Of a stretch of DNA of 64,000 bases, positions 1 through 64,000 are shown in pieces. The notes beneath the pieces were generated by a model. That model had not been told where the DNA came from and made no database searches. It saw only the letters and a list, made by a program, of their open reading frames with translations. The DNA comes from Taiwanofungus camphoratus (lineage: Eukaryota; Basidiomycota; Agaricomycetes; Polyporales; Taiwanofungaceae): positions 1,054,001 through 1,118,000 of the forward strand of contig CP021220.1 in assembly GCA_003999685.1 (NCBI GenBank). Reading direction: 5' to 3'. The position numbers were made by a program, and so were the translations under genes. The first letter of the stretch is position 1. Each line of letters starts with the position of its first letter.

Positions 1-2718
1 TGTGAACCTTAGGCATGTTTGGGCATACGTTCCTCTGTCGACTAAGTTGAAGTTGTTCGTGAGTAAGACCTTTTTCTACCAAATTACAGGTATACCATTC
101 GGTAGACAACGAGCTGCCATAATCCTTCATCAAAGAATTACGGCTGAGCTGAGTCTCTCGAACCTCTTTGGCAGTGTGTCTCCTAGTCGTAGCCTGCACG
201 ACGCTGAATAAGGACTTATATCCGTTTTCAGTGGGACCGTGTCACCTTGTCAAAAATCACGACCATTTATTTTGTATTCTCGGTTGTCCACTTTGCCATT
301 CAACTTATCTTCCAGATCGAGGCATTCGCTATCAATGCCCGAGCAGCAAGGTTATTGAAAAACATCGTCCTGCAAGGAAACGCGACTGAGCCAGGTTTCA
401 CGGTGCTCGGTGACGATCTACGCATGTGTCAGAGTGCGCCTACCACAATGGAGACGAACTCCTGTGTTGTTCTCTGGGGCGGCGATTCATCTAACAATGC
501 TACTATGTCGGATCTCGAAAGTCAATATGCCATGGCCGATTCTTCGAGTGTGTCATCCTCGAGCATGTCCAGCGCAGTCTCATCTTCCGTGGCATCAATA
601 GCCAGTGTTTCCATTGCATTCGGGTCTATTAACAGTAGTGTTGTCTCGTCATCTCTCAGCCTCTCACCGCCAGCATCTCTAGTGCCAAGCTCTTCTGGTT
701 TCGCATCATTCCAGACTAAGCTAGGATCGGTATCGGAGCCTACCGCGACTACTGTTTCGGAGCCCCAGAAGTCTACTCAAGCGAACCTTGCCTTCTCGAC
801 ACGTACCGTAACAGTAACTCTTCAGGCAATGCCCACGCAGGATGCGGATTTTATCGGTGGTGGCGATGATTACGAAGAACCGGATGGAGACGCTGGTCAT
901 GATGATGGTGACAATGGGACGGTAAGTCGCCGTGGCTCGTCCGTGCAACTTGGTATCGAATTGACCTTGCTCCTAGATCCATGCTCGGCGTGGTCACGCT
1001 ATAGTCCTTCAGCCTCTACAGGTCAATGGACATAGTGAACTTAAAGTCGACGGGCTGTCCGGAACGTCTGAAGTGACGCTAGATCATACTTGTTTAGTTG
1101 TGCTGAACTGGCCGGTTTCCATGTAAGGTTCACGGCTCTCAGGACTGAACCCCGCTAATATTTGCATCGTCCAGACTCGACAATACTAAGCGCGAGGATA
1201 TTGCTTTCATGATGTTTCAGTTTTGGCTCCTAGCAATGTCGTTTGTGGCACTTCTCAATGAATCTATTCCACACATGTAAGTCGCTTTCGGATTTGGTAT
1301 GCACAGTGCACCGTTTAATCTTTTGAATCGACTAGCATCGCATCATTACTGACCCACATATTGGCTACCGCCTGGGGTGGTTTCCAGATCGTAGGTTGCT
1401 CTTCTACTCCATTTTACCTGATCTGATGGAAGGTGATGAATGTAGGCTAACACAGCTCAGTTCCATAACAACTTCACTCGCCTGACCACCAATGGGGCTT
1501 GCGGCGTGAATCTTCTGCCCACCTATTGGAAGAGTCGATCCGATGCAGAAATCCCTAGCTTGGTCCTGAACGGGGTCGCTTTGTTATTCTCAGCTTTTCT
1601 TTCTTGGAAGCTCATCAAGGCACGTTTTCTTTTGGCAACATGGACATCAGGTAGAGAATAATTCGTTCTTTAGGCATTTGGCTGGCAGACCTTCAAGCGT
1701 GTCGGCGCGTCCCGTACGATCAATCGTATATACAACGTGGTATTACTGCTCTCAATTGCCATTCAACTCGCGCTGTTCTTCATTGCCGTTTCGGGCGCTC
1801 TCTGGCTCGATCAGCTCATCAACGGCTATATTGGACATTTGACTTCCCGTGGTACCTTGTTCAAAGCCATTATCATAGTGGTATTGGTGGTACGTTGGTT
1901 TGTACGATGAATGCATGGTTTAGTCTGACGCTTCTGCGAAGCTCCTGGTACCGTGGCTGGCAACGGTGAGACTGCATATTATGGTCAGCTGCATGCAAGT
2001 TGACTAAATTTCTACCTGAATAACAGGGCTGGATATCCGTCCGGCGAGAATACAACGTCCCTATGTTAGGTTTCCTACTGGTCGGTTTGGGATATCTGGC
2101 TGGATGGGCATCCATGTTCGCAGCTGCCACGTTCCGCTGGACATTCGTACAATGGCGGTTCTTTAGCGTAATGGCGTCCGCTTCCGTTTTGCTTGCTTTC
2201 ATCACTCTTGTGCTGGGCATAATTTGCCGATTTAACTTCGGCAAAGGTTTGCCCCGTTACTGTGAGTGACCCAGTTGTTACCTTCACATTGTTGCTGTCT
2301 CTGACACACAACGTCCATTACAGTGAATGCCCAGGAACCTTTACCAAGTGATGACTTCCTGCCCACTGCCAAGGATATTGAGGGCAACTTGGCGGATGTG
2401 GAAAAGGCTGACTTTCCATCAACTGACTTGCCGATTCCTACGTTTTCTGCCACATTTCCCGCAGGCTCCAGCGCGCCATTCCCCAGCGAAAGACAGTTCG
2501 TCCCTAGGCAACTAGGTCCTCGTTTTTTCTCTCCCTCATTGACACCCTTCGACCCTCAACCCGATCTGCCGGCGTATAGCACTCAACCGAACCCAACGTT
2601 TTCTAGCGTGTCGCGGATAATCGTATCTGACAGCCATAGCCTTCACCAAAGCGAGTCTACTAGCGAGAGTGGCACGAGTAGTAGCACTATGGATTCAAAA
2701 CGTTGGGTAATTGAATAA
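1..2718 (+). CDS. Polytopic membrane protein of unknown function (5' end unresolved)
   Basis: Spliced gene whose first exon lies at or before the left edge. Visible parts in order: a hydrophobic segment (about 247-330) followed by an extracellular-looking region with several N-glycosylation-type sites, a Ser/Thr-rich stretch (about 500-800), an acidic Asp/Gly patch (about 840-920), then at least five more hydrophobic segments in short exons (about 1190-2240). It ends in a hydrophilic Pro/Ser-rich cytoplasmic-type tail (2323-2718) that stops at a TAA near 2716. Exon joins use usual GT..AG borders, for example the donor at about 921 and the acceptor at about 2323. I recognise the architecture (long low-complexity insert, about 7 TM segments, Ser-rich tail) as common in Agaricomycete hypothetical proteins but know no function. 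It converges on the MAPKKK gene, with about 180 bp between stops. Confidence 0.6.
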
Positions 2719-2897
2719 TTGCTTCGGCATCAGTCTTCAGGCCACCGCGTGGTCTGCTGTGTATCATCATACATTGTTACATATTTGCGCGAGCTCGCTG
2801 TATTCATGTGTTACTGGGATAGTAATGTGAATCGTGTGATTGGTACAAGAAAAACTAGGCTACAAATTGGGCATAAAGTCAGCGTCTACTATTAACA

Positions 2898-5800
2898 TTA
2901 CAACTCTTCTGAAGGGGGGTCTGAAAGTTCCGATGACATTTTGATGCCTGATCCAGTTGGAGTCTCCACGGGAGACATGCTGGGCGAATTAGACGTTATA
3001 CTCTCGACTAATTTTTCTTGCATAATGGCTGCTTGACGAGCTACCGTAGCTGATTGAAAAGGCTCTTCTGGTGGCATCTCTATGGGAGGGCTTGTTGCGA
3101 GTTCGGCCTCTTCGTAGTTGAGCAATGCTGTACGGAAGTCGAGCATCCAAGGGTGGTCCATTAGCTCCAAAGCGGTGGGTCGTTTGACAGGATCAATGAT
3201 CAAGCATTGTCGAATGAAATCAATGCCCATTTCACTAAGCTGACTGGGTTCTGGTAGGGGAGGATGTTGAGTTGCAACGCCGATATGGAACATGATCGCC
3301 CTGATTCTAGGGTCAGACCCATTTCGTACGGTATGAACACGGTCGTTCACTTACCATTCATTATCAAGGTTGCTCCAGGGTTTCCTCCCCGTGGCGCATT
3401 CCAATACGACACACCCTAGTGACCAGACGTCCATAGCTCCATGCTTGCCACGGGAGCTGTTTCTTATCACCTCCGGAGACATATACATCGGTGTTCCGGT
3501 GAGACTGTTCATCCCAAGGCCTCCACCTGTGCTATCACCTGTGCTAGGAGCCACGTCGGACGCGCGACGAGAGCGCTGTATTGAACGCTGGTTCTTAGCG
3601 AGTATTTTCGCAGCTCCGAAGTCGACGAACTTGATCACACCCATGTGATCAAGAAGGATATCTGGGAAAACGAGGAGTTCGGTGTGAATGACCGTAAAAC
3701 AATCGTTCAAATCACTTACTATCGGGCTTAATATCGCGATGTACAACATTTTTGGAATGCAAATATGCTAGGCCCTCCAGCATTTGCATCGTGTACACCT
3801 GAATGATACCTTCATCTTCAATACGTCCATGTTCGAGCAAGGCCGCTAAACTGCCTCCTTGGCAATACTCTTCGAAGATGTAAACCTTGTCACGGTGCAC
3901 TTCGATGCCATAGTATTCGACCACATTCGGGTGGTGGAGCATTTCCATAACGTTCAGCTCGTCCTTGATCTGGGAGTATAAATTAGGCAAACCAGCCACT
4001 TCCTGGAACTTGATCTCCTTGACTGCCATAAGTGATCCGGAATCCAAATTAACGGCAGAGTACACGGATCCAAACGATCCAGCACCAATGAACCGCCCCT
4101 GCTGCCAACGAATGGAGACGTTGGAACTGGATGCCGCGAGAAATACCAATGAGCGATCCACGAGCTTCTCTTCATCCAAGACACGCCCTATAGTATGCTG
4201 CTCGATACCCACGTGGGCTCGTCGTTTTTCTAACTCTCGCACTGCGCGAGTCGCCTTCTCCCAGAACATACGAACAGTAGGATCTGTATATGCGAATGTA
4301 GCATCATCCAGATCTGGAGGAACATAGTTTAGGACATCCTCCTCGTCTGTCTCGCCTCTTGACGAATGCTGTCGCAATAGCTCCTCTTGCCGTTTCTTTT
4401 CTCTCTCGGCTTCAACAGTGGAACGGGCGCCTAGTATATCAAAATGGCTGATGAGCAGGGTCATACAACTAGCCACTTTTTGTCGCAGCATCTCGAACTG
4501 ATCATCAGGTAGATGCAAAATATTGTTACGTCTCGTCCGATGAAGAGTGAATTCTAGCGAAGTAACTGCCCATCTAAACGTCTTTCGTTCGGTGGGATCG
4601 CAATCGTCACAGATAAAAGACACCCAAGAGATGGCTAGTTTTATCAACAATCTATTGAATTTGAGCAGAGTCGTGCGATCCATGTACTTCTGAACATGTT
4701 GACCGTGTTCTGATGCGAAAACATACCAATTCTCCAGTAGTTCTTGGTAGCCGTTAGCCTCGTGCAATGCATTTCGTACGAAATGAACGGAATCCACTAT
4801 GGACTCCGCTAATCGATTTGTGGCCCGACTTATCTTGCGGAGTTCTCGGTTGACCAAAGGAAGATGTGCTTGATGTTCCACCAAACACGTTATTGGGCTC
4901 ATTGATCCTTCGACAGGTTCTCCCTCTTCATCAACGGGGGTGAAGAGATCGACAAAGTGCTGTTTAGCGGACGCCAATCTATGCTGGGAGCCGTCCGCGA
5001 TGAGACGGACACGATTGTCCTTCAGATCGAGGTCGAACTTGGGGATCTGCAGCATGAGGACCAGACCGTTCCACAGAAAACGAATCCGCGGGGAGAGTAT
5101 CAAGAGATAACCAGGTTCCTCGTCCTCATCTTGATCAGGTTCTCCGCTATCCATCAACCAGCTGCCATCATCAATTTCGTTGACGTGAAAGGCCTCCATG
5201 AGCATTCGACGAATGACCTCAGGATGATCACGTAATGTATGAGGTGCAATGATATACGTCCCATCTTCTTCAAAACTCTGGGTATAGACGAGGATGTGGT
5301 CGGTCTCTACCAATATGGCTATAAATTCATCTATTGCGACGTCTTCGAGATCATATTCTGCGGAGTTGCTGAACCTCTGAGTGAGAACGCTGGTCCAACG
5401 GGTATGTATCAGCACCCATTGAAGGCAGCAGAAGCGAAGTTGCTAACCGTGCCAAACGCTGGAGCTTTCGGTACCGTTGCTTTACACCATCGAGGATTTT
5501 GGCGTACCAACTTACCAGCTGCTCGTCGGTCATTGCTTTATTGGCCGACGAAGCTGCTTTTAGGTGCGTCTGGAAAGCAGAACTCGTACTTGTACCGATC
5601 GAACTCGAAATCTGCCGGTCCGCTAATGCTGGTGGTTGGGTCTGTCCACTTGTAGATGGGATACGAATCTGCGTGTCGAAGTAATTTGTGACGCGGACCA
5701 TGAGTTTGTTGGTAAGTGCACTGTAAGACAAATTACAATCAGTCCAAGATGAGATATGTATGGGGGCAGACATACCACAGTTGTTCAGCTACGAGGGATG

Positions 5801-7391
5801 CCCCGCCCGGCACAGTCAAGCTTATGTCGCTGAAAGTTGCCCATTGTGTTTCGATAACATCTGTCTCTTTGAAATAGATGCCTTTTGCACCGCTCTTCAA
5901 TTTCCAGTGGATCAACTTGAAGAAGAAAGTCAAGGCCTCTAGGATTACAGAATCATAGTCATTGCTGATACACGGCGGCAATTTCCAATTTCCACCGGGG
6001 TCAGGTAACAGAAAAGCCTCGTACTGCCTCTTGAGGGTACAAGCAAACCCTATCTTTACCTTCAAATCATCCGTCATCTGGTCAATGATCAAGATATCTG
6101 GATTCCTTAGTTTCTGAGCATAGTCAAGACGGACACGCAACACCGCCTGCGCAAGATTTGTCAAGAACGAGACAAGAGGGACCAGTTCATGTTCGAATGA
6201 AGGGAGGTTCATCTCTCTGAACATTGGAGCTAGATTGACGTGGGCATCGCGAGTAGTACCAACAAGAGCATGAATGGTAGTCATAGAACCCTTCTCAAAT
6301 TGTCTCTGGACAGATTCCTCTTTCAACAAGCGCTCGACGAAAGTGGTTCCACTGGGATTCTCGTTTGGAGGGCCACCAGGAAATGGAGTAGATGGGTTAG
6401 AAGAAGGCTGTGTGACGTCGAGTGTCTCACTACCAGTCCATCTACGCAACAGGTTTTTGAGCTGGCGAAGCGAGATTAATACTGTGGACCAGGTATTGAG
6501 AGTATCACAACGCGACTGGAAGTCCACCTCTGCCGCAGCAGGATAATCAAGATAAAAACTCCGCAAGCTTGCATATAACGAATGTGCGACGTCAAGTCGG
6601 CGGAGCACCGCATTGACCTGCCGCAAAGCATGATTAGCTGGTGATTCGTTGGAGTCCGGAGGGATATCCTCCACTCTGAAAGCCATGATCTCCTTGATAA
6701 CGGCGTCGACAATTCGCAGCCTTCGTTCCTCCAAACGTTTGCGTTCCTCTTCCATTGTCCTACCATATACCCTGGCCCGAATGTCTAACCATAGATTGGA
6801 GCGCAGGTTGTTCTCCTCTTCGGACGAAGTCTTCAACGCAACGGCAATGCGTGTGTTTTCAGCTTTGAGGACGTCTCCAGCGAGCACAGAGGCAAGCATT
6901 GTCTGCCACTCCAAGCGTTCTCTGTCCTCGAGTGTCTTCGGCTCAATGGGCTCAGTATCGAGCATAAGTGTGGACAATCGATCGGCCTCGCTGCTCGTCC
7001 CGCCAGTAACACCTCGGATGTCTTCGTCATCGCTGTCTCCGGCGTCTACAAGTTGTCCTAACCCTCGCTGATAATAGTGGCTCTCTGGATCGTTACGAGG
7101 ATCGTCATCCAAGCCACGACCAGACCTATACCGTCGCACGAACTGGTTGTAGATGTCGGGCAAGTTAGGTCTTTGTTGGATCAGAGGAATAGAGGCCATG
7201 GGAGAGCTAGATGCGTTGGGACCCGGGGGAAAATTGGCTCTCTGCCGCGCTTTGGAACGAGCTTTGCTAGAATTCATAGAAAGGGATGAGGGTGGCGTAA
7301 GGTGCTGTGACCGAGATGGCCAGGTCCCATCATCTTCATCGTCTGCATCGTTCTCCGGGTGAGTATAGAGAGTTGGAGTATGGCGTTTCAT
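2898..7391 (-). CDS. SSK2: MAP kinase kinase kinase, Ssk2/Ssk22/Wis4 type (HOG stress pathway)
   Basis: Five exons: 7391-5776, 5720-5416, 5357-3720, 3661-3355 and 3300-2898. They sum to 4269 nt, 1422 residues plus stop, a normal Ssk2/Wis4 length. The long N-terminal regulatory region is followed by a C-terminal kinase domain with a glycine loop (GAGSFGSVY), the AVKE lysine, HRDIKPDN catalytic loop, DFG, and GTPMYMSPE activation-segment end. In yeasts this family phosphorylates the MAPKK Pbs2/Wis1 upstream of the Hog1/Sty1 MAPK in osmotic and oxidative stress, activated through the Ssk1 response regulator; that role here is inferred. I chose the ATG at 7391 (MKRHTPTLYTHPEN), where the Ssk2-like sequence begins; an in-frame ATG lies upstream at about 7514. 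Intron 2 (5358-5415) has a weak donor, GTGCTG, but the frame requires it. The tail after the kinase domain is acidic and Ser/Pro-rich. Confidence 0.93.
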
Positions 7392-8731
7392 AGAACCCGT
7401 CAAACGTGAAGAGCTGTAGGGGGACCGGGAGCACCTGTCGATGCAACATGTACGCTCATACCAAACATCGTATTGCCATTTTTGTCTTCCGCTCGCAATT
7501 GACCCCCGCGCCATGCGCACTGCACAGCGGCACTTATAGAACACAACTTGCACTTTCACAGCTTCTGGCTACATCGTTGCTTTATCGTAACGGCGGTGAG
7601 CGCCAGTTCCCGAATCCGTGTTGTACAGTCAAATAACAGCGTACATGGCCCAATCGGTGAGGGTAAAAAAGAGCTGTAAAATATTGATTGAAATATGGTC
7701 AGTATGCCGAAGAATTTGTGAGGGTTACTGAATTTGCCTTATTTCAATCTCATGCTCTGATTGGCCCAGAAGCCACTTTTTGAATGGATTTGTGAGCCTT
7801 CCAAATTGATCTGCACATTGACCATATTTACATAAGTATGTTAAGACTATGTGACCCTTGTCAATTGCCCCATGTCTGCTGTAATACACTGATTCCTGTT
7901 GGTCAAAAGAAAATTAATTTCCTTATGCACAGTAAGTAGCACTGGCTCATTAGCATGATACTACATGTCCCTCAGACTAGCATTTCAAGCAGCAATGTGG
8001 TACTAACTACCATAAGTTATGTAGCACCATGTTCAGTATGCCCACTGGAGAATTGTATAATGATCCTCAAATTTAAATTGTGAAAAATTTTGTTAAGAAA
8101 AAAAAATTGACAGTGTACTTGGATATCCACATCCCAATCAACTCACAAGAGAGAATAGGACAGATGATAGCAAAAATTAGGTCCAGTGTGAAGCACAGTA
8201 AGAATGTGTCAGAATGAGTACAGACCCTCAAAAAGCTTGTATACAAAAGCTGGAGTTAATGAAATTGAGAATGAACACCATGCAGATATAGCTGATGCAG
8301 AGCTACTTGAAGACAAAGGCCACTGAAGCTAAGACAGAGATTTACACTTGCATGTACACTTTCCCGTACAGCAAAGGGGACTGTGTCAACATCATGAGGA
8401 CAGTGAATCGACAAAGCAGTACTGTAGTATCAAGTGACTCAACCAATAAAGAATGATAGGCAGGAGAAACTGAGACGATAGACACATGTATGCATTCCGG
8501 ATCCACTGCCGCAAAGAACGAGCTAGTCTCGGAACCAGCCGTTCGGAGACTAAGAACGAGCGACTGCACTGGACGACTATTGTTTGGCTATTGTTTGGCC
8601 ATGTTCCCACGGAAAACGCAGGGTGCAAGCTGAAAGTAACCCCTCGTGTCGGAGTCGTGGTCTGTGCGCCAGCGAAGCAGCGGTTTTATAGTCTCATATT
8701 CTCAATTTACTGACGACCGGCTACAGCCAGA
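7392..8731. other. Divergent intergenic region with an AT-rich island
   Basis: Lies between the divergent SSK2 and DRG2 genes. About 7640-8480 is visibly more AT-rich than its flanks, with A runs such as at 8098-8107, and has no ORF that I can join into a gene. One forward reading frame around 8105-8220 gives a peptide-like stretch, but it does not continue. It may be a decayed insertion or simply a long divergent promoter region. The last 250 bp before DRG2 return to normal composition. Confidence 0.5.
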
Positions 8732-10771
8732 ATGGGGATCGTAGAGAAGGTGGCTATCGGTGCTTGTGTCGCTTTCCACCGGTATTACAGATTAACGGCA
8801 TGTCCTCTCCCAGATCAAGGAAATAGAGGGTAAATAGCGTGAACTGTGGTTGGAATTTATTTCTCGCTTACGAGTATGATCTCATATTAGAGGAGATGGC
8901 GAGAAGTTAGTGATGTGCTCATTGCGGGTATTCCGATGATTCTCAAACTTCGAATAGCCCAGAAAAATAAGGCGAGGACACCGCCTTACCCAGGATGAAC
9001 AGCGAGTTCACGAGCACCCATATCAGGCTACCGAGTATCATCTAGGTCTATTGAAAGCGAAATTGGCACGATATCGCGCGCAGCTTCTCGAGCCGACGAC
9101 GAAGTCAAGCGGCGGCGGTACAGGCTTTGATGTTCAGAAATCCGGTGATGCAAGAGTTGCATTGATAGGGTTCCCTTCCGTTGGAAAGGTGATTGAACAC
9201 TTGTTACACTCGACCTCCAGCAGACTCTGACAATCAGCTAGTCCACTCTATTGAGCAAATGCACTCATACCGTTTCTGAATCTGCTGCGTACGAGTTCAC
9301 CACACTAACTGCAAGTAGGCAATTTCCTTGTAGTTTTGACTTTCCTGACGGAAGTAAAATTGAAAGGCAATTCCTGGTGTTATCGAGTATCAAGGAGCGC
9401 GGGTCCAGCTCCTTGATCTGCCCGGTATCGTTGAGGGCGCCAGCCAAGGGCGTGGGCGAGGCCGGCAGGTGGTTGCAACAGCGAAGACTGCAGATCTCAT
9501 TTTGGTCATGCTAGATGCTACGAAATCGGAGGAGCAACGCCGACTACTAGAAATTGAGTTAGACGCTGTCGGTATTCGCTTGAACAAGAAGAAGCCTGAC
9601 GTCGTCTTCAAGCGGAAAACAACAGGAGGCGTAAGTTTTACGTGATCGAAAGATGCGTCGTCTCACCGTCTATGTTGTCTCTACGTGATGCAGATCACAG
9701 TAAGACTTTTCCTTCATGGAGCAGATGGGTCTTAGTCTTACGTTCTGTAAGCTCAACACGACGGTCAAGCTCACCAAAACCGACGAAAGGACAATTCGGA
9801 CCATCCTGGCGAGCTGTAGGTGTCCTGATATTCGAAACCTTGTACATATACCATTTACTTGCGCTACAGACAAGTTGCACAACTGCGATGTAATGATTCG
9901 TGAAGACGTAGGTGTAGATCCAATTAACCTCGATGAAATTTGCTCAAGAAAGTGCATAGATCACAACTGATGAATTCATTGATGTTCTCATCGGCATGGT
10001 CATTGCTTGATCGGTTCGCTCCGTTAGACTCATTCAGTGATAGGGACTCGAAAATATATTCCTTGCCTTTGTAAGTCCCTCTCAACTGTAGCAAGGTGCT
10101 TGACGTTTCATGACACTCTGCAGATGTTTACAACAAGATTGATGCCATCAGCCTTGAGCAAATGGATAAGCTCGCCCAAGAAGGTCATACTGTGGTAATC
10201 AGCTGCGAGTTGAATTTGAAGTGAGCTCCACATTTTTTGTGCAGACGATAGATAGACATGAAATCCTTCTCAGCCTGGACTATCTTATCGAACGCATGTG
10301 GGACGAGTTAGGTCTCGTCAAGGTGTACACCAAGAAGCGCGGCGCCCATCCAGACCTCACGGATCCAATCTGTTTGCGGAAAGGCGCCACTATCGAGGTG
10401 TGTTAAGTGATAATGTGTGCCCATTTAATTTACGATATGAGTTTCCCAGGGTGTATGTAACGGTATCCATCGATCGCTGGCTACAAATTTCCGATATGCA
10501 CTTGTATGGTGAGTACTCAAGCGCTATATTCGATATTGACGCTGTCCTCATAGTGCTATGCAGGGTAAGCCTATCTCCGCTTGGGAAGATACATTTGCTC
10601 ACTGATGGGCGCGATACGTAAATCTAGGGCAAGTCGTCTAAATTTGCGCCGCATGGGCAGAAAGTAGGTCTGAACCACCTTGTTCAAGACGAGGATGTTG
10701 TATCAAGTAGGTCTGTTGAAACCAGAATCTTCTTGTGTCTCACCTCAAGTTCAACAGTTTTCACGAAGTAA
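8732..10771 (+). CDS. DRG2: DRG2/Rbg2-type developmentally regulated GTP-binding protein
   Basis: Eighteen exons are needed: 8732-8749, 8814-8829, 8891-8905, 8958-8971, 9027-9188, 9242-9310, 9367-9630, 9694-9699, 9752-9815, 9870-9907, 9960-9993, 10044-10070, 10124-10220, 10274-10397, 10450-10508, 10564, 10628-10706 and 10758-10771. The sum is 1101 nt, 366 residues plus stop, the usual DRG2 length. Motifs: MGIVEK start, GFPSVGKST (G1), [11 protein letters not shown] (G3), YNKID (G4) and a C-terminal TGS domain starting near HPDLTDP. DRG2 rather than DRG1 is indicated by MARTQKNKATEYHLG and ISCELNLNLDYL. In yeast Rbg2 partners with Gir2 and acts on ribosomes during stress; that function here is inferred. 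Introns 8972-9026, 9311-9366 and 9994-10043 begin with GC rather than GT. Exon 16 is one nucleotide. Both oddities are described under findings. Confidence 0.93.
8972..9026 (+). other. GC-AG intron in DRG2 (GCGAGG donor)
   Basis: The coding sequence reads ..QKNK up to 8971 and resumes ATEYHLG at 9027. The 55-nt gap starts with GC and ends with CAG. The only GT inside lies after an in-frame stop, so no GT donor can rescue the frame. Confidence 0.75.
9311..9366 (+). other. GC-AG intron in DRG2 (GCAAGT donor)
   Basis: The frame [15 protein letters not shown], near-invariant in DRG proteins, needs the intron to start exactly at GCAAGT, which is the classic GC-AG donor, and to end AAAG at 9366 (56 nt). 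Using the overlapping GTAGGC at 9315 shifts the frame. Confidence 0.85.
9994..10043 (+). other. Probable GC-AG intron in DRG2 (GCATGG donor)
   Basis: DRG2 needs DVLIG followed by [15 protein letters not shown]. This join is in frame only if the intron runs 9994-10043 (50 nt), GC to TAG. The nearby GTCATT donor gives the wrong phase. Confidence 0.65.
10564..10564 (+). other. Predicted single-nucleotide exon of DRG2
   Basis: Upstream exon ends GCA CTT GTA TG at 10508, then GTGAGT..GCAG (10509-10563, 55 nt), one G, GTAAGC..CTAG (10565-10627, 63 nt), then GGC AAG TCG. Including the lone G restores the TGG codon of the family motif ALVWG, and brings the whole CDS to a multiple of three. Confidence 0.65.
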
Positions 10772-11371
10772 GCTGTACATACAGGACGTTATGTCAAACG
10801 ATCAATGATGTCAAATTGTAATTCTGGTTGCGCGCTGTACAATATATGACCGCTTATCAAAAGCAATGCATCCTCGCTTCCCTTGCGTAACTTTGTGAAT
10901 GCATCCACACAGCCTTTCGGTCGTTCTCAGCATATTACATGAATGAAGGCTGACGCTCAGTTGGCGCCAGAAAACCGGCCTTCAAGGGTACATATCGATC
11001 AGTGCGGACTTACGCCGAGGCACGATCTCCTATTCAAGTACCGACCACGTGCGCACTGAAAATGGGATGACAGCCAACAGGAGCTTGGAAGGCCAGCGCT
11101 GAGCGAACATCTTGATAGCTTGACATAACTTGACTATCTCCCATGATCCTGATCTCAGAAAATTTGTCTGACATTTTGCTACAATATATGAGAATGCCTG
11201 CAGCCTATTCCCGATGAGACGCCATCTATTACTTCACGCGCCGCTGATCCTGGCTGATTACCGTCGTCGTATTCCCGTCGGTCAGCTTGACTATCTATAA
11301 AAGCCGCCACTGATGTGCGTTGGCTGACTTTCATACCGGGCGCTGCATCACCCACCTTGATCACGACCACC
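10772..11371 (+). other. Intergenic region, DRG2 to MBL hydrolase
   Basis: About 600 bp between tandem genes, unremarkable composition. A TATA-like CTATAAAAG lies at about 11294-11302, 70 bp before the next start codon, and is a plausible core promoter. Nothing else recognised. Confidence 0.4.
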
Positions 11372-12865
11372 ATGGGCTCTTTAGACTTTCATTCACCTGC
11401 CTTCACGAACCCTGTAGAGCTCATTTTCTTGGGCACTGGCACATCGTCTAGTCTACCGCATGTGGATTGTTTGACTGCACCTCCTGGCAGGAAACCTTGC
11501 CGTACATGTCTTTCGACCCTCACGCCCGAGGGGAAAAAGAATATAAGGGTATGCGACCAATTTATGAGTTGCACATTTCTAATAGCAAGCCTCATAACGA
11601 GAAGCGTAATACTTCTGTGGCGATGAGATTGCGTGGGCAGAATGCGGAGAATGTGTATGTACACTACTTCTAGGCGGTACGCCACTTTGGAAGCTTGATC
11701 GCGATTGTTATCCTAGAACTGTCGTAATAGACGTGGGGAAGAGCTTCCAAGCAGCCGCTGTAGAATGGTTCCCCAAGTATGGCCTCCGCCGCATCGATGC
11801 CGTACTAATCACTCACGCACATGCTGATGGTATGTGGAGAGCTTGATGTCTATGGTTTGCACCCCATATTAAACATCCGGTTCTTTAGCTATGAATGGAT
11901 TGGATGATTTGCGAGGTTAGTGTTTCTGAATGAAGATCCAGTTGTAATTTCTAATGTTATAACGCAATACAGGGTGGACATTGCATGGCGCGATACAGCC
12001 CTACGTGGATCTCTACGTATCGCGTGAGACATTCAAAGAGGTTCAGCGTGCCTTCCCCTATTTAGTGTCAAAGGAATTCGCTTCTGGCGGCGGTGATGTA
12101 AACACATTCTCCCATCAGTCCTGCAGTCAAGCTAAGATGTGACGTAATACAGGTACCTGAGTTCAAGTGGCATATCATCGAGGATCGGGTACCCTTTGAG
12201 ATCGGTGATACTGGAATTCAGATCACTCCATTTGCAGGTACGTTGCTGCATAATCGCCAATTTCATTCCCTCACCAAGCACACCAAGTTCATCATGGACG
12301 CATTTTTTCAATCCCACCGCCGCTCGATTCCGCTATAGGCCCTTGTCAAAGCTTCACCGCGACAAAAAACATGGCCACCTTGAGCACGCCAGGAACTCCA
12401 CGGACTGTGGTGCCAAGCAAGCAGATACACCCTTACCTCTGCTTCGGTTTTGTCATTCAAGACGCTGTTGTTTACATATCTGATGTATCGCACATCCCGG
12501 AAGATGTGTGGGCTCTACTCCAGTCAACGTGGAAAGTCCCACCCGTTCTCGTTCTTGACTGCCTACGCGTACAAAAACACACTTCACATCTCAGCGTCTC
12601 AGAATCTTTGGAAGTTGCAAGACGCATGGACGCTCAGCGAACCTATTTGCTTGGATTCAGCCACGAAATGTCGCATGATGACTATGTTGCAGTGGGTGAG
12701 GCAGCCGGGGGTAAGGAGCTCTCTGAAACCGAGCTTGCTTTGCTCAAGCAACGAGATCTGGAGTGCGCATACAAGGGACGACAAATCTGGGTCAGGCCGG
12801 CATTTGACGGGCTGAGGGTTTGCGTTTCCGATGATGGAACAGTTCGGGATGAAAGCTATGCATGA
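11372..12865 (+). CDS. Metallo-beta-lactamase-fold hydrolase, PhnP-like
   Basis: Start chosen at ATG 11372 ([11 protein letters not shown]), just before the first MBL strand [13 protein letters not shown]. Further motifs after splicing: the HxHxD metal site [16 protein letters not shown] (about 11806-11920, split by an intron), VHHGR after the intron ending near 12288, and [10 protein letters not shown] (about 12470-12510), which supplies the acidic bridging ligand. The C-terminal part after 12288 is one continuous exon ending VRDESYA at 12865. Related bacterial and fungal proteins are phosphodiesterases or of unknown substrate, so the exact reaction is open. All exon joins I checked are GT..AG with 50-60-nt introns. 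Confidence 0.85.
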
Positions 12866-13407
12866 AGTATTTGCACCGATTGATGTCGAACGTAGGCTCT
12901 CGCCATAAATGCTTTGATACGTGTTCTATTTACTTGCTATCATAATACTTGCATAGAAATGCCCCCATGCATATGGAATATTGTAGGTTACATTCAAGGC
13001 GGAATTTCTTCACATCGAATTATTGGCTATTAATAATATAGCTTATTGTATCTTCTGTCGCTCAATGTATCTGGCCTGCGGCTTGGTTGTCTCCTTGTCT
13101 GCATCTTCCCGTACCGGAACTTAGCTTCCAGACGCGAGATGTGTAACTATACACACACGCACAAGTCAGCTGGACCCAATCTGGACAGAGCTGGCTTCTG
13201 TAGTTGCCGCTGAGGAGCTTCGTTGCCGGCTATCACGTGATAATATTCTCCACCGAGGTATACTACTTAAGAGGTCATCTGGCCCTGTTTGAACATACCT
13301 TCTCACATCCTCGTTCTCGCCATTCGTCCGTTTCGCAGTCAGTCAGGCAGTGTTGTTCCCCAGAGCTCAACAAGGACCGCTCTGAAGCAGCGCCGGGGTC
13401 GTTTGTA
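12866..13407 (+). other. Intergenic region upstream of PRELI gene
   Basis: About 540 bp. The first part (12900-13060) is AT-rich, as expected for a 3' flank. The second part has pyrimidine-rich stretches near 13300-13350, usual in fungal promoters. No ORF or RNA gene recognised. Confidence 0.4.
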
Positions 13408-14259
13408 ATGAGGTTCTACTCTCAGTCCTTCTTGTACGAGTGAGTATGCGAGACTCGTATCTGACATCAAAGTCTTGAGCTCATTCCGTGCGATCAGCGA
13501 TCCCTGGTCCATTGTAACCTATGCATTTTTCATGAGATACCCAAATCCTTTTGCCTCGCATGTGCTTTCGTGCGACGTCATTTCGCGGACAATAAGCCCG
13601 TCTGGATCTTTACTCACAACTCGCCTCATTCTCAAGACTGGCGCTTTGCCGAGATGGGCACCAAAGGGTATTATCTCCAGGGCAGAGTCTTGGGTGATCG
13701 AAGAGAGTGAGGTTGATCCAGAGGGCCGAGTAATGCGGTGTATAACAAAAAATCTCGATCACGTCAAGGTCATGCGAGTGGAAGAGCGCACAACCCTTCA
13801 GCAGACGGAGGAAAGGTGAGCGACTTGTCATTTCAGCAGGATCTCTTGGCTTATGTGTGGGCGATTTGGAAAGTAAAACACAACAATCGACTGAAGCCAG
13901 GTTTGTGTCTGGCTTCGGGTGGGGTTTGACAAGAAGGATTGAGAACCACGGATTGGCGCGGTTCAAAGCGAATCTGCAAAGGGTATGACTGCTCTTTGAA
14001 TTACGCTCCTTACTCATACGTTGCCTAGTCTCGGCAAGGGTTTTTTGTTATTTTGGATCTCATTCGCCAGTCACGCATGCAACCGATGACTATGGCGACC
14101 GCTGGTCCTTTTCTCCCTTCCAACAGCTCCTCCACTACTTCGGAACGAAGGGGCTCCACTGACGGACAAGTACACATCAAGGATAATGGCGAAGAGAGGG
14201 GAGGGAGCACCGGGGGCGGTTCTTGGCTCAATTTAAAGTCTTGGCTTGGCCCTCGTTAA
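13408..14259 (+). CDS. PRELI/MSF1-domain lipid-transfer protein (Ups/Slowmo family)
   Basis: Begins MRFYSQSFLY with the first intron inside the next codon, resuming DDPWSIVTYAFFMRYPNPFASHV, the typical PRELI/MSF1 start. The domain continues through ISRTISPSGSLLTTRLILKTG and PRWAPKGI, then EERTTLQQTEER, FVSGFGWGLTRRIE, and a helix RFKANLQRSRQGF. After the domain comes a poorly conserved Ser/Gly-rich tail ending SWLGPR. Yeast Ups1, Ups2 and Ups3 and animal PRELI proteins carry phosphatidic acid or phosphatidylserine across the mitochondrial intermembrane space with Mdm35/TRIAP1. Which subtype this is cannot be told by eye. About 235 residues plus extended tail, slightly longer than yeast homologues. 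Confidence 0.9.
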
Positions 14260-14569
14260 GTGGTTAACTCAAAATCAGGCCTATACCGTGTTATATACGT
14301 CACCGACATTCTTTCCGCTTGCTATTCGTGTTGTCAGAGGGTTGATAAGTCCTGTCTTACGTGTATTTGTAGTCCTAGTCTATCATACGTACCATGATTG
14401 TCCACGGCTCCGATGTATTTATGATGTTTTGTTATCATGCTTGAACGATTGAACCTTTGAAGATCTGTTCATCGCCGACGATGGCACTGAAACTCGTTCT
14501 AGTATCATTCAGATTACTCTGTTGTGAACTTGCATCCTTCCAACTATACACGCATGGCCAGCCGAGGTC
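14260..14569 (+). other. Intergenic region, PRELI to RIC1
   Basis: 310 bp between tandem genes. No recognisable element. Confidence 0.35.
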
Positions 14570-17500
14570 ATGTATTTCCCCACTTCAGCTGCAAGACAAC
14601 TCTCAACCGCACCGGCTCTACCTCTGCCTAGTGAAGTTGTAATATGTCTCTCTCCTAGCCCACGCAAGAGTTTGTGCTGCACGCTGACGAAGAGCGGTCT
14701 TTCCGCGTGGCGGGTCAGAGTACGTCGACACTCGAAGGTCCTGTTCAAGAGCTATAAACATCTAATTGAATTACTTCAGCCATCTGCAGTTCTGGCATAT
14801 CTGTCACGTACGCCCACGTCTTTGCTCGAACACGGGGAGAATGTTTCTTTGAGCTGGGCTCCAAATGGAAAGAGGATTGTTATACAGGTCTGTCATGACT
14901 ACACTGCGTGTTCACAAACTAGCATCATGACGACGGTGTAGACTGCACGATCATATCTCGTTCTTGTTGCGGTGGACTTTCATCCGGATGAAGCCCCCTA
15001 CCAGTCTCCACCGCTTGCACCTACTGCCCAGCGACACTTCCTACCTGGATCTGGCGAGGCATTACCCTTGCATTCTGTCAGTTTACATCTCGAAGGCGTT
15101 ATACGGCTTGAGGGCACTTTGCTTAGGTAGGCGTGTGGCTTCTCTTATATGTGCGGCTCATCTACATAGCTTGCCGTAGCGTCTCGTCACGAAATGATTG
15201 TATTCTATTCTCTACAAAGGGCCCACCCGCCCTCCAGCGTGTTCCGTGGCCCGGTAATCCAGATGACACTCATAATGGATTCAAAACGTGGGCCGACTAC
15301 TCGACATGGGTTCTGAACGATGAAGAATTTCCTTGGCTAATTGATGCTGATGGTATAATGCCTGTTGGTTGGATGTTGCAAGCATGCTGAAGCATGACAT
15401 CTTACTGGTTGTACAGTATTTGTGACGAAGATATCACAAGCGAAGTCGACAGGATTCGAGACATGGATCACATCGGATGGTAGAGCGTACCTTGTCCAGC
15501 TCTACGAGAACGAAAGCGTCCATTCAAATACGTCGGAATCTAGTGTGGTCGCCGAGGAAACCTTTCAGGTTACTATCGAAGCGTGTTCTTGTAAAAACAA
15601 CTCACTGAGATATTCTAGGCGAGTATATCCCAGATGGAAGGACGGAGAGTATCAACAGATAGCTCCAGATCCCGGCGATATCTTCAATGGAGGGGTACTT
15701 GCATTCATAGTATAGATACTCCTCGTTGGGTTCAGAAACGACGACGACGGGACCCAGACGACCCAGACGCTGGCGAGTTCGCGTACACGGAACCGAGACG
15801 AGCAATGGTAGTCGCCATCAACACAAAATTCTCTCTCATTGCTATTGGTACATATGGGTATGCCTCATCCCGCCTTTCTCTTCGGACGAACAAACCATAT
15901 TTATACGATGTAGTGGAACCGTGGAGTTCACGAATTTCCCCTCCGAGGAGAGCCCATCTCCAAAAGTACAAGTACTACAAATACCCAGCATGTATGCGCG
16001 ACGCGGGACTGGTCCTGTATATACCATGGAGTGGAGCTCTGATGGTTATGTCCTGGCCGTTGGTTGGCAGAAGGGGTGGGCAGTTTGGAGCGTCGGCGGT
16101 CGGTGCTTGGCATGGGGCTTCGGCGTGGAGTACGAAGTTGACGAAGAGAGGTGAGTCCTATCTCATCAGATTCTTCTCCGTTCATAACGAATTTCACATT
16201 TCCTCCAAGGTTCCAGGACGCTTTCATGTACGGGGTGATCGATCTGGTTCGTGTTTCACAACGATAAGCCCGAAACCTGTATGTATTTACCACAATTATT
16301 AGTTTTGGGCTCCAGGCAATTTTGATCTTGTCGTGCTGGCACAATCTTCTCCGAATAGTGAGCTTGTCGAAGTCTTGTTTATATCATTTGCCTGACGAGT
16401 TGAAAGAGCCCGATGGCCAACTCTTCGTGATTCCATTTGCTAAGAGTGCTACCACCGGTCAACTCTCACCGGTAGGACAGTGTCCGCATTGCTGACGCGA
16501 GCAATCTAACAACATGGTGGTCTTCGCAGGATAATACCCAATATGCGTTTCTCCAGATGGAGGACCGTGTCCTCATCTATCGCGGTGCCGATCAACCTGA
16601 CATGAGTGTCATCAACCCGGAATCAGATGTATGGCAACATATAAAGGTATGTCTATATGTGCTCGTGCTCATCAATTGCATACTCATTTCGTAGATTCCG
16701 CAGTCCTATTTATCTGCTAATTGGCCAATACGATACTCGGCTCTCAGCGCTGATGGAAGATTCATTGCTGTGGCTGGTCGTCGAGGCCTTGTTCATTATA
16801 GCTCTACTTCAGGTCGATGGAAGCTCTTTGCAGATGAGTTGCAGGAGCAGGCCTTTGCTGTGAAGGGTGGTTTACTTTGGTTTCACCATGTGCTCATTGC
16901 TGCGGTAGAGGTCTCAAACACGTTCCAGGTTTGTATCGCTCACATTATCTCCATCGTGCCAAGTGACATATAGTACTGACAGGTCCGACTATATTCGCGT
17001 GATCTCGAACTCAGCAACCAGAATGTGTTACATCGTGAAGTCATTTCCTCACCAGTGGTGATCCTCTCTCTCGTCGACAACTCGCTACTCGTCTACACCA
17101 CAGACAATACGTTGTACCACTACTTGATTGTTCCTACTTCCGATACGATTAAGCTGCATCTCTGTGGGAGTATCACCTTCAAAGGGATTATCGCGGCTCC
17201 AGGCGCGGTTAGATTGTTGAGCTGGATGATCCCTAGCGCTCAGAAACGTGTGTAGTTCCTATCCATGGAGGGGGTAGCTGTTGACCGAAAGCTCTGCTTA
17301 GAAATCGGAGATCCTATCCAAGACCTTGCCGTCGCGACTGTCTTGATGATTGTTGGCGGCAAGCTTGTCTTACTCAGACCGAGAAAAGTACGTTCACACT
17401 CAGTAGCGTTTCCAGGCAACAAATCTAAATTGTTCCCAGTCTGGAGATCAGGAAGTCAAATATGACATGCAGATTCTTGCAGATCGCATCGAATTCTGTT

Positions 17501-18556
17501 GGATCCATCTGCGCGGCATTGGCACCCTGGAGAATTCCCTTTGGGGATATGACGGTCAAGGAATCCGATTGTGGCTCAATGCTTTAAACATCGAATCGTC
17601 TCAACCGCCAGATGACACAAGCGTCCTCAAGGGGAATGTGAAGGAAAGTGTAAACATACCACTCGACTTTTACCCTCTCTGTGAGTACCATGCGTTCTGT
17701 TGAGAAGCTTGGAATTGAGCATTATTCTCAGCGGTGCTTATGGACAAGGGTATCATCATTGGTGTGGAATATGAGGCTGCAACCCGGTTGAACTTAACAT
17801 TCACCATGTTCAGGCAAGTCACCAGTGTATGTTACCCCTCCTAATGTGCAGGGCCTATATCTTGACAACCATGGCAATTGTTCTTAGTCTCATCTATTTT
17901 TGAACCACGTTCTGCTTTTTCACTTGGAACATGGCCAAATCAGGGAAGCAGTAATCTTTGCATCTCATTATCAACATCTGGTATTCTTTGCACACGCTCT
18001 GGAGGTTCTGCTTCACAACGCTGTAGAGGAAGATGCCAACTCAGCGTCAGAAGGGCACGGAGAAGACCCAACCCAGCATCTGAATCAAGATCTTCTTGTG
18101 GTCGCAGTGAATTTTCTTGATCACTTTGATGTTGCTTTGGATGTTGTCGTTGGCTGCGCTCGGAAAATCGAAATGACCCGATGGCCGCGGCTTTTTGAAA
18201 TTGTGGGAAATCCCAAAAGTCTGTTTGAGGTGATATTTTTCATCTCATTCGAGCTGGTGTGAAATCCTCAGTTTTCTCTCCAGACATGTCTTGAATCCAA
18301 TCGTCTGAAGACTGCCGGCTCCTACTTGCTTGTGCTGCACAATCTAGAGCAGCTTGACGGTGATGGGATGAACGGGGATGCCATTCGCTTACTTAGAAGT
18401 GGTATCAGCGCCAAGGACTGGCAGCTCTGCCGCGAAATCCTGCGATTTCTACAGTTCATCGACGAGTCTGGTACAGCATTACGCAATGCCCTGGTAGAGG
18501 CGCGAGTCATTCCGATGTCGAACGGCACGACCTCTGTTAACGGCAACTCGTACTAA
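14570..18556 (+). CDS. RIC1: RIC1-like guanine nucleotide exchange factor subunit for Ypt6/Rab6
   Basis: Start ATG at 14570 gives MYFPTSAARQL, matching the MYF.. start of RIC1 proteins. The N-terminal half reads as WD-like beta repeats (LSWAPNGKRIVIQ, LIAIGTYG, YTMEWSSDGYVLAVGWQKGWAVWSVGG, RYSALSADGRFIAVAGRRGLVHY). The C-terminal half is the helical Ric1 domain, with FLNHVLLFHLEHGQIREAV and CARKIEMTRWPRLFEIVG, ending at 18556. Many 50-60-nt introns; roughly 1000 residues. In yeast Ric1 and Rgp1 form the Golgi exchange factor for Ypt6; the human pair is RIC1-RGP1. Rgp1 is not in this window. One short stretch near 17245-17318 is an intron, not coding: the join AQK|QIGDP keeps frame. Confidence 0.92.
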
Positions 18557-19465
18557 GCACATGATTTCGTACCTGCTCGTTGCTGGAATCGTTCCACTGG
18601 ATGCATATCATACGCGGATGAGATAGTTGGGACCATTGTAGCTGCAACCAAGTCTTGGCATTTGAATATGTATACAGCAGGTATATATACTTCTTAGAGC
18701 CTCTGTTGTGCGCAGATACCGTCACGGACATAACAGTGTAGGATTCGTCAGTAATACACTGGCGCCCAAACACAATTTTGGGTATTAAGTGCTGTCGTAG
18801 TGATTTCTTCGCAGTCTGAAGAGGGATCTGGATAGCTCTAGCGATTAAGTTAATAACACAATACTTCAAGGTTTAAAATGAGAGGATCACCTCAAGTATT
18901 GTCGAAGGGTGCAGGATTTGCAATTCGTGTTCACCACTCAGTGAGACAGTCACGCTATATATGTCATGTAAGGGAAGAACCATCTTATCAAGTTCTATGC
19001 CCCCACATCCCTGCTGTCTGTAAGACCTGAGTGCCATGAACATGGATAAATTCAATTATTGTCTTTCAAGCAATTGCATGCTTTAGCCAAATCTATACAA
19101 TGAGGTTTCAAATTTCATTGAATGCCACCTCACCCCCAACTCCTTCATAAAGTTCACTCAAATGGTTGTTAAGTACCCTCAGCTCATGCCAATGAAAGGT
19201 ATCAAAATCTGCTGCTGCTCTTGCTTTATGTGAGGGAGAGATCAAATTGAGATATCAGGATCAAGTTTATCAAAGCCAATCTAGATTTCTCTGATAAAGA
19301 GTAGTGTTGTGCAAGTCCCACGTTGCATTTATGTTGTATCTTTGTATTATATACATACGATATACGATCTTCCTAGCATCTCGTGATAAAGTTGCTTGGG
19401 TTGAGACGGGCGTGCAACAAATTTCCGTGAGCTCAAGTAACATCACAGGGCCTACGAATTTCGCT
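18557..19465. other. Intergenic region with AT-rich, possibly transposon-derived segment
   Basis: About 900 bp. From 18850 to about 19310 the composition is AT-rich and unlike the flanking genes. On the minus strand around 19120-19245 one frame gives a peptide-like stretch (SHKARAAADFDTFHWHELR and onward), with no start, splice structure or continuation. I read it as a decayed fragment of some mobile element, family unknown. A hairpin lies at its left side (18859-18901). Confidence 0.4.
18859..18901. repeat. Imperfect inverted repeat (hairpin)
   Basis: CAATACTT at 18859-18866 pairs with AAGTATTG at 18894-18901. The arms extend imperfectly inward (CAAGGT against ACCTC). The loop is about 20 nt. 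It lies 300 bp after the RIC1 stop and at the edge of the AT-rich segment. Confidence 0.5.
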
Positions 19466-21070
19466 ATGACACTGACAATGACCGCAAACCGGCTTACGGC
19501 TAGGAGGAGCTTGGCATTGAGTCGCTCGAGAACAGCGGCAACAATTTCTAGCACTCACTCGGTGGCCCAACCCGTAAATGTGAGGTCTGAAGGAGCTGTT
19601 TCTATTTCGTACCCTACTTTAGTCGACTCTCCGTTGTCACTGACAAAGTCTATCGGTAGGTGATATATAACGAGTAAACATTCCATCCCGAGCTGACGAC
19701 TGGTCTAGATAGTGCCTTTGGGTCGCATCCTAATTGTCTCGGAATTATCTTAGTCAGAGATTTACCGCCTACGTTCGTTTCTGCGAGGAAGACGCTACTC
19801 AGGCTAGCATATCACTTTGCCAATCTTGACACCAGCATCAGAGAGCGGTATGCAGATCCCAAGAGTAGATTCAGGTCCATTCCATCAGTATCTAATGCTG
19901 CCGCGCTACACTGACACTGTCCTAGTTATGGCTGGTCGCATGGCAAGGTAGATCTTTGTCCTTATTGTGTCACAATGCAAAATTTTGAAGTTTCTGGCAC
20001 AGGAAATCATGAATGGAAAGCCTGGTATGTTCCAAATCCTAGAAATGGCTAGTTGATCGCATAACGCGGTACATAGATACTCTGAAGGGCTCGTATTATG
20101 CCAATCCAGTTATTGATAGCCCATATGCATCTCCCGCAGAAAGCGATGCATATCCTGAATACTACGGGACAAACATATGTGCGGTATTGTTGGCAGCGTT
20201 AGTTATTCCCTCTATTCTTAAGCTATACGTGATCAGGGCCGAGTAACAATATCAAAGTCATCGAGGGATTCGAGGAGGCCTTCAAGAACCTTGGCAGGTA
20301 AGCCATCGGTTCTCCATTATGTGAAAATATAAATACTCACCGAGATTTCTGTTCAAGAATCGTGTTTCAGGTGGGATGTGAACTAGCAATGGCGTGTCAA
20401 CCATTCGGTGAGAAAAGTTCAACAAGCTGCCCTTGGCGTTAACAAGGCCTGACGTTGTACGACTTGAACAGCCTCGCCACACTTGGTAGACTCCTCGATC
20501 TCTTTAGCTGAGCTGATAAAGTCTTCCCAAACAACCAAAGCTCGGCTGCTACATTATTTCCCACCTCCTTCAGATAGTCCGTTCCCCGCAGAGGACGAAC
20601 CTGTGGACAGTTGGTGTGGTTTCCACATAGATCATTCTCTATTGACTGGACTTTGTTCTGTGAGTCTGAGAACATCATGTCTACACAGGTTGATGTTTAC
20701 TTGAATCATCGAGGCCATGTTCCTCTATCCTGGCCCGAACGGAGAACCTGTAGTGGTTCCGTCACCATCTCCCGCATCTGGACTATACATCCGTACCCGA
20801 GGAGGAACCCTAACTAAAGTTTCAATTCCTCCCGATTGCTTGGCTTTCCAAACAGGCGAAGCTCTCGAGCTCGCTACGGCAGGAAGCTTGCGAGCTACTC
20901 CGCACTGTGTCCGCGTCGGTGCAGGGGAGATGACAAATGTCTCTCGGGAGACGTTCGCATTGTTCATGCAACCTAATACAAACCAACAAATTTCCGCAAC
21001 CGAGACCTTTGGGCAGTTTAGCAAGCGCGTATTCGACCGGCACTATGAGCAGGAGCAAGAGGCGATGTAA
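19466..21070 (+). CDS. 2-oxoglutarate-Fe(II) oxygenase-like protein (isopenicillin-N-synthase-like fold)
   Basis: Start taken at ATG 19466 (MTLTMTANRLTARRSLALSRSRTA), a Ser/Arg/Thr-rich N-terminus that could be a mitochondrial presequence; upstream in-frame codons exist, so the start is uncertain. The middle contains GIILVRDLPPTF, SYGWSHGKE, and a segment NIKVIEGFEEAFKNLGR resembling the helical part of plant and fungal non-haem dioxygenases. The C-terminal part has GFHIDHSLLTGLCSAMF, the HxD iron-ligand motif, and later TPHCVRV, the likely distal His, followed by an RETF-type strand. It ends at 21070. The substrate is unknown. A nearby exon (19990-20330) is split by several short introns that I placed by frame only. 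Confidence 0.8.
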
Positions 21071-21271
21071 GAGAGGTTCGATCTATTGTAATAAGGCACT
21101 AAGGAGAAGTAGATGGGCGATCCAGGAGTCATTAGATAGATACAGCGGAGTTACTCTCCGTAAGATATAGCAAATGGATGATGTGCCGTTGAACAGAAGT
21201 ATGTAGATACACGTCAATGAATTGAGATTCCAGTCTAGGCATGATAAGAGAACTTTGAGTGAAAGTCATAA

Positions 21272-24200
21272 TTAATCTTGTTCAGATACGACGCTCCAAT
21301 CACTGGTGGCCCCATGAGCAGAGCTTGTGGAACTCTCGCCAGACCGAGTACCGGAACGCTCAGGTGATGAAGGAGACGTATATTCACGGATAGTGGCGTG
21401 CTCGGCATCGTAATCGTCGGGTAGATCACTGGTAGGAGACCCTTTGATGAGTGAACGAGCATATTCCAAGTCGCGGTATATGGCTTCAATTGCAGTTGCC
21501 ACTCCATCCTCCTAGAACCCAATGAAATCGAACCTCAATAAATCATTAAATGCACATATCTGCACTTACTGCACGGATCTGCTCGCCTACCGCTCTTGCA
21601 CGATCAATCTGCTTCTGATCAGTAGTGGCCGTAATCAGTGCCTGAGTAAGGGATTCAGCTGTCAATTTGCGAACAGCAGAACCGATTCCCAAAGCCTCCA
21701 CCCGATCAGCCCAAAAGAACTGATCACCAAAGAACGGTTTGATTATTGTTGGCAAACCGGCTATTCAAGAGGGGAAGTCAGAGAAAGATACTAATGTATA
21801 TACTGGAAGGGAACATACCTCGTAGACTGGCGCCGGTGGTCCCCGCACCACCATGATGGCAAGCAGCGTCAATGCGTTGGAATAACCAATCGTGAGGTAC
21901 GGAAGATATCGAATAAATTTGTTTCGGAAGGGGCTCTTCGGATTCAGGCACGTCGGCTACAGTTTTCACCAGCCTATCTGACCACCCTTTCGAGAGAATG
22001 GCATAAACACCACTTTGCACGATGGCATCGATGACACAGCGTGTCATGGCCTTGGGATCCGAGACAACAATACTGCCAAAACCAATATACACTATCTTCT
22101 TCTTAGTCTTGCGAGCCAACTCGATGAACTCAACCAGTCCTGAAGGAGGTGTCCATTTTTTGGAACTGACGTCGGCATCGTCCAAAAACCAGTAACCTAA
22201 CCTACTGGTTAGTATAACGAACACTGGCAAGTTCAAAGTAGACCTACCGGTGACTCGAATCCATTCAGGCCAGTCGAGAGGCGGAGGTACTACTACGGGA
22301 CTGAAATTATATAAGAACGGTATTTTATGAGGGTCCATCTTGTCCAGGCTGGTACTGAAAAGCCCAAGAATGTTGCGTCTCCAGCGATTAATCTGACCAG
22401 CAGTTGCTCGCCAGAAGACTTGATCGAACAAGACATAGGACTAAACAATAAACAAACAACAGACGAGGATTGCAGTAAATATGAAGTATACATAAAGCAA
22501 CTTTTGGATTGCCACACCATGTAGTTATAGTTTCCCCCCATCTAGATGGATAAGGAAGGTCAAGGGATGTCAAATCTAATAAATCACACATGACTGACCT
22601 TGTGCTCGGGTACGGCGAATGCATGAGGATAGGCCCTATGAGTCCTTGTGAGTGAATGAGAAGCAAATCACAACAACCTTTACTTACCTAGTCCGCGTCC
22701 AGGTCATTGTGAATGCTCTAAAGTAGGGGATTTTCAGGGCTTCCGCGATGTGATAGCCTCCCATGGCACTAGGACTTTCCACTAGCACGTCAGTGCCTTG
22801 ACATGCTTCCCACGAAGTCTTAAGGAGGTCATCTATCCATCCGCGGAACTACAAAATATCAGGAATTGTTTCACTCAATTATGACTCGACTACTGACCTT
22901 TTGCATACCCTCTTTTAGAAAGGACACTGTAAACATGCCGTTCTCGACACATATTCGCATTAGCTCTGCCGGGTCCCCTCCTACATACCCAAACTCGATT
23001 CCGTGCTGATGACAGGCATTCAGCTAATTCTGGTCAAAAAGCTGAATTTCGAAAACTCACAGCTTCTATCCATTCCTTGAACTCCCCATGAGTAGCAATC
23101 CGACACCGATGCCCATCCGCCATTAGTCCTTTGGCCAACGCAATGTAGGGTTGGACGTCTCCTCGCGACCCTATGGTCAAGAAGGTGAAATGAAGAGATT
23201 CCTTAGGCTTGAAAGTTAAGAATGTTGAAGAAGTTGAATTGAACATGACAGCCGGTAGCGAGCCTGACGTCGATGTGTCTTGCTCAACGTCCACGGTATT
23301 TCCTATTGACGTGCGCGGTCCAAACTCTTCCAAGATGAGCGTATCACATCGACTGAGGCCTGGAGTCTGAGAGTCGCCTGAAATTGAACGACGTCGAACA
23401 TCTTCCATTTGTCGTTCAAGTAGATTCACGAAGGCCGTTCGACGTTCTTCGTCACTGAATTCGAAAAACAGCTCCTCGTGACCCCTTACGATGACCACCA
23501 GCCCATGAAGACCAAAACGAAAAGCTTTCGATCGTTCTGTGGATAAAATGTCTCGTATTGGGAGGATCATCTGCCCAGAGGGTAAGACTTTTGCCTAGGT
23601 GAAAGGATGACATACTGACTCTGGTTCTCGAAGGTAACGGTCCACCTGATTTGAAGCAAAAGTAATTGGTGGAGACATAGAGCCGACCATACACAGGCAG
23701 CAATCGAAAAATATATCCAGAGAAAACTGAATTCAAATCGTATCAATGTCAGCATGGACAAAGATACGGTATACGCACTTCCGAGAAGATTTTCCTTGTC
23801 ATCAAAAGCAAACGTAGTATGAAATTTATCGATAGTCTCCGAATCAAGAATTGTCTCCGGCGTTTCCAAAACACTAAAAAATCCAAAATCACTGGGTCCA
23901 CCCCCAGGTAATCGAGTCCCAGGTGGTATGTTGGATGAGATCACCTCGGAGACACCCTCGCCACTGGTCCCAGGTAATGTCACAGTATGTTCAGGTCTAC
24001 TACTACTGAAAGCACCACCAAAAACCTTCCGCGAAGACATAGAAGGCATTGAAGGCATTCGAAGCCATGACGGAACTCCGACACTCCATGAGCTGATGCT
24101 GCTTTCCCTTGCTGGATGGGCACCAAATTCAGACGTTGAAAGAGGGGGTAAAACTGAAGGGGGATATGTATGACTTGTCGTGGATGTTGTCGGTGTTTGG

Positions 24201-26629
24201 CTGGCGGATGTCCCCTCAGAATGTTCCCCAGGACTACACGGTCCTACCGCATCGGAAGATAAAGTAGGCCTCGGTGGCAATGTAATAGGCACAAATGAGG
24301 AAGAACCCCTCTTTGATATGTGGGTGAAATCTTCACTAGGATCATGATCAAGGGTGCCAGCTGAACGACTGATAGGTAAGGTTTCTTGCAAAGGCCGCAG
24401 AAGTGATGAGAATCTGAAGACCGAAGGAGACTTCGGCAGTTGACTTAAAGAGGGAAGGCTTTGAGTACGTTCTGATGTCTGCTGTAGAGGAGGCGGAGGC
24501 CGCGAGACAGTTGTGTCAATAACTGCAGGTGATACCGCACCTTCCGGTGATAGCCTGTAGGCACGAACAGCGTCACGTATCTGTTCCAGCGCTGCGGACA
24601 AATCGTTGAAATACGCAAAGAAGTAGGAATCAACGGCGAACTGATCGTTCTTGTCGATGATTTTCACTTCGATAGTCTCGCTGAAGTCCATGGCAGATGA
24701 CCTCTCGACATCCACGATTGATGAGTATGGGATCGCAACCTGCAATATGAAAGAGATCAACAAATCTCGCATAGCCGAACGTGGTACTATCACAACCTTG
24801 ACACTGTCACCCATGTTTTGGGCTTTGAACATGACCTTCTGAATCGCTTTCACCCATTCGTCACGGCTTGGAGTCGAGTCAGCAGTCAATCTGACCGACT
24901 TCTGGTTCGTCCTGAGCCGTATGCCCCTTTCATTTACCGGTTCGCAAGTTATGGCATACCGAAGGTCCACAATGCCATGAGGAAAGTAGGGGTCCTAATA
25001 TACAGTTATACCTTAATGACCAGTCGAACCGATAATTGGCACAGATATCCTACCGAGGATGATTGATACCAAGACAAGGCATCATTCTTCAAAATAAACC
25101 AATGCCTTATCCAGCGCTTAGTACGCTGGGCTTTCTTGCTTAACGACCCAGACTTCAGCACCTGGTCCTGATATACATCGTGAGACCAGAGACTACGATT
25201 CACAAGTAATCAAACGAACCTCTCTCGACGGCATGTGAGCAAAGAAGCACAAATATGAGTCGGTCAAGTACATATAACCTTGCAGCACTGCGCAAGTAAA
25301 CATGAGACCAAGCCACACAGCAAATCAACTGTACTCACGGACGGATCTGAGAAGCCAACACGGCATTTCTAGACAAAATCAGCATCGGGGGGCACATTAG
25401 GAAGTGCAAATATACCTGCAATTACCTCCTGGATCCCTGTTAGATCGAATACGTCTCTAAGCTTCTCCGCCAGTCGTGCCCTGCGTTGCAATTTGACTGT
25501 TCCTATACTCCCTGATCGACTGGCTCTCCTTCTCCCATTATCTGCCTGAGATCCATTAGGTTCTGCTGAGAGCTCTGGAGGTACGCGCTGACTGCGCTTA
25601 TTCACGGATCGGTTGAAATCAGACGTCGTAGAGGTATTTGGTTCGAAGTCCTCTTCCATGTCATCATCGGACATGACCGGTTCTCCAGTCCGAAGGATGT
25701 CCTCGTTGTCTACAACCTTGGGTAGTTTGAAACCCCTAGAACGGGAAAAGAAGGCAGGGAGATCCAACCGTTTGGAACGTGCTACTGGACGATAGATGGT
25801 ATGAATAGAAGACGCCATTTGACCGCCTAATTCCATTATGAGTCAACAATGAATAAGCAACGGTCTGCACGATATCTAACCGGACTGATCCTCATCGTCA
25901 CTGCTAGATGTATCGACCGGAGTGGTATCGTGAGTTAAAAACTCATCGTCGTTGTCTTGGTCTTCCACCCAAGGTAAGGCTTGCAAGGCCTGAATCAATG
26001 TTTGCGTGCCTGCACGCATCTAAACCGTCTAATAAATAAAAATTGTGGATTGAACAAGTATAGCAATATTACGTACCGACCCATTACCACGGAATGTCTG
26101 TAATTCAGGACTGCTCGGGGCTAGTGCAGGCGAACGCGGTATAATGAATGGCGAATCATCGTCCCTTGCAGAAGAGGGGCATAGATATGATCTGCGCCGC
26201 ATCGTTGGAGCAGGCGATGCAGAGTTTGGCGGACTGGCAACAGAAGAAACCTGAGAGGCCAGTACATCCCCTGGGCAACGCATCAGTACGAGTCACCGTT
26301 GTGAGACCAAGCGTGTCATTGTCACCTCCCGCCATCCCCTCATCCGTCCCATTAGACTTCTCCTTACCTCTGCTCCTGTTGCTCAGACTGAACAGTCGTT
26401 TGTGAGCTTGCGCCGGCAAGGCGGGCTGACTCTGAGACAGCTGCGTCTTACTCCCGAGTGACTTGCTCCTTCCTAGCTTATCCGCGGTCTTCTCTATAGC
26501 GCGCTTGACGATTCTGCTCTTCGAATCGGGAGCGGTGTCGTTGCGTCTCTCCGGTGGAGGCGATGCGGGGCAAGCTGGGGAACTGCCTGTGTCGCCAACC
26601 GAAGGTTTCGAAGTTGGAACTTCGGGCAT
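21272..26629 (-). CDS. ATG26: Sterol 3-beta-glucosyltransferase (UGT51/Atg26) with GRAM and PH domains
   Basis: Start ATG at 26629 ([13 protein letters not shown]), then a long basic, Ser-rich disordered N-terminus. Domains in order: GRAM ([21 protein letters not shown], about 25490-25330), PH ([20 protein letters not shown], about 25150), a Ser/Pro-rich linker, second GRAM ([19 protein letters not shown], about 23560), then the glycosyltransferase family 28/GT1 catalytic part: [20 protein letters not shown] near 23170, [12 protein letters not shown] near 22075, and the nucleotide-sugar motif [15 protein letters not shown] near 21850. It transfers glucose from UDP-glucose to ergosterol at membranes. 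In Komagataella Atg26 is needed for pexophagy, but this varies by species. Roughly 1450 residues from many exons. The C-terminal tail is Ser-rich and ends SVVSEQD. It is divergent from the SUR7-like gene, with 359 bp between starts. Confidence 0.94.
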
Positions 26630-26988
26630 GATATCATGAAATCGTAAGATAAAGCAGCGAGAGTAACGTGAAGATTCGGTTGTAGCCAAAGAGGTGGAAT
26701 GTCTGCAAGAATAACTGCCGAGCGTTATACGAGTCCCTATGCTCGGGTAGCGGATCCTGAACGTAATGGCACCGTACGCCCACCGGACTCTCAATATGGC
26801 AAATTGGCGCGTGACTGGGAATTTCGCGTCCAGAAGAGGAACTCTAAAAACGTGCAAACGAGGCGAGTCGCCTGCGCAAGGCGCATCTCGTGCCTCGAGG
26901 TTCACTTGCTCTCTTTCACAGTGCTGCAGGCTGGCTTCTCCTTCTTCTTTCACCACCTGTACTACCTATTTCACTTGATACTACGATT
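26630..26988. promoter_or_regulatory. Shared divergent promoter region, ATG26 / SUR7-like gene
   Basis: 359 bp between two divergent start codons, with pyrimidine tracts on the plus strand at 26930-26960. The long plus-strand frame crossing it is not a gene. No specific operator recognised. Confidence 0.45.
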
Positions 26989-28075
26989 ATGCGCGGGGAG
27001 TTATGCATTGGCTCAGCCTCCATCCTTTCGTAGGTTTGTTTGGCTGATCGAAGGTAATACAACTGACTGTCTTGTACAGACTCGCAGCGCTTCTGTGCCT
27101 AATCTTCATGCATGTTCGTACTGTCCGTCCTTGATTATCCCCATCTTATCTCGTCGTGCCAGGTTGGACAAATCAATACTTCATCAGTCCCTCGAGGCAT
27201 ATCCATGGTGATTCGCGATTGTCCACTCGACATACAAAGGGTTTGACAACATGACCTGTGCAGATCAAGGTTAATGTGTCTGATTATGGGTATGCTTACT
27301 TATTTGTATATGAATGGCTGATTAATTTAACCCGATGAAGACGAGGACTTGCTGGAGCCCTCGGTGATCCTATTGAAGGACTCTACACATACAACGCCTC
27401 TGCGCCCCTGCAAGAACGGAAGGGGCTTCGCCAAGTTTACGAGTTTGGCTTGTACTCATACTGCGCTTACGTGAATAAGACTCACGGCACATGCTCGAAT
27501 CACTCGACTGCTGACCGCTTCGAGCCTTATAATGTCATCACGGCTGACATGTTTACGAATTACTCCAGTCTCACTGACGCCCTCATCGCTGATTCGAATA
27601 CAACATTTACTGACTCGTCTTACCTTGGCGAGTTCTCGAATGGGGCTTACTACCCTTTACTTATCGGCACCATCTGTGCTGCTTTGGCATTATTCACGTT
27701 CGTCGTTTCGGCCTTGACGCTTGGTCAGAGTGGTTGACAAAGTCTTGTAGTGGAATACTCAAGCATCCACTTGCTTTCGTGTTCTCAACCCTTGCTGCAA
27801 TCATTGGCAGCTTGATGCTGTTGATTGGAGCTACTATATGGACAGTCGTGATTAAAAAGGCTGAATCCATCAACAACATTATCGTTGGACCAGCAGCATC
27901 TCCTGTTCCGTTGGGTATCACTGTGTCCATGGGCAACGCGATCTATCTCGCATGGGCGGCTTTCGTGACGCTCATTGTATCCGTAATGCCGTATATGATT
28001 AGGTGCGTAAAATGTAACCTAATTTCTCGATCTGCCTCTGACGCATCATCCAGTTGTTGCACGTTCCGTGGATAA
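26989..28075 (+). CDS. SUR7/PalI-family plasma-membrane protein
   Basis: Start ATG 26989, MRGELCIGSASILS, with the first TM continuing across an intron into LAALLCLIFMHV. Next exons give GQINTSSVPRGISM and IKVNVSDYG, an extracellular loop with GLYSYCAYVNKTHGTC (the conserved Cys pair and N-glycosylation sites of SUR7 loops), then three TM segments (YPLLIGTICAALALFTF, HPLAFVFSTLAAIIGSLMLL, AIYLAWAAFVTLIVSVMPY). The last intron has donor GTGCGT near 28003, and the end is SCCTFRG with the stop at 28073-28075. Four TM segments with this loop fit the SUR7/Rim9(PalI) superfamily, which in yeasts marks eisosome/MCC domains or serves in pH sensing; which role applies here is not shown. Confidence 0.85.
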
Positions 28076-30193
28076 ACACTACTGGTATAGTGTGCGCTTC
28101 CAAGTTGCCTGCCAGGCCGAGTGACTTGGGTAATGGAGGACTAGAAGGCAGACATTAATGCCTGTATTTACTTGCCTTCCCGAAATTTGCCATAGGCTTG
28201 GACACGTCTGTGTATATATGGAGTACTGCCCTACAATGGACATCTGTTTTTAAATAATTATCTTTGCGATAAGAAGGCGATGATTCACGAATATAAGCAA
28301 CGAGCACCGGTAAGATGTAAGTACAGTAGGCGCAGATGACTGTTCTCTAGCTTTCTTCAAACTCAACAACGCAGTAAAACCTGGTCTGTTGAACGTATCT
28401 ATATGTATTCTACCTCAGGAACATGTGGAAATTTGTGTACGGGACACTTGAACTTGTGACTGTTTCCTATGTGGCAGGTCCTGGAGACGGCGTGCGGCAA
28501 ACCCCGAAATCCAGCGTTCGCCGTGTCCCAGAAGTTACTAGTTACTTGGAACAATTTAAAGGCTGCGCCGAAGGGTGTTCGCTGAAAATCGGGCGCCTCA
28601 TGTTGAGATCTCCCATATTTCTCCTCGAACGAAGTCGTTAACATATCTTACAGATGATCGCAGTCTGGCGTTGAACGAGTCGCCGACACCGATGGCAATG
28701 ACTTGCAGCCTGTCGATCGAATGACCCCGTATAGCGGTTGCGTGATGCATTCGCGGTATCCGAAACAGCCTATACTGCACTAAGACGAGTCGCCGACGTT
28801 GCGCCAATGCGGCTCGAGTATTGTAAATCATCTGTGGAAACATGCCCCCCCCAAAGGCAGCTCATGCTTTTTAGAGCTCGATGCAATCCGCCGTCTAACA
28901 TCGAAAATACAATTATTCGTTGGATCAAATACCGTGTAGTTCTCGCGACGGTCGCACAGTTGAGTTCAAAACTATTTTCTCATTGCATTTACTTCCTTAC
29001 GCGGATCAGCGTCAGTTGATTCCGACTGGCCCGTTGGCCGAATTCGCATCCACCAGCTGACGCCGTATTATGATAACAGGTGATTCGGCATATTGACAGA
29101 TAAATGACTATGGCTCTTACAGAGTGGCCACATTCGAGTTAGATAGGCTCGATATGGCCTACAGTCTCTGGCCTACGGGCGCTACCCGTACTTATAATAT
29201 ATTCATAAGCTATCTTACAGGCCGGCCTTGAGGGTATTTCATACACCACGTTATCTTCTCCTCGCCTTGATGCAATAGACAATCCAAAGGGCTTTTTTTT
29301 CCAGTTCTGTGGCTCAACATGACGTTCACGGCACATTCGCTCGTCATCGTCGACCTTCATAGGATCTGACTCGCATGCGAACCATTCAATCTACCGGTAG
29401 ACGTGTGAAGACTTTACAAGCGATGTTTCCCCTTCTCCTAATGTATACTGCTATCTTTATGATCACCCGGTAACTTATCTTCAAATGGTACTGGCAAACC
29501 ACAGCACAAACTCTAATTACTGGTCATAAACCCTGTAACTTACAAATTACTCCAAGGGGCATAGCTGATAACATCCATCTTTGTAGCAGCGTGATTAAGC
29601 CGAATGACTTTCTGGCCGCAAGCCGTACGCAGCCGCGTCCAGGGCAGCTTCTTCACTAGTCTCCCACAGGCACGTAACAGTACTTTTGACCTCCACAGGC
29701 TCCGGATATCCGCATCTGATCTTCTTTATAGTTAACGCGACTTCTGGAAGCCAGCCCACAGCCACCTGCGTAATCATTGCACCGTGTATTTTCTTACTAC
29801 TCGTGTTTCCACTCCATGCTCAGAAATATTCAGCAGGGCCTCACATTTATGCTGACCCGCAGCCATGTCACTGCATCGATTAGCTATGTTCACGATTTTC
29901 TTGAGGATAACACAGACAGGTGGCGAGATGTTGCCTCGCAGATGCCATTGTATTGTTGTCGTTTCATCCCTTGGTATCTTGTCCCTACGAATCTGGAGAA
30001 GATCTCCCCTACTTCCGAATCTTCTCAATATTACTCACTCATGGAAACGCTGACCGTCATTTTGGGCACTCTGCGATCAGCGGAACCAGACAATTGGTCA
30101 TTAGATAGCACTTCAAGTCGGCGGTCGAGCTCATGTGCTGCGCGGTTTCTTCCCCGTAGGCGATGTCTTGGCGGGGCTTCCACGGCTAGGCGA

Positions 30194-30217
30194 CTCATGA
30201 TGCAGCTCCATCATGAG
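30194..30217. repeat. Perfect 9-bp inverted repeat
   Basis: CTCATGATG at 30194-30202 and CATCATGAG at 30209-30217, separated by the 6-nt loop CAGCTC. It is followed 13 bp later by ten consecutive G (30231-30240). Perfect arms of this length are easily seen and may be chance or regulatory. Confidence 0.7.
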
Positions 30218-30230
30218 ATGTTAGTAATCC

Positions 30231-30240
30231 GGGGGGGGGG
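30231..30240 (+). repeat. G10 homopolymer
   Basis: Ten G residues in a row, the longest G or C homopolymer I noticed in the window. Prone to slippage and to sequencing error, so frames crossing it are unreliable. Confidence 0.85.
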
Positions 30241-30377
30241 TTGCTCAATAGGCATGACGTCTTGGGAGCATCGTGTCACCGGTATTGGAATACCCTCAGC
30301 GTCTTCGTTGAACACGCGCATGTTCAATTGAGTTCTGTCATATGTTGCTTGCTCACTGATAGAGTCGTCCGCCCCAA

Positions 30378-30725
30378 ATGGAACGGCAGGTGCTATCTAT
30401 CAATAGAACTTTGTCGAAGATCTACAGACTGCCACAGGAAGCCGACAATGAAATCAAAGGAAATCCATTCGTCGATGGTAGGTTGGCACCGCTATCAAAA
30501 ATTTCCGCAGACGATAAGAATATCTCGATTATATTGCTACAACGATGTGAGAATGACCTCAACCAGGTCCGTAATACCGATGGGCGTGACGATGATGATG
30601 GTATGATATACGTGTCAAGTTCCATATGCCAATCTCATAACGAAACTCAACTGCTACTTTGTCCAAAAACACAGGTGCAGATTCCATTGCGTGCAATAAA
30701 ATCAACTGAGTGTTTTGAGGCCTAG
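30378..30725 (+). CDS. Possible hypothetical protein or exon (low support)
   Basis: A 115-codon frame starting MERQVLSINRTLSKIYRLPQ and ending STECFEA. Its amino-acid mix looks protein-like (charged helix at the start, Asp-rich patch DGRDDDDG in the middle), and it lacks the Arg/Ser/Cys excess of most antisense frames here. No domain recognised and no flanking exon placed. It could be a chance frame. Confidence 0.25.
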   Translation: MERQVLSINRTLSKIYRLPQEADNEIKGNPFVDGRLAPLSKISADDKNISIILLQRCENDLNQVRNTDGRDDDDGMIYVSSSICQSHNETQLLLCPKTQVQIPLRAIKSTECFEA

Positions 30726-30903
30726 TGAAAGATACTGCGAAGTAAGTATTCCATCCATTTTCAGCACGACCAGAAAACTTGACTTTGATTCTGATCACCG
30801 ACGTCCTGAGGTAACCATGCGCCGCTCATGCTTTAGATTACCGCCATGACTGTGTAGACTTGGCGCGTAGTCGATGGACTGTATACCTGCGACACCATGT
30901 TCG

Positions 30904-31158
30904 TCACTCCCTTTGCTGCGGCCAGAAATTACCAGTCTGACCTTGGGAGGTGCGTGATGACCTGCTCGAATCCTGGGCAGCTGGTCTGGACCGGCTTGAA
31001 CTGTTAGGCGACTTGTCTTGTGGTTTCTCATTGCCCGCGTCGATCGCCTGCCGGGCCATTTCCCACTGTCTGAGGGTGTATGCCGCGAGCTCTCGCGAAT
31101 AGCGCTCCTTCTGTGTTTCAACAGAGCGCACGTTATGCATTGCGGTCATGATGACCAC
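30904..31158 (-). CDS. Small hypothetical protein, 84 residues
   Basis: Starts MVIMTAMHNVRSVETQKERY (ATG at 31158; alternatives at 31149 and 31140). An amphipathic helical N-terminal half, YSRELAAYTLRQWEMARQAID, is followed by a Ser/Arg/Gln-rich disordered tail. The helix looks genuinely coding, but the family is unknown to me. It may instead be the first exon of a longer minus-strand gene running into the unresolved stretch below 30900. Confidence 0.4.
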   Translation of the reverse strand: MVIMTAMHNVRSVETQKERYSRELAAYTLRQWEMARQAIDAGNEKPQDKSPNSSSRSRPAAQDSSRSSRTSQGQTGNFWPQQRE

Positions 31159-32049
31159 GAAGTAAGAGAGTGATGTAGAAGCGGAAAAGTCGGTGAGGCT
31201 AAAGATGAAGACGGGATTGTTTTGGTGTGCTAATAGTTATGCGATCTTGTGTGGAGGATATATAAGTATGCCAGAGGGTGATGTTATCCTTTCACCGCTC
31301 CGTGTTCCCTAGCGAAACGCTCCACTCGAGTTACGATACATACCCACTGACGACATATGCCAAACTTGGCAAGTTTTCAAGTTCCAGTCGGGGTTTCAAC
31401 CTTGTGGCGCCCCACCTCAGTTTGGCCCGTTCACATGAAAGAGCTTCGAGCCGGGACGCATTTGCCTGCTGGGACATAACTAGCCCAAATCCAGTTTATT
31501 CAGTGCCGGCACTAGTATCAGGCCACTCCACCCGATGGTGCGCATGAGCTGCTTTGACAACGTGTACACGAGACGGATTGGAGAATCAAATCGTTGTTTG
31601 ATCACCTTTCACTTGTGGCAATGTATCGGATTTGGTTCACCTGTCACGCGCAGAAGAGTCCATCAAAGGCTTCCAAACCAGCGTTGTTTAACGCAACTAG
31701 ACGGCTTAATGATACGAATATACAAATGAGAGAACATGCTATGCAACAACGGTGATGAGGAAACTATGCAACACAGATTAGGGATTACAAAACGCCTATG
31801 GTAACCAGTGTTCGACACAGTAAGTGATGAGATGACGCTACACGTTTGGCCCGTATTGGAAACAATGAGAAAGCGAGGAAAGCACTGAACAAATAGCTGC
31901 GTAATTTAAGGTAGAGCGGATGGGCGTCGATAGTCCTCGTCGGTTTTTTCGTAAGAGGCATTCTTGCTAGCGTGAGACTGGCTCACGACGATGCGGTCGT
32001 AGTGAATGTGAAAGTGACGTTAAAGAGTCAAGATGCCGCCAAGGTGCAC
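31159..32049. other. Intergenic region
   Basis: About 890 bp between the small hypothetical gene and the 3' end of the BTG-domain gene. It contains a TATATAAG at about 31258-31265 on the plus strand but no supported gene next to it. Nothing else recognised. Confidence 0.35.
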
Positions 32050-33063
32050 TTAAGCGCGGGTAGAGCGCCAGTTGAGGCTTGCACAGCTGGTCTTCTTCTG
32101 GAAAACAGGCCTGACCTGGGAGGTGGGGCGCGCTGCACCAAGCATGACACCACCCGTAAGAACGGTGGTCTTCCCTCCATCATAGTTCGTTACCTCTGTC
32201 CTGGAGGAGTCGACGAAGACGCGGGCTTGTCTAGCCCTCTCGCGACGAGACATCTTGTGCATTGCCTTCTCGTCTGCGGGTGATGTGGAGCACGATGACA
32301 GCGAGACGGTGGTGGCGGAACCATAGGAGTCTGTGGTACCGTCGGACAAGAACGAGAAACCGGAGCTAGAGCTGGAGGAGCTGGAGCGAGAGTGTCTGGA
32401 AACCGCGGAGCCGATGGAGACCGGGGATGAAGTCTTGGAGCGAGGTGCTGGAACAGCGGGGAACTGGGTGAGGATGGGAGTCAACCACGTTGGCTCGCGA
32501 ACCTCGTCTGCGATCATAGCGAACAGCTGTTCGTCCTCATCCTGGTCAGTCTCCAGCAGCTGCTGCGCAAGGGTTTTGTTCTCGAACTTGGCAGCCGGAG
32601 CACGGATAGCAGCATGGGCTTTATACTGCACGCGGGGCTCCTCCTTCTCCTTCACAAGCTCCTCAGACCAGACGGTGAAGAACTTGCTCACTTTGCCCGA
32701 GTCCCAATTGCCAAAGCGGACAGAGATGCAACCAGGGTCAATGAAGAGGTCGAACTCCACTCCACCAAGAAGAGCAATCCACTCGGACCACTGAACGTTC
32801 GCAGTCTTGCAAGCATTGTAGATGGGACGGGGAGGGAGAGCGTTGGGGGAGAGAGTAAGGCAGCGGCGGCCGGAACCACGGAGCGGCTCGGTGGGGATCC
32901 AGGAAGGTGCGAATTGTGCAGTTAAGTTAGCTTCTAGTGCGAGCTGCAGCTTAATGATGGTCGTGGCGGTATAGCGGGTAATCAAAGTGCGAGTCAGGTA
33001 AGTGATAGCTTGCGCGAGGGTGACGGAGAGGGAGCCAAAAGCGGTCATGGTAGTAGCGGCCAT
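32050..33063 (-). CDS. BTG/Tob-type antiproliferative-domain protein
   Basis: A single intron-free frame of 337 residues, starting MAATTMTAFGSLSV at 33063. Residues about 10-135 carry the BTG-like domain: an N-terminal helical part with a trypsin-like run of Thr/Ala residues, then PTEPLRGSGRRCLTLSP, WSEWIALLGGVEFDLFIDPGCISVRFG and a KFFTVWSE strand. Then come an acidic patch (LLETDQDEDEQLF), REPTWLTPILTQFPAVP, a long Ser run, and a basic Arg-rich helix (MSRRERARQARVF). Animal BTG/Tob proteins recruit the Caf1 deadenylase of CCR4-NOT; that fungal members do so is inference. The lack of introns is unusual here, where almost every other gene has many. Confidence 0.75.
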   Translation of the reverse strand: MAATTMTAFGSLSVTLAQAITYLTRTLITRYTATTIIKLQLALEANLTAQFAPSWIPTEPLRGSGRRCLTLSPNALPPRPIYNACKTANVQWSEWIALLGGVEFDLFIDPGCISVRFGNWDSGKVSKFFTVWSEELVKEKEEPRVQYKAHAAIRAPAAKFENKTLAQQLLETDQDEDEQLFAMIADEVREPTWLTPILTQFPAVPAPRSKTSSPVSIGSAVSRHSRSSSSSSSSGFSFLSDGTTDSYGSATTVSLSSCSTSPADEKAMHKMSRRERARQARVFVDSSRTEVTNYDGGKTTVLTGGVMLGAARPTSQVRPVFQKKTSCASLNWRSTRA

Positions 33064-34566
33064 CGGAACGAGCGACTGAGTAAGATTAAAAGATGGGATG
33101 TAGTTGATTATGAGAGTGATTGCAGTCTTGCGAAGTGAATCGACCTGCGATGATGGTTGCGATATTTAGCTCACTGAACTTGGGAGACGTGCGAAGTTGT
33201 GGCGATAAGACGTCGAATGCAGTCGTATGATGTGTGAAAGTGATGACGATGCGACAAGTATAAAAAGAGTCTATACAGGAACTTGCGTTGAGCATACGAA
33301 GTCTAGACCGATACTTCATGTGAACTCTGCACTCACCTAACAAGCGGCTGGTTTGGAATTAACGAGAGAACAGACGATTGAGAACCAAGTCCTGGGTTGA
33401 GGAAAGCACTGGTACAAGCATAATACTTATATTGCAGGTCCCAGTATAAGGGCGCCTAAGTAACACAATGGTCATGGTGCACAGCTGGTCGCGTAGCGAA
33501 GCGAAAACAAAAGGATTCTCTGCAACAAAAAGCACTCATCCAGACTTGCCTTTTTGGAACACAATGAGCACGCATTTCGAAGTTTCATCTTCCACGTGCC
33601 GAACGTAGCCCTTCTGTTCCTCTGCCAGACAGTTTATAGACAACAATTACGGTCGACAATAGAATATGAGTCTCCATGTTTTGTACCTTTTCCTGTCAGT
33701 ACATCGGCGGAAGTCTATAAGGATTCCCTTATGGCTATGGCATAGAATCTGATGCCTGATGCGATTATTATGTACCCTTATGTAGCCTCAAAGGACATCC
33801 TGGCCCACCGTGTGCAAGTATCCTTGTGTGTGTTCTATTTCAATATCCAAACTGTAAATACCAGGCTGCAAGCTTTAAGTACCGGGAAACATTATGCGTC
33901 AGCCCCTTCAAATTTGAACGCAAACAAAGTGGATTACAAGCCAATTCTTGCGCTAGCAATTTACTTGAGAATTTTCTAGTCGCAACGGGATGTTGAGAAG
34001 TGGTATCAAGGCCTAGTTCAGATTATACTGTCTACGAATAAGCAATAACTGAGGCGATTACACCTAACGTCAACCCTCCCGAGTGTTGAGGCCAGTGACG
34101 TTGACAGCATGAAGAAAGATGTTCCCCATCACCTCCCTTGACCGTCAGGATAGAACTAACTCAAAAAGATGCTGAAGCACGAAATAAAGTCGTAAGAATA
34201 CTCCAGCACGGTCAATACGCAGAAGCCAGCCTTGCGAGTGGGCGTAAAACGATCAAATGAGGCGTCGGGAAACCACTGTAAATGACTGGATACGCTCCCG
34301 TCTCGCAGTACCTCGAGTTCTGAGGCCTGAGAACCATTTGACTTCGAAACAAATTTTGGTCTAGTTCATATATTGCGGTACCGTGGTCAGACTCATCTTG
34401 TGAGCTACAGTTCAGCCACCCGCTTTCGAAGTCCGATGGAACCTAAGTCAGCCTGTTCAAAACCTTATTACGATCCATCCACACAAGGTCGACCCTCAGC
34501 GTCGCACAAAAAGTCCACTCTTTCCCGTCGCTGACTTCCTTTTTTCCAACTTTCTCAACCTGTAAA
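33064..34566. other. Long divergent intergenic region, BTG-domain gene / eS27
   Basis: About 1.5 kb. The first 330 bp act as the BTG gene's 5' region. There are no coherent ORFs. Pyrimidine-rich tracts precede the eS27 start (34500-34560), as is common for fungal ribosomal protein genes. Confidence 0.4.
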
Positions 34567-35024
34567 ATGGTACGTGCATGTTACTCGCATGTAAGACTGG
34601 TGGTTCAACGATAATCTGACCGATCGACGTTGGTACGGATTCTGCGTGGATTACAGACTCTCGCTGTCGACCTTCTCAACCCCTCTGCTGAGGCCGAAAA
34701 GAGGAGCCACAAGCTCAAGCGTCTTGTGCAGTCCCCAAACTCGTACTTTATGGATGTCAAGTGCCCTGGTGTGTAGTAGAGCTCCGAGCTTCTTGCTGAG
34801 TCAGCCCAGTGGTTAATGTGTGTATATCAGGTTGCTTTGCCATCACCACCGTTTTCTCGCATGCCCAGACAGTTGTTCTCTGCGGTGCATGCGCGAGCGT
34901 GCTATGTCAACCCACGGGTGGAAGAGCGAGATTGACTGAGGGTGCGTCTGGTAGTCGTACTCTAGTAATGTTATCTTGACTCCTTGCATCATTTCTAGGA
35001 AGCTCATACCGTCGGAAGAACTGA
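34567..35024 (+). CDS. RPS27: 40S ribosomal protein eS27
   Basis: Four exons: the ATG alone (34567-34569), 34657-34768, 34831-34941 and 34999-35024. The protein is 83 residues: M then [66 protein letters not shown], end SSYRRKN. The zinc finger CPGC..CGAC is complete. Length and sequence match eS27 throughout. An intron right after the start codon is typical for ribosomal protein genes. Confidence 0.97.
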
Positions 35025-35430
35025 TTCTTTCGTTGATGCATCATTTCTTCAGTTTTGTATCGCATTAGCATAGTATCTGGGCTCTACCGCATTCTCATAT
35101 CTCATCCATCTCGCTATGTCACGCTCCCAGTTAAGGATTGGGCAGTGCAGTTTCACCATCTGCCCGACTGCCACATGAGCTTGGTATTGGGCCTTTATTC
35201 CTTCCATGTTGTTGCAGGAGTGTGTACAGTACTTGGTAAAGCTGCTGTTCCGCACGTTGCCCCGCCCCATGTATTGTCGCACGACTGATATGCCGTTCTA
35301 AACATGTCCTCGAGTATGGACCTATCCCTTATCCTATCATAATCAGCTCAGCCCCAAATCCAGATCTGGTAAACAGTCGTTTGCAGAGCAGGGTCTATGA
35401 TGCGATAAGTAGTGGTCGGATAACGTAACA
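35025..35430. other. Convergent 3' intergenic region
   Basis: About 400 bp between the eS27 stop and the thioesterase stop. The short open frames on both strands are not supported. No terminator motif recognised. Confidence 0.35.
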
Positions 35431-36919
35431 TCACAATTTGGCCTTCTGAGTGGCGATGTCATCCGCGACATCCTTAACATGGGCTCGGACGACCCCTTCC
35501 TGCGATGCAACTGCGACCAAAGTTCCGCTGTGAGTATACATCTAGATGCAAGGACAAGACCCGACGTTAAGATCTGGAAAATGTTTATTTAAGATCAAAC
35601 TTACACGACCGTGGACCACGCCACGGCCACTACCCGCACGAGGAGATTGCACCTGAGAAGTGACGGACGACTTTGTTAAACGTGATACACATAGAATGAG
35701 AGATGGTACATACCACATAGAGCAGCCAATTTCCACAATCGAACGCGTCACTAAAACAAAACTGTGTCAAACGTAACAAAGTACGAGAGGCAGGCTTACT
35801 CGTAGAACCAAATGGTATGATCAAGTGATGTCTGGCCTCGTGCATTTTACCCCACGATGTCAAGAACATGGATAAATTTCCTCACCAGCATCGCTAATTG
35901 CGTATAACCTTCGTGAATACTACTCAGGTTGAGCACGCGACGAACAACACTGACACTGAGAGCAAAGTTATGACGCCTGACCCCTCCGAAACAGCCTAGC
36001 GAGCTTACAACTGGGAATCTGAAATATAACTAAGGATGCACTGCGCCATGAGAGATTCAGATCAACGTGTAGATGAACGAAGACCGCTAGACCAACCTTC
36101 TGAAATGCTAGGTCGTACTTCGGTATATCCTTCGCCTTGAACCACCACATGTAGACGGGAGTTCCGTCGGATGCATGCGCGATACCTGCAGTCTTCATGG
36201 CGATAGGGCTCTTCTTGCGCTCCTTCACATAATCGCGTAAGCTATGACTGTCATATTGATCTCAACGGGCAGCGGACATGCGTACTTCTACATATTCTGC
36301 GGCATATTCCATGACTTTGGGATTAACACAGTCTTGGCGGAGAACCCTCTCCCAGTATGCTTCCACGTATTCGCAGGCATCTGGACTGGGAACATTCGGA
36401 GGCATCGGCCATTGATAAGAAGGCTGTCTTGGTTCCGGCCTTTGGAAAGAGCACAGCATGACAAAAACAGTTCGCCCGCGCTGGGTTGCCTTGACCGTTC
36501 GTGTTACGTAGGAACGACCATCGCGAGCTCGCCCAACATGATACAGTATGGGAATCGCTGAGGACGCGCTCAGCAGGAAGTAACACTGACAAGACAATCT
36601 TAGTTCAAACGGTGAAACAGGATACAGCATGATGCTTGTTCTAAGCTTACATGTAAAGACTGCCCATATAAGGTGAGCCTCAAATCAACCTGTCTAAAGA
36701 TTTTATTTGTCGGGAACTCACATGCAATGAGAATACGGGATCCACGCAACGAGTTGCAGAAACCAGTGCTTGTGATATGACCTGTCCTCCAAACACGCCC
36801 TTGGCACGGATAGGGAGCCAGAGGGACTTCGAGCGGAATAAATTTGTGTCCAACTGCTCTACTTCGAGAGATGTAGCTATTTGTTCATGCTCTTCTTGCC
36901 TGTTGGCGATTTCAGCCAT
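35431..36919 (-). CDS. Acyl-CoA thioesterase II (TesB/ACOT8 type), peroxisomal
   Basis: Start ATG 36919, MAEIANRQEEHEQIATSLEV. Then LWLPIRAKGVFGGQVISQALV, the first hotdog motif, PILYHVGRARDGRSYVTRTVKATQ, TVFVMLCSFQRPE, and after several exons the second hotdog domain with SLDHTIWFYE-like sequence and ARAGSGRGVVHGR. The end is IATQKAKL, stop at 35431-35433. AKL is a peroxisomal targeting signal type 1. TesB enzymes hydrolyse medium to long acyl-CoAs to free acid and CoA; in fungi they serve peroxisomal beta-oxidation (yeast Tes1). Exons around 35630-35960 were joined by homology to the family; small borders may be off. Confidence 0.9.
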
Positions 36920-37122
36920 GATGAGTCTATTGTTACCTTTTAGTCGTTGGATGGAAAGCTGACAACTTGCGGAGATATTACGGTGAAGGCATGACAGTAT
37001 GATGCTGCTATTTAGTAGCGACTCAGTGAGGGATGGGCCACCGATAGGCGCCCGCTCGGCTTTCTTTGAGACAACTAGCCGGGATGACCATTCATTACAC
37101 AATGAATACAAGACTCCACCAC

Positions 37123-38289
37123 CTAAAACTCCTCGACGTCTATCGTGAATCCACATTCATGGCAGACCTGTTTTCCAACACCACCGTCGCCCTTCTCTAC
37201 AACTCCGAAGACATGCTTATGCTCGCGGTCCTTTCTCTTCTGCCACACTGTCTCTCTCGTTCGCCTCCGTAGCTCCTTCAGGCCTTCTTCAAATTTCTTG
37301 TTCTTCTTTTTCTTCTTCTCGGCTACCCTTCGCTCGTACTCTACATCGAGCGCTTCTGGTGATCCCCACTTCTTCCATGCGAAATCCTCTACTTGATATC
37401 TCAGAAAGAGCATCATGTTGGCGAATGTCGACTTGTGAGGGTTAGCCTTGAGTAAATGAGGCATCACTTCCTGGTCTCGAAGCTCGGCTACAAGAACGTG
37501 TTAGGAATGAAATTCATTGTGATCCGAGATCCATACCATCGGTCAGGAGGTAATCCTACAGAGAATGGATCAGGACATGCCATCCTTTGAAAATGGCCAG
37601 ACTTGCCTCCTTGCATTCAGCTTTGGTCAGAAGACTATACTTCTCGGGCTTCTCGTTTTTGCATTTGTTGCATACAAGACAACCGAAGACCTTCTTGTAT
37701 GTTTGATCTATGTCAACAGCTTGACATTCATTACATTTGGGGTTGAGATTGGGATCAAGAAAAATAGCTTTATGGATTGTCAATGATTTCTGTATCAGTG
37801 CTTCAAACAAGAGCCATACTCACGGGGGTCGAGGTTCTGCATGGCTCTCTGCCTCTCACGCTCCTTCTCCCTTGCTCTCAATTCATCATCTACTTCCTTT
37901 CCATCCTCAACAAGGAACCCACCCTTGGAGTTGACCATTCTTGATAAATCATACTCAAAATATTTTCCCAGACGAGTATCACGTTTCAGCGAGGGCTTTG
38001 GGGCTGTAGGAGACGTGGATGTTGCTGGGACGACGCCAAGCGGACGTTTGTTATATACATTTGGTGTTGATGAGCTTGAGGCATCTTGCTCTCTTTCACG
38101 TTGTCTAGCCTTCGCTACCAGAGCATGAGTATTCCGTCCTCACAGCAAGCTGGGGTGGGGGAGCTGCGCACCTCTCAGTCGATTTATCTCAATTCGCTTG
38201 ACTTGTTCAGGGGTTGGGGTTAAGTTCAAGCCCTCTGGCACGCGAGGAGGTGGAGTTATGGGTACGCTGCTAGGTCCTGCTTCTGCCAT
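37123..38289 (-). CDS. RAD14: DNA repair protein Rad14/XPA
   Basis: Start ATG 38289 ([20 protein letters not shown]), a disordered N-terminus with a basic helix ([17 protein letters not shown]) and Pro-rich part. Then [28 protein letters not shown], the XPA C-x2-C..C-x2-C zinc finger, followed by [19 protein letters not shown]. The DNA-binding domain continues with [39 protein letters not shown] and a Lys-rich helix ([15 protein letters not shown]). It ends in an unusual second Cys motif, [17 protein letters not shown] verifies damage and scaffolds the nucleotide excision repair complex. Convergent order with the thioesterase stop to start is tail-to-head on the same strand. Confidence 0.93.
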
Positions 38290-38521
38290 GGGAAGTTTTG
38301 CTAAATGCCTTGAAGATATGTTTGCTGCCGATTTATTCTTTCAAGTGACTTACGGATCACACTCTGTCACGCAAAGCGCGTCTGTCACATCGCGATCGTT
38401 ACACAATCTCTAAGACGCAATCCAGCAATCTGCCAGAAAGATACTACACGTTACAAGTAGAATACATCACAGCACCCGAAAGCGAATCGATGAATTCTGA
38501 AATCCACTAAGCTCGCCCCGA

Positions 38522-40888
38522 CTAGCTGCTGCTGGCCATCATCGGTTGGTCAACCATCAAACCATTGACTTCGCTTGCTGGAGGCTTCGATCTCGAGCGT
38601 GCCCTTGACGAAGGCCCCGGTTGACCCACAGAGGAATCATCATCAATGTCCATGTCCGAGTGTCCTGACGAGCCAGCAGTTGCCGGTGCGGTAGCGCCCG
38701 TCACTGGCGGCGCAACGCTCGGACCGACGCCGTGAGTAGAACCTGTGATCATGATACCTACCGCAGCACCGAACCTGCGCCCAGTCACTCCCGTTCCAAC
38801 ACTTTCACGGTCGCGATGACTAGCATGGTTTTTCCTATCGCCCTCGCCCTCGTCATCCGAGTCAGACAGCTCGCCATCCGTTTGACGCCGAGAGTCTAAT
38901 AGTCGTTGAGGTCGCCGTTCATCGGGTGAAATCAGATCTTCATCCTCGTCTGGGTCATCTAACAAGTCGTCTATTGGCATTCTCGGGATGTCTTCATATG
39001 TCGCTATCAATCGGTCTCTGGGATGTATTCGAATGGGCAAAACACACCTGCCATTTGGACGCCGGGAGGTCCGCCTACCTGCCTCAGGTGCTCTAGAACA
39101 ATGTTCTTTACGCGATCCAGGTACCCGGGACTATTCATGTCCTCCATATTTGAGGACTTGACGTCAAGTTCGTAATCGGGTCCGAAATACTCGTAGTACT
39201 CATTCATGGGAATTTCTGGCAATGAAAACGGGTCAAGACAACCAAGACATTTATTCTTCTCAAAATGCATCTACCTGATCCGAGCTCAACACCCGCTGCA
39301 AGACCAGTCTCAAACGCCCAACATCGGCTGACATTGCGCATTGTATAGCCCCCTCCGCCGAGGAGTAACAGGGGCTTGTTGAAAGACTTCACAAACTTCA
39401 CACAATTGGCATGCCCTGCAGAGTAAACAGGTGATATCAGCGAAAGCCGTCAGCGGATCAAAAACTTGCCTCTCATCGACAAATTTAGGCAACCCAACTT
39501 ATCACCAGACACAGAATCTGTGCCACACTGCAGAACGACCGCACCAGGGTCAAAGTGCTCCATGACTGACCGAATAACCTAGCCATAAAATGACACTTCT
39601 TCTGCAATAGTCAATGTTGAGGGGACTCACAGGTTCGAAGACACTCTTATAATTTTCATCTGTAATTCCGTCTCGGAGTGGAAAGTTCAGCGCGTAGTAT
39701 TTACCCTTTCCGATGCCAACGTCCTGGAGAGCCGTCTATGAATGGTATATATGACGTAGAGCGGGGGAAGTAACTTGCACGCAGTTCCCCTGTTCCAGGG
39801 AAGTATTCACCGTACTTGTGAAAACTGCAGGTCATCACGCGGTCTGTCGTATAGAAAGCTTCTTCGACGCCGTCTCCATGATGAACGTCGATATCAATAT
39901 ACAGAACTCGCGTGTGATATCTATGCATAAGACAATAAGGAGCATCACACAAAAAACGAATCATTCGACGTACCGCAGAAGTTCAAGGATGCCAAGTACG
40001 ACATCTAGAGCACCGCCCGTCTATCAGCAACGTGTATACTTGAGATCATCTGAAGAACACAGACCATTGACATAGCAAAAGCCACTTGCTTCGCTCTTTT
40101 TTGCATGATGAAGACCACCGGCCCAGTTGATAGCAATGTCGCACTTGTCACGACTCAATCTAGCAGCTCCCTCTGGAAAAGATATTCACATCAGCAAGCT
40201 AAGAACGCAGCATTGTAGCATAAAATGTTACCCATCGAGCCACCAGCCGATATGGAGCAGTATTCGAACAGCCCATCGAAGACTGGACAGTCGTCTCCAA
40301 CATTATCTAGCGCATACGCACAATACGCATTTTAGAAGGAAACAGGTTCATACAGACAGAGTACCAGAACAGAGTTCAGTACAGACATTTGTGTTGCTCT
40401 TTGATAAAAGAGTTCATGTTGGTAGGGGTGATCCGGCTGAGAAATTCAACGTATTCGTCAGAATGAAACTGGGTCATCTCGCGCTTTGTAGCAGGTTTTG
40501 CGCGCTACAAAAATTCACGGCAACGTAGTCATATCAGCTACATCCCTTGTATACTTCACACGCGAGATGGGGTCACCACGCACAAATATTTCCATCTTTT
40601 TATACAGGCCATAATTCATGACAAGGGAGTGACACATCCGAATCCGGGTGGGCTTCATCCTACACAGCGGCGATGACCTCAACAAAAATTTCTTCATTGC
40701 TTCATTGCACACTTACGGGTGACCGGGGCCGTAATGGAATCCGCTCACGTCGGAATCGAAGAAATAACACTGCGATTCAAAGTGATCAGCCAGTGCCAAC
40801 TCGATATTATGCAAACCGAAAATTGATGGAGGCTCACGACACGTTTCTTGCTCGTCTCTCCCTCTATAGGTATCATTTCAGGTGCCAT
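38522..40888 (-). CDS. RPD3: Class I histone deacetylase, Rpd3 type
   Basis: Start ATG 40888, [16 protein letters not shown], then [20 protein letters not shown]. The catalytic core has [33 protein letters not shown] (metal Asp/His), [27 protein letters not shown] and [18 protein letters not shown]. The C-terminus after [20 protein letters not shown] is long, acidic and Ser-rich (exon 38522-39040), much longer than in yeast Rpd3, with [20 protein letters not shown] and [10 protein letters not shown]. It deacetylates histone Lys residues in Rpd3L/Rpd3S-type complexes. Many short introns, all GT..AG where I checked. Confidence 0.96.
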
Positions 40889-41148
40889 GGCGGTGCGTGA
40901 TGCAGTAGCAGGCCCGCCTGTATCAGGACAGTATGTTGGGACGGCCCTAGCCAACTGCCGAGGCGAATGCCACGTGCATTTGTTTACCAACAGCCTTCGA
41001 ATTCAACAAAAGATGTCACTGCCTGTCGAAAGCAATCACATATTCAACTCATCAGGCGCTCATTATATTAACAATACAATATGATAGCGGCTAGGGACAA
41101 ATGAGCAACCGCAGAACATAAGCCTCGACAGCGACGATATACCAGGTA

Positions 41149-41977
41149 CTAGATCTTTGACTTCTCGAGCTGTGTTTTTGTAGAGTTGGCATTGTGGACC
41201 AACGTTGACGGTGCAAAGCCAAATGTATCCTCCAGTTTGATACCCTATGAATAAACGTGATCGTTCGAGTATGATCTCGCATGAAATAAGGCGAACAAAC
41301 CAGTTCTCCAGCGATCACTCGGACCTGTGATTAAAGTGGGGTCAACATGATGTTACGTTCCAAAGGGCCAAATCTCACCATTGACCAATGGTGTATGGCG
41401 TGAAGTCCAGCAAACCAGAGCTTGGCGATAAATGAAGCGGGTGAGGAGCGTAGATCTTGCAACTGCATAGTGATGTGTGCATTTACCTCTCTCCCGAAAG
41501 TCGTCTGTACTACCTGAGGAAACGGGGTAACTGCATGAAGGGTGATGGGCTCGTCCATCTTGGCATGAGGAACGACCTTCTCCAACTGGGCAATAGCCTC
41601 ATCCAGAGCCTCCTGCGCAGCCTGTCGACTGCTCTCCATAGGGGTATTGCGTGATCTTGCGTCGTAGTTGAGGACATGGGGTTGGGGTGCCGAGAGACAA
41701 CTCATAAGAAGGACGAAGTGGTCTCTTGCATGCCTCAAGTGTTTTCCTTTTTGATTTTGATAAGAGACGCTTGATGAATAGTATGTATCCACGCACCGAT
41801 CGTTGATCCAGGCATAAACTGCGAGTGCACAGTGAGTTGCTCATCAGAAGTGAGGCTATTATTCACGAGGTCGACAGCCTGCCGCAAGACGACGGTGGAC
41901 ACCTCCTGTAACCGCGCCAGAGCCGTTACCTCGTCTACGCCGCTGAAGTCCATATCAGTCTGTAGAGTGCCTCCCAT
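41149..41977 (-). CDS. DinB-like (four-helix, metal-binding fold) protein
   Basis: Start ATG 41977 (MGGTLQTDMDFSGVDE). The first helix is LARLQEVSTVVLRQAVDLVN, then SQFMPGSTIGKHLRHARDHF, the first His cluster, and in the last exons LWFAGLHAIHHWSMVRVIAGEL, the second His cluster, which together fit the metal-binding triad of the DinB/YfiT superfamily. It ends TKTQLEKSKI at 41149-41151. Between them is YDARSRNTPMESSRQAAQ. Related fungal proteins are of unknown function. About 225 residues. Family is inferred from fold-type motifs, not from a strong signature. Confidence 0.65.
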
Positions 41978-42562
41978 TGTTGCGGCTAGCTAGATAGCTG
42001 CGTTGCAATGAGTGCGGGAACAATTCTAATGGTGGCCCGATGATCGACTGATGAGCCCACAAATTACACTGGTAGGGGCTCTGCAACGCGTTTGTAATGT
42101 GCTCCGTGGTGAAGCTCGTAGTCGAGGATCCTCATTTGACTACACGCGTAAGCAAAGGGTACGTAGGGACAAGTATTTTTCCGAGGTTGCATCCAAGTTG
42201 CATCTAAGTAGTACTGAGGTACATAAGTACAGGAAGAACAGAGAGCCGATGGATGTTCCTCTGCACAATTTCGGACAACTCAAAAATAAGTAATCCGAAC
42301 TCAAAGCGAGGACATACTTGTCCTTCTGCCAGAATACGCCCATAACCACACTTCTACAAGAACGGTGGGTGAGAGACAGGAAGAGCATACACGTTTGTCA
42401 ACCGTCGTCGTCGTTCTGGTCGAGTTTAAATAAGTGAACAACAATCTCACGAGCACAGAGCATGCCTTGTGCTGACTAAGCGGCCGCTTCTTGCTAAGGC
42501 ATTCTCGCTGGCAGAGCCGCAGCGATAGTGAGCGATAACCAACTCTGCTCTGTCTTTCAGCG
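41978..42562. other. Divergent intergenic region, DinB-like / LSC2
   Basis: 585 bp between divergent start codons, with no supported gene. The open frames at 42051-42293 and its antisense are not convincing. Presumably holds both promoters. A NotI-like GCGGCCGC sits at about 42479-42486. Confidence 0.4.
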
Positions 42563-44320
42563 ATGCTCGCCTCGTTGAGGGAAGTGGGTTCTTTGGCGCG
42601 GGTGATGTTTTTCCAATGCGGGGTAGACGGCTCCTACTGACGCGTCGCGGTACACAGGTCGCATCTGCAGGCCAGAGACGTTTCCTCTCTATTCACGAGT
42701 ATCAGTCTGTAAAGCTTCTCAACTCCGTGCGTTCGCTTCCCATACCGTAATGCCAGTGCTAACCGTCACGACATGTGCAGTATGGTATTCCGACTCCGAA
42801 AAGTGTTCCGGCCAGGTCTCCAGAAGAGGCATTTGAGGCAGCGAAGCACTTTGGTACGAAACTACGATGTGCTTTCTTTATCGTCTCTTATGACTGCGGT
42901 CTCTGATTAGGTGCTAATGGATGCGTGATCAAGGCGCAAGTCTTGGCTGGTGGACGAGGAAAGGGGAAATTCGACAATGGGTTCCAGGGAGGTGTGCACA
43001 AGGTTGACAGGTAAGCATCTCTGCCTTGTCATCGTGTTGTATCGGTTTGCGCTGACGGTGCGCGCAAGCCCGGAACAGGCAAGGGACTATGCCGGCAAGA
43101 TGCTCGGTGCAAAGCTCATCACCAAGCAAACCGGAGCTGGAGGTCGGATTTGCAACGCTGTGCGGACTCTCCTTTGTTCCTTGACGCCTTCTAGACCTGA
43201 CGCACCGACCGTTAAAGGTCATGCTTGCTGAGCGCCGGGACCCTACGCATGAATATTATGTCGCGGTCTTGAATGATCGAGCTACGGGAGGGCCGGTATT
43301 GGTGGCTTCTGCCCAAGGAGGAATGAACATCGAAGAAGTCGCCGCTAAGGATCCCAATGCGATCATCACCACACCCATCAACTTCGAGAAGGGGCTTACC
43401 AAGTCTGAAGCGCTGGAGATTGCACAAAAGCTGAGTTTCAAAGGCGAGGGGGCTCAGGGCGAAGCTGCAGACATCTTCATCAACCTGTACAAGATCTTCA
43501 AGGACAAGGATGCCACGCAGATCGAGATCAATCCCTTGGCTGAGACGTCTGATGGACATGTTTTATGGTAGAGTCTTTTGCAATCACAAGCCTTGCGGCG
43601 CTGACCGTCCTGTGACTGCAGTATGGACGCCAAATTTGGTTTCGACGATAACGCGGAGTTCCGACAAAAAGACATCTTTGCTCTTCGTGACATCACCCAG
43701 GAAGAGCCTTCAGAAGTTGAGGCCCAGAAGGCGAATCTGAACTTCATCAAGCTCGATGGCAATATTGGATGTTTGGTCAATGGTGCTGGTTTGGCTATGG
43801 CCACCATGGATGTCCTGGCCTTACACGGCGGCAATCCTGCCAATTTCCTTGACGTCGGCGGGTGTGTACACTCTGTTCCTCTTGACACATCACTCTCAAT
43901 GCTGCAACGCCATCCTTAGTGGTGCGACGCCGGAAACCGTTAAGAAGGCATTCGAAATCCTTCTGGCTGACCCCAAAGTGAAGAGTATCTTCATCAATAT
44001 CTTCGGCGGTATGTTGCCAAATTGCATCCTTCCGCGTATGCGTTTCCGATGATCATCCTAGGTATCATGCGATGCGACTACATCGCCGAGGGTGTCATCA
44101 AAGCTACCAAGGAGCTGGGCCTCAGCATCCCCTTAGTGGTGAGATTGAAGGGTACCATGGAGACTGAAGCCAAGCAGTAAGCCGAACTCGTCGTAATTTC
44201 TCGTTAACAGTAACTGAATCAATCATCTCCAGGATGATCCGCGATTCTGGTTTGACGATTATCCCATTCGATGGATTAGATGAGGCGGCGGAGCGTGCTG
44301 TCCAGCTGGCGCAGGCTTAG
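42563..44320 (+). CDS. LSC2: Succinyl-CoA ligase (ADP/GDP-forming) beta subunit, mitochondrial
   Basis: Start ATG 42563, [13 protein letters not shown], a mitochondrial-type presequence, followed after an intron by [21 protein letters not shown]. The ATP-grasp part contains [50 protein letters not shown] and [13 protein letters not shown]. The ligase part contains [37 protein letters not shown]-type [18 protein letters not shown] and [19 protein letters not shown]. The end is [13 protein letters not shown] at 44320. It works in the TCA cycle with the alpha subunit, which is not in this window. Full length, about 420 residues. Confidence 0.96.
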
Positions 44321-44507
44321 ACTAACATATGGCAATGTCCTTTTATCCTGATGACTTATGTCTCGGGTATCTCATGAATGCATTATTTAATGGCGATAAT
44401 GACCGAGAGTAAAAATATATATGGCCAGTTGCAGAGGGTATTGTAGAGTAACAGCACCGCAAGATAAGACTAAACTACCAGTAACGCAAACACATGGACA
44501 TCGTATT

Positions 44508-47500
44508 TTACCAAGTTGGCCTTGGGAAGGAGTTCGGAGCTACAGCGTAAGGACTGGGCTGATGCGGAGGATGGCTAACGGATGGAGACATGGCAGGTAC
44601 TCCTGGTGTAGGATCGAAATGACCTCGGTGTTGACCTCGGTGAGGTTGGACAGAACCGGGAGGATAGCCGTGTCCTGGCGGCATGGATAGTACCGAGGGC
44701 GAATGCATGAGGGCAGGACTACTCGCATACATAGGATGGCTAGAGTGTGCAGGCTGCATCACCGGGCTCATCATGGACATACCCGTATTGCGACCGTGAG
44801 CCCCATTGGCGGCTTGGGATGACGCTCCCTGCATCCCGGGTGGAGGAGGTGGTGGATACATCGGTAATTGACCGCTCGGCGAGGGATATGCCATCAATTG
44901 CGCGGGGTATGGTGATGTCAAAGCACGTATCATAGTTCCTGGTGCTTGTGTGCTTGATCCCGGGACAGGCATCCACATAGGCTGCGGATATGAGGGTGAA
45001 GCACCGTTGACCACCATCGGCCTAGGGACAGGACTTGGTGCCATGTGATGGGAGTACATGACGGTCGGACTGGGTGAGTGGTTCAACAATGGAGAAGGAT
45101 ACCCATATGTCGGACGCATACTATTATTAGGTAGAGAGGGCGTGAACGCGAAGTTTGGTCGTGCCACAACGCCATTCGGCGGCGATGTCAATGGCGGTAG
45201 AGTATCACTTCGACGGGGAGAGTTTACTGAAGGCGAAGGGACTTGCTGGAAGGCCCGAGTCACCTCATGCAATGACATCCGTGAAGGAGGACCGGAACCA
45301 GAAGGTGGAGGCGTCTCACCATCTTCAGACTTCACGTCCTGCAAGGTGAATGGCACAGCAGTCAAGTCGTCTGCAATGCCTTCCAGAGAGTTCACGGATG
45401 GTAATTCCGCTTTGTCTGACGTCTGAGACCATAGTGCTTTGAGATGCTCTGGATCTGGGGGTCGTGCAGGGGAATCCTTGGTTGTGAAAGCTCGTGGAGA
45501 CTTTGTCCGTGACACATTGCTGGATTGAGGAGGTGGAGTGATCACCGCCCGTTCTAGCTGTATTGGAATATACACAAAATCATCATAATGAAAGTGAAAA
45601 TATGACAACCACTTACAGGCAGGCTGGACCTCACAGCTTCGACTTTGACATCTGCCAAAGGAAGCAAAGAAAGTTCGGTAGGCCCCCTCTGAGCCGGGAG
45701 AACGTGCCTATTCGATGGATCGGCATTACTCGACGTATCTGGGGCAGATACCGAAGTTGCAGCACTTCCCCTCTGTGCTCCATTCGACTGAGATGGATGT
45801 TCGTCTTCCAACTCAGAAGTAACGATAAATTTGACCGCAGTCTTTGGATGCATAGTTGCATCTGCTCGTGCCGCACGGTAGAACGCAACGTCAGATCCAG
45901 CAGGCATTTTGGGCTGCGACCTGGATTTCACCAAGGTACCATTCGCAACTTGCAAAGGGACGCCTTCACTCTTTGGTAAAGATGCCGCATTGGAATAAAT
46001 GGGAAGTGTTTCTGGGGGCGGAGATCGACTGACGGTATCAAGTTCAAGATGGAGACGCGTATCATCAGTCTGAGAGTCTTTCACGGATGGCGATGGTGTT
46101 ACTGGCTTACGCCAGCCGGACAATCGTTCTGTCTCTCGTGAAATGCTGTGAGGTGATTTGATAACGGTCGATTTGGGCGGCAGGTTAACCACAGGTTTCG
46201 AGCCTTCCTCTACAATCGCACGGAGGCCATTGTGCCATGTTCGTGGTATGGAAACGTAATACCTTGGGCGACCCCTATGGAACTGTACTCTACGAAAGAG
46301 AATGTCGTTAGGGGGAATATAACGTTGATAAGTCCCTTCAGAAGCGAAGTTCCACGAGGAAATATCAAGCCGAGCACATGACTGACTGTTGAACAACTGA
46401 AGCTGGTTTTTTGGGATCTGTTCCAGGGGGCGTGATATGCGCGGAAACTTGACATCATAGACATTCCACGGTCTTGGAGACCTAGGCGGTTCATGCCCCG
46501 TGACATCAAAGACCTCATCACTGTGTGGAGGTGCAGCTGGCTTCGGTCTGAGTGCTGGAGGAAGCCACTTCTGCGGTTTTGCAGGCTCTGTCTTTGTATG
46601 CATGCCATCTAATGCTCCCTTGATTCGCGAAAGTGTATCATCCAGCGCGGACATAGGAGCTTCGCGATAAGATGGCGTTAGCGGCGATTTTTGTGACGCC
46701 AAATTCGCTGGAACAGCCGCGGACTGGCCGAGAGAAGAATGTGACCGGACAGGTTCCTCGGGATACCTAGAATTGGATGACATTATCGAATGCGAGTCGA
46801 CGGTTGAAGAAAGGGCGTTAGGCCTTGACGTGTCCGCTGCTAAGATCTGAACCCTCAATTTTCCTTTCGCGGAGGCCGTAACAGTCGAATCAGGAACTAC
46901 CGACGATTCATCCATTGGCTTGCGTCTCCATGACCCTTCGTCAATTCTCGCAGGACGGGCTTGATCGCGAACGCCAGGTGTGTGTTCATCGAAGAAGTCA
47001 CTAGCCACGGATCTGCAAGGCCGCACTGGTAGGCTCCTCAATGTCACCGATTCCCGAGTTTCGAATGACTGAGGAATGGTCTCTGCGCCGACAAGCTTTC
47101 CGAGTTCGGAAAAATCCACTACCTCCAAATCCTCATCTAACTTGACAGCTAAGGAAGCAACTTCTGCGAATAATGGAGGCGGCGGCAGCGAAGCAGGAGC
47201 TGTCGGGGAGACTGAGGACTGCGGAGTCGTTGAACGCGCAGAAACAGCCTTGCTTCGCCAGGAATCAGCTTCGGCCGCTGAAGAAAGAGTGTCTGTTGAA
47301 AGTTTTGCCACATTAATTTGGTTTGGTGGCGAACGAAGTGTACGCTTTGACGACGGCGCTCCGGCAAATGCTGGTCTGACCAGCGATGTAGGCTCAGGAA
47401 CCTGTGACAGGTGCTCTGTTCCCTTGTCTGGTGTGGTGGTTTCGCTCTGATTGGGCTGAACGGATTGCACGGCCGCCTCTATTATCTGGACGACCTGCGC

Positions 47501-49950
47501 GACATGAAAATAAGCAATGCAATATACACGGAACAAGAACAGGAGACAGACAGACCTGAGCTTCGGTGACGTTCTTTGTGCCTTCTGGTGGAGCCTGTTG
47601 TTGTCTCTCTTGAGATTCCTTCATCCTCTCTTCCATCTCCGCAGCCTTCCTGCGTGCACGTTCCTTCTCCCTTTCCCGCTCTTCCTCCTCTTGCTGACGA
47701 CGAAGCTTGGCGCGCTCAGCGGCACTATGCATTGCAGCTTTACGCACTTCCTCAATGTCGACTAAAGGCATCGCCGAAGATTGCAATTGTTTCTCTGTGC
47801 TCCCCGGTGAGATCGATGCAAGGGAGTTTGGCGATGACTGCGTCGCTACCGTCAGGGTCGAACCAGGATCACTTGCCGATTGTGGCTCTGTCCGTACCTT
47901 TGCGGGGGGCTCCTTGCCTTCTACCGCGGTCGTTGCGCGTAAGGGAGGCGGTAATTGGTGTGTGTCAGAGAGGTGCGGAGGTAACTGTCGGCCAATATTC
48001 CTTATGGAGTCCTTTGATGGTGGAAGCGGTAATGGTGGTGGACCCATAGTGCCAGACCTTCTTGGCCGATCGTCAGTGTCAAGGCCGGGCCTGCTGCCCA
48101 CTGGCGACAGTGGCATTCCATAAGGGTTGTAATTATCTTTGTTTCTGCTCTGTAGACGCTGTGATGGCGTCCTGCTCATGTCATGTGCAGCCGGCAGTGT
48201 AGGCTCACGCCGCGACAGCTCTCGGTCGCGTAATCGAGGGCCCTCGTGAGAAGATGTTGGGAAAGATCCAGAATGGTCTCCAACCACACGCGAATGGAAG
48301 ACTGGGTCAGTAGGTGCTTTTTGCAATAACTGCACCCCTTGCGTATGAGGGTGAGGAGGTATGTCACGAACATTTCTTGACTCCGTCGGAGACACTGCAT
48401 ACTCAGAGCGGCTGCCTCTCCTGCCAAGGAAGGGACCAGGCCCCGAGCTACCCGGCCGATGGGATGGATGCGAGCTCGAGTAAGGCTCTAGCCTGTTTGA
48501 CCTCTCATTGAATAGAACCCGAGATGCCTCTTGTGGCGAGTGCATGGATTGAGACGATGCGGCAGAAGCTGGGCCGTTTGAAAATTGCTCTCGCTGTTGA
48601 TGTGAAAAGCCAGTCATGATTCTTGATCGAGGCCAACTCCGATCAAAGTCATCTGCAAACCTCTCTTCTTTGCTCACAGGTTGGTCCACTAATGACAATG
48701 TCTCGGACTGCTTCATTGAGTCGACTTCACCGTCGGTTGCTAGATCAGGTAGCTCGCGAGGAGGTGATGACTGCCGAGGTAAGTCGGCAGGCTGGATTTT
48801 GTACTGACGTCCGTCGCCAAATTCGATGACCCCACCGAGAAAATTGTCGTCGTCTTCTTCCATCTGTAAATTATATGAGCTGTGGTATTCTGGCCAGACG
48901 AGACATCACTACATGAACGACAGACCTCGTCCCAATGATGCGCATTCGGATCTAAATGTACACCTCGAAAAGTATCTTCCTCCGCGGCCACAGCTTGTTT
49001 CTGAGCCGCAGCCACTTGCGCCGCATGCGTCTTCTCTAGGACTTTAGTCGTCCTACCTACGGAACAATAATGTGCGTAAGAATCTGCAAAGCGGCTGTAA
49101 GACGGGACGCTTACCTTGTGCCACTTCCGCCGCTGTTGGAAAGTCGTTCGCCACGGCGTCCAATCTCGTCACTATGGAAGTTGACTTTGCATTTCCCCAA
49201 GCAGTTTTATTCAGCCCATCCCTTTTCACTGAGCCTACGACATCAGAGAGCCCCTTTGGCTGCGGTTGTATGACCTTGCCGACGGGCGCCGGAAGAGGGG
49301 CAGAATGGCTAGAAGCCGAGGCAGGCAGAGTGGAAGATTTCAGAGTAGTCGTGGAGGGGGGAGGAGCTGCTGAAGGAGTTGAAGACGGAGGTCGGGACCA
49401 TCCTGGCCCAGTAGTTGTGGGTGGCTGAGGGGACGCTGTCAACTTGGTGGTTACTAGTCGTGAATGAGAGGGGGCTGTCTGGAACACAGGCTTTTCTGTC
49501 ACCGTACACAAAGTCGTGATTAGTGACTCAGACTATGAGAATGAATACAGACGTACGGATTGAATTTCCACCCTTCGTTGTCGCAGACGTAGAGGTGACC
49601 TGACCTGAAGGTGAAGCAGAGGTCTTCTCCAAGAATTTTTTGTTAATGTTGATGTGACTGAACTTCTTGGGATGCGGCATGCTCAAGATAGGCGCAGCCA
49701 TGGAGCCAGAAGGAAGGCCATTCGCAGGGCTGGCCCTCGATGGGTTCAATCCGGACGCAGACGCTGGTGAAGGGACAGGTGAAGGAGAAATGGGGCTCGC
49801 TTCCACTTCACCTTCTGACTTCTCCACCAATGCTGTTCCACCTCCATCATTGCTCAATAACAACACCGAACTGCCTTCCTCTTGCACGCCATTGACATCC
49901 CCCGCCTCCCTTGGTTGCTCGGACAAGTCCTGAATCTCGATATTGGCCAT
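44508..49950 (-). CDS. Very large low-complexity, Pro/Ser-rich protein of unknown function
   Basis: Start ATG 49950 (MANIEIQDLSEQPREAGDV), stop at 44508. Several long exons joined by short introns give roughly 1700 residues. Recognisable islands in an otherwise disordered chain: PHPKKFSHININKKFLEKT, LVTTKLTASPQPPTTTGPGW, AKSTSIVTRLDAVANDFPTA, the region DEDDDNFLGGVIEFGDGRQY with a basic Arg/Glu-rich coiled coil (RAKLRRQQEEEEREREKERA) around 47660, a folded-looking island with SSWNFASEGTYQRYIPPNDI and RGRPRYYVSIPRTW near 46250, and a Pro/Met/Tyr-rich C-terminus (PMYPPPPPPGMQG). The TGPGW island recalls PRRC2/BAT2-type proteins, but I would not assign it. The end is SFPRPTW. Confidence 0.7.
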
Positions 49951-50328
49951 AGACGCGTCGTGAGACGCAGTTCGTCGTGAATACGTCCAGAAGGCTATGG
50001 TTGAATGGAAGAGCCACCAAAATGTACCAGATAAAATGCGTGAAATGAGCTCGATTAGAGGACAATGTCAAGAGGTGGGGCTCGCACTTACCTCTGTGCA
50101 CAAGAGTGAACGAGCCAGACAGAGAAACGCTAGAGACAGCTACAGGCCAATAGGAGCGTGCCGGCGTTTGCCGACACTGGGTGCAAGTAGCTTTCGTAAA
50201 AAGCTTCAGGTTTCGATGTCTTTCAAGCCTCGCTGATAGAACTAAACGACGCGTCGGTTTCTCTTGCGATTTTAATTTCTGGTCCACTAAAGTGCCTCAT
50301 CCGAAATACACGACACTGACAAGACATT
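49951..50328. promoter_or_regulatory. Divergent promoter region
   Basis: 378 bp between the start codons of the large low-complexity gene and the next plus-strand gene. The minus-strand open frame at 49847-50287 crosses it as a shadow. No specific site recognised. Confidence 0.4.
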
Positions 50329-51417
50329 ATGGCGACGGATATCGATGTTCATGATCTTCCACCTTCCACTAGCCGCCCGCAGCTAGCGAATGGGGTGAAG
50401 AGAAGTGCAGCTGTCTTCGAGGAGGGGAGATACGAGGATCCTAGGTATGCTCTGTCTGTCATCGACATCGATCCTTCTTATATTCACAGCACAACTGTCG
50501 CTGTACAGCGTTATCAGCTTGTCCGCACACGATGACAATGCTTGGTATTACCCCTCGCATGGTTACGATTCTGACGACGAAATTCGATTTAGTGCAGCTA
50601 GAGGTAACTGGGGTCGGAAGACTGTGAAGGATGCGAAGTGGGTCCGAAGAGGGAAGATGGCGGCGTGGGCTCCGGCACGGGAGGAGTGGGAGGTACGCAG
50701 TAGTTTTGCCCTCCAGCCTACAAGCCTGGGTCCTGAATGCCACAGGTTGAGGAGCGTGCCCGTAAGCGCATCAAACTCTTACTTCAACAACAGCCAGAGT
50801 CATCTGGACCGGTTGTTTTGCCCCATCTGAGATCGCCGTCTCCTCCGTTAATGGCACCATACCCTACACCAAGCACACAACATATATCCTACACGTCCCT
50901 TGTCATGGACAAGGCAGTAACAAACTCTTTTCGATCTCGATTAATTGATGAACTTGAAAACGCAACAAACAATCTCATCCAGGGTGAAGCAGCAATGCGA
51001 CGGGCATTGGGAAGACTCTGGCAGGTCATGAATGAAGATCCTGAACAGATTCCTGGAAACAAGCCGGTGGTCCCCAAGCGCGAGGATGAAGGTGACGAAA
51101 GTGAGAGGGATCGAAGACTCTCTCGAGCACCGGACCTCACTCCAATAGTCCACAAACTGTTTCTCTCCCCGCCATCTGACTCCATTACGGCCGTCTATGA
51201 TCTATTCCCACATCCCGATATCCAATTTGAGAGCCTGGAAAAGTCTCTCGCAACCTTGCGGGAGCTCCAGGATGACGGTAGAGAGTATGTCGAGCGCTTG
51301 GAGGAAATCAGAGATGGGCTGGGGGAGACAAGGACCCAGAGAAACGGAGTGTGGGACCTGGTCCGCCGGAAGGCTATCAAAGAGTTGCATGATGTAGCTT
51401 CCGCAGCGGCGTTGTAA
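50329..51417 (+). CDS. Conserved-looking nuclear-type protein of unknown function
   Basis: Start ATG 50329 (MATDIDVHDLPPSTSRPQLA). After an intron near 50443-50520 it continues with DDNAWYYPSHGYDSDDEIRF, SAARGNWGRKTVKDAKWVRRGKMAAWAP, and a basic helix VEERARKRIKLLLQQQ. Then a Pro-rich segment, TSLVMDKAVTNSFRSRLIDELENATNNLIQGEAAMRRALG (helical), and SDSITAVYDLFPHPDIQFES and DDGREYVERLEEIRDGLGE, also helical. It ends HDVASAAAL at 51417. The basic run and the acidic patch (KREDEGDESERDRR) suggest a nuclear protein. I do not recognise the family. About 310 residues. Confidence 0.75.
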
Positions 51418-51848
51418 TCCATGTGATACGCATATACCAGCGCTGTTCGGTGTGCGTGTCTTCCATTTGAATCAATCATAACTGCGCGGATTCAAGTAGG
51501 CGTGGCTGAGTACCGGCTGCAGACCGCAGGAGGCCTGGGCGGTGTCATATGTCGGATGCTATTACCCTTCAACGGTTACATTATTGACCCAGTACACGGC
51601 AGCCCTATATCTCGCGTCGACCACGGAGAGCGCCATCAGCACTTACCACTGCGCTTGACATGTTAGAGAGGTACTACAGTACTTATTCGGGGTAAAGCGA
51701 GCGCCACGCCCTCAAGCATGTGAGAACGCGCCAACATTCCTCCAGTCTCAGCGGCTGTGACGTCGACTCCGACTTATAATTCCCGCTTGTTCGAAAGCAT
51801 ATCAACCCGTCTCTCACTCTTGTTCTGTAACCAGCCCACATACGCACT
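51418..51848 (+). other. Intergenic region upstream of BLM10
   Basis: 430 bp between tandem genes; contains an unsupported minus-strand frame at 51683-51931. Nothing else recognised. Confidence 0.35.
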
Positions 51849-54800
51849 ATGGACGTCCCGGATGTCTCTACGTTAACCATCGAAGAGGCTGAGCATGACG
51901 CGCCTGCTACCCCGCATATTCCAGACGACATAATGCACGCGACCGACCGCTACATGAAAAAACTGCGGAACTATGCAAGATCTTTACCGTACTCAATTGA
52001 ACCCTACTCTGAAATGCAGGAAATGCTCGATCTAATCTTGAGACGCTTAACCCAATGCGTGGAAGCTAAGGATTATGACCCAGGGTTGTTACAATGGGAC
52101 AGCATGTTGACCTAGTGGGTCTGACCTTTTTCCCGTTGCTCTTGCTGTGGCGCTTATTCCGCCATACCTTGAAAGCTGGTTCATGCTCAAATATCCAATA
52201 CCGAAAGAAAAGAGAATCGCTGTCGCCAAATTATATTTTCACGTTTGCACGACACCAGGAATGCCGACCCACATTGTGGCTGCCGGTAGCGATGCCTTGC
52301 AAGTGTTGATCAGGTCCAAGAATAAGCTGACCATCGATGACATGAGACTGCCTTGGAAGCCAATATTTAAAATCCTAAGCAAGGACCTCTTTCTCACAAG
52401 AAGACAATTTGAGATCAGGTGAACGTGTCTGCCTCTCGCTCAGAAATTCCTCTGACTCACTGTGTCCGTCCTCTACAGCCAAACGTCATGGTACATGGGA
52501 TATATCGCAGAGAACTCACGGCGATTCTTTCATCCTGCGGCTATAGATGAGATGTTGTTGACTTTCATCCCTATGATGAAAGGCACTAGCCTAAACGTGT
52601 GTTATTCAAACACATGGAGCCGTAACAGGCCCGCTGACTGATACCTTGTTACAGAGCATACTTGCTTCCCAATACTATATGTTGACTTTCTTGCCAATGA
52701 CGCACCCTCAATCATATCTGCCAATGTTGTTCCGGTTGTGGGAGTCCATCAATTCTTATATGTTCGATGACCGTATGCTTCACTTCCTTTCGCGACTTGC
52801 GGAAATCCATGTAGATCCGACTGTGAGCGATCCGCAAAGGATTAAGGAGATCCCGGACGACGCCAGGTCAGATGACGAAGGTAGACCAGATTGGTCGAAG
52901 CAGGACCTCGAGACAAAGTGGGATTGGTCGGGACTGTATCAGGATGTCGGCATCTTTACCGACCATGACTGGCATTTCATCATGGCCAAGTGCCTTGTTT
53001 CCATGGGTGCGCACTAATGTATCTTTTGCATGATTCATAGCGCTGTGATACTAAAAGGTACTATTCCAGAAATCCCACTCGCTGACTTGGGGTCTCTGAC
53101 CACGGGACCAAGTGCAGACAATCAAGTAAGCTTTGAGCTCGGTAGAGTCCCGAAACCGGGCTGGAGAATATGTACGTTGAGCAAATGTGGACTGATGTAG
53201 TGATTGACACCTGTGTTAGCGTCTTTGGCTCGAATTATCGTGTATTCAATGTCTCTGGATGGGGTTCCTACCCCAAGTTCTGCTGCTCCTACCCCCGCGT
53301 TCACCCCATTCGCATCAAGAGCTGCCACACCTCTTCCTCAGCACAACGGTGGCCTGGGAGATTACCTCTCTGCCCCCCTTGCCAAAGGCACCGCGCCGAA
53401 GAGGACTTACCTCGGTGGCAGCAAGGCACTGGATTCTTTGGTGAAGTTGGTTGCTTCCACCGAGGGCTTCTTCCACCCGACGAACGCCGGGAGCTGGACT
53501 ACTGATGTATGTATATGGCTGCTTGTTCTCTCGATAAAGCTGTTGTGTCCTATCTGTAATTGCGTGATATCTGTGTGACATTGAACTATCTGCTGATTGC
53601 AACGCTCTCGCCTCTCGCAGTTGACTGCTTTTATAAAGTACATTGTTTATGAGTTCAACAAACGTAACCCATTTGCTTTCTTCACTCTCTTTTATACTCA
53701 TTTATCGGGAAATAGGTTGGTATGAAGAACGAGAATCAGGTTGCAAGACACCAATGGTCAGTCTCGCGGAGGTGGATAAAACGTTGACGTTGAATCTCGC
53801 GATTGCAGCACCGTCGATTAACCAAGGAAATGAGGCGCGAGCTTGTCAAGAGTCTTAGGACAGTAGCGTTTCTCGCCATGTTCTCCCCAGATAGTGCAAC
53901 TGTCAGCAATATTCAGAGTTGCTTGAAGTCCATGAGCATCATGGAACCCGATCTTATCCTTCATCCTGTCTTGGAGCGGGCCGTTCCTGCCCTGGAAGCA
54001 CTGGTTGAGGTAGGACAATCTCGTCAACTTGCTAGTCCATACGCTGACGGAGTTGTAGACTCAGCGCACGATTTCTGTCATCAAGGCACTTGGAGCCATT
54101 GCTCCAGCCTTGGTCTGTCGTGATGTATATTATCCAGGAGCAAAACATTTGATTCCAATTTTGGAGTTGTTACTACCAGGAATTGATCTTGTAAGTGTCG
54201 CAAAAGAATTTTCCTACGCGGTCCCCCTAATTACGGTGTTCTTTGCAGAATGATCCTCCGAAGACGGCATGTAGTCGTTACTGTTGGGCTGTGTTGTTTT
54301 AACTAATACTCCTTTTGTAGTTCTGCACAACCGCGTTTATTGTCGAAGTAGCTCAATATATCAAGTTCGGAGAAATGTCCAATGCAGAGCAGTCGAAGGC
54401 AATTGACATTGACGTTGGACAAGTCTCATCAGAACTGCCTGTACTGGAAATTACTGCCCTCCCGGAAGGCGTTGAAGCAGGAGTGGAAGCTCAGTTGTCG
54501 AAGGAAGATGAAGATGCGATATTGATCAATACTTCTGGAGCATTTGCAGATTGGGTTGCTGCTTTCTTGCGAAGAGTGATCTTATTGTTCGAGAACTTGC
54601 CTGAGGAAGGTGCGGACGGTAGCGCAGGCGGAGCGACAGAAGGTTTGTGAGCACATTTGAACATGTTGACCAGGTCGTTTACGAACAATACGTTTAGTCC
54701 AGCTAGTGGATGCCGTCTCCGGCGCTTTCAGTCAGATATGCGTTCATCTCTCCGAGCCTCTCTATGATATGGTGCTCAACATGGTATTCGATTATGCAAG

Positions 54801-57800
54801 CGAGAATGTTCGCTCGAATGCAGTGCGCGCAATCCATCAACTAGTAGAATGTGTTGCCAACGCCGACCCAGTCAAGACCCTGGCCAAATTCCTACCATTC
54901 TGTGACCGCAACATTCGTAACGAATTAGAACATGGCGCAAGTTCGTTAAGGACTACTTCGTCCGGCTCCATCCCTTTACCGTCGGACGCAACTCTCCATT
55001 GGAGTATGCCTCATTTTTCACAGTCGTATATTCATCTGCTGAAGATTTTTCCAGATTTAGCGATATTGAGGGGGGCGATGTATAAGTAAGTGACTCGAGG
55101 ATCTCATTTTATTTTTCTTACCTTTCGATCTGTTGGGGGCAGTGACGGACGAGCGGTATGTTTTTGACAATGCGTTCAATCGAATTGCATCTAATTACAA
55201 TTCCAAGACTCTCAACTACCGAACGCAGCTATTGTCGCTATTTAAGTTGCTCCATGAGAAGACATTCTCGAAGCGCGGCTTCTCATCTAGTGGCAAACTT
55301 CTCTCAAGTACACTACTTACGCTGACACATACCTATCCTCTTGAGAACAAGTTCGTCAACCCCGACGAATGGGCGAGTGATGGTATGTATTCACTATATG
55401 CCATTACGCATGGATGCATCTGACTGATTTTCTTCAAGATTTCCGCAGGAATCACCACCGTTATTGGGGCAAGCTATACAAACCAGAAGACGTAAAGGTA
55501 TGGTCTTCTTGTATTGCCATCGGTAAAGTAGTTAATATTGGGTTCGCAAAGCTTTCGTGGCATGTTCCCAATGCACAAGAGATTAACTTCGCCATCGAGA
55601 TCTTTCGAGAGGTTGTCGAGCCAACTTTGAGGACATTGGACGGTTTATTAGAGCCTGGTGAGTATCGCGCGATGTTCGATCAGAGTAACACTCAACTAAT
55701 GAACAGGCGTTGTACGTGACGCCATATGGCGTAACGACTTCTGTCGGTCAGTGTTGATGCGACTGTATAACGTCACAGGGCCTGATTATGATCTATAGCC
55801 ATCTCAGTTTCGTTCGTAACGCATTCTCAGGTATTCCAACTTTGGTGAAAGAAGTTATATCGCCTGAAGAGCTGCAGACAGTCTTGGAGACTAGTGACAT
55901 CCTGTGGGTTACTTGATAGTTATATTGTGTGATGGCTTATGTCGCTCAGGAATGAGATACCTGAAATGATCGGTACAATTATCCCGTTCAACTCCGGATT
56001 TGCCTTGACAGATATCTGTGATCCACGACATCAGTACATATCGTCGTTGCGGCATCGATTTGGCGAATTTCTGCATAAGGCTTCGGTCTCGCTCCGGCAA
56101 CAGGGCGAAGAGAACACTGTGGATGCAGTGCACATGCTGGTAAGTGCTTACCTGATAGCTCATTCCTTTTTGCTTAGTGTTATACAGATCCGATCGATTA
56201 GAACCTATATGCTGGAATATGGGGATAGCAAGGACAAGTACGCTTCTTATCTTTACGTCTCACGTGCATAATTACATACTCCGCATAGTTATTATTTACA
56301 GAATGATCGCTACAACAATGAAATGAACGTAGCACGTCACTACGCCAATCAGAAGGTTTGGCCAAGAGCCCTCTTCGTTCGCCGAGCTAGGTTTGTTTGT
56401 TTTGAGAGCTGTCATACTGCCTCTGATCTTTGTGCAGATTCTATCATTCCGCTCGCCTACGCTGGAATTCCATCGAACGGAAACGGGGTGTCCTCGAAGA
56501 TCATCTAATTGACGATCTCACGGAGTGGGCTTTGTGGAACTATGTAACTGGTATGCACCCTCGAATAGAATCTTTTCATCGCTGACGGTCCTGTCCAGTG
56601 AGAGAGTATGCTTGTTGCAGCTATTTGAAAGGATCTTCCTGATCTTTCGTATACAGGACAAGCCAGTCGTTGCTAGAAAATCTATGTAGCGTAAGCCGAT
56701 TGATGCCCGTTACCAAAACCATGCTTGAATGAGTTGATCCTTGGACAGCACTTTGATGGCCTGCGTCGGCGTTGTCTGCCCACGTTATACGAAGCTCTGG
56801 ACCCTGGCACAGAGGATGATCGTATGAAGGGTGCGCTCTGGACATTAAATTCTTCCGTCTTTGGTGCGACATTGTCCCGATTTTGTACGGTACAACTAAC
56901 CAATGAGTGAAATGTTCAGCCAAATATGCAGTCGGAGGTATGGTTTCTTAAAGCTCGATGTGTATTGTGTCTCATTCATCAAACTGTAGAACCTACGTTG
57001 GTTACCGAGTTCATCAGGAGACTCTTCGGATGTCAACATAATGAAAGGGTGTGTTGCAGATCTGCTTCCTTATGACTCGACGAGTGACGGTATTGTTTAT
57101 AGCCATCAATTCAAGAGTATGTTGCTGCTTTGTCAGAAACATGTAAGGTCATATATTTCCTGGTCTTTTGGTACATTAATAATTTGCGACAGGCTTGAAT
57201 ACTTTTGCGGAGCCTTGCTACATCGTTTATGAAATAGAGAATCCAGGAGTTCAGCAAGCGCTGGCCACTTTGAAAGCATGCCTCGGTCCGGACCAGAAAA
57301 GTGGTCTCCTTGTAGCTCGATGTCAAGCACAACGAATTGAGCGTCTCAAGCTAGCGAACAAGGCCATAGCGCTGCTGGTCTGTCTTTCATGACCGTGACA
57401 GTCTGAATGGTTCATGCTGATCGTATCATGTAGATTGACTCTATCCTAGAAATAGCGCAATCATCCAAGACCCACTGGCGATATGCAATTGTGGCCATCA
57501 GATGTCTCCGATCACTTATTAGACGTGATGCCCCTATGATACCCGCACATATTCGATACCTCTTAGAAAGAACACATGACTCGCATTCCAGTGTGGTGAG
57601 TGTACTGATACACGTAGGAAAGTTCATTTTTAACGGGGCGCCATCTTTCTATAAAGCGCTATGTACGTTGAATTGATCATGTGCATGATTGTTGAAGATT
57701 GAGTCTGCATTGGTCTTTCTTTATAGTATGCACAACGTGCCGTCATGAAGATTTCCCGGTTTATAAAACTGCGTACACTTGCTCAAGGCCCAGTAGACGT

Positions 57801-60602
57801 CGCTCTGGAGCAAAATCATAATCCTCTGAGGCGGAAAGTCCCGATACTGCATCCAACTCATGCGTTCACATCTGCATGGTTGGCAGAATTCAAAAATCCG
57901 CTGGCCCTAGAAACAGCCGGCAGAGAACCGTAGGAACTCCGCGTATCCGTTATGTGAACGCAGACAGGCTAAATGGGTTTGTGTAGACTGCTTCATGATA
58001 AAATTTACGGTGGCTGGCTGGCATGGACAAAAACAAACGACAGTTTCTTAGCGCCGGATCCTATCAAGTCCACTTATCAACCATGGGATGATGCGAGTGA
58101 AGATGCTGTCAACACTATCCGGACAATAGTCACGAGTCCCGCATTTTGGGAAAAGCTTGCAACACATTATTCTGCAGAGAACCATTCAGACGTCATATCT
58201 CAAGATAATGCCTCATGTGTTAAATCGATATGTGAGTTCGCAGTGTCCCATTCACTGATACAGGCTTTAGTTCTCACCGATATGTATTCAAGTTCAACTA
58301 CTCGAGAGTGAACCGTTTGATGCGTTAAAGGCAACTCTGGAGGAATTGATCCTGAATGGTGATAAGAATAAACAGCGTGCTGCGGCAGAGTTTCTTGCCG
58401 GTTTATTCGGCGGTACGTTAAACAAATCATACGGATCTGCTCCCTGACGGGCTGATATACTCTCAAGGTTCAAAACATTGGCCTTTGAATGTCCAGAAGA
58501 CACTATGGGATTGGTTCATACCTTACATCAAAACGATATTTGGTCATAAGAGCAACGACAATCTATCCATTTGGTCATCATTTCTTGAAGTTCGTTTTCG
58601 GAAAGCTATAACTTTCATCTGTCACTCACTTGAACACCAGTATGTTTTTTCCAATAAAGATCCGCGCCGCGTGCAACCATTGGTGGACTACATCATAGAC
58701 GAATTCAATGGCGTCGATTTCAATAGCGAGTCGACCTTTGATGTGGTCCAGGTTTTATGTTTGTTTCGTGCATTTTATGAAGAACTGGGTTGGAAGTTCT
58801 TCCCGTGGGCGGAAGACGCACTTGCGAGATGTTGGTCTGAAATTGACAGGAGTGAGCATGATGATGTGGGTTTTATCCTCTTTTTCTGTCGAGGTGGCTT
58901 TCGCTAAGTAGAGATAATTGCAGGTTCTCGCACATATCAGCGAAATTATGTCATTCACCGGCAAAGTCATGGTACGTTTGGCTGGCCAAAAATTTCTAGA
59001 AACACAACAGAACTCACGCCCTTGTATGCAAAGTGGCGGCCGAACCATTCCATACTCACCGCCGAAGCCTTTGTGCAAGAATGCCGTAACTCACCCTGGG
59101 ACCACGACATCATGGGTATTCGCGGGGTGGCGCACGCGGAACGGGTGGTTGAGCTCGTCGAGAAGTTCAAGGTATGGCGCAAGCAGCGGCTGCCCGGTGT
59201 TCGTGCATTCCAATCGACATATGACAGGTGTGTCGCAGGAGCTTTATTTGTTATCGTACAGACCGATGTGTAGTATTCACGGACAGAGTTGGGATCATGG
59301 TGTGCAAGTGGTTATACCAAATGGTCCATGATACGAATGCTGTCGCAGCGTTTGACTATATCCATCCGTTAATGGTGTGTACTGTCTCATGCCCTACAGC
59401 TGGAGCTCATGATACCCTAGCCCGAAATCTTCCGTTTCACCGAAGGTACGCGTGTTCCAGCTGTTCTGGGCCTTCGCCGATGTCATACATTGCAATTTTA
59501 GTCAATGATAACGATGACCTCTCCCAACGTGCTGAACTTCTGTTAGTACGAATGTGCGGGGTCACCCCTCCCCGGCAGCTTATCAATCCCTTGCTGGATG
59601 CTATATTCAAAGCTATACAGTCGTCGCCAGTAAGTCGTCATCATGTGCGTGGCTTGCGTATGTGCACTCACGTTTGATGGGAACCAGTCATGGAGAGTTC
59701 GCTTGAAAATCCTACCCTTGGTTCAAGGTGAGTCGTTAGTTCCCTACCCGTCCATTGACACTTACGCCTTGTTCAGTGTTTTATTTCCGCCAAGTACCAT
59801 TGATCAGCGACGTCAAAATCGTGGAGTTGGTGGAGGTAATCTGATTATGATGCAATGTTTCATGGACGGTTTGTCTTATGTATTGTCCCATGATTTAGGT
59901 TGTTTGCAGATGCTTAGACGACGAGGTAGTTGAGGTACGGGAAATGGCAGCAACGTAAGTGCCGTCTGATGCTTGCGATGCAAGACTGATTTCCCTCTAG
60001 AACCCTTTCCGGAATCATTCGCCTCTCACCGCGCCGAAGCGTTCTCGCACTCAAGGTCAGCCTTTGTTGTCACGGACATATGCCTCGGTGGCTCTAGTGT
60101 TGACACATTTGAACCATTTCTAGGATCGGTTTGTACGCCTTCTAAAAAATAGTGCGCTACCAGACAAAGAATCCCCTCTATACAATCCAGCTTTACGTCA
60201 GCGACATGCAGCAATCCTAGGCATCTGCGCGCTCGTAGAGAGCTACCCATATACAGTAGAAAAGTGGATGCCTGATCTCCTTACAAAGGTCTTGGCGGAA
60301 CATACCTACGACCCCGTGAGTGATGTATCATGGATATAATGCCAAAGCACTCAGGCGTGCTGATGCCATATATATTGTGTAGATCCCGATATCGTCGACA
60401 GTGAGGAAATGCGCCAGCAATTTCAAGAAAACTCACCAGGATACGTGGCACGAAGACTCGAAGCGTTTTAGCGAAGAGCAGCTTGTCGCTTTGTCAACAC
60501 TGCTTACTGGCTCGTCGTATTGTAAGTCGTTGTTCGAGACAAATGCTTTTTTAATGTGGGTAAATTCATTAAAATCTACTTTCTCGTATCCTAGATGCTT
60601 GA
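51849..60602 (+). CDS. BLM10: Proteasome activator Blm10/PA200 (HEAT-repeat)
   Basis: Start ATG 51849 (MDVPDVSTLTIEEAEHDAP). The N-terminus joins across an intron at 52112-52169 to give SMLTYWFMLKYPIPKEKRIA, characteristic of Blm10. Further parts: RFFHPAAIDEMLLTFIPMMKG, YMFDDRMLHFLSRLAEIHVDP, NDPPKTFCTTAFIVEVAQYI, DYASENVRSNAVRAIHQLVE and many short HEAT-type exons. The C-terminal domain includes VRKCASNFKKTHQDTWHEDS, and the final exons give LLTGSSYYA. That YYA end is the HbYX motif that docks into 20S proteasome alpha pockets; it is split by the last intron (60522-60594). One intron (54267-54320) looks GC-AG. Roughly 2000 residues in several dozen exons, including one of 18 nt at 56920-56937. 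Blm10/PA200 caps the 20S core and promotes degradation of acetylated histones and assembly in known species. Confidence 0.95.
54267..54320 (+). other. Probable GC-AG intron in BLM10 (GCATGT donor)
   Basis: NDPPKT at 54266 must join FCTTAFIVEVAQYI at 54321 in phase 0. All nearby GT dinucleotides are in phase 1. A GC donor at 54267 with acceptor TTTGTAG keeps the frame in a 54-nt intron, and the CTAAT near 54303 is a plausible branch site. Confidence 0.7.
60522..60594 (+). other. Terminal BLM10 intron inside the HbYX motif
   Basis: GTAAGT at 60522 to CCTAG at 60594, 73 nt. Upstream codons TCG TCG TAT T join AT GCT TGA to give Ser-Ser-Tyr-Tyr-Ala-stop. Without splicing the frame reads Cys-Lys-Ser and has no HbYX end. 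Confidence 0.85.
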
Positions 60603-60829
60603 GGTGAATTGTAGATGCCCTATTTCTATTTATGCCTTGATATTATGATGAGTGGTGTACGTGCATTTCTGTATCTTGAAAGTTGCAACTGGCAAGACTA
60701 TCTTGTCTATCTCTTGATATCGCCACAAACCCTCAGTTCCGTTACTGAACCAGGACTATTCTCAACCTCATGGTAATATGCGTAAAACCCTGAACGTATC
60801 TTTAGGCCCATTTGAGCTGCTCCGTCTCG

Positions 60830-61095
60830 TCAATTACAGCATATTGCAAAAACGATGGCACCACCAGACTAGAGAATAGAAATAGAAGTTTTCTTCGATA
60901 ATATAACCATAACACATCGACCTTCACAAAATGTCTCACCGACTTCATGCGATTTCTCGGAGACATGTTCTTTTTGATTGTTTTCCTCAAATCCCAAGGT
61001 GCCATCATTTTTGTAAACTGCTGTGATATCACGTCTAGTACGCCCTCGATCGTGCTGAACTCGTCTAAACGGTGATGCCGTTGCATATTACTCAT
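60830..61095 (-). CDS. Very small spliced protein, 68 residues, unknown function
   Basis: Exon 1 61095-60928 (MSNMQRHHRLDEFSTIEGVL onward to SVRHF, 56 residues), a 59-nt GTGAAG..TCTAG intron (60869-60927), and exon 2 60868-60830 (SGGAIVFAICCN). Unspliced the frame runs on to 97 codons. The N-terminal helix is rich in Lys/Arg and hydrophobic residues, and the tail is a short hydrophobic patch. I do not recognise it; a small mitochondrial or membrane-associated protein is a guess. It sits convergent to BLM10. Confidence 0.45.
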
Positions 61096-61228
61096 ATATT
61101 AAAATTATCACTTGGTCATGTTTGTTCCTATGCGTCTACTGCGCCGTAATCAACTTGTTCTACGTTGCTATTGAATCTTGAATGCTGACGAAGTTAAACG
61201 AGGGGTTGTCTTGCATACATCATCGATA

Positions 61229-62202
61229 TCACTGATGCGATTCAGTTGCACCCGAATCAGCCTCAGAATTCGCTATGGCGAGCGAGGGCTCGGTTGTCTC
61301 GAATCCATTAGCTGTGCCCTGACGCGCGCCGGCTTGAGGAATTGTGTCAATTGGACGTGCACCAATGCCGGAACGGATGCGGTTATTCGAAGATTCCTCA
61401 CTTTAGTGTGGAGTGTCGGCGTGCATGGGAAAGATGAGCAGTGATGGATACTCACCGAATCTCAGCAATGAGATCGTCAATGGCGTACCAGGCGAAAGTG
61501 CTGAAAGCGATGCTGCGCCACCAGCCCATGCAGTCCGCGGGAAGGACATATGCGTGTGCATGAAGATGGTCTGTAACAGGGATCTTGCTATCTCTGAAAG
61601 GAGTAGTGATGAAGCCAACGCGGAAGTACTTGTGCTGGTCGAGACTACGAAGAGAAGACTCCAGCGTTGATGTGCTAGCGCCACACAAATATGGATTTCT
61701 ACCGGGTTGGGTTAGCGCTGGCGCATTTGATGAAGGTGGCGCAATGTCCTGCGGATATTCGGTGCAGGAAGTCGAGAGCTGGATAGAGGAGAGGATGCGA
61801 TACGAGAGGTCGCGGATGGAGACGAGGAGTGGGAGGTCGCTCGAAGACTATAGATGGAATGTTTTAGTACTATGACTATATGCATGGAGCAAACATCTGT
61901 TTACCAAGCTGTATAATGACGGAACGTGAAGACTAAGGCAAAGCACTTCAGTGAGTCGCGAAACAGACGGCAACGTCACAAACGTACTTGAATACAATAA
62001 TTATATGACCTTTGCTGGATACAGGGTGCACCTTCTCTTTGTATACTGTGATGTTATCGTCTCGCCAGAGGATCTCTTGCTGCTGTATATCAGTCGCAGG
62101 ATTCGGATCTGTCGAGGTGTCTGCGCCGATACTAGAGGTGCCTGAAGAGACTATGCCGCACATCGGACAACCAGATTTGGGGGAGAAAGACATAGATGTC
62201 AT
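61229..62202 (-). CDS. HIT-domain (histidine triad) protein
   Basis: Start taken at ATG 62202 (MTSMSFSPKSGCPMCGIVSS), because the Cys pair CPMCGIV resembles a HIT-protein zinc site; an ATG at 62319 is in frame upstream. Then DNITVYKEKVHPVSSKGHII, SDLPLLVSIRDLSYRILSSI, HKYFRVGFITTPFRDSKIP, and the triad HLHAHAYVLP (His-phi-His-phi-His). It ends in a Ser/Thr-rich tail with stop at 61229-61231. HIT proteins hydrolyse nucleotide-phosphate bonds; aprataxin-like or Hint-like members exist, and this one could be either. The border of the exon near 61865-61870 is not clean: a short CATTCCATC stretch upstream of the acceptor suggests an unusual splice site or a small indel. Confidence 0.75.
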
Positions 62203-62467
62203 AACAAGTAGTATGTTTATCAAAATGATATGTATGTCGGGAGAGGGAATGAAACTAGTAGACCATATGATACCTAGTGAGAGCTTGATCTCGGGATCAG
62301 TCGAGCGGCTTGCACTCACAAGAAGCGCTCAAACAGATCTAAGCGAGTTCTGGCGCTTAGATTAGGGAAGAAACCAGTTCCCGTTGAAGTTCCAGTTCCC
62401 GTTGAAGTTCCAGTTCCCGTTGAAGTTCCAGTTCCCGTTGAAGTTCCAGTTCCCGTTGCGTCTTCCA
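62203..62467. promoter_or_regulatory. Divergent region between HIT gene and TRAX, containing a minisatellite
   Basis: 265 bp between start codons. The right third is the 18-bp repeat array described separately. No other motif recognised. Confidence 0.45.
62374..62458 (+). repeat. 18-bp minisatellite, about 4.7 perfect copies
   Basis: Unit CCAGTTCCCGTTGAAGTT, copies at 62374, 62392, 62410 and 62428 with a partial copy at 62446-62458, all identical. It ends 9 bp before the TRAX start codon. Because the unit is a multiple of three, all frames stay open through it; the plus frame repeats Val-Pro-Val-Glu-Val-Pro. No ATG precedes it in the TRAX frame, so I treat it as 5'UTR. Confidence 0.95.
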
Positions 62468-63571
62468 ATGTCCACGGTGACTTTGAGCTCCCGGGATTCA
62501 ATCATCCGAGCGTTCGACGAGTTTAGAGATGAGCTTGATGACCACAACGACAGGAGGGAACGTCTCATCAAGGTCCGCTGCCCCCAGCTTTTCTACTTCG
62601 CTCGTTCATGCTCTACGGATTGAAAATATTTGCCGACTACTCGTTCCCTCTGGCTCGACGTATAGAATAGTCGCGATGTCACCGACCTTTCCAAGAAAAT
62701 TATCTTTCTTCTGCACCGAACAATGACAGAAGATGTCTCTGAGTCCAATGGTCGCGCTCTCGCCTTGCGTGCGGCTTCTCGGGCAAGGGACAAGTTGCGC
62801 GATGTTCAGAGACTATTAGCTAGCATACGCGATGAGGTCGCGGGAGACCGCTTCTGGCGGTACCAGAGGAACGTTTCGCCAGGATTACAGGAATACATCG
62901 AAGCACTGAGTTTCGCCCACTACCTTGAACAGGGGACCTTGATCTCATATGAGGAGGTATTGAGCTCACTATGTGATGAGCATGGAGTCTTAGTACGTTC
63001 TGTTTCTTCTCCTGTCATTGAAGACAATTCAATGGCTGTTCCTGCAGTACTTTCCTCTCCCTCTAGAAGATTACTTGCTTGGTCTTTCTGATCTCACAGG
63101 AGAGCTCATGCGCTATGCTATTTCTTCCATCTCGCGACGCGGGGGACGCTCCAATGCAAATGAAGTATGCGTGTTTGTAAGGGGTTGTAAAGCAGGTGTG
63201 TTTGTCCCCTCAGCGCCTTGGCCATTCTAAGCACATGCCACGGTTTACAGACTTTGAAGGCCTCACACCTTACTTCCGAGATCTTCGCAAAAAGCAAGCG
63301 GTCACATCCCAATCTCTTGAAAAGATCGAGGACGGTGAGCTTGCGTTTGTGCCTTCGATGTACTTAATTCCGGGACCTGATTATGTCTCGCCACGCAGTT
63401 GCATACGCGATAGCAGTACGCAGCTCGGAATACGGCCTGCCCCCTGAACTTCTGGACGATATCGTTGTGCGGACAGTATCCAGTGCAGCGAATGGAGGGA
63501 GTCAAGGAGAAGATCATGTCCGAAGAAGGAGGGGTAGACGCGAAGATGACACGGATGACGATGAGGATTAA
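62468..63571 (+). CDS. TSNAX: Translin-associated factor X (TRAX)
   Basis: Start ATG 62468, MSTVTLSSRDSIIRAFDEFR, then DELDDHNDRRERLIK joined across an intron to NSRDVTDLSKKIIFLLHRTM, the TRAX helical core. Further: LRDVQRLLASIRDEVAGDRF, QRNVSPGLQEYIEALSFAHY, then LPLEDYLLGLSDLTGELMRYAIS, FEGLTPYFRDLRKKQAVTSQSLEKIED and VAYAIAVRSSEYGLPPELLDDI. It ends in a basic then acidic tail, RRRRGRREDDTDDDED. About 285 residues. TRAX pairs with translin as the C3PO ribonuclease; translin is not in this window. It may instead be a translin/TRAX-family paralogue, but DDHNDRRERLIK fits TRAX best. Confidence 0.9.
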
Positions 63572-64000
63572 ATCCCATTGACAGAGATGCCAAGCTGTTA
63601 GATGTTTTTGGCTGGTGTATGAATAGATAGAGAGCAACTGCGCGTGTTGGCACATATGAATAAGTAGAGTACTGCTATATCACAGCCGCGGCACTCGTAC
63701 TCGTGAATGGCGCGTATGTATAAGTATGTAGGCGCGTCTCCACGTTCTTCGATTCATCACTACTTCATATACACTGTGTCTGATCATTTCTCTGGCTGTT
63801 GGCTGCAGGCGACGACATGCTGCTGTTATCTCAATTCTATCCGCGTTCGATGTCGTGATAGTGGTAGACATGTGCACGATTGCGGGGCGTCTACTGAGGC
63901 TCGACAGATGAACTTACGGAGGCCGTCACGGCGTCAGACCGGATTGAATTGACAATTTGACTTGCATCTCGTTACTAGCACAACCTTATCCACTTGTCCT
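63572..64000. other. 3' flank of TRAX to window end
   Basis: About 430 bp, mixed composition. Short frames on both strands have no recognised features. Confidence 0.35.

Follow-up and report, generated by a model that had tools for sequence, protein, structure and literature searches.

The DRG2 gene and its predicted one-nucleotide exon

The window (the whole stretch of DNA analysed here, 64 kb) lies on contig C1 of a genome of 33.2 Mb in 15 contigs, and carries on its forward strand a gene predicted to encode DRG2 (Rbg2-type), a conserved, ribosome-associated and universal GTPase. After splicing by hand, the gene consists of 18 exons and 17 introns, each intron being 50-64 nt in length, and the coding sequence of 1101 nt including the stop codon forms an intact frame of 366 residues, reproducing the model of the initial annotation. 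The top match of the predicted protein among PDB sequences is yeast Rbg2 (7nrc_So; E 7.9e-141; residues 2-364), with 472.4 bits for Rbg2 versus 403.4 bits for Rbg1, and the Pfam domains MMR_HSR1, MMR_HSR1_Xtn and, at the C-terminus, TGS were detected. The presence of a GTP-binding domain, MMR_HSR1_Xtn and TGS, together with the higher similarity to Rbg2 than to Rbg1, identifies this protein as a DRG2/Rbg2 GTPase. The DRG1 paralogue is located on contig C2, and the junction region of DRG2 is present at a single place in the genome. Matches to the Pfam family DUF6533, which belongs to mushroom-forming basidiomycetes, number 60 in the genome and 0 in 14 prokaryote control genomes, suggesting an agaricomycete. 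The features of the gene are as follows (a slash marks a splice junction; percentiles refer to the 163 introns predicted in 20 other genes, see below).

8732..10771, forward strand: predicted DRG2 (Rbg2-type) GTPase gene, 18 exons, 366 aa; hand-spliced model
9694..9699, forward strand: exon 8, a 6-nt microexon, ATCACA; hand model and ab initio model
10450..10508, forward strand: exon 15, ending ...GTA TG; hand model
10509..10563, forward strand: intron 15, 55 nt, ATG/GTGAGT...CTATGCAG/G; donor at the 90th and acceptor at the 49th percentile
10536..10540, forward strand: candidate branch site TTGAC, its A 24 nt before the end of intron 15; scan with a loose motif
10564..10564, forward strand: predicted exon 16, a single G, third base of the Trp codon TG/G in ALVWG; hand and ab initio models, enumeration
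10565..10627, forward strand: intron 16, 63 nt, AGG/GTAAGC...AAATCTAG/G; donor at the 67th and acceptor at the 13th percentile
10602..10606, forward strand: candidate branch site CTGAT, its A 22 nt before the end of intron 16; scan with a loose motif
10628..10706, forward strand: exon 17, beginning GGC AAG TCG, with a donor-like start G/GCAAGT; hand model

The bases and coordinates given before for this junction (the exon end at 10508, introns at 10509-10563 and 10565-10627, the G at 10564 and GGCAAG from 10628) were found to be exact. The single base is preceded by AG and followed by GT, both flanking introns are of viable length, and the base is needed for both the reading frame and a conserved residue: G 10564 completes the Trp codon within FRYALVWGKSSKF as its third base, its substitution by A gives a stop codon and by C or T gives Cys, while direct joining of 10508 to 10628 with omission of the G shifts the frame. 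The predicted junction including the G reads TATGGGGCAAG, or TATGGGGCAAGTC across exons 15-17; the junction predicted for a 124-nt splice, without Val-Trp, reads GCACTTGGCAAG, and CACTTGGCAAGTC and TATGGGCAAGTC are the junctions predicted for DRG2 without the one-nucleotide exon. The branch motif employed is loose, being present in 80 of the 163 introns versus 36 in reversed controls.

Three of the introns required by the model are of the GC-AG type (8972-9026, 9311-9366 and 9994-10043). Of the gene model proposed initially the exons and the frame stand, and the need for these three introns had gone unmentioned. Their frequency, 3 of the 17 DRG2 introns, compares with 5 of the 163 introns predicted in the 20 other genes and 5 of the 108 in the rest of the window. 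The GC donor at 9994 (TCG/GCATGG) is very poor, at the 1st percentile, and homology demands that junction. The gene is rich in microexons, the four leading exons (8732-8971) being only 14-18 nt in length in addition to the 6-nt exon. Just downstream of DRG2 a gene for a metallo-beta-lactamase-fold protein (Lactamase_B_2) is predicted at 11506-12338 on the forward strand, and an XPA/Rad14-like gene is predicted in the same window at 37123-37938 on the reverse strand.

Competing models of the DRG2 junction

A homology-free gene finder, a simple Viterbi model of codon usage, donor and acceptor matrices and intron lengths, was started with matrices from 15 DRG2 introns, the two disputed introns being excluded, and the matrices were re-estimated over four rounds from the predictions on 20 other genes only (162 and finally 163 introns), that is, DRG1, three RPB2-like, two EF2/EF-G-like, nine CCT/Hsp60 and five actin-like genes. 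The training introns are predictions and not RNA-confirmed, and some of the models used for training have evident faults (ACT4, DRG1 in one part, and others): the model of DRG1 retains an unspliced stretch, and ACT4, poorly modelled with 156 residues, was dropped from simulations and comparisons, its two introns still being counted among the 163. The gene finder yielded the identical 18 exons for DRG2, including the one-nucleotide exon and the three GC-AG introns, and did likewise with the final matrices; even when GC donors were forbidden, the one-nucleotide exon was still chosen. On both strands of the 64-kb window no exon of 3 nt or less was called besides that at 10564. The lengths of 55 and 63 nt had been described as normal for this genome, in agreement with the range of 48-94 nt (median 56) for the 163 introns of the 20 other genes.

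Introns between 10450 and 10706 were enumerated, 206 introns and 3564 intron pairs giving 372 open in-frame peptides. The initial annotation saw a single alternative to the one-nucleotide exon, a 124-nt intron, which does not hold against these 372 open in-frame models with up to two introns. The one-nucleotide model ranks 1st of the 372 by homology (130.4, the next being 119.2), as the mean alignment score to Rbg2, Rbg1, the DRG1 of the same genome and two archaeal DRGs, and also 1st by the splice score alone (1.9, the next being -1.2). A single TG-AG intron was rejected, with a score far below those of all 163 donors; a single GT-TA intron is non-canonical and falls outside the scoring.

Splicing of the 124-nt intron (10504-10627, donor CTT/GTATGG), giving a protein without Val-Trp, would keep the frame with a single GT-AG intron, but its donor stands at the 3rd percentile of the 163, its length lies outside their range of 48-94 nt, the score of the whole model falls to 22.6 versus 33.9, and the TGS domain falls from 67.8 to 55.2 bits, a loss of 12.6 bits. 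The preference given before to the one-nucleotide exon over this splice is supported by these values. Furthermore, a two-residue gap at ALVWG is absent in all of the eight DRG homologues aligned (Rbg2, Rbg1, the DRG1 of the same genome and five archaeal DRGs). Judged from these eight sequences, this segment is of constant length, and its Trp is frequent without being universal, being kept in three of the five archaeal DRGs and in DRG1, and replaced by Tyr in Rbg1. We regard the 124-nt splice as very unlikely. An intron shared with DRG1 was also considered and rejected, the nearest intron of the ab initio DRG1 model lying in the Tyr codon of MKYAIVWG.

The reading with the one-nucleotide exon rests on the assembled base calls, taken as they stand, and the loss of one G from the assembly (at 10508/10509 or 10627-10629) would leave a true gene with one intron of about 119 nt, since a single G added at the junction gives ALVWG with one intron and no need of a one-nucleotide exon. 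Such an intron would be rare in length: introns of at least 110 nt number 0 among the 163 of the 20 genes, 1 among 108 elsewhere in the window and 3 among 608 in a wider sample. It would also have to contain a strong AG-G-GT by chance. Stretches of 119 nt were searched for an AG-N-GT in their interior whose two sites both exceed the 5th percentile (20000 trials per null). Such a pair of sites occurred in 0.44% of the dinucleotide-shuffled stretches, in 0.64% of those taken from the genome and in 0 of the intron-interior mosaics; the corresponding frequencies for a pair at the observed strength were 0.02%, 0.095% and 0. Deletion of a base next to lengthened introns of other genes can indeed lead the finder to call a false one-nucleotide exon within the intron, which happened in 8 of 161 trials and, in another series, in 22 of 966, but none of the 966 was as strong as that observed; lengthening alone and deletion alone each gave 0 of 161. 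Shuffled intron interiors gave no one-nucleotide exon in 1571 called introns, a control of low power because an exon can hardly be fitted inside introns as short as about 56 nt. Moreover, two further genes show the same arrangement (see below), so that base loss would need several independent errors. The analysis supports the one-nucleotide exon as a better explanation of these sequence data than a base lost at the junction, and we consider the loss improbable, at odds of the order of one in twenty-odd.

A stwintron or a recursive (zero-exon) intron might be proposed instead of two introns around a true exon, as the two introns are adjacent, sequential removal is to be expected, and stwintrons are reported to be numerous in some fungi (PMC9024468, PMC12403724). 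Against this, the donors and acceptors are complete before splicing (GTAAGC at 10565, CAG at 10561-10563), each intron has its own candidate branch site, and the exon is not of zero length, one G that is needed for the frame standing between AG and GT. This proposal is scarcely credible. We conclude, with a probability of about 0.92 and on the basis of sequence analysis, that the G at 10564 constitutes a genuine coding exon of one nucleotide in DRG2, between two ordinary short introns, which are probably removed sequentially.

One-nucleotide exon calls elsewhere in the genome

The gene finder was applied to a wider sample of 329,357 bases, comprising the window and a set of loci (L045, a locus of 3 kb, is part of the window and enters the total twice). 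The sample included 66 loci around AGGGT donor patterns, taken as 30 of 54 sites, 16 of 16 and 20 of 72, with the site of DRG2 itself excluded. The calls comprised 608 introns and 507 internal exons. Five called exons did not exceed 3 nt: four consisted of a single nucleotide and one of 3 nt, and there was no exon of 2 nt. One-nucleotide calls at the searched AGGGT site were made for two of the 66 loci, L053 and L086, and the 20 loci from the set of 72 sites gave no further one-nucleotide exon; another case, in L063, lies away from the pattern that was used to fetch that locus. The two calls that we retain are as follows.

L063, 991 (reverse-complement coordinates), minus strand: predicted one-nucleotide exon G, between introns 939-990 (52 nt) and 992-1061 (70 nt)
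L086, 1506, forward strand: predicted one-nucleotide exon G, between introns 1413-1505 (93 nt) and 1507-1559 (53 nt)

The L063 exon falls within the Gly codon of LEGYGMTE (EGYG) of an AMP-binding (acyl-CoA synthetase-like) enzyme (Pfam AMP-binding, 200.9 bits), the three G of this codon coming from three exons. The three PDB alignments displayed read LDGYGSTE, VDGYGSTE and HDGYGSTE and are ungapped there, and the one-nucleotide model, with the predicted spliced junction GAAGGGTACGG, ranks 1st of 196 open models by homology and 1st by splice score too. The L086 exon belongs to a Gly codon in the Walker A motif (DDMGLGKT) of a SNF2-family helicase (SNF2-rel_dom, 169.5 bits), and the two alignments displayed, of nearly the same protein, read DDMGLGKT. 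MGLGKT is retained in only one of 450 open models, the one-nucleotide one (predicted spliced junction TTGGGTAAAACG), which also ranks 1st by splice score. The branch motif is missing from the first intron of L063 and the second intron of L086.

Two other calls were set aside. The one-nucleotide call in L053 looks spurious and was rejected because read-through via the acceptor GTGCAG gives LTPED-LGFLFR, which we take to be the kind of C-terminus found in Rad16. The 3-nt call in L088 is not trusted, its protein being without a segment that presumably forms part of its dehydrogenase family.

L086 was reached by searching for the pattern of such sites and is therefore uninformative on frequency; the rate is derived from the single bystander case, L063, in 608 introns, or 329 kb, and is a very wide estimate. 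It seems rather probable, with considerable room for doubt, that exons of one nucleotide recur as a class in this genome, which is intron-dense and probably agaricomycete, and are represented by DRG2, the AMP-binding enzyme and the SNF2 helicase, in each of which AG/G/GT would rebuild a conserved codon. If the rate holds, tens to a few hundred may exist genome-wide, arising when a further intron was acquired or recruited at a distance of one base from one already present, in many cases where the exon itself resembles a donor (such as GGTAAR).

Splicing, origin and relation to known cases

The two short DRG2 introns (55 and 63 nt) are one base apart and share neither donor nor acceptor nor candidate branch site. 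Each would be recognised across the intron itself, and under such intron definition no machinery must span the one-nucleotide exon. For Ascomycota it is argued that short introns are paired across the intron and that exon recognition is unneeded (PMC6616335). Because the acceptor of intron 15 and the donor of intron 16 overlap too closely for two spliceosomes, introns 15 and 16 would probably be removed one after the other. After prior loss of intron 15 the donor of intron 16 becomes TGG/GTAAGC, at the 31st percentile, and when intron 16 leaves first the score of the intron 15 acceptor is unchanged; usable sites are left after either removal, so that both orders may be possible. The acceptor of intron 16 is weak, as listed above. 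The predicted product, GTA TG/G/GGC, would restore ALVWG and the 366-residue protein. Splicing of the DRG2 RNA as modelled, with its sequential removal and order, is what we infer from the sites.

As to the origin, paired introns were no more alike than shuffles in DRG2, L063 or L086, and no longer likeness of the second intron to the flanking exons was found in these (lowest shuffle fractions 0.09 and 0.13). With respect to an introner-like spread, 10398-10640 matched only itself genome-wide at E up to 1, in a search that skips common words. All three cases lie in a G/G/G context. The next exons (10628; L063 1062, reverse complement; L086 1560) start donor-like, with G/GCAAGT, GTACGG and GTAAAA, and the donor scores of these starts are 3.66, 4.51 and 1.03, while 9.9% of 161 ordinary starts score 0 or more. 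The start of the second intron resembles that of the next exon in all three genes over about 8 bases, as high a likeness being found in 0.6-6% of ordinary introns over 6-8 bases and in 1-28% over 10-12 bases. The donor-like exon starts were noticed post hoc and are therefore only a hint, which fits the acquisition of a new intron next to an older one where a codon pair resembles a donor. An alternative origin fits as well, and is likewise a hint: a lost base rescued by a cryptic AGGGT, as proposed by Nelson and Syed (PMC12940212).

One-nucleotide exons are already known as a kind. The initial annotation held that one in a fungus would be notable, a remark overtaken by the reports on Candida (PMC5033589) and, from 2026, on Fusarium CYP621A (PMC12940212). 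In the latter, a one-nucleotide exon G in AG/G/GT rebuilds the invariant motif PKG, the apparent intron in F. graminearum is 139 nt, more than twice the median, with 18 SRA reads in support, and the exon is counted in 20 genes in the abstract and 24 in the discussion. DRG2 shares with it a fungal protein-coding gene, the G in AG/G/GT and a rebuilt motif; the Fusarium cases are P450 orthologues within one ascomycete genus, whereas here a universal GTPase of a probable basidiomycete and two unrelated genes are concerned. Single-base exons were described in 2016 in transcripts that host snoRNAs in the Candida parapsilosis group (PMC5033589). One such transcript is reported to reach the same outcome by two splicing routes, which are distinguished by the sequence in which introns 1 and 2 are removed, the one-base exon lying between introns 2 and 3; unlike DRG2, these are described as non-coding host transcripts with no reading frame at stake. 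The single-base coding exons of plant APC11 (PMC4674806) and VPS55 (PMC8831610), tested in protoplasts, by RNA-seq and by RT-PCR, are like that of DRG2 required for the frame and flanked by canonical sites on both sides, but the reported intronic stretch is longer (422 nt in APC11) and the exon base in APC11 is A. In the [D1,2] stwintrons (PMC9024468, PMC6616335, PMC5639578) an internal intron sits within the donor of the external intron and splits it; the DRG2 pair resembles them in having two short introns at one place, with consecutive splicing under fungal intron definition, and differs in that both introns are complete with one exonic base between them. The other published one-nucleotide cases that came to our notice are mitochondrial, in placozoans, and of mitochondrial group II in fungi. 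No one-nucleotide exon of a basidiomycete was found in a literature search by titles and the starts of abstracts, many journals lying outside its coverage; as far as these searches show, this gene, the probable phylum and the recurrence in one genome are new.

These results support the view that intron definition allows an exon of a single base to be used, even within a Walker A motif and in so conserved a gene as DRG2. With predictors that bar exons of this size, the models of such genes would come out truncated or lacking conserved residues, and given the apparent one-nucleotide exons in DRG2 and two more genes, annotation is likely to misread genes of this sort. A genome with several cases would be a natural test set for the handling of overlapping acceptors and donors by the spliceosome and for intron gain beside existing introns.
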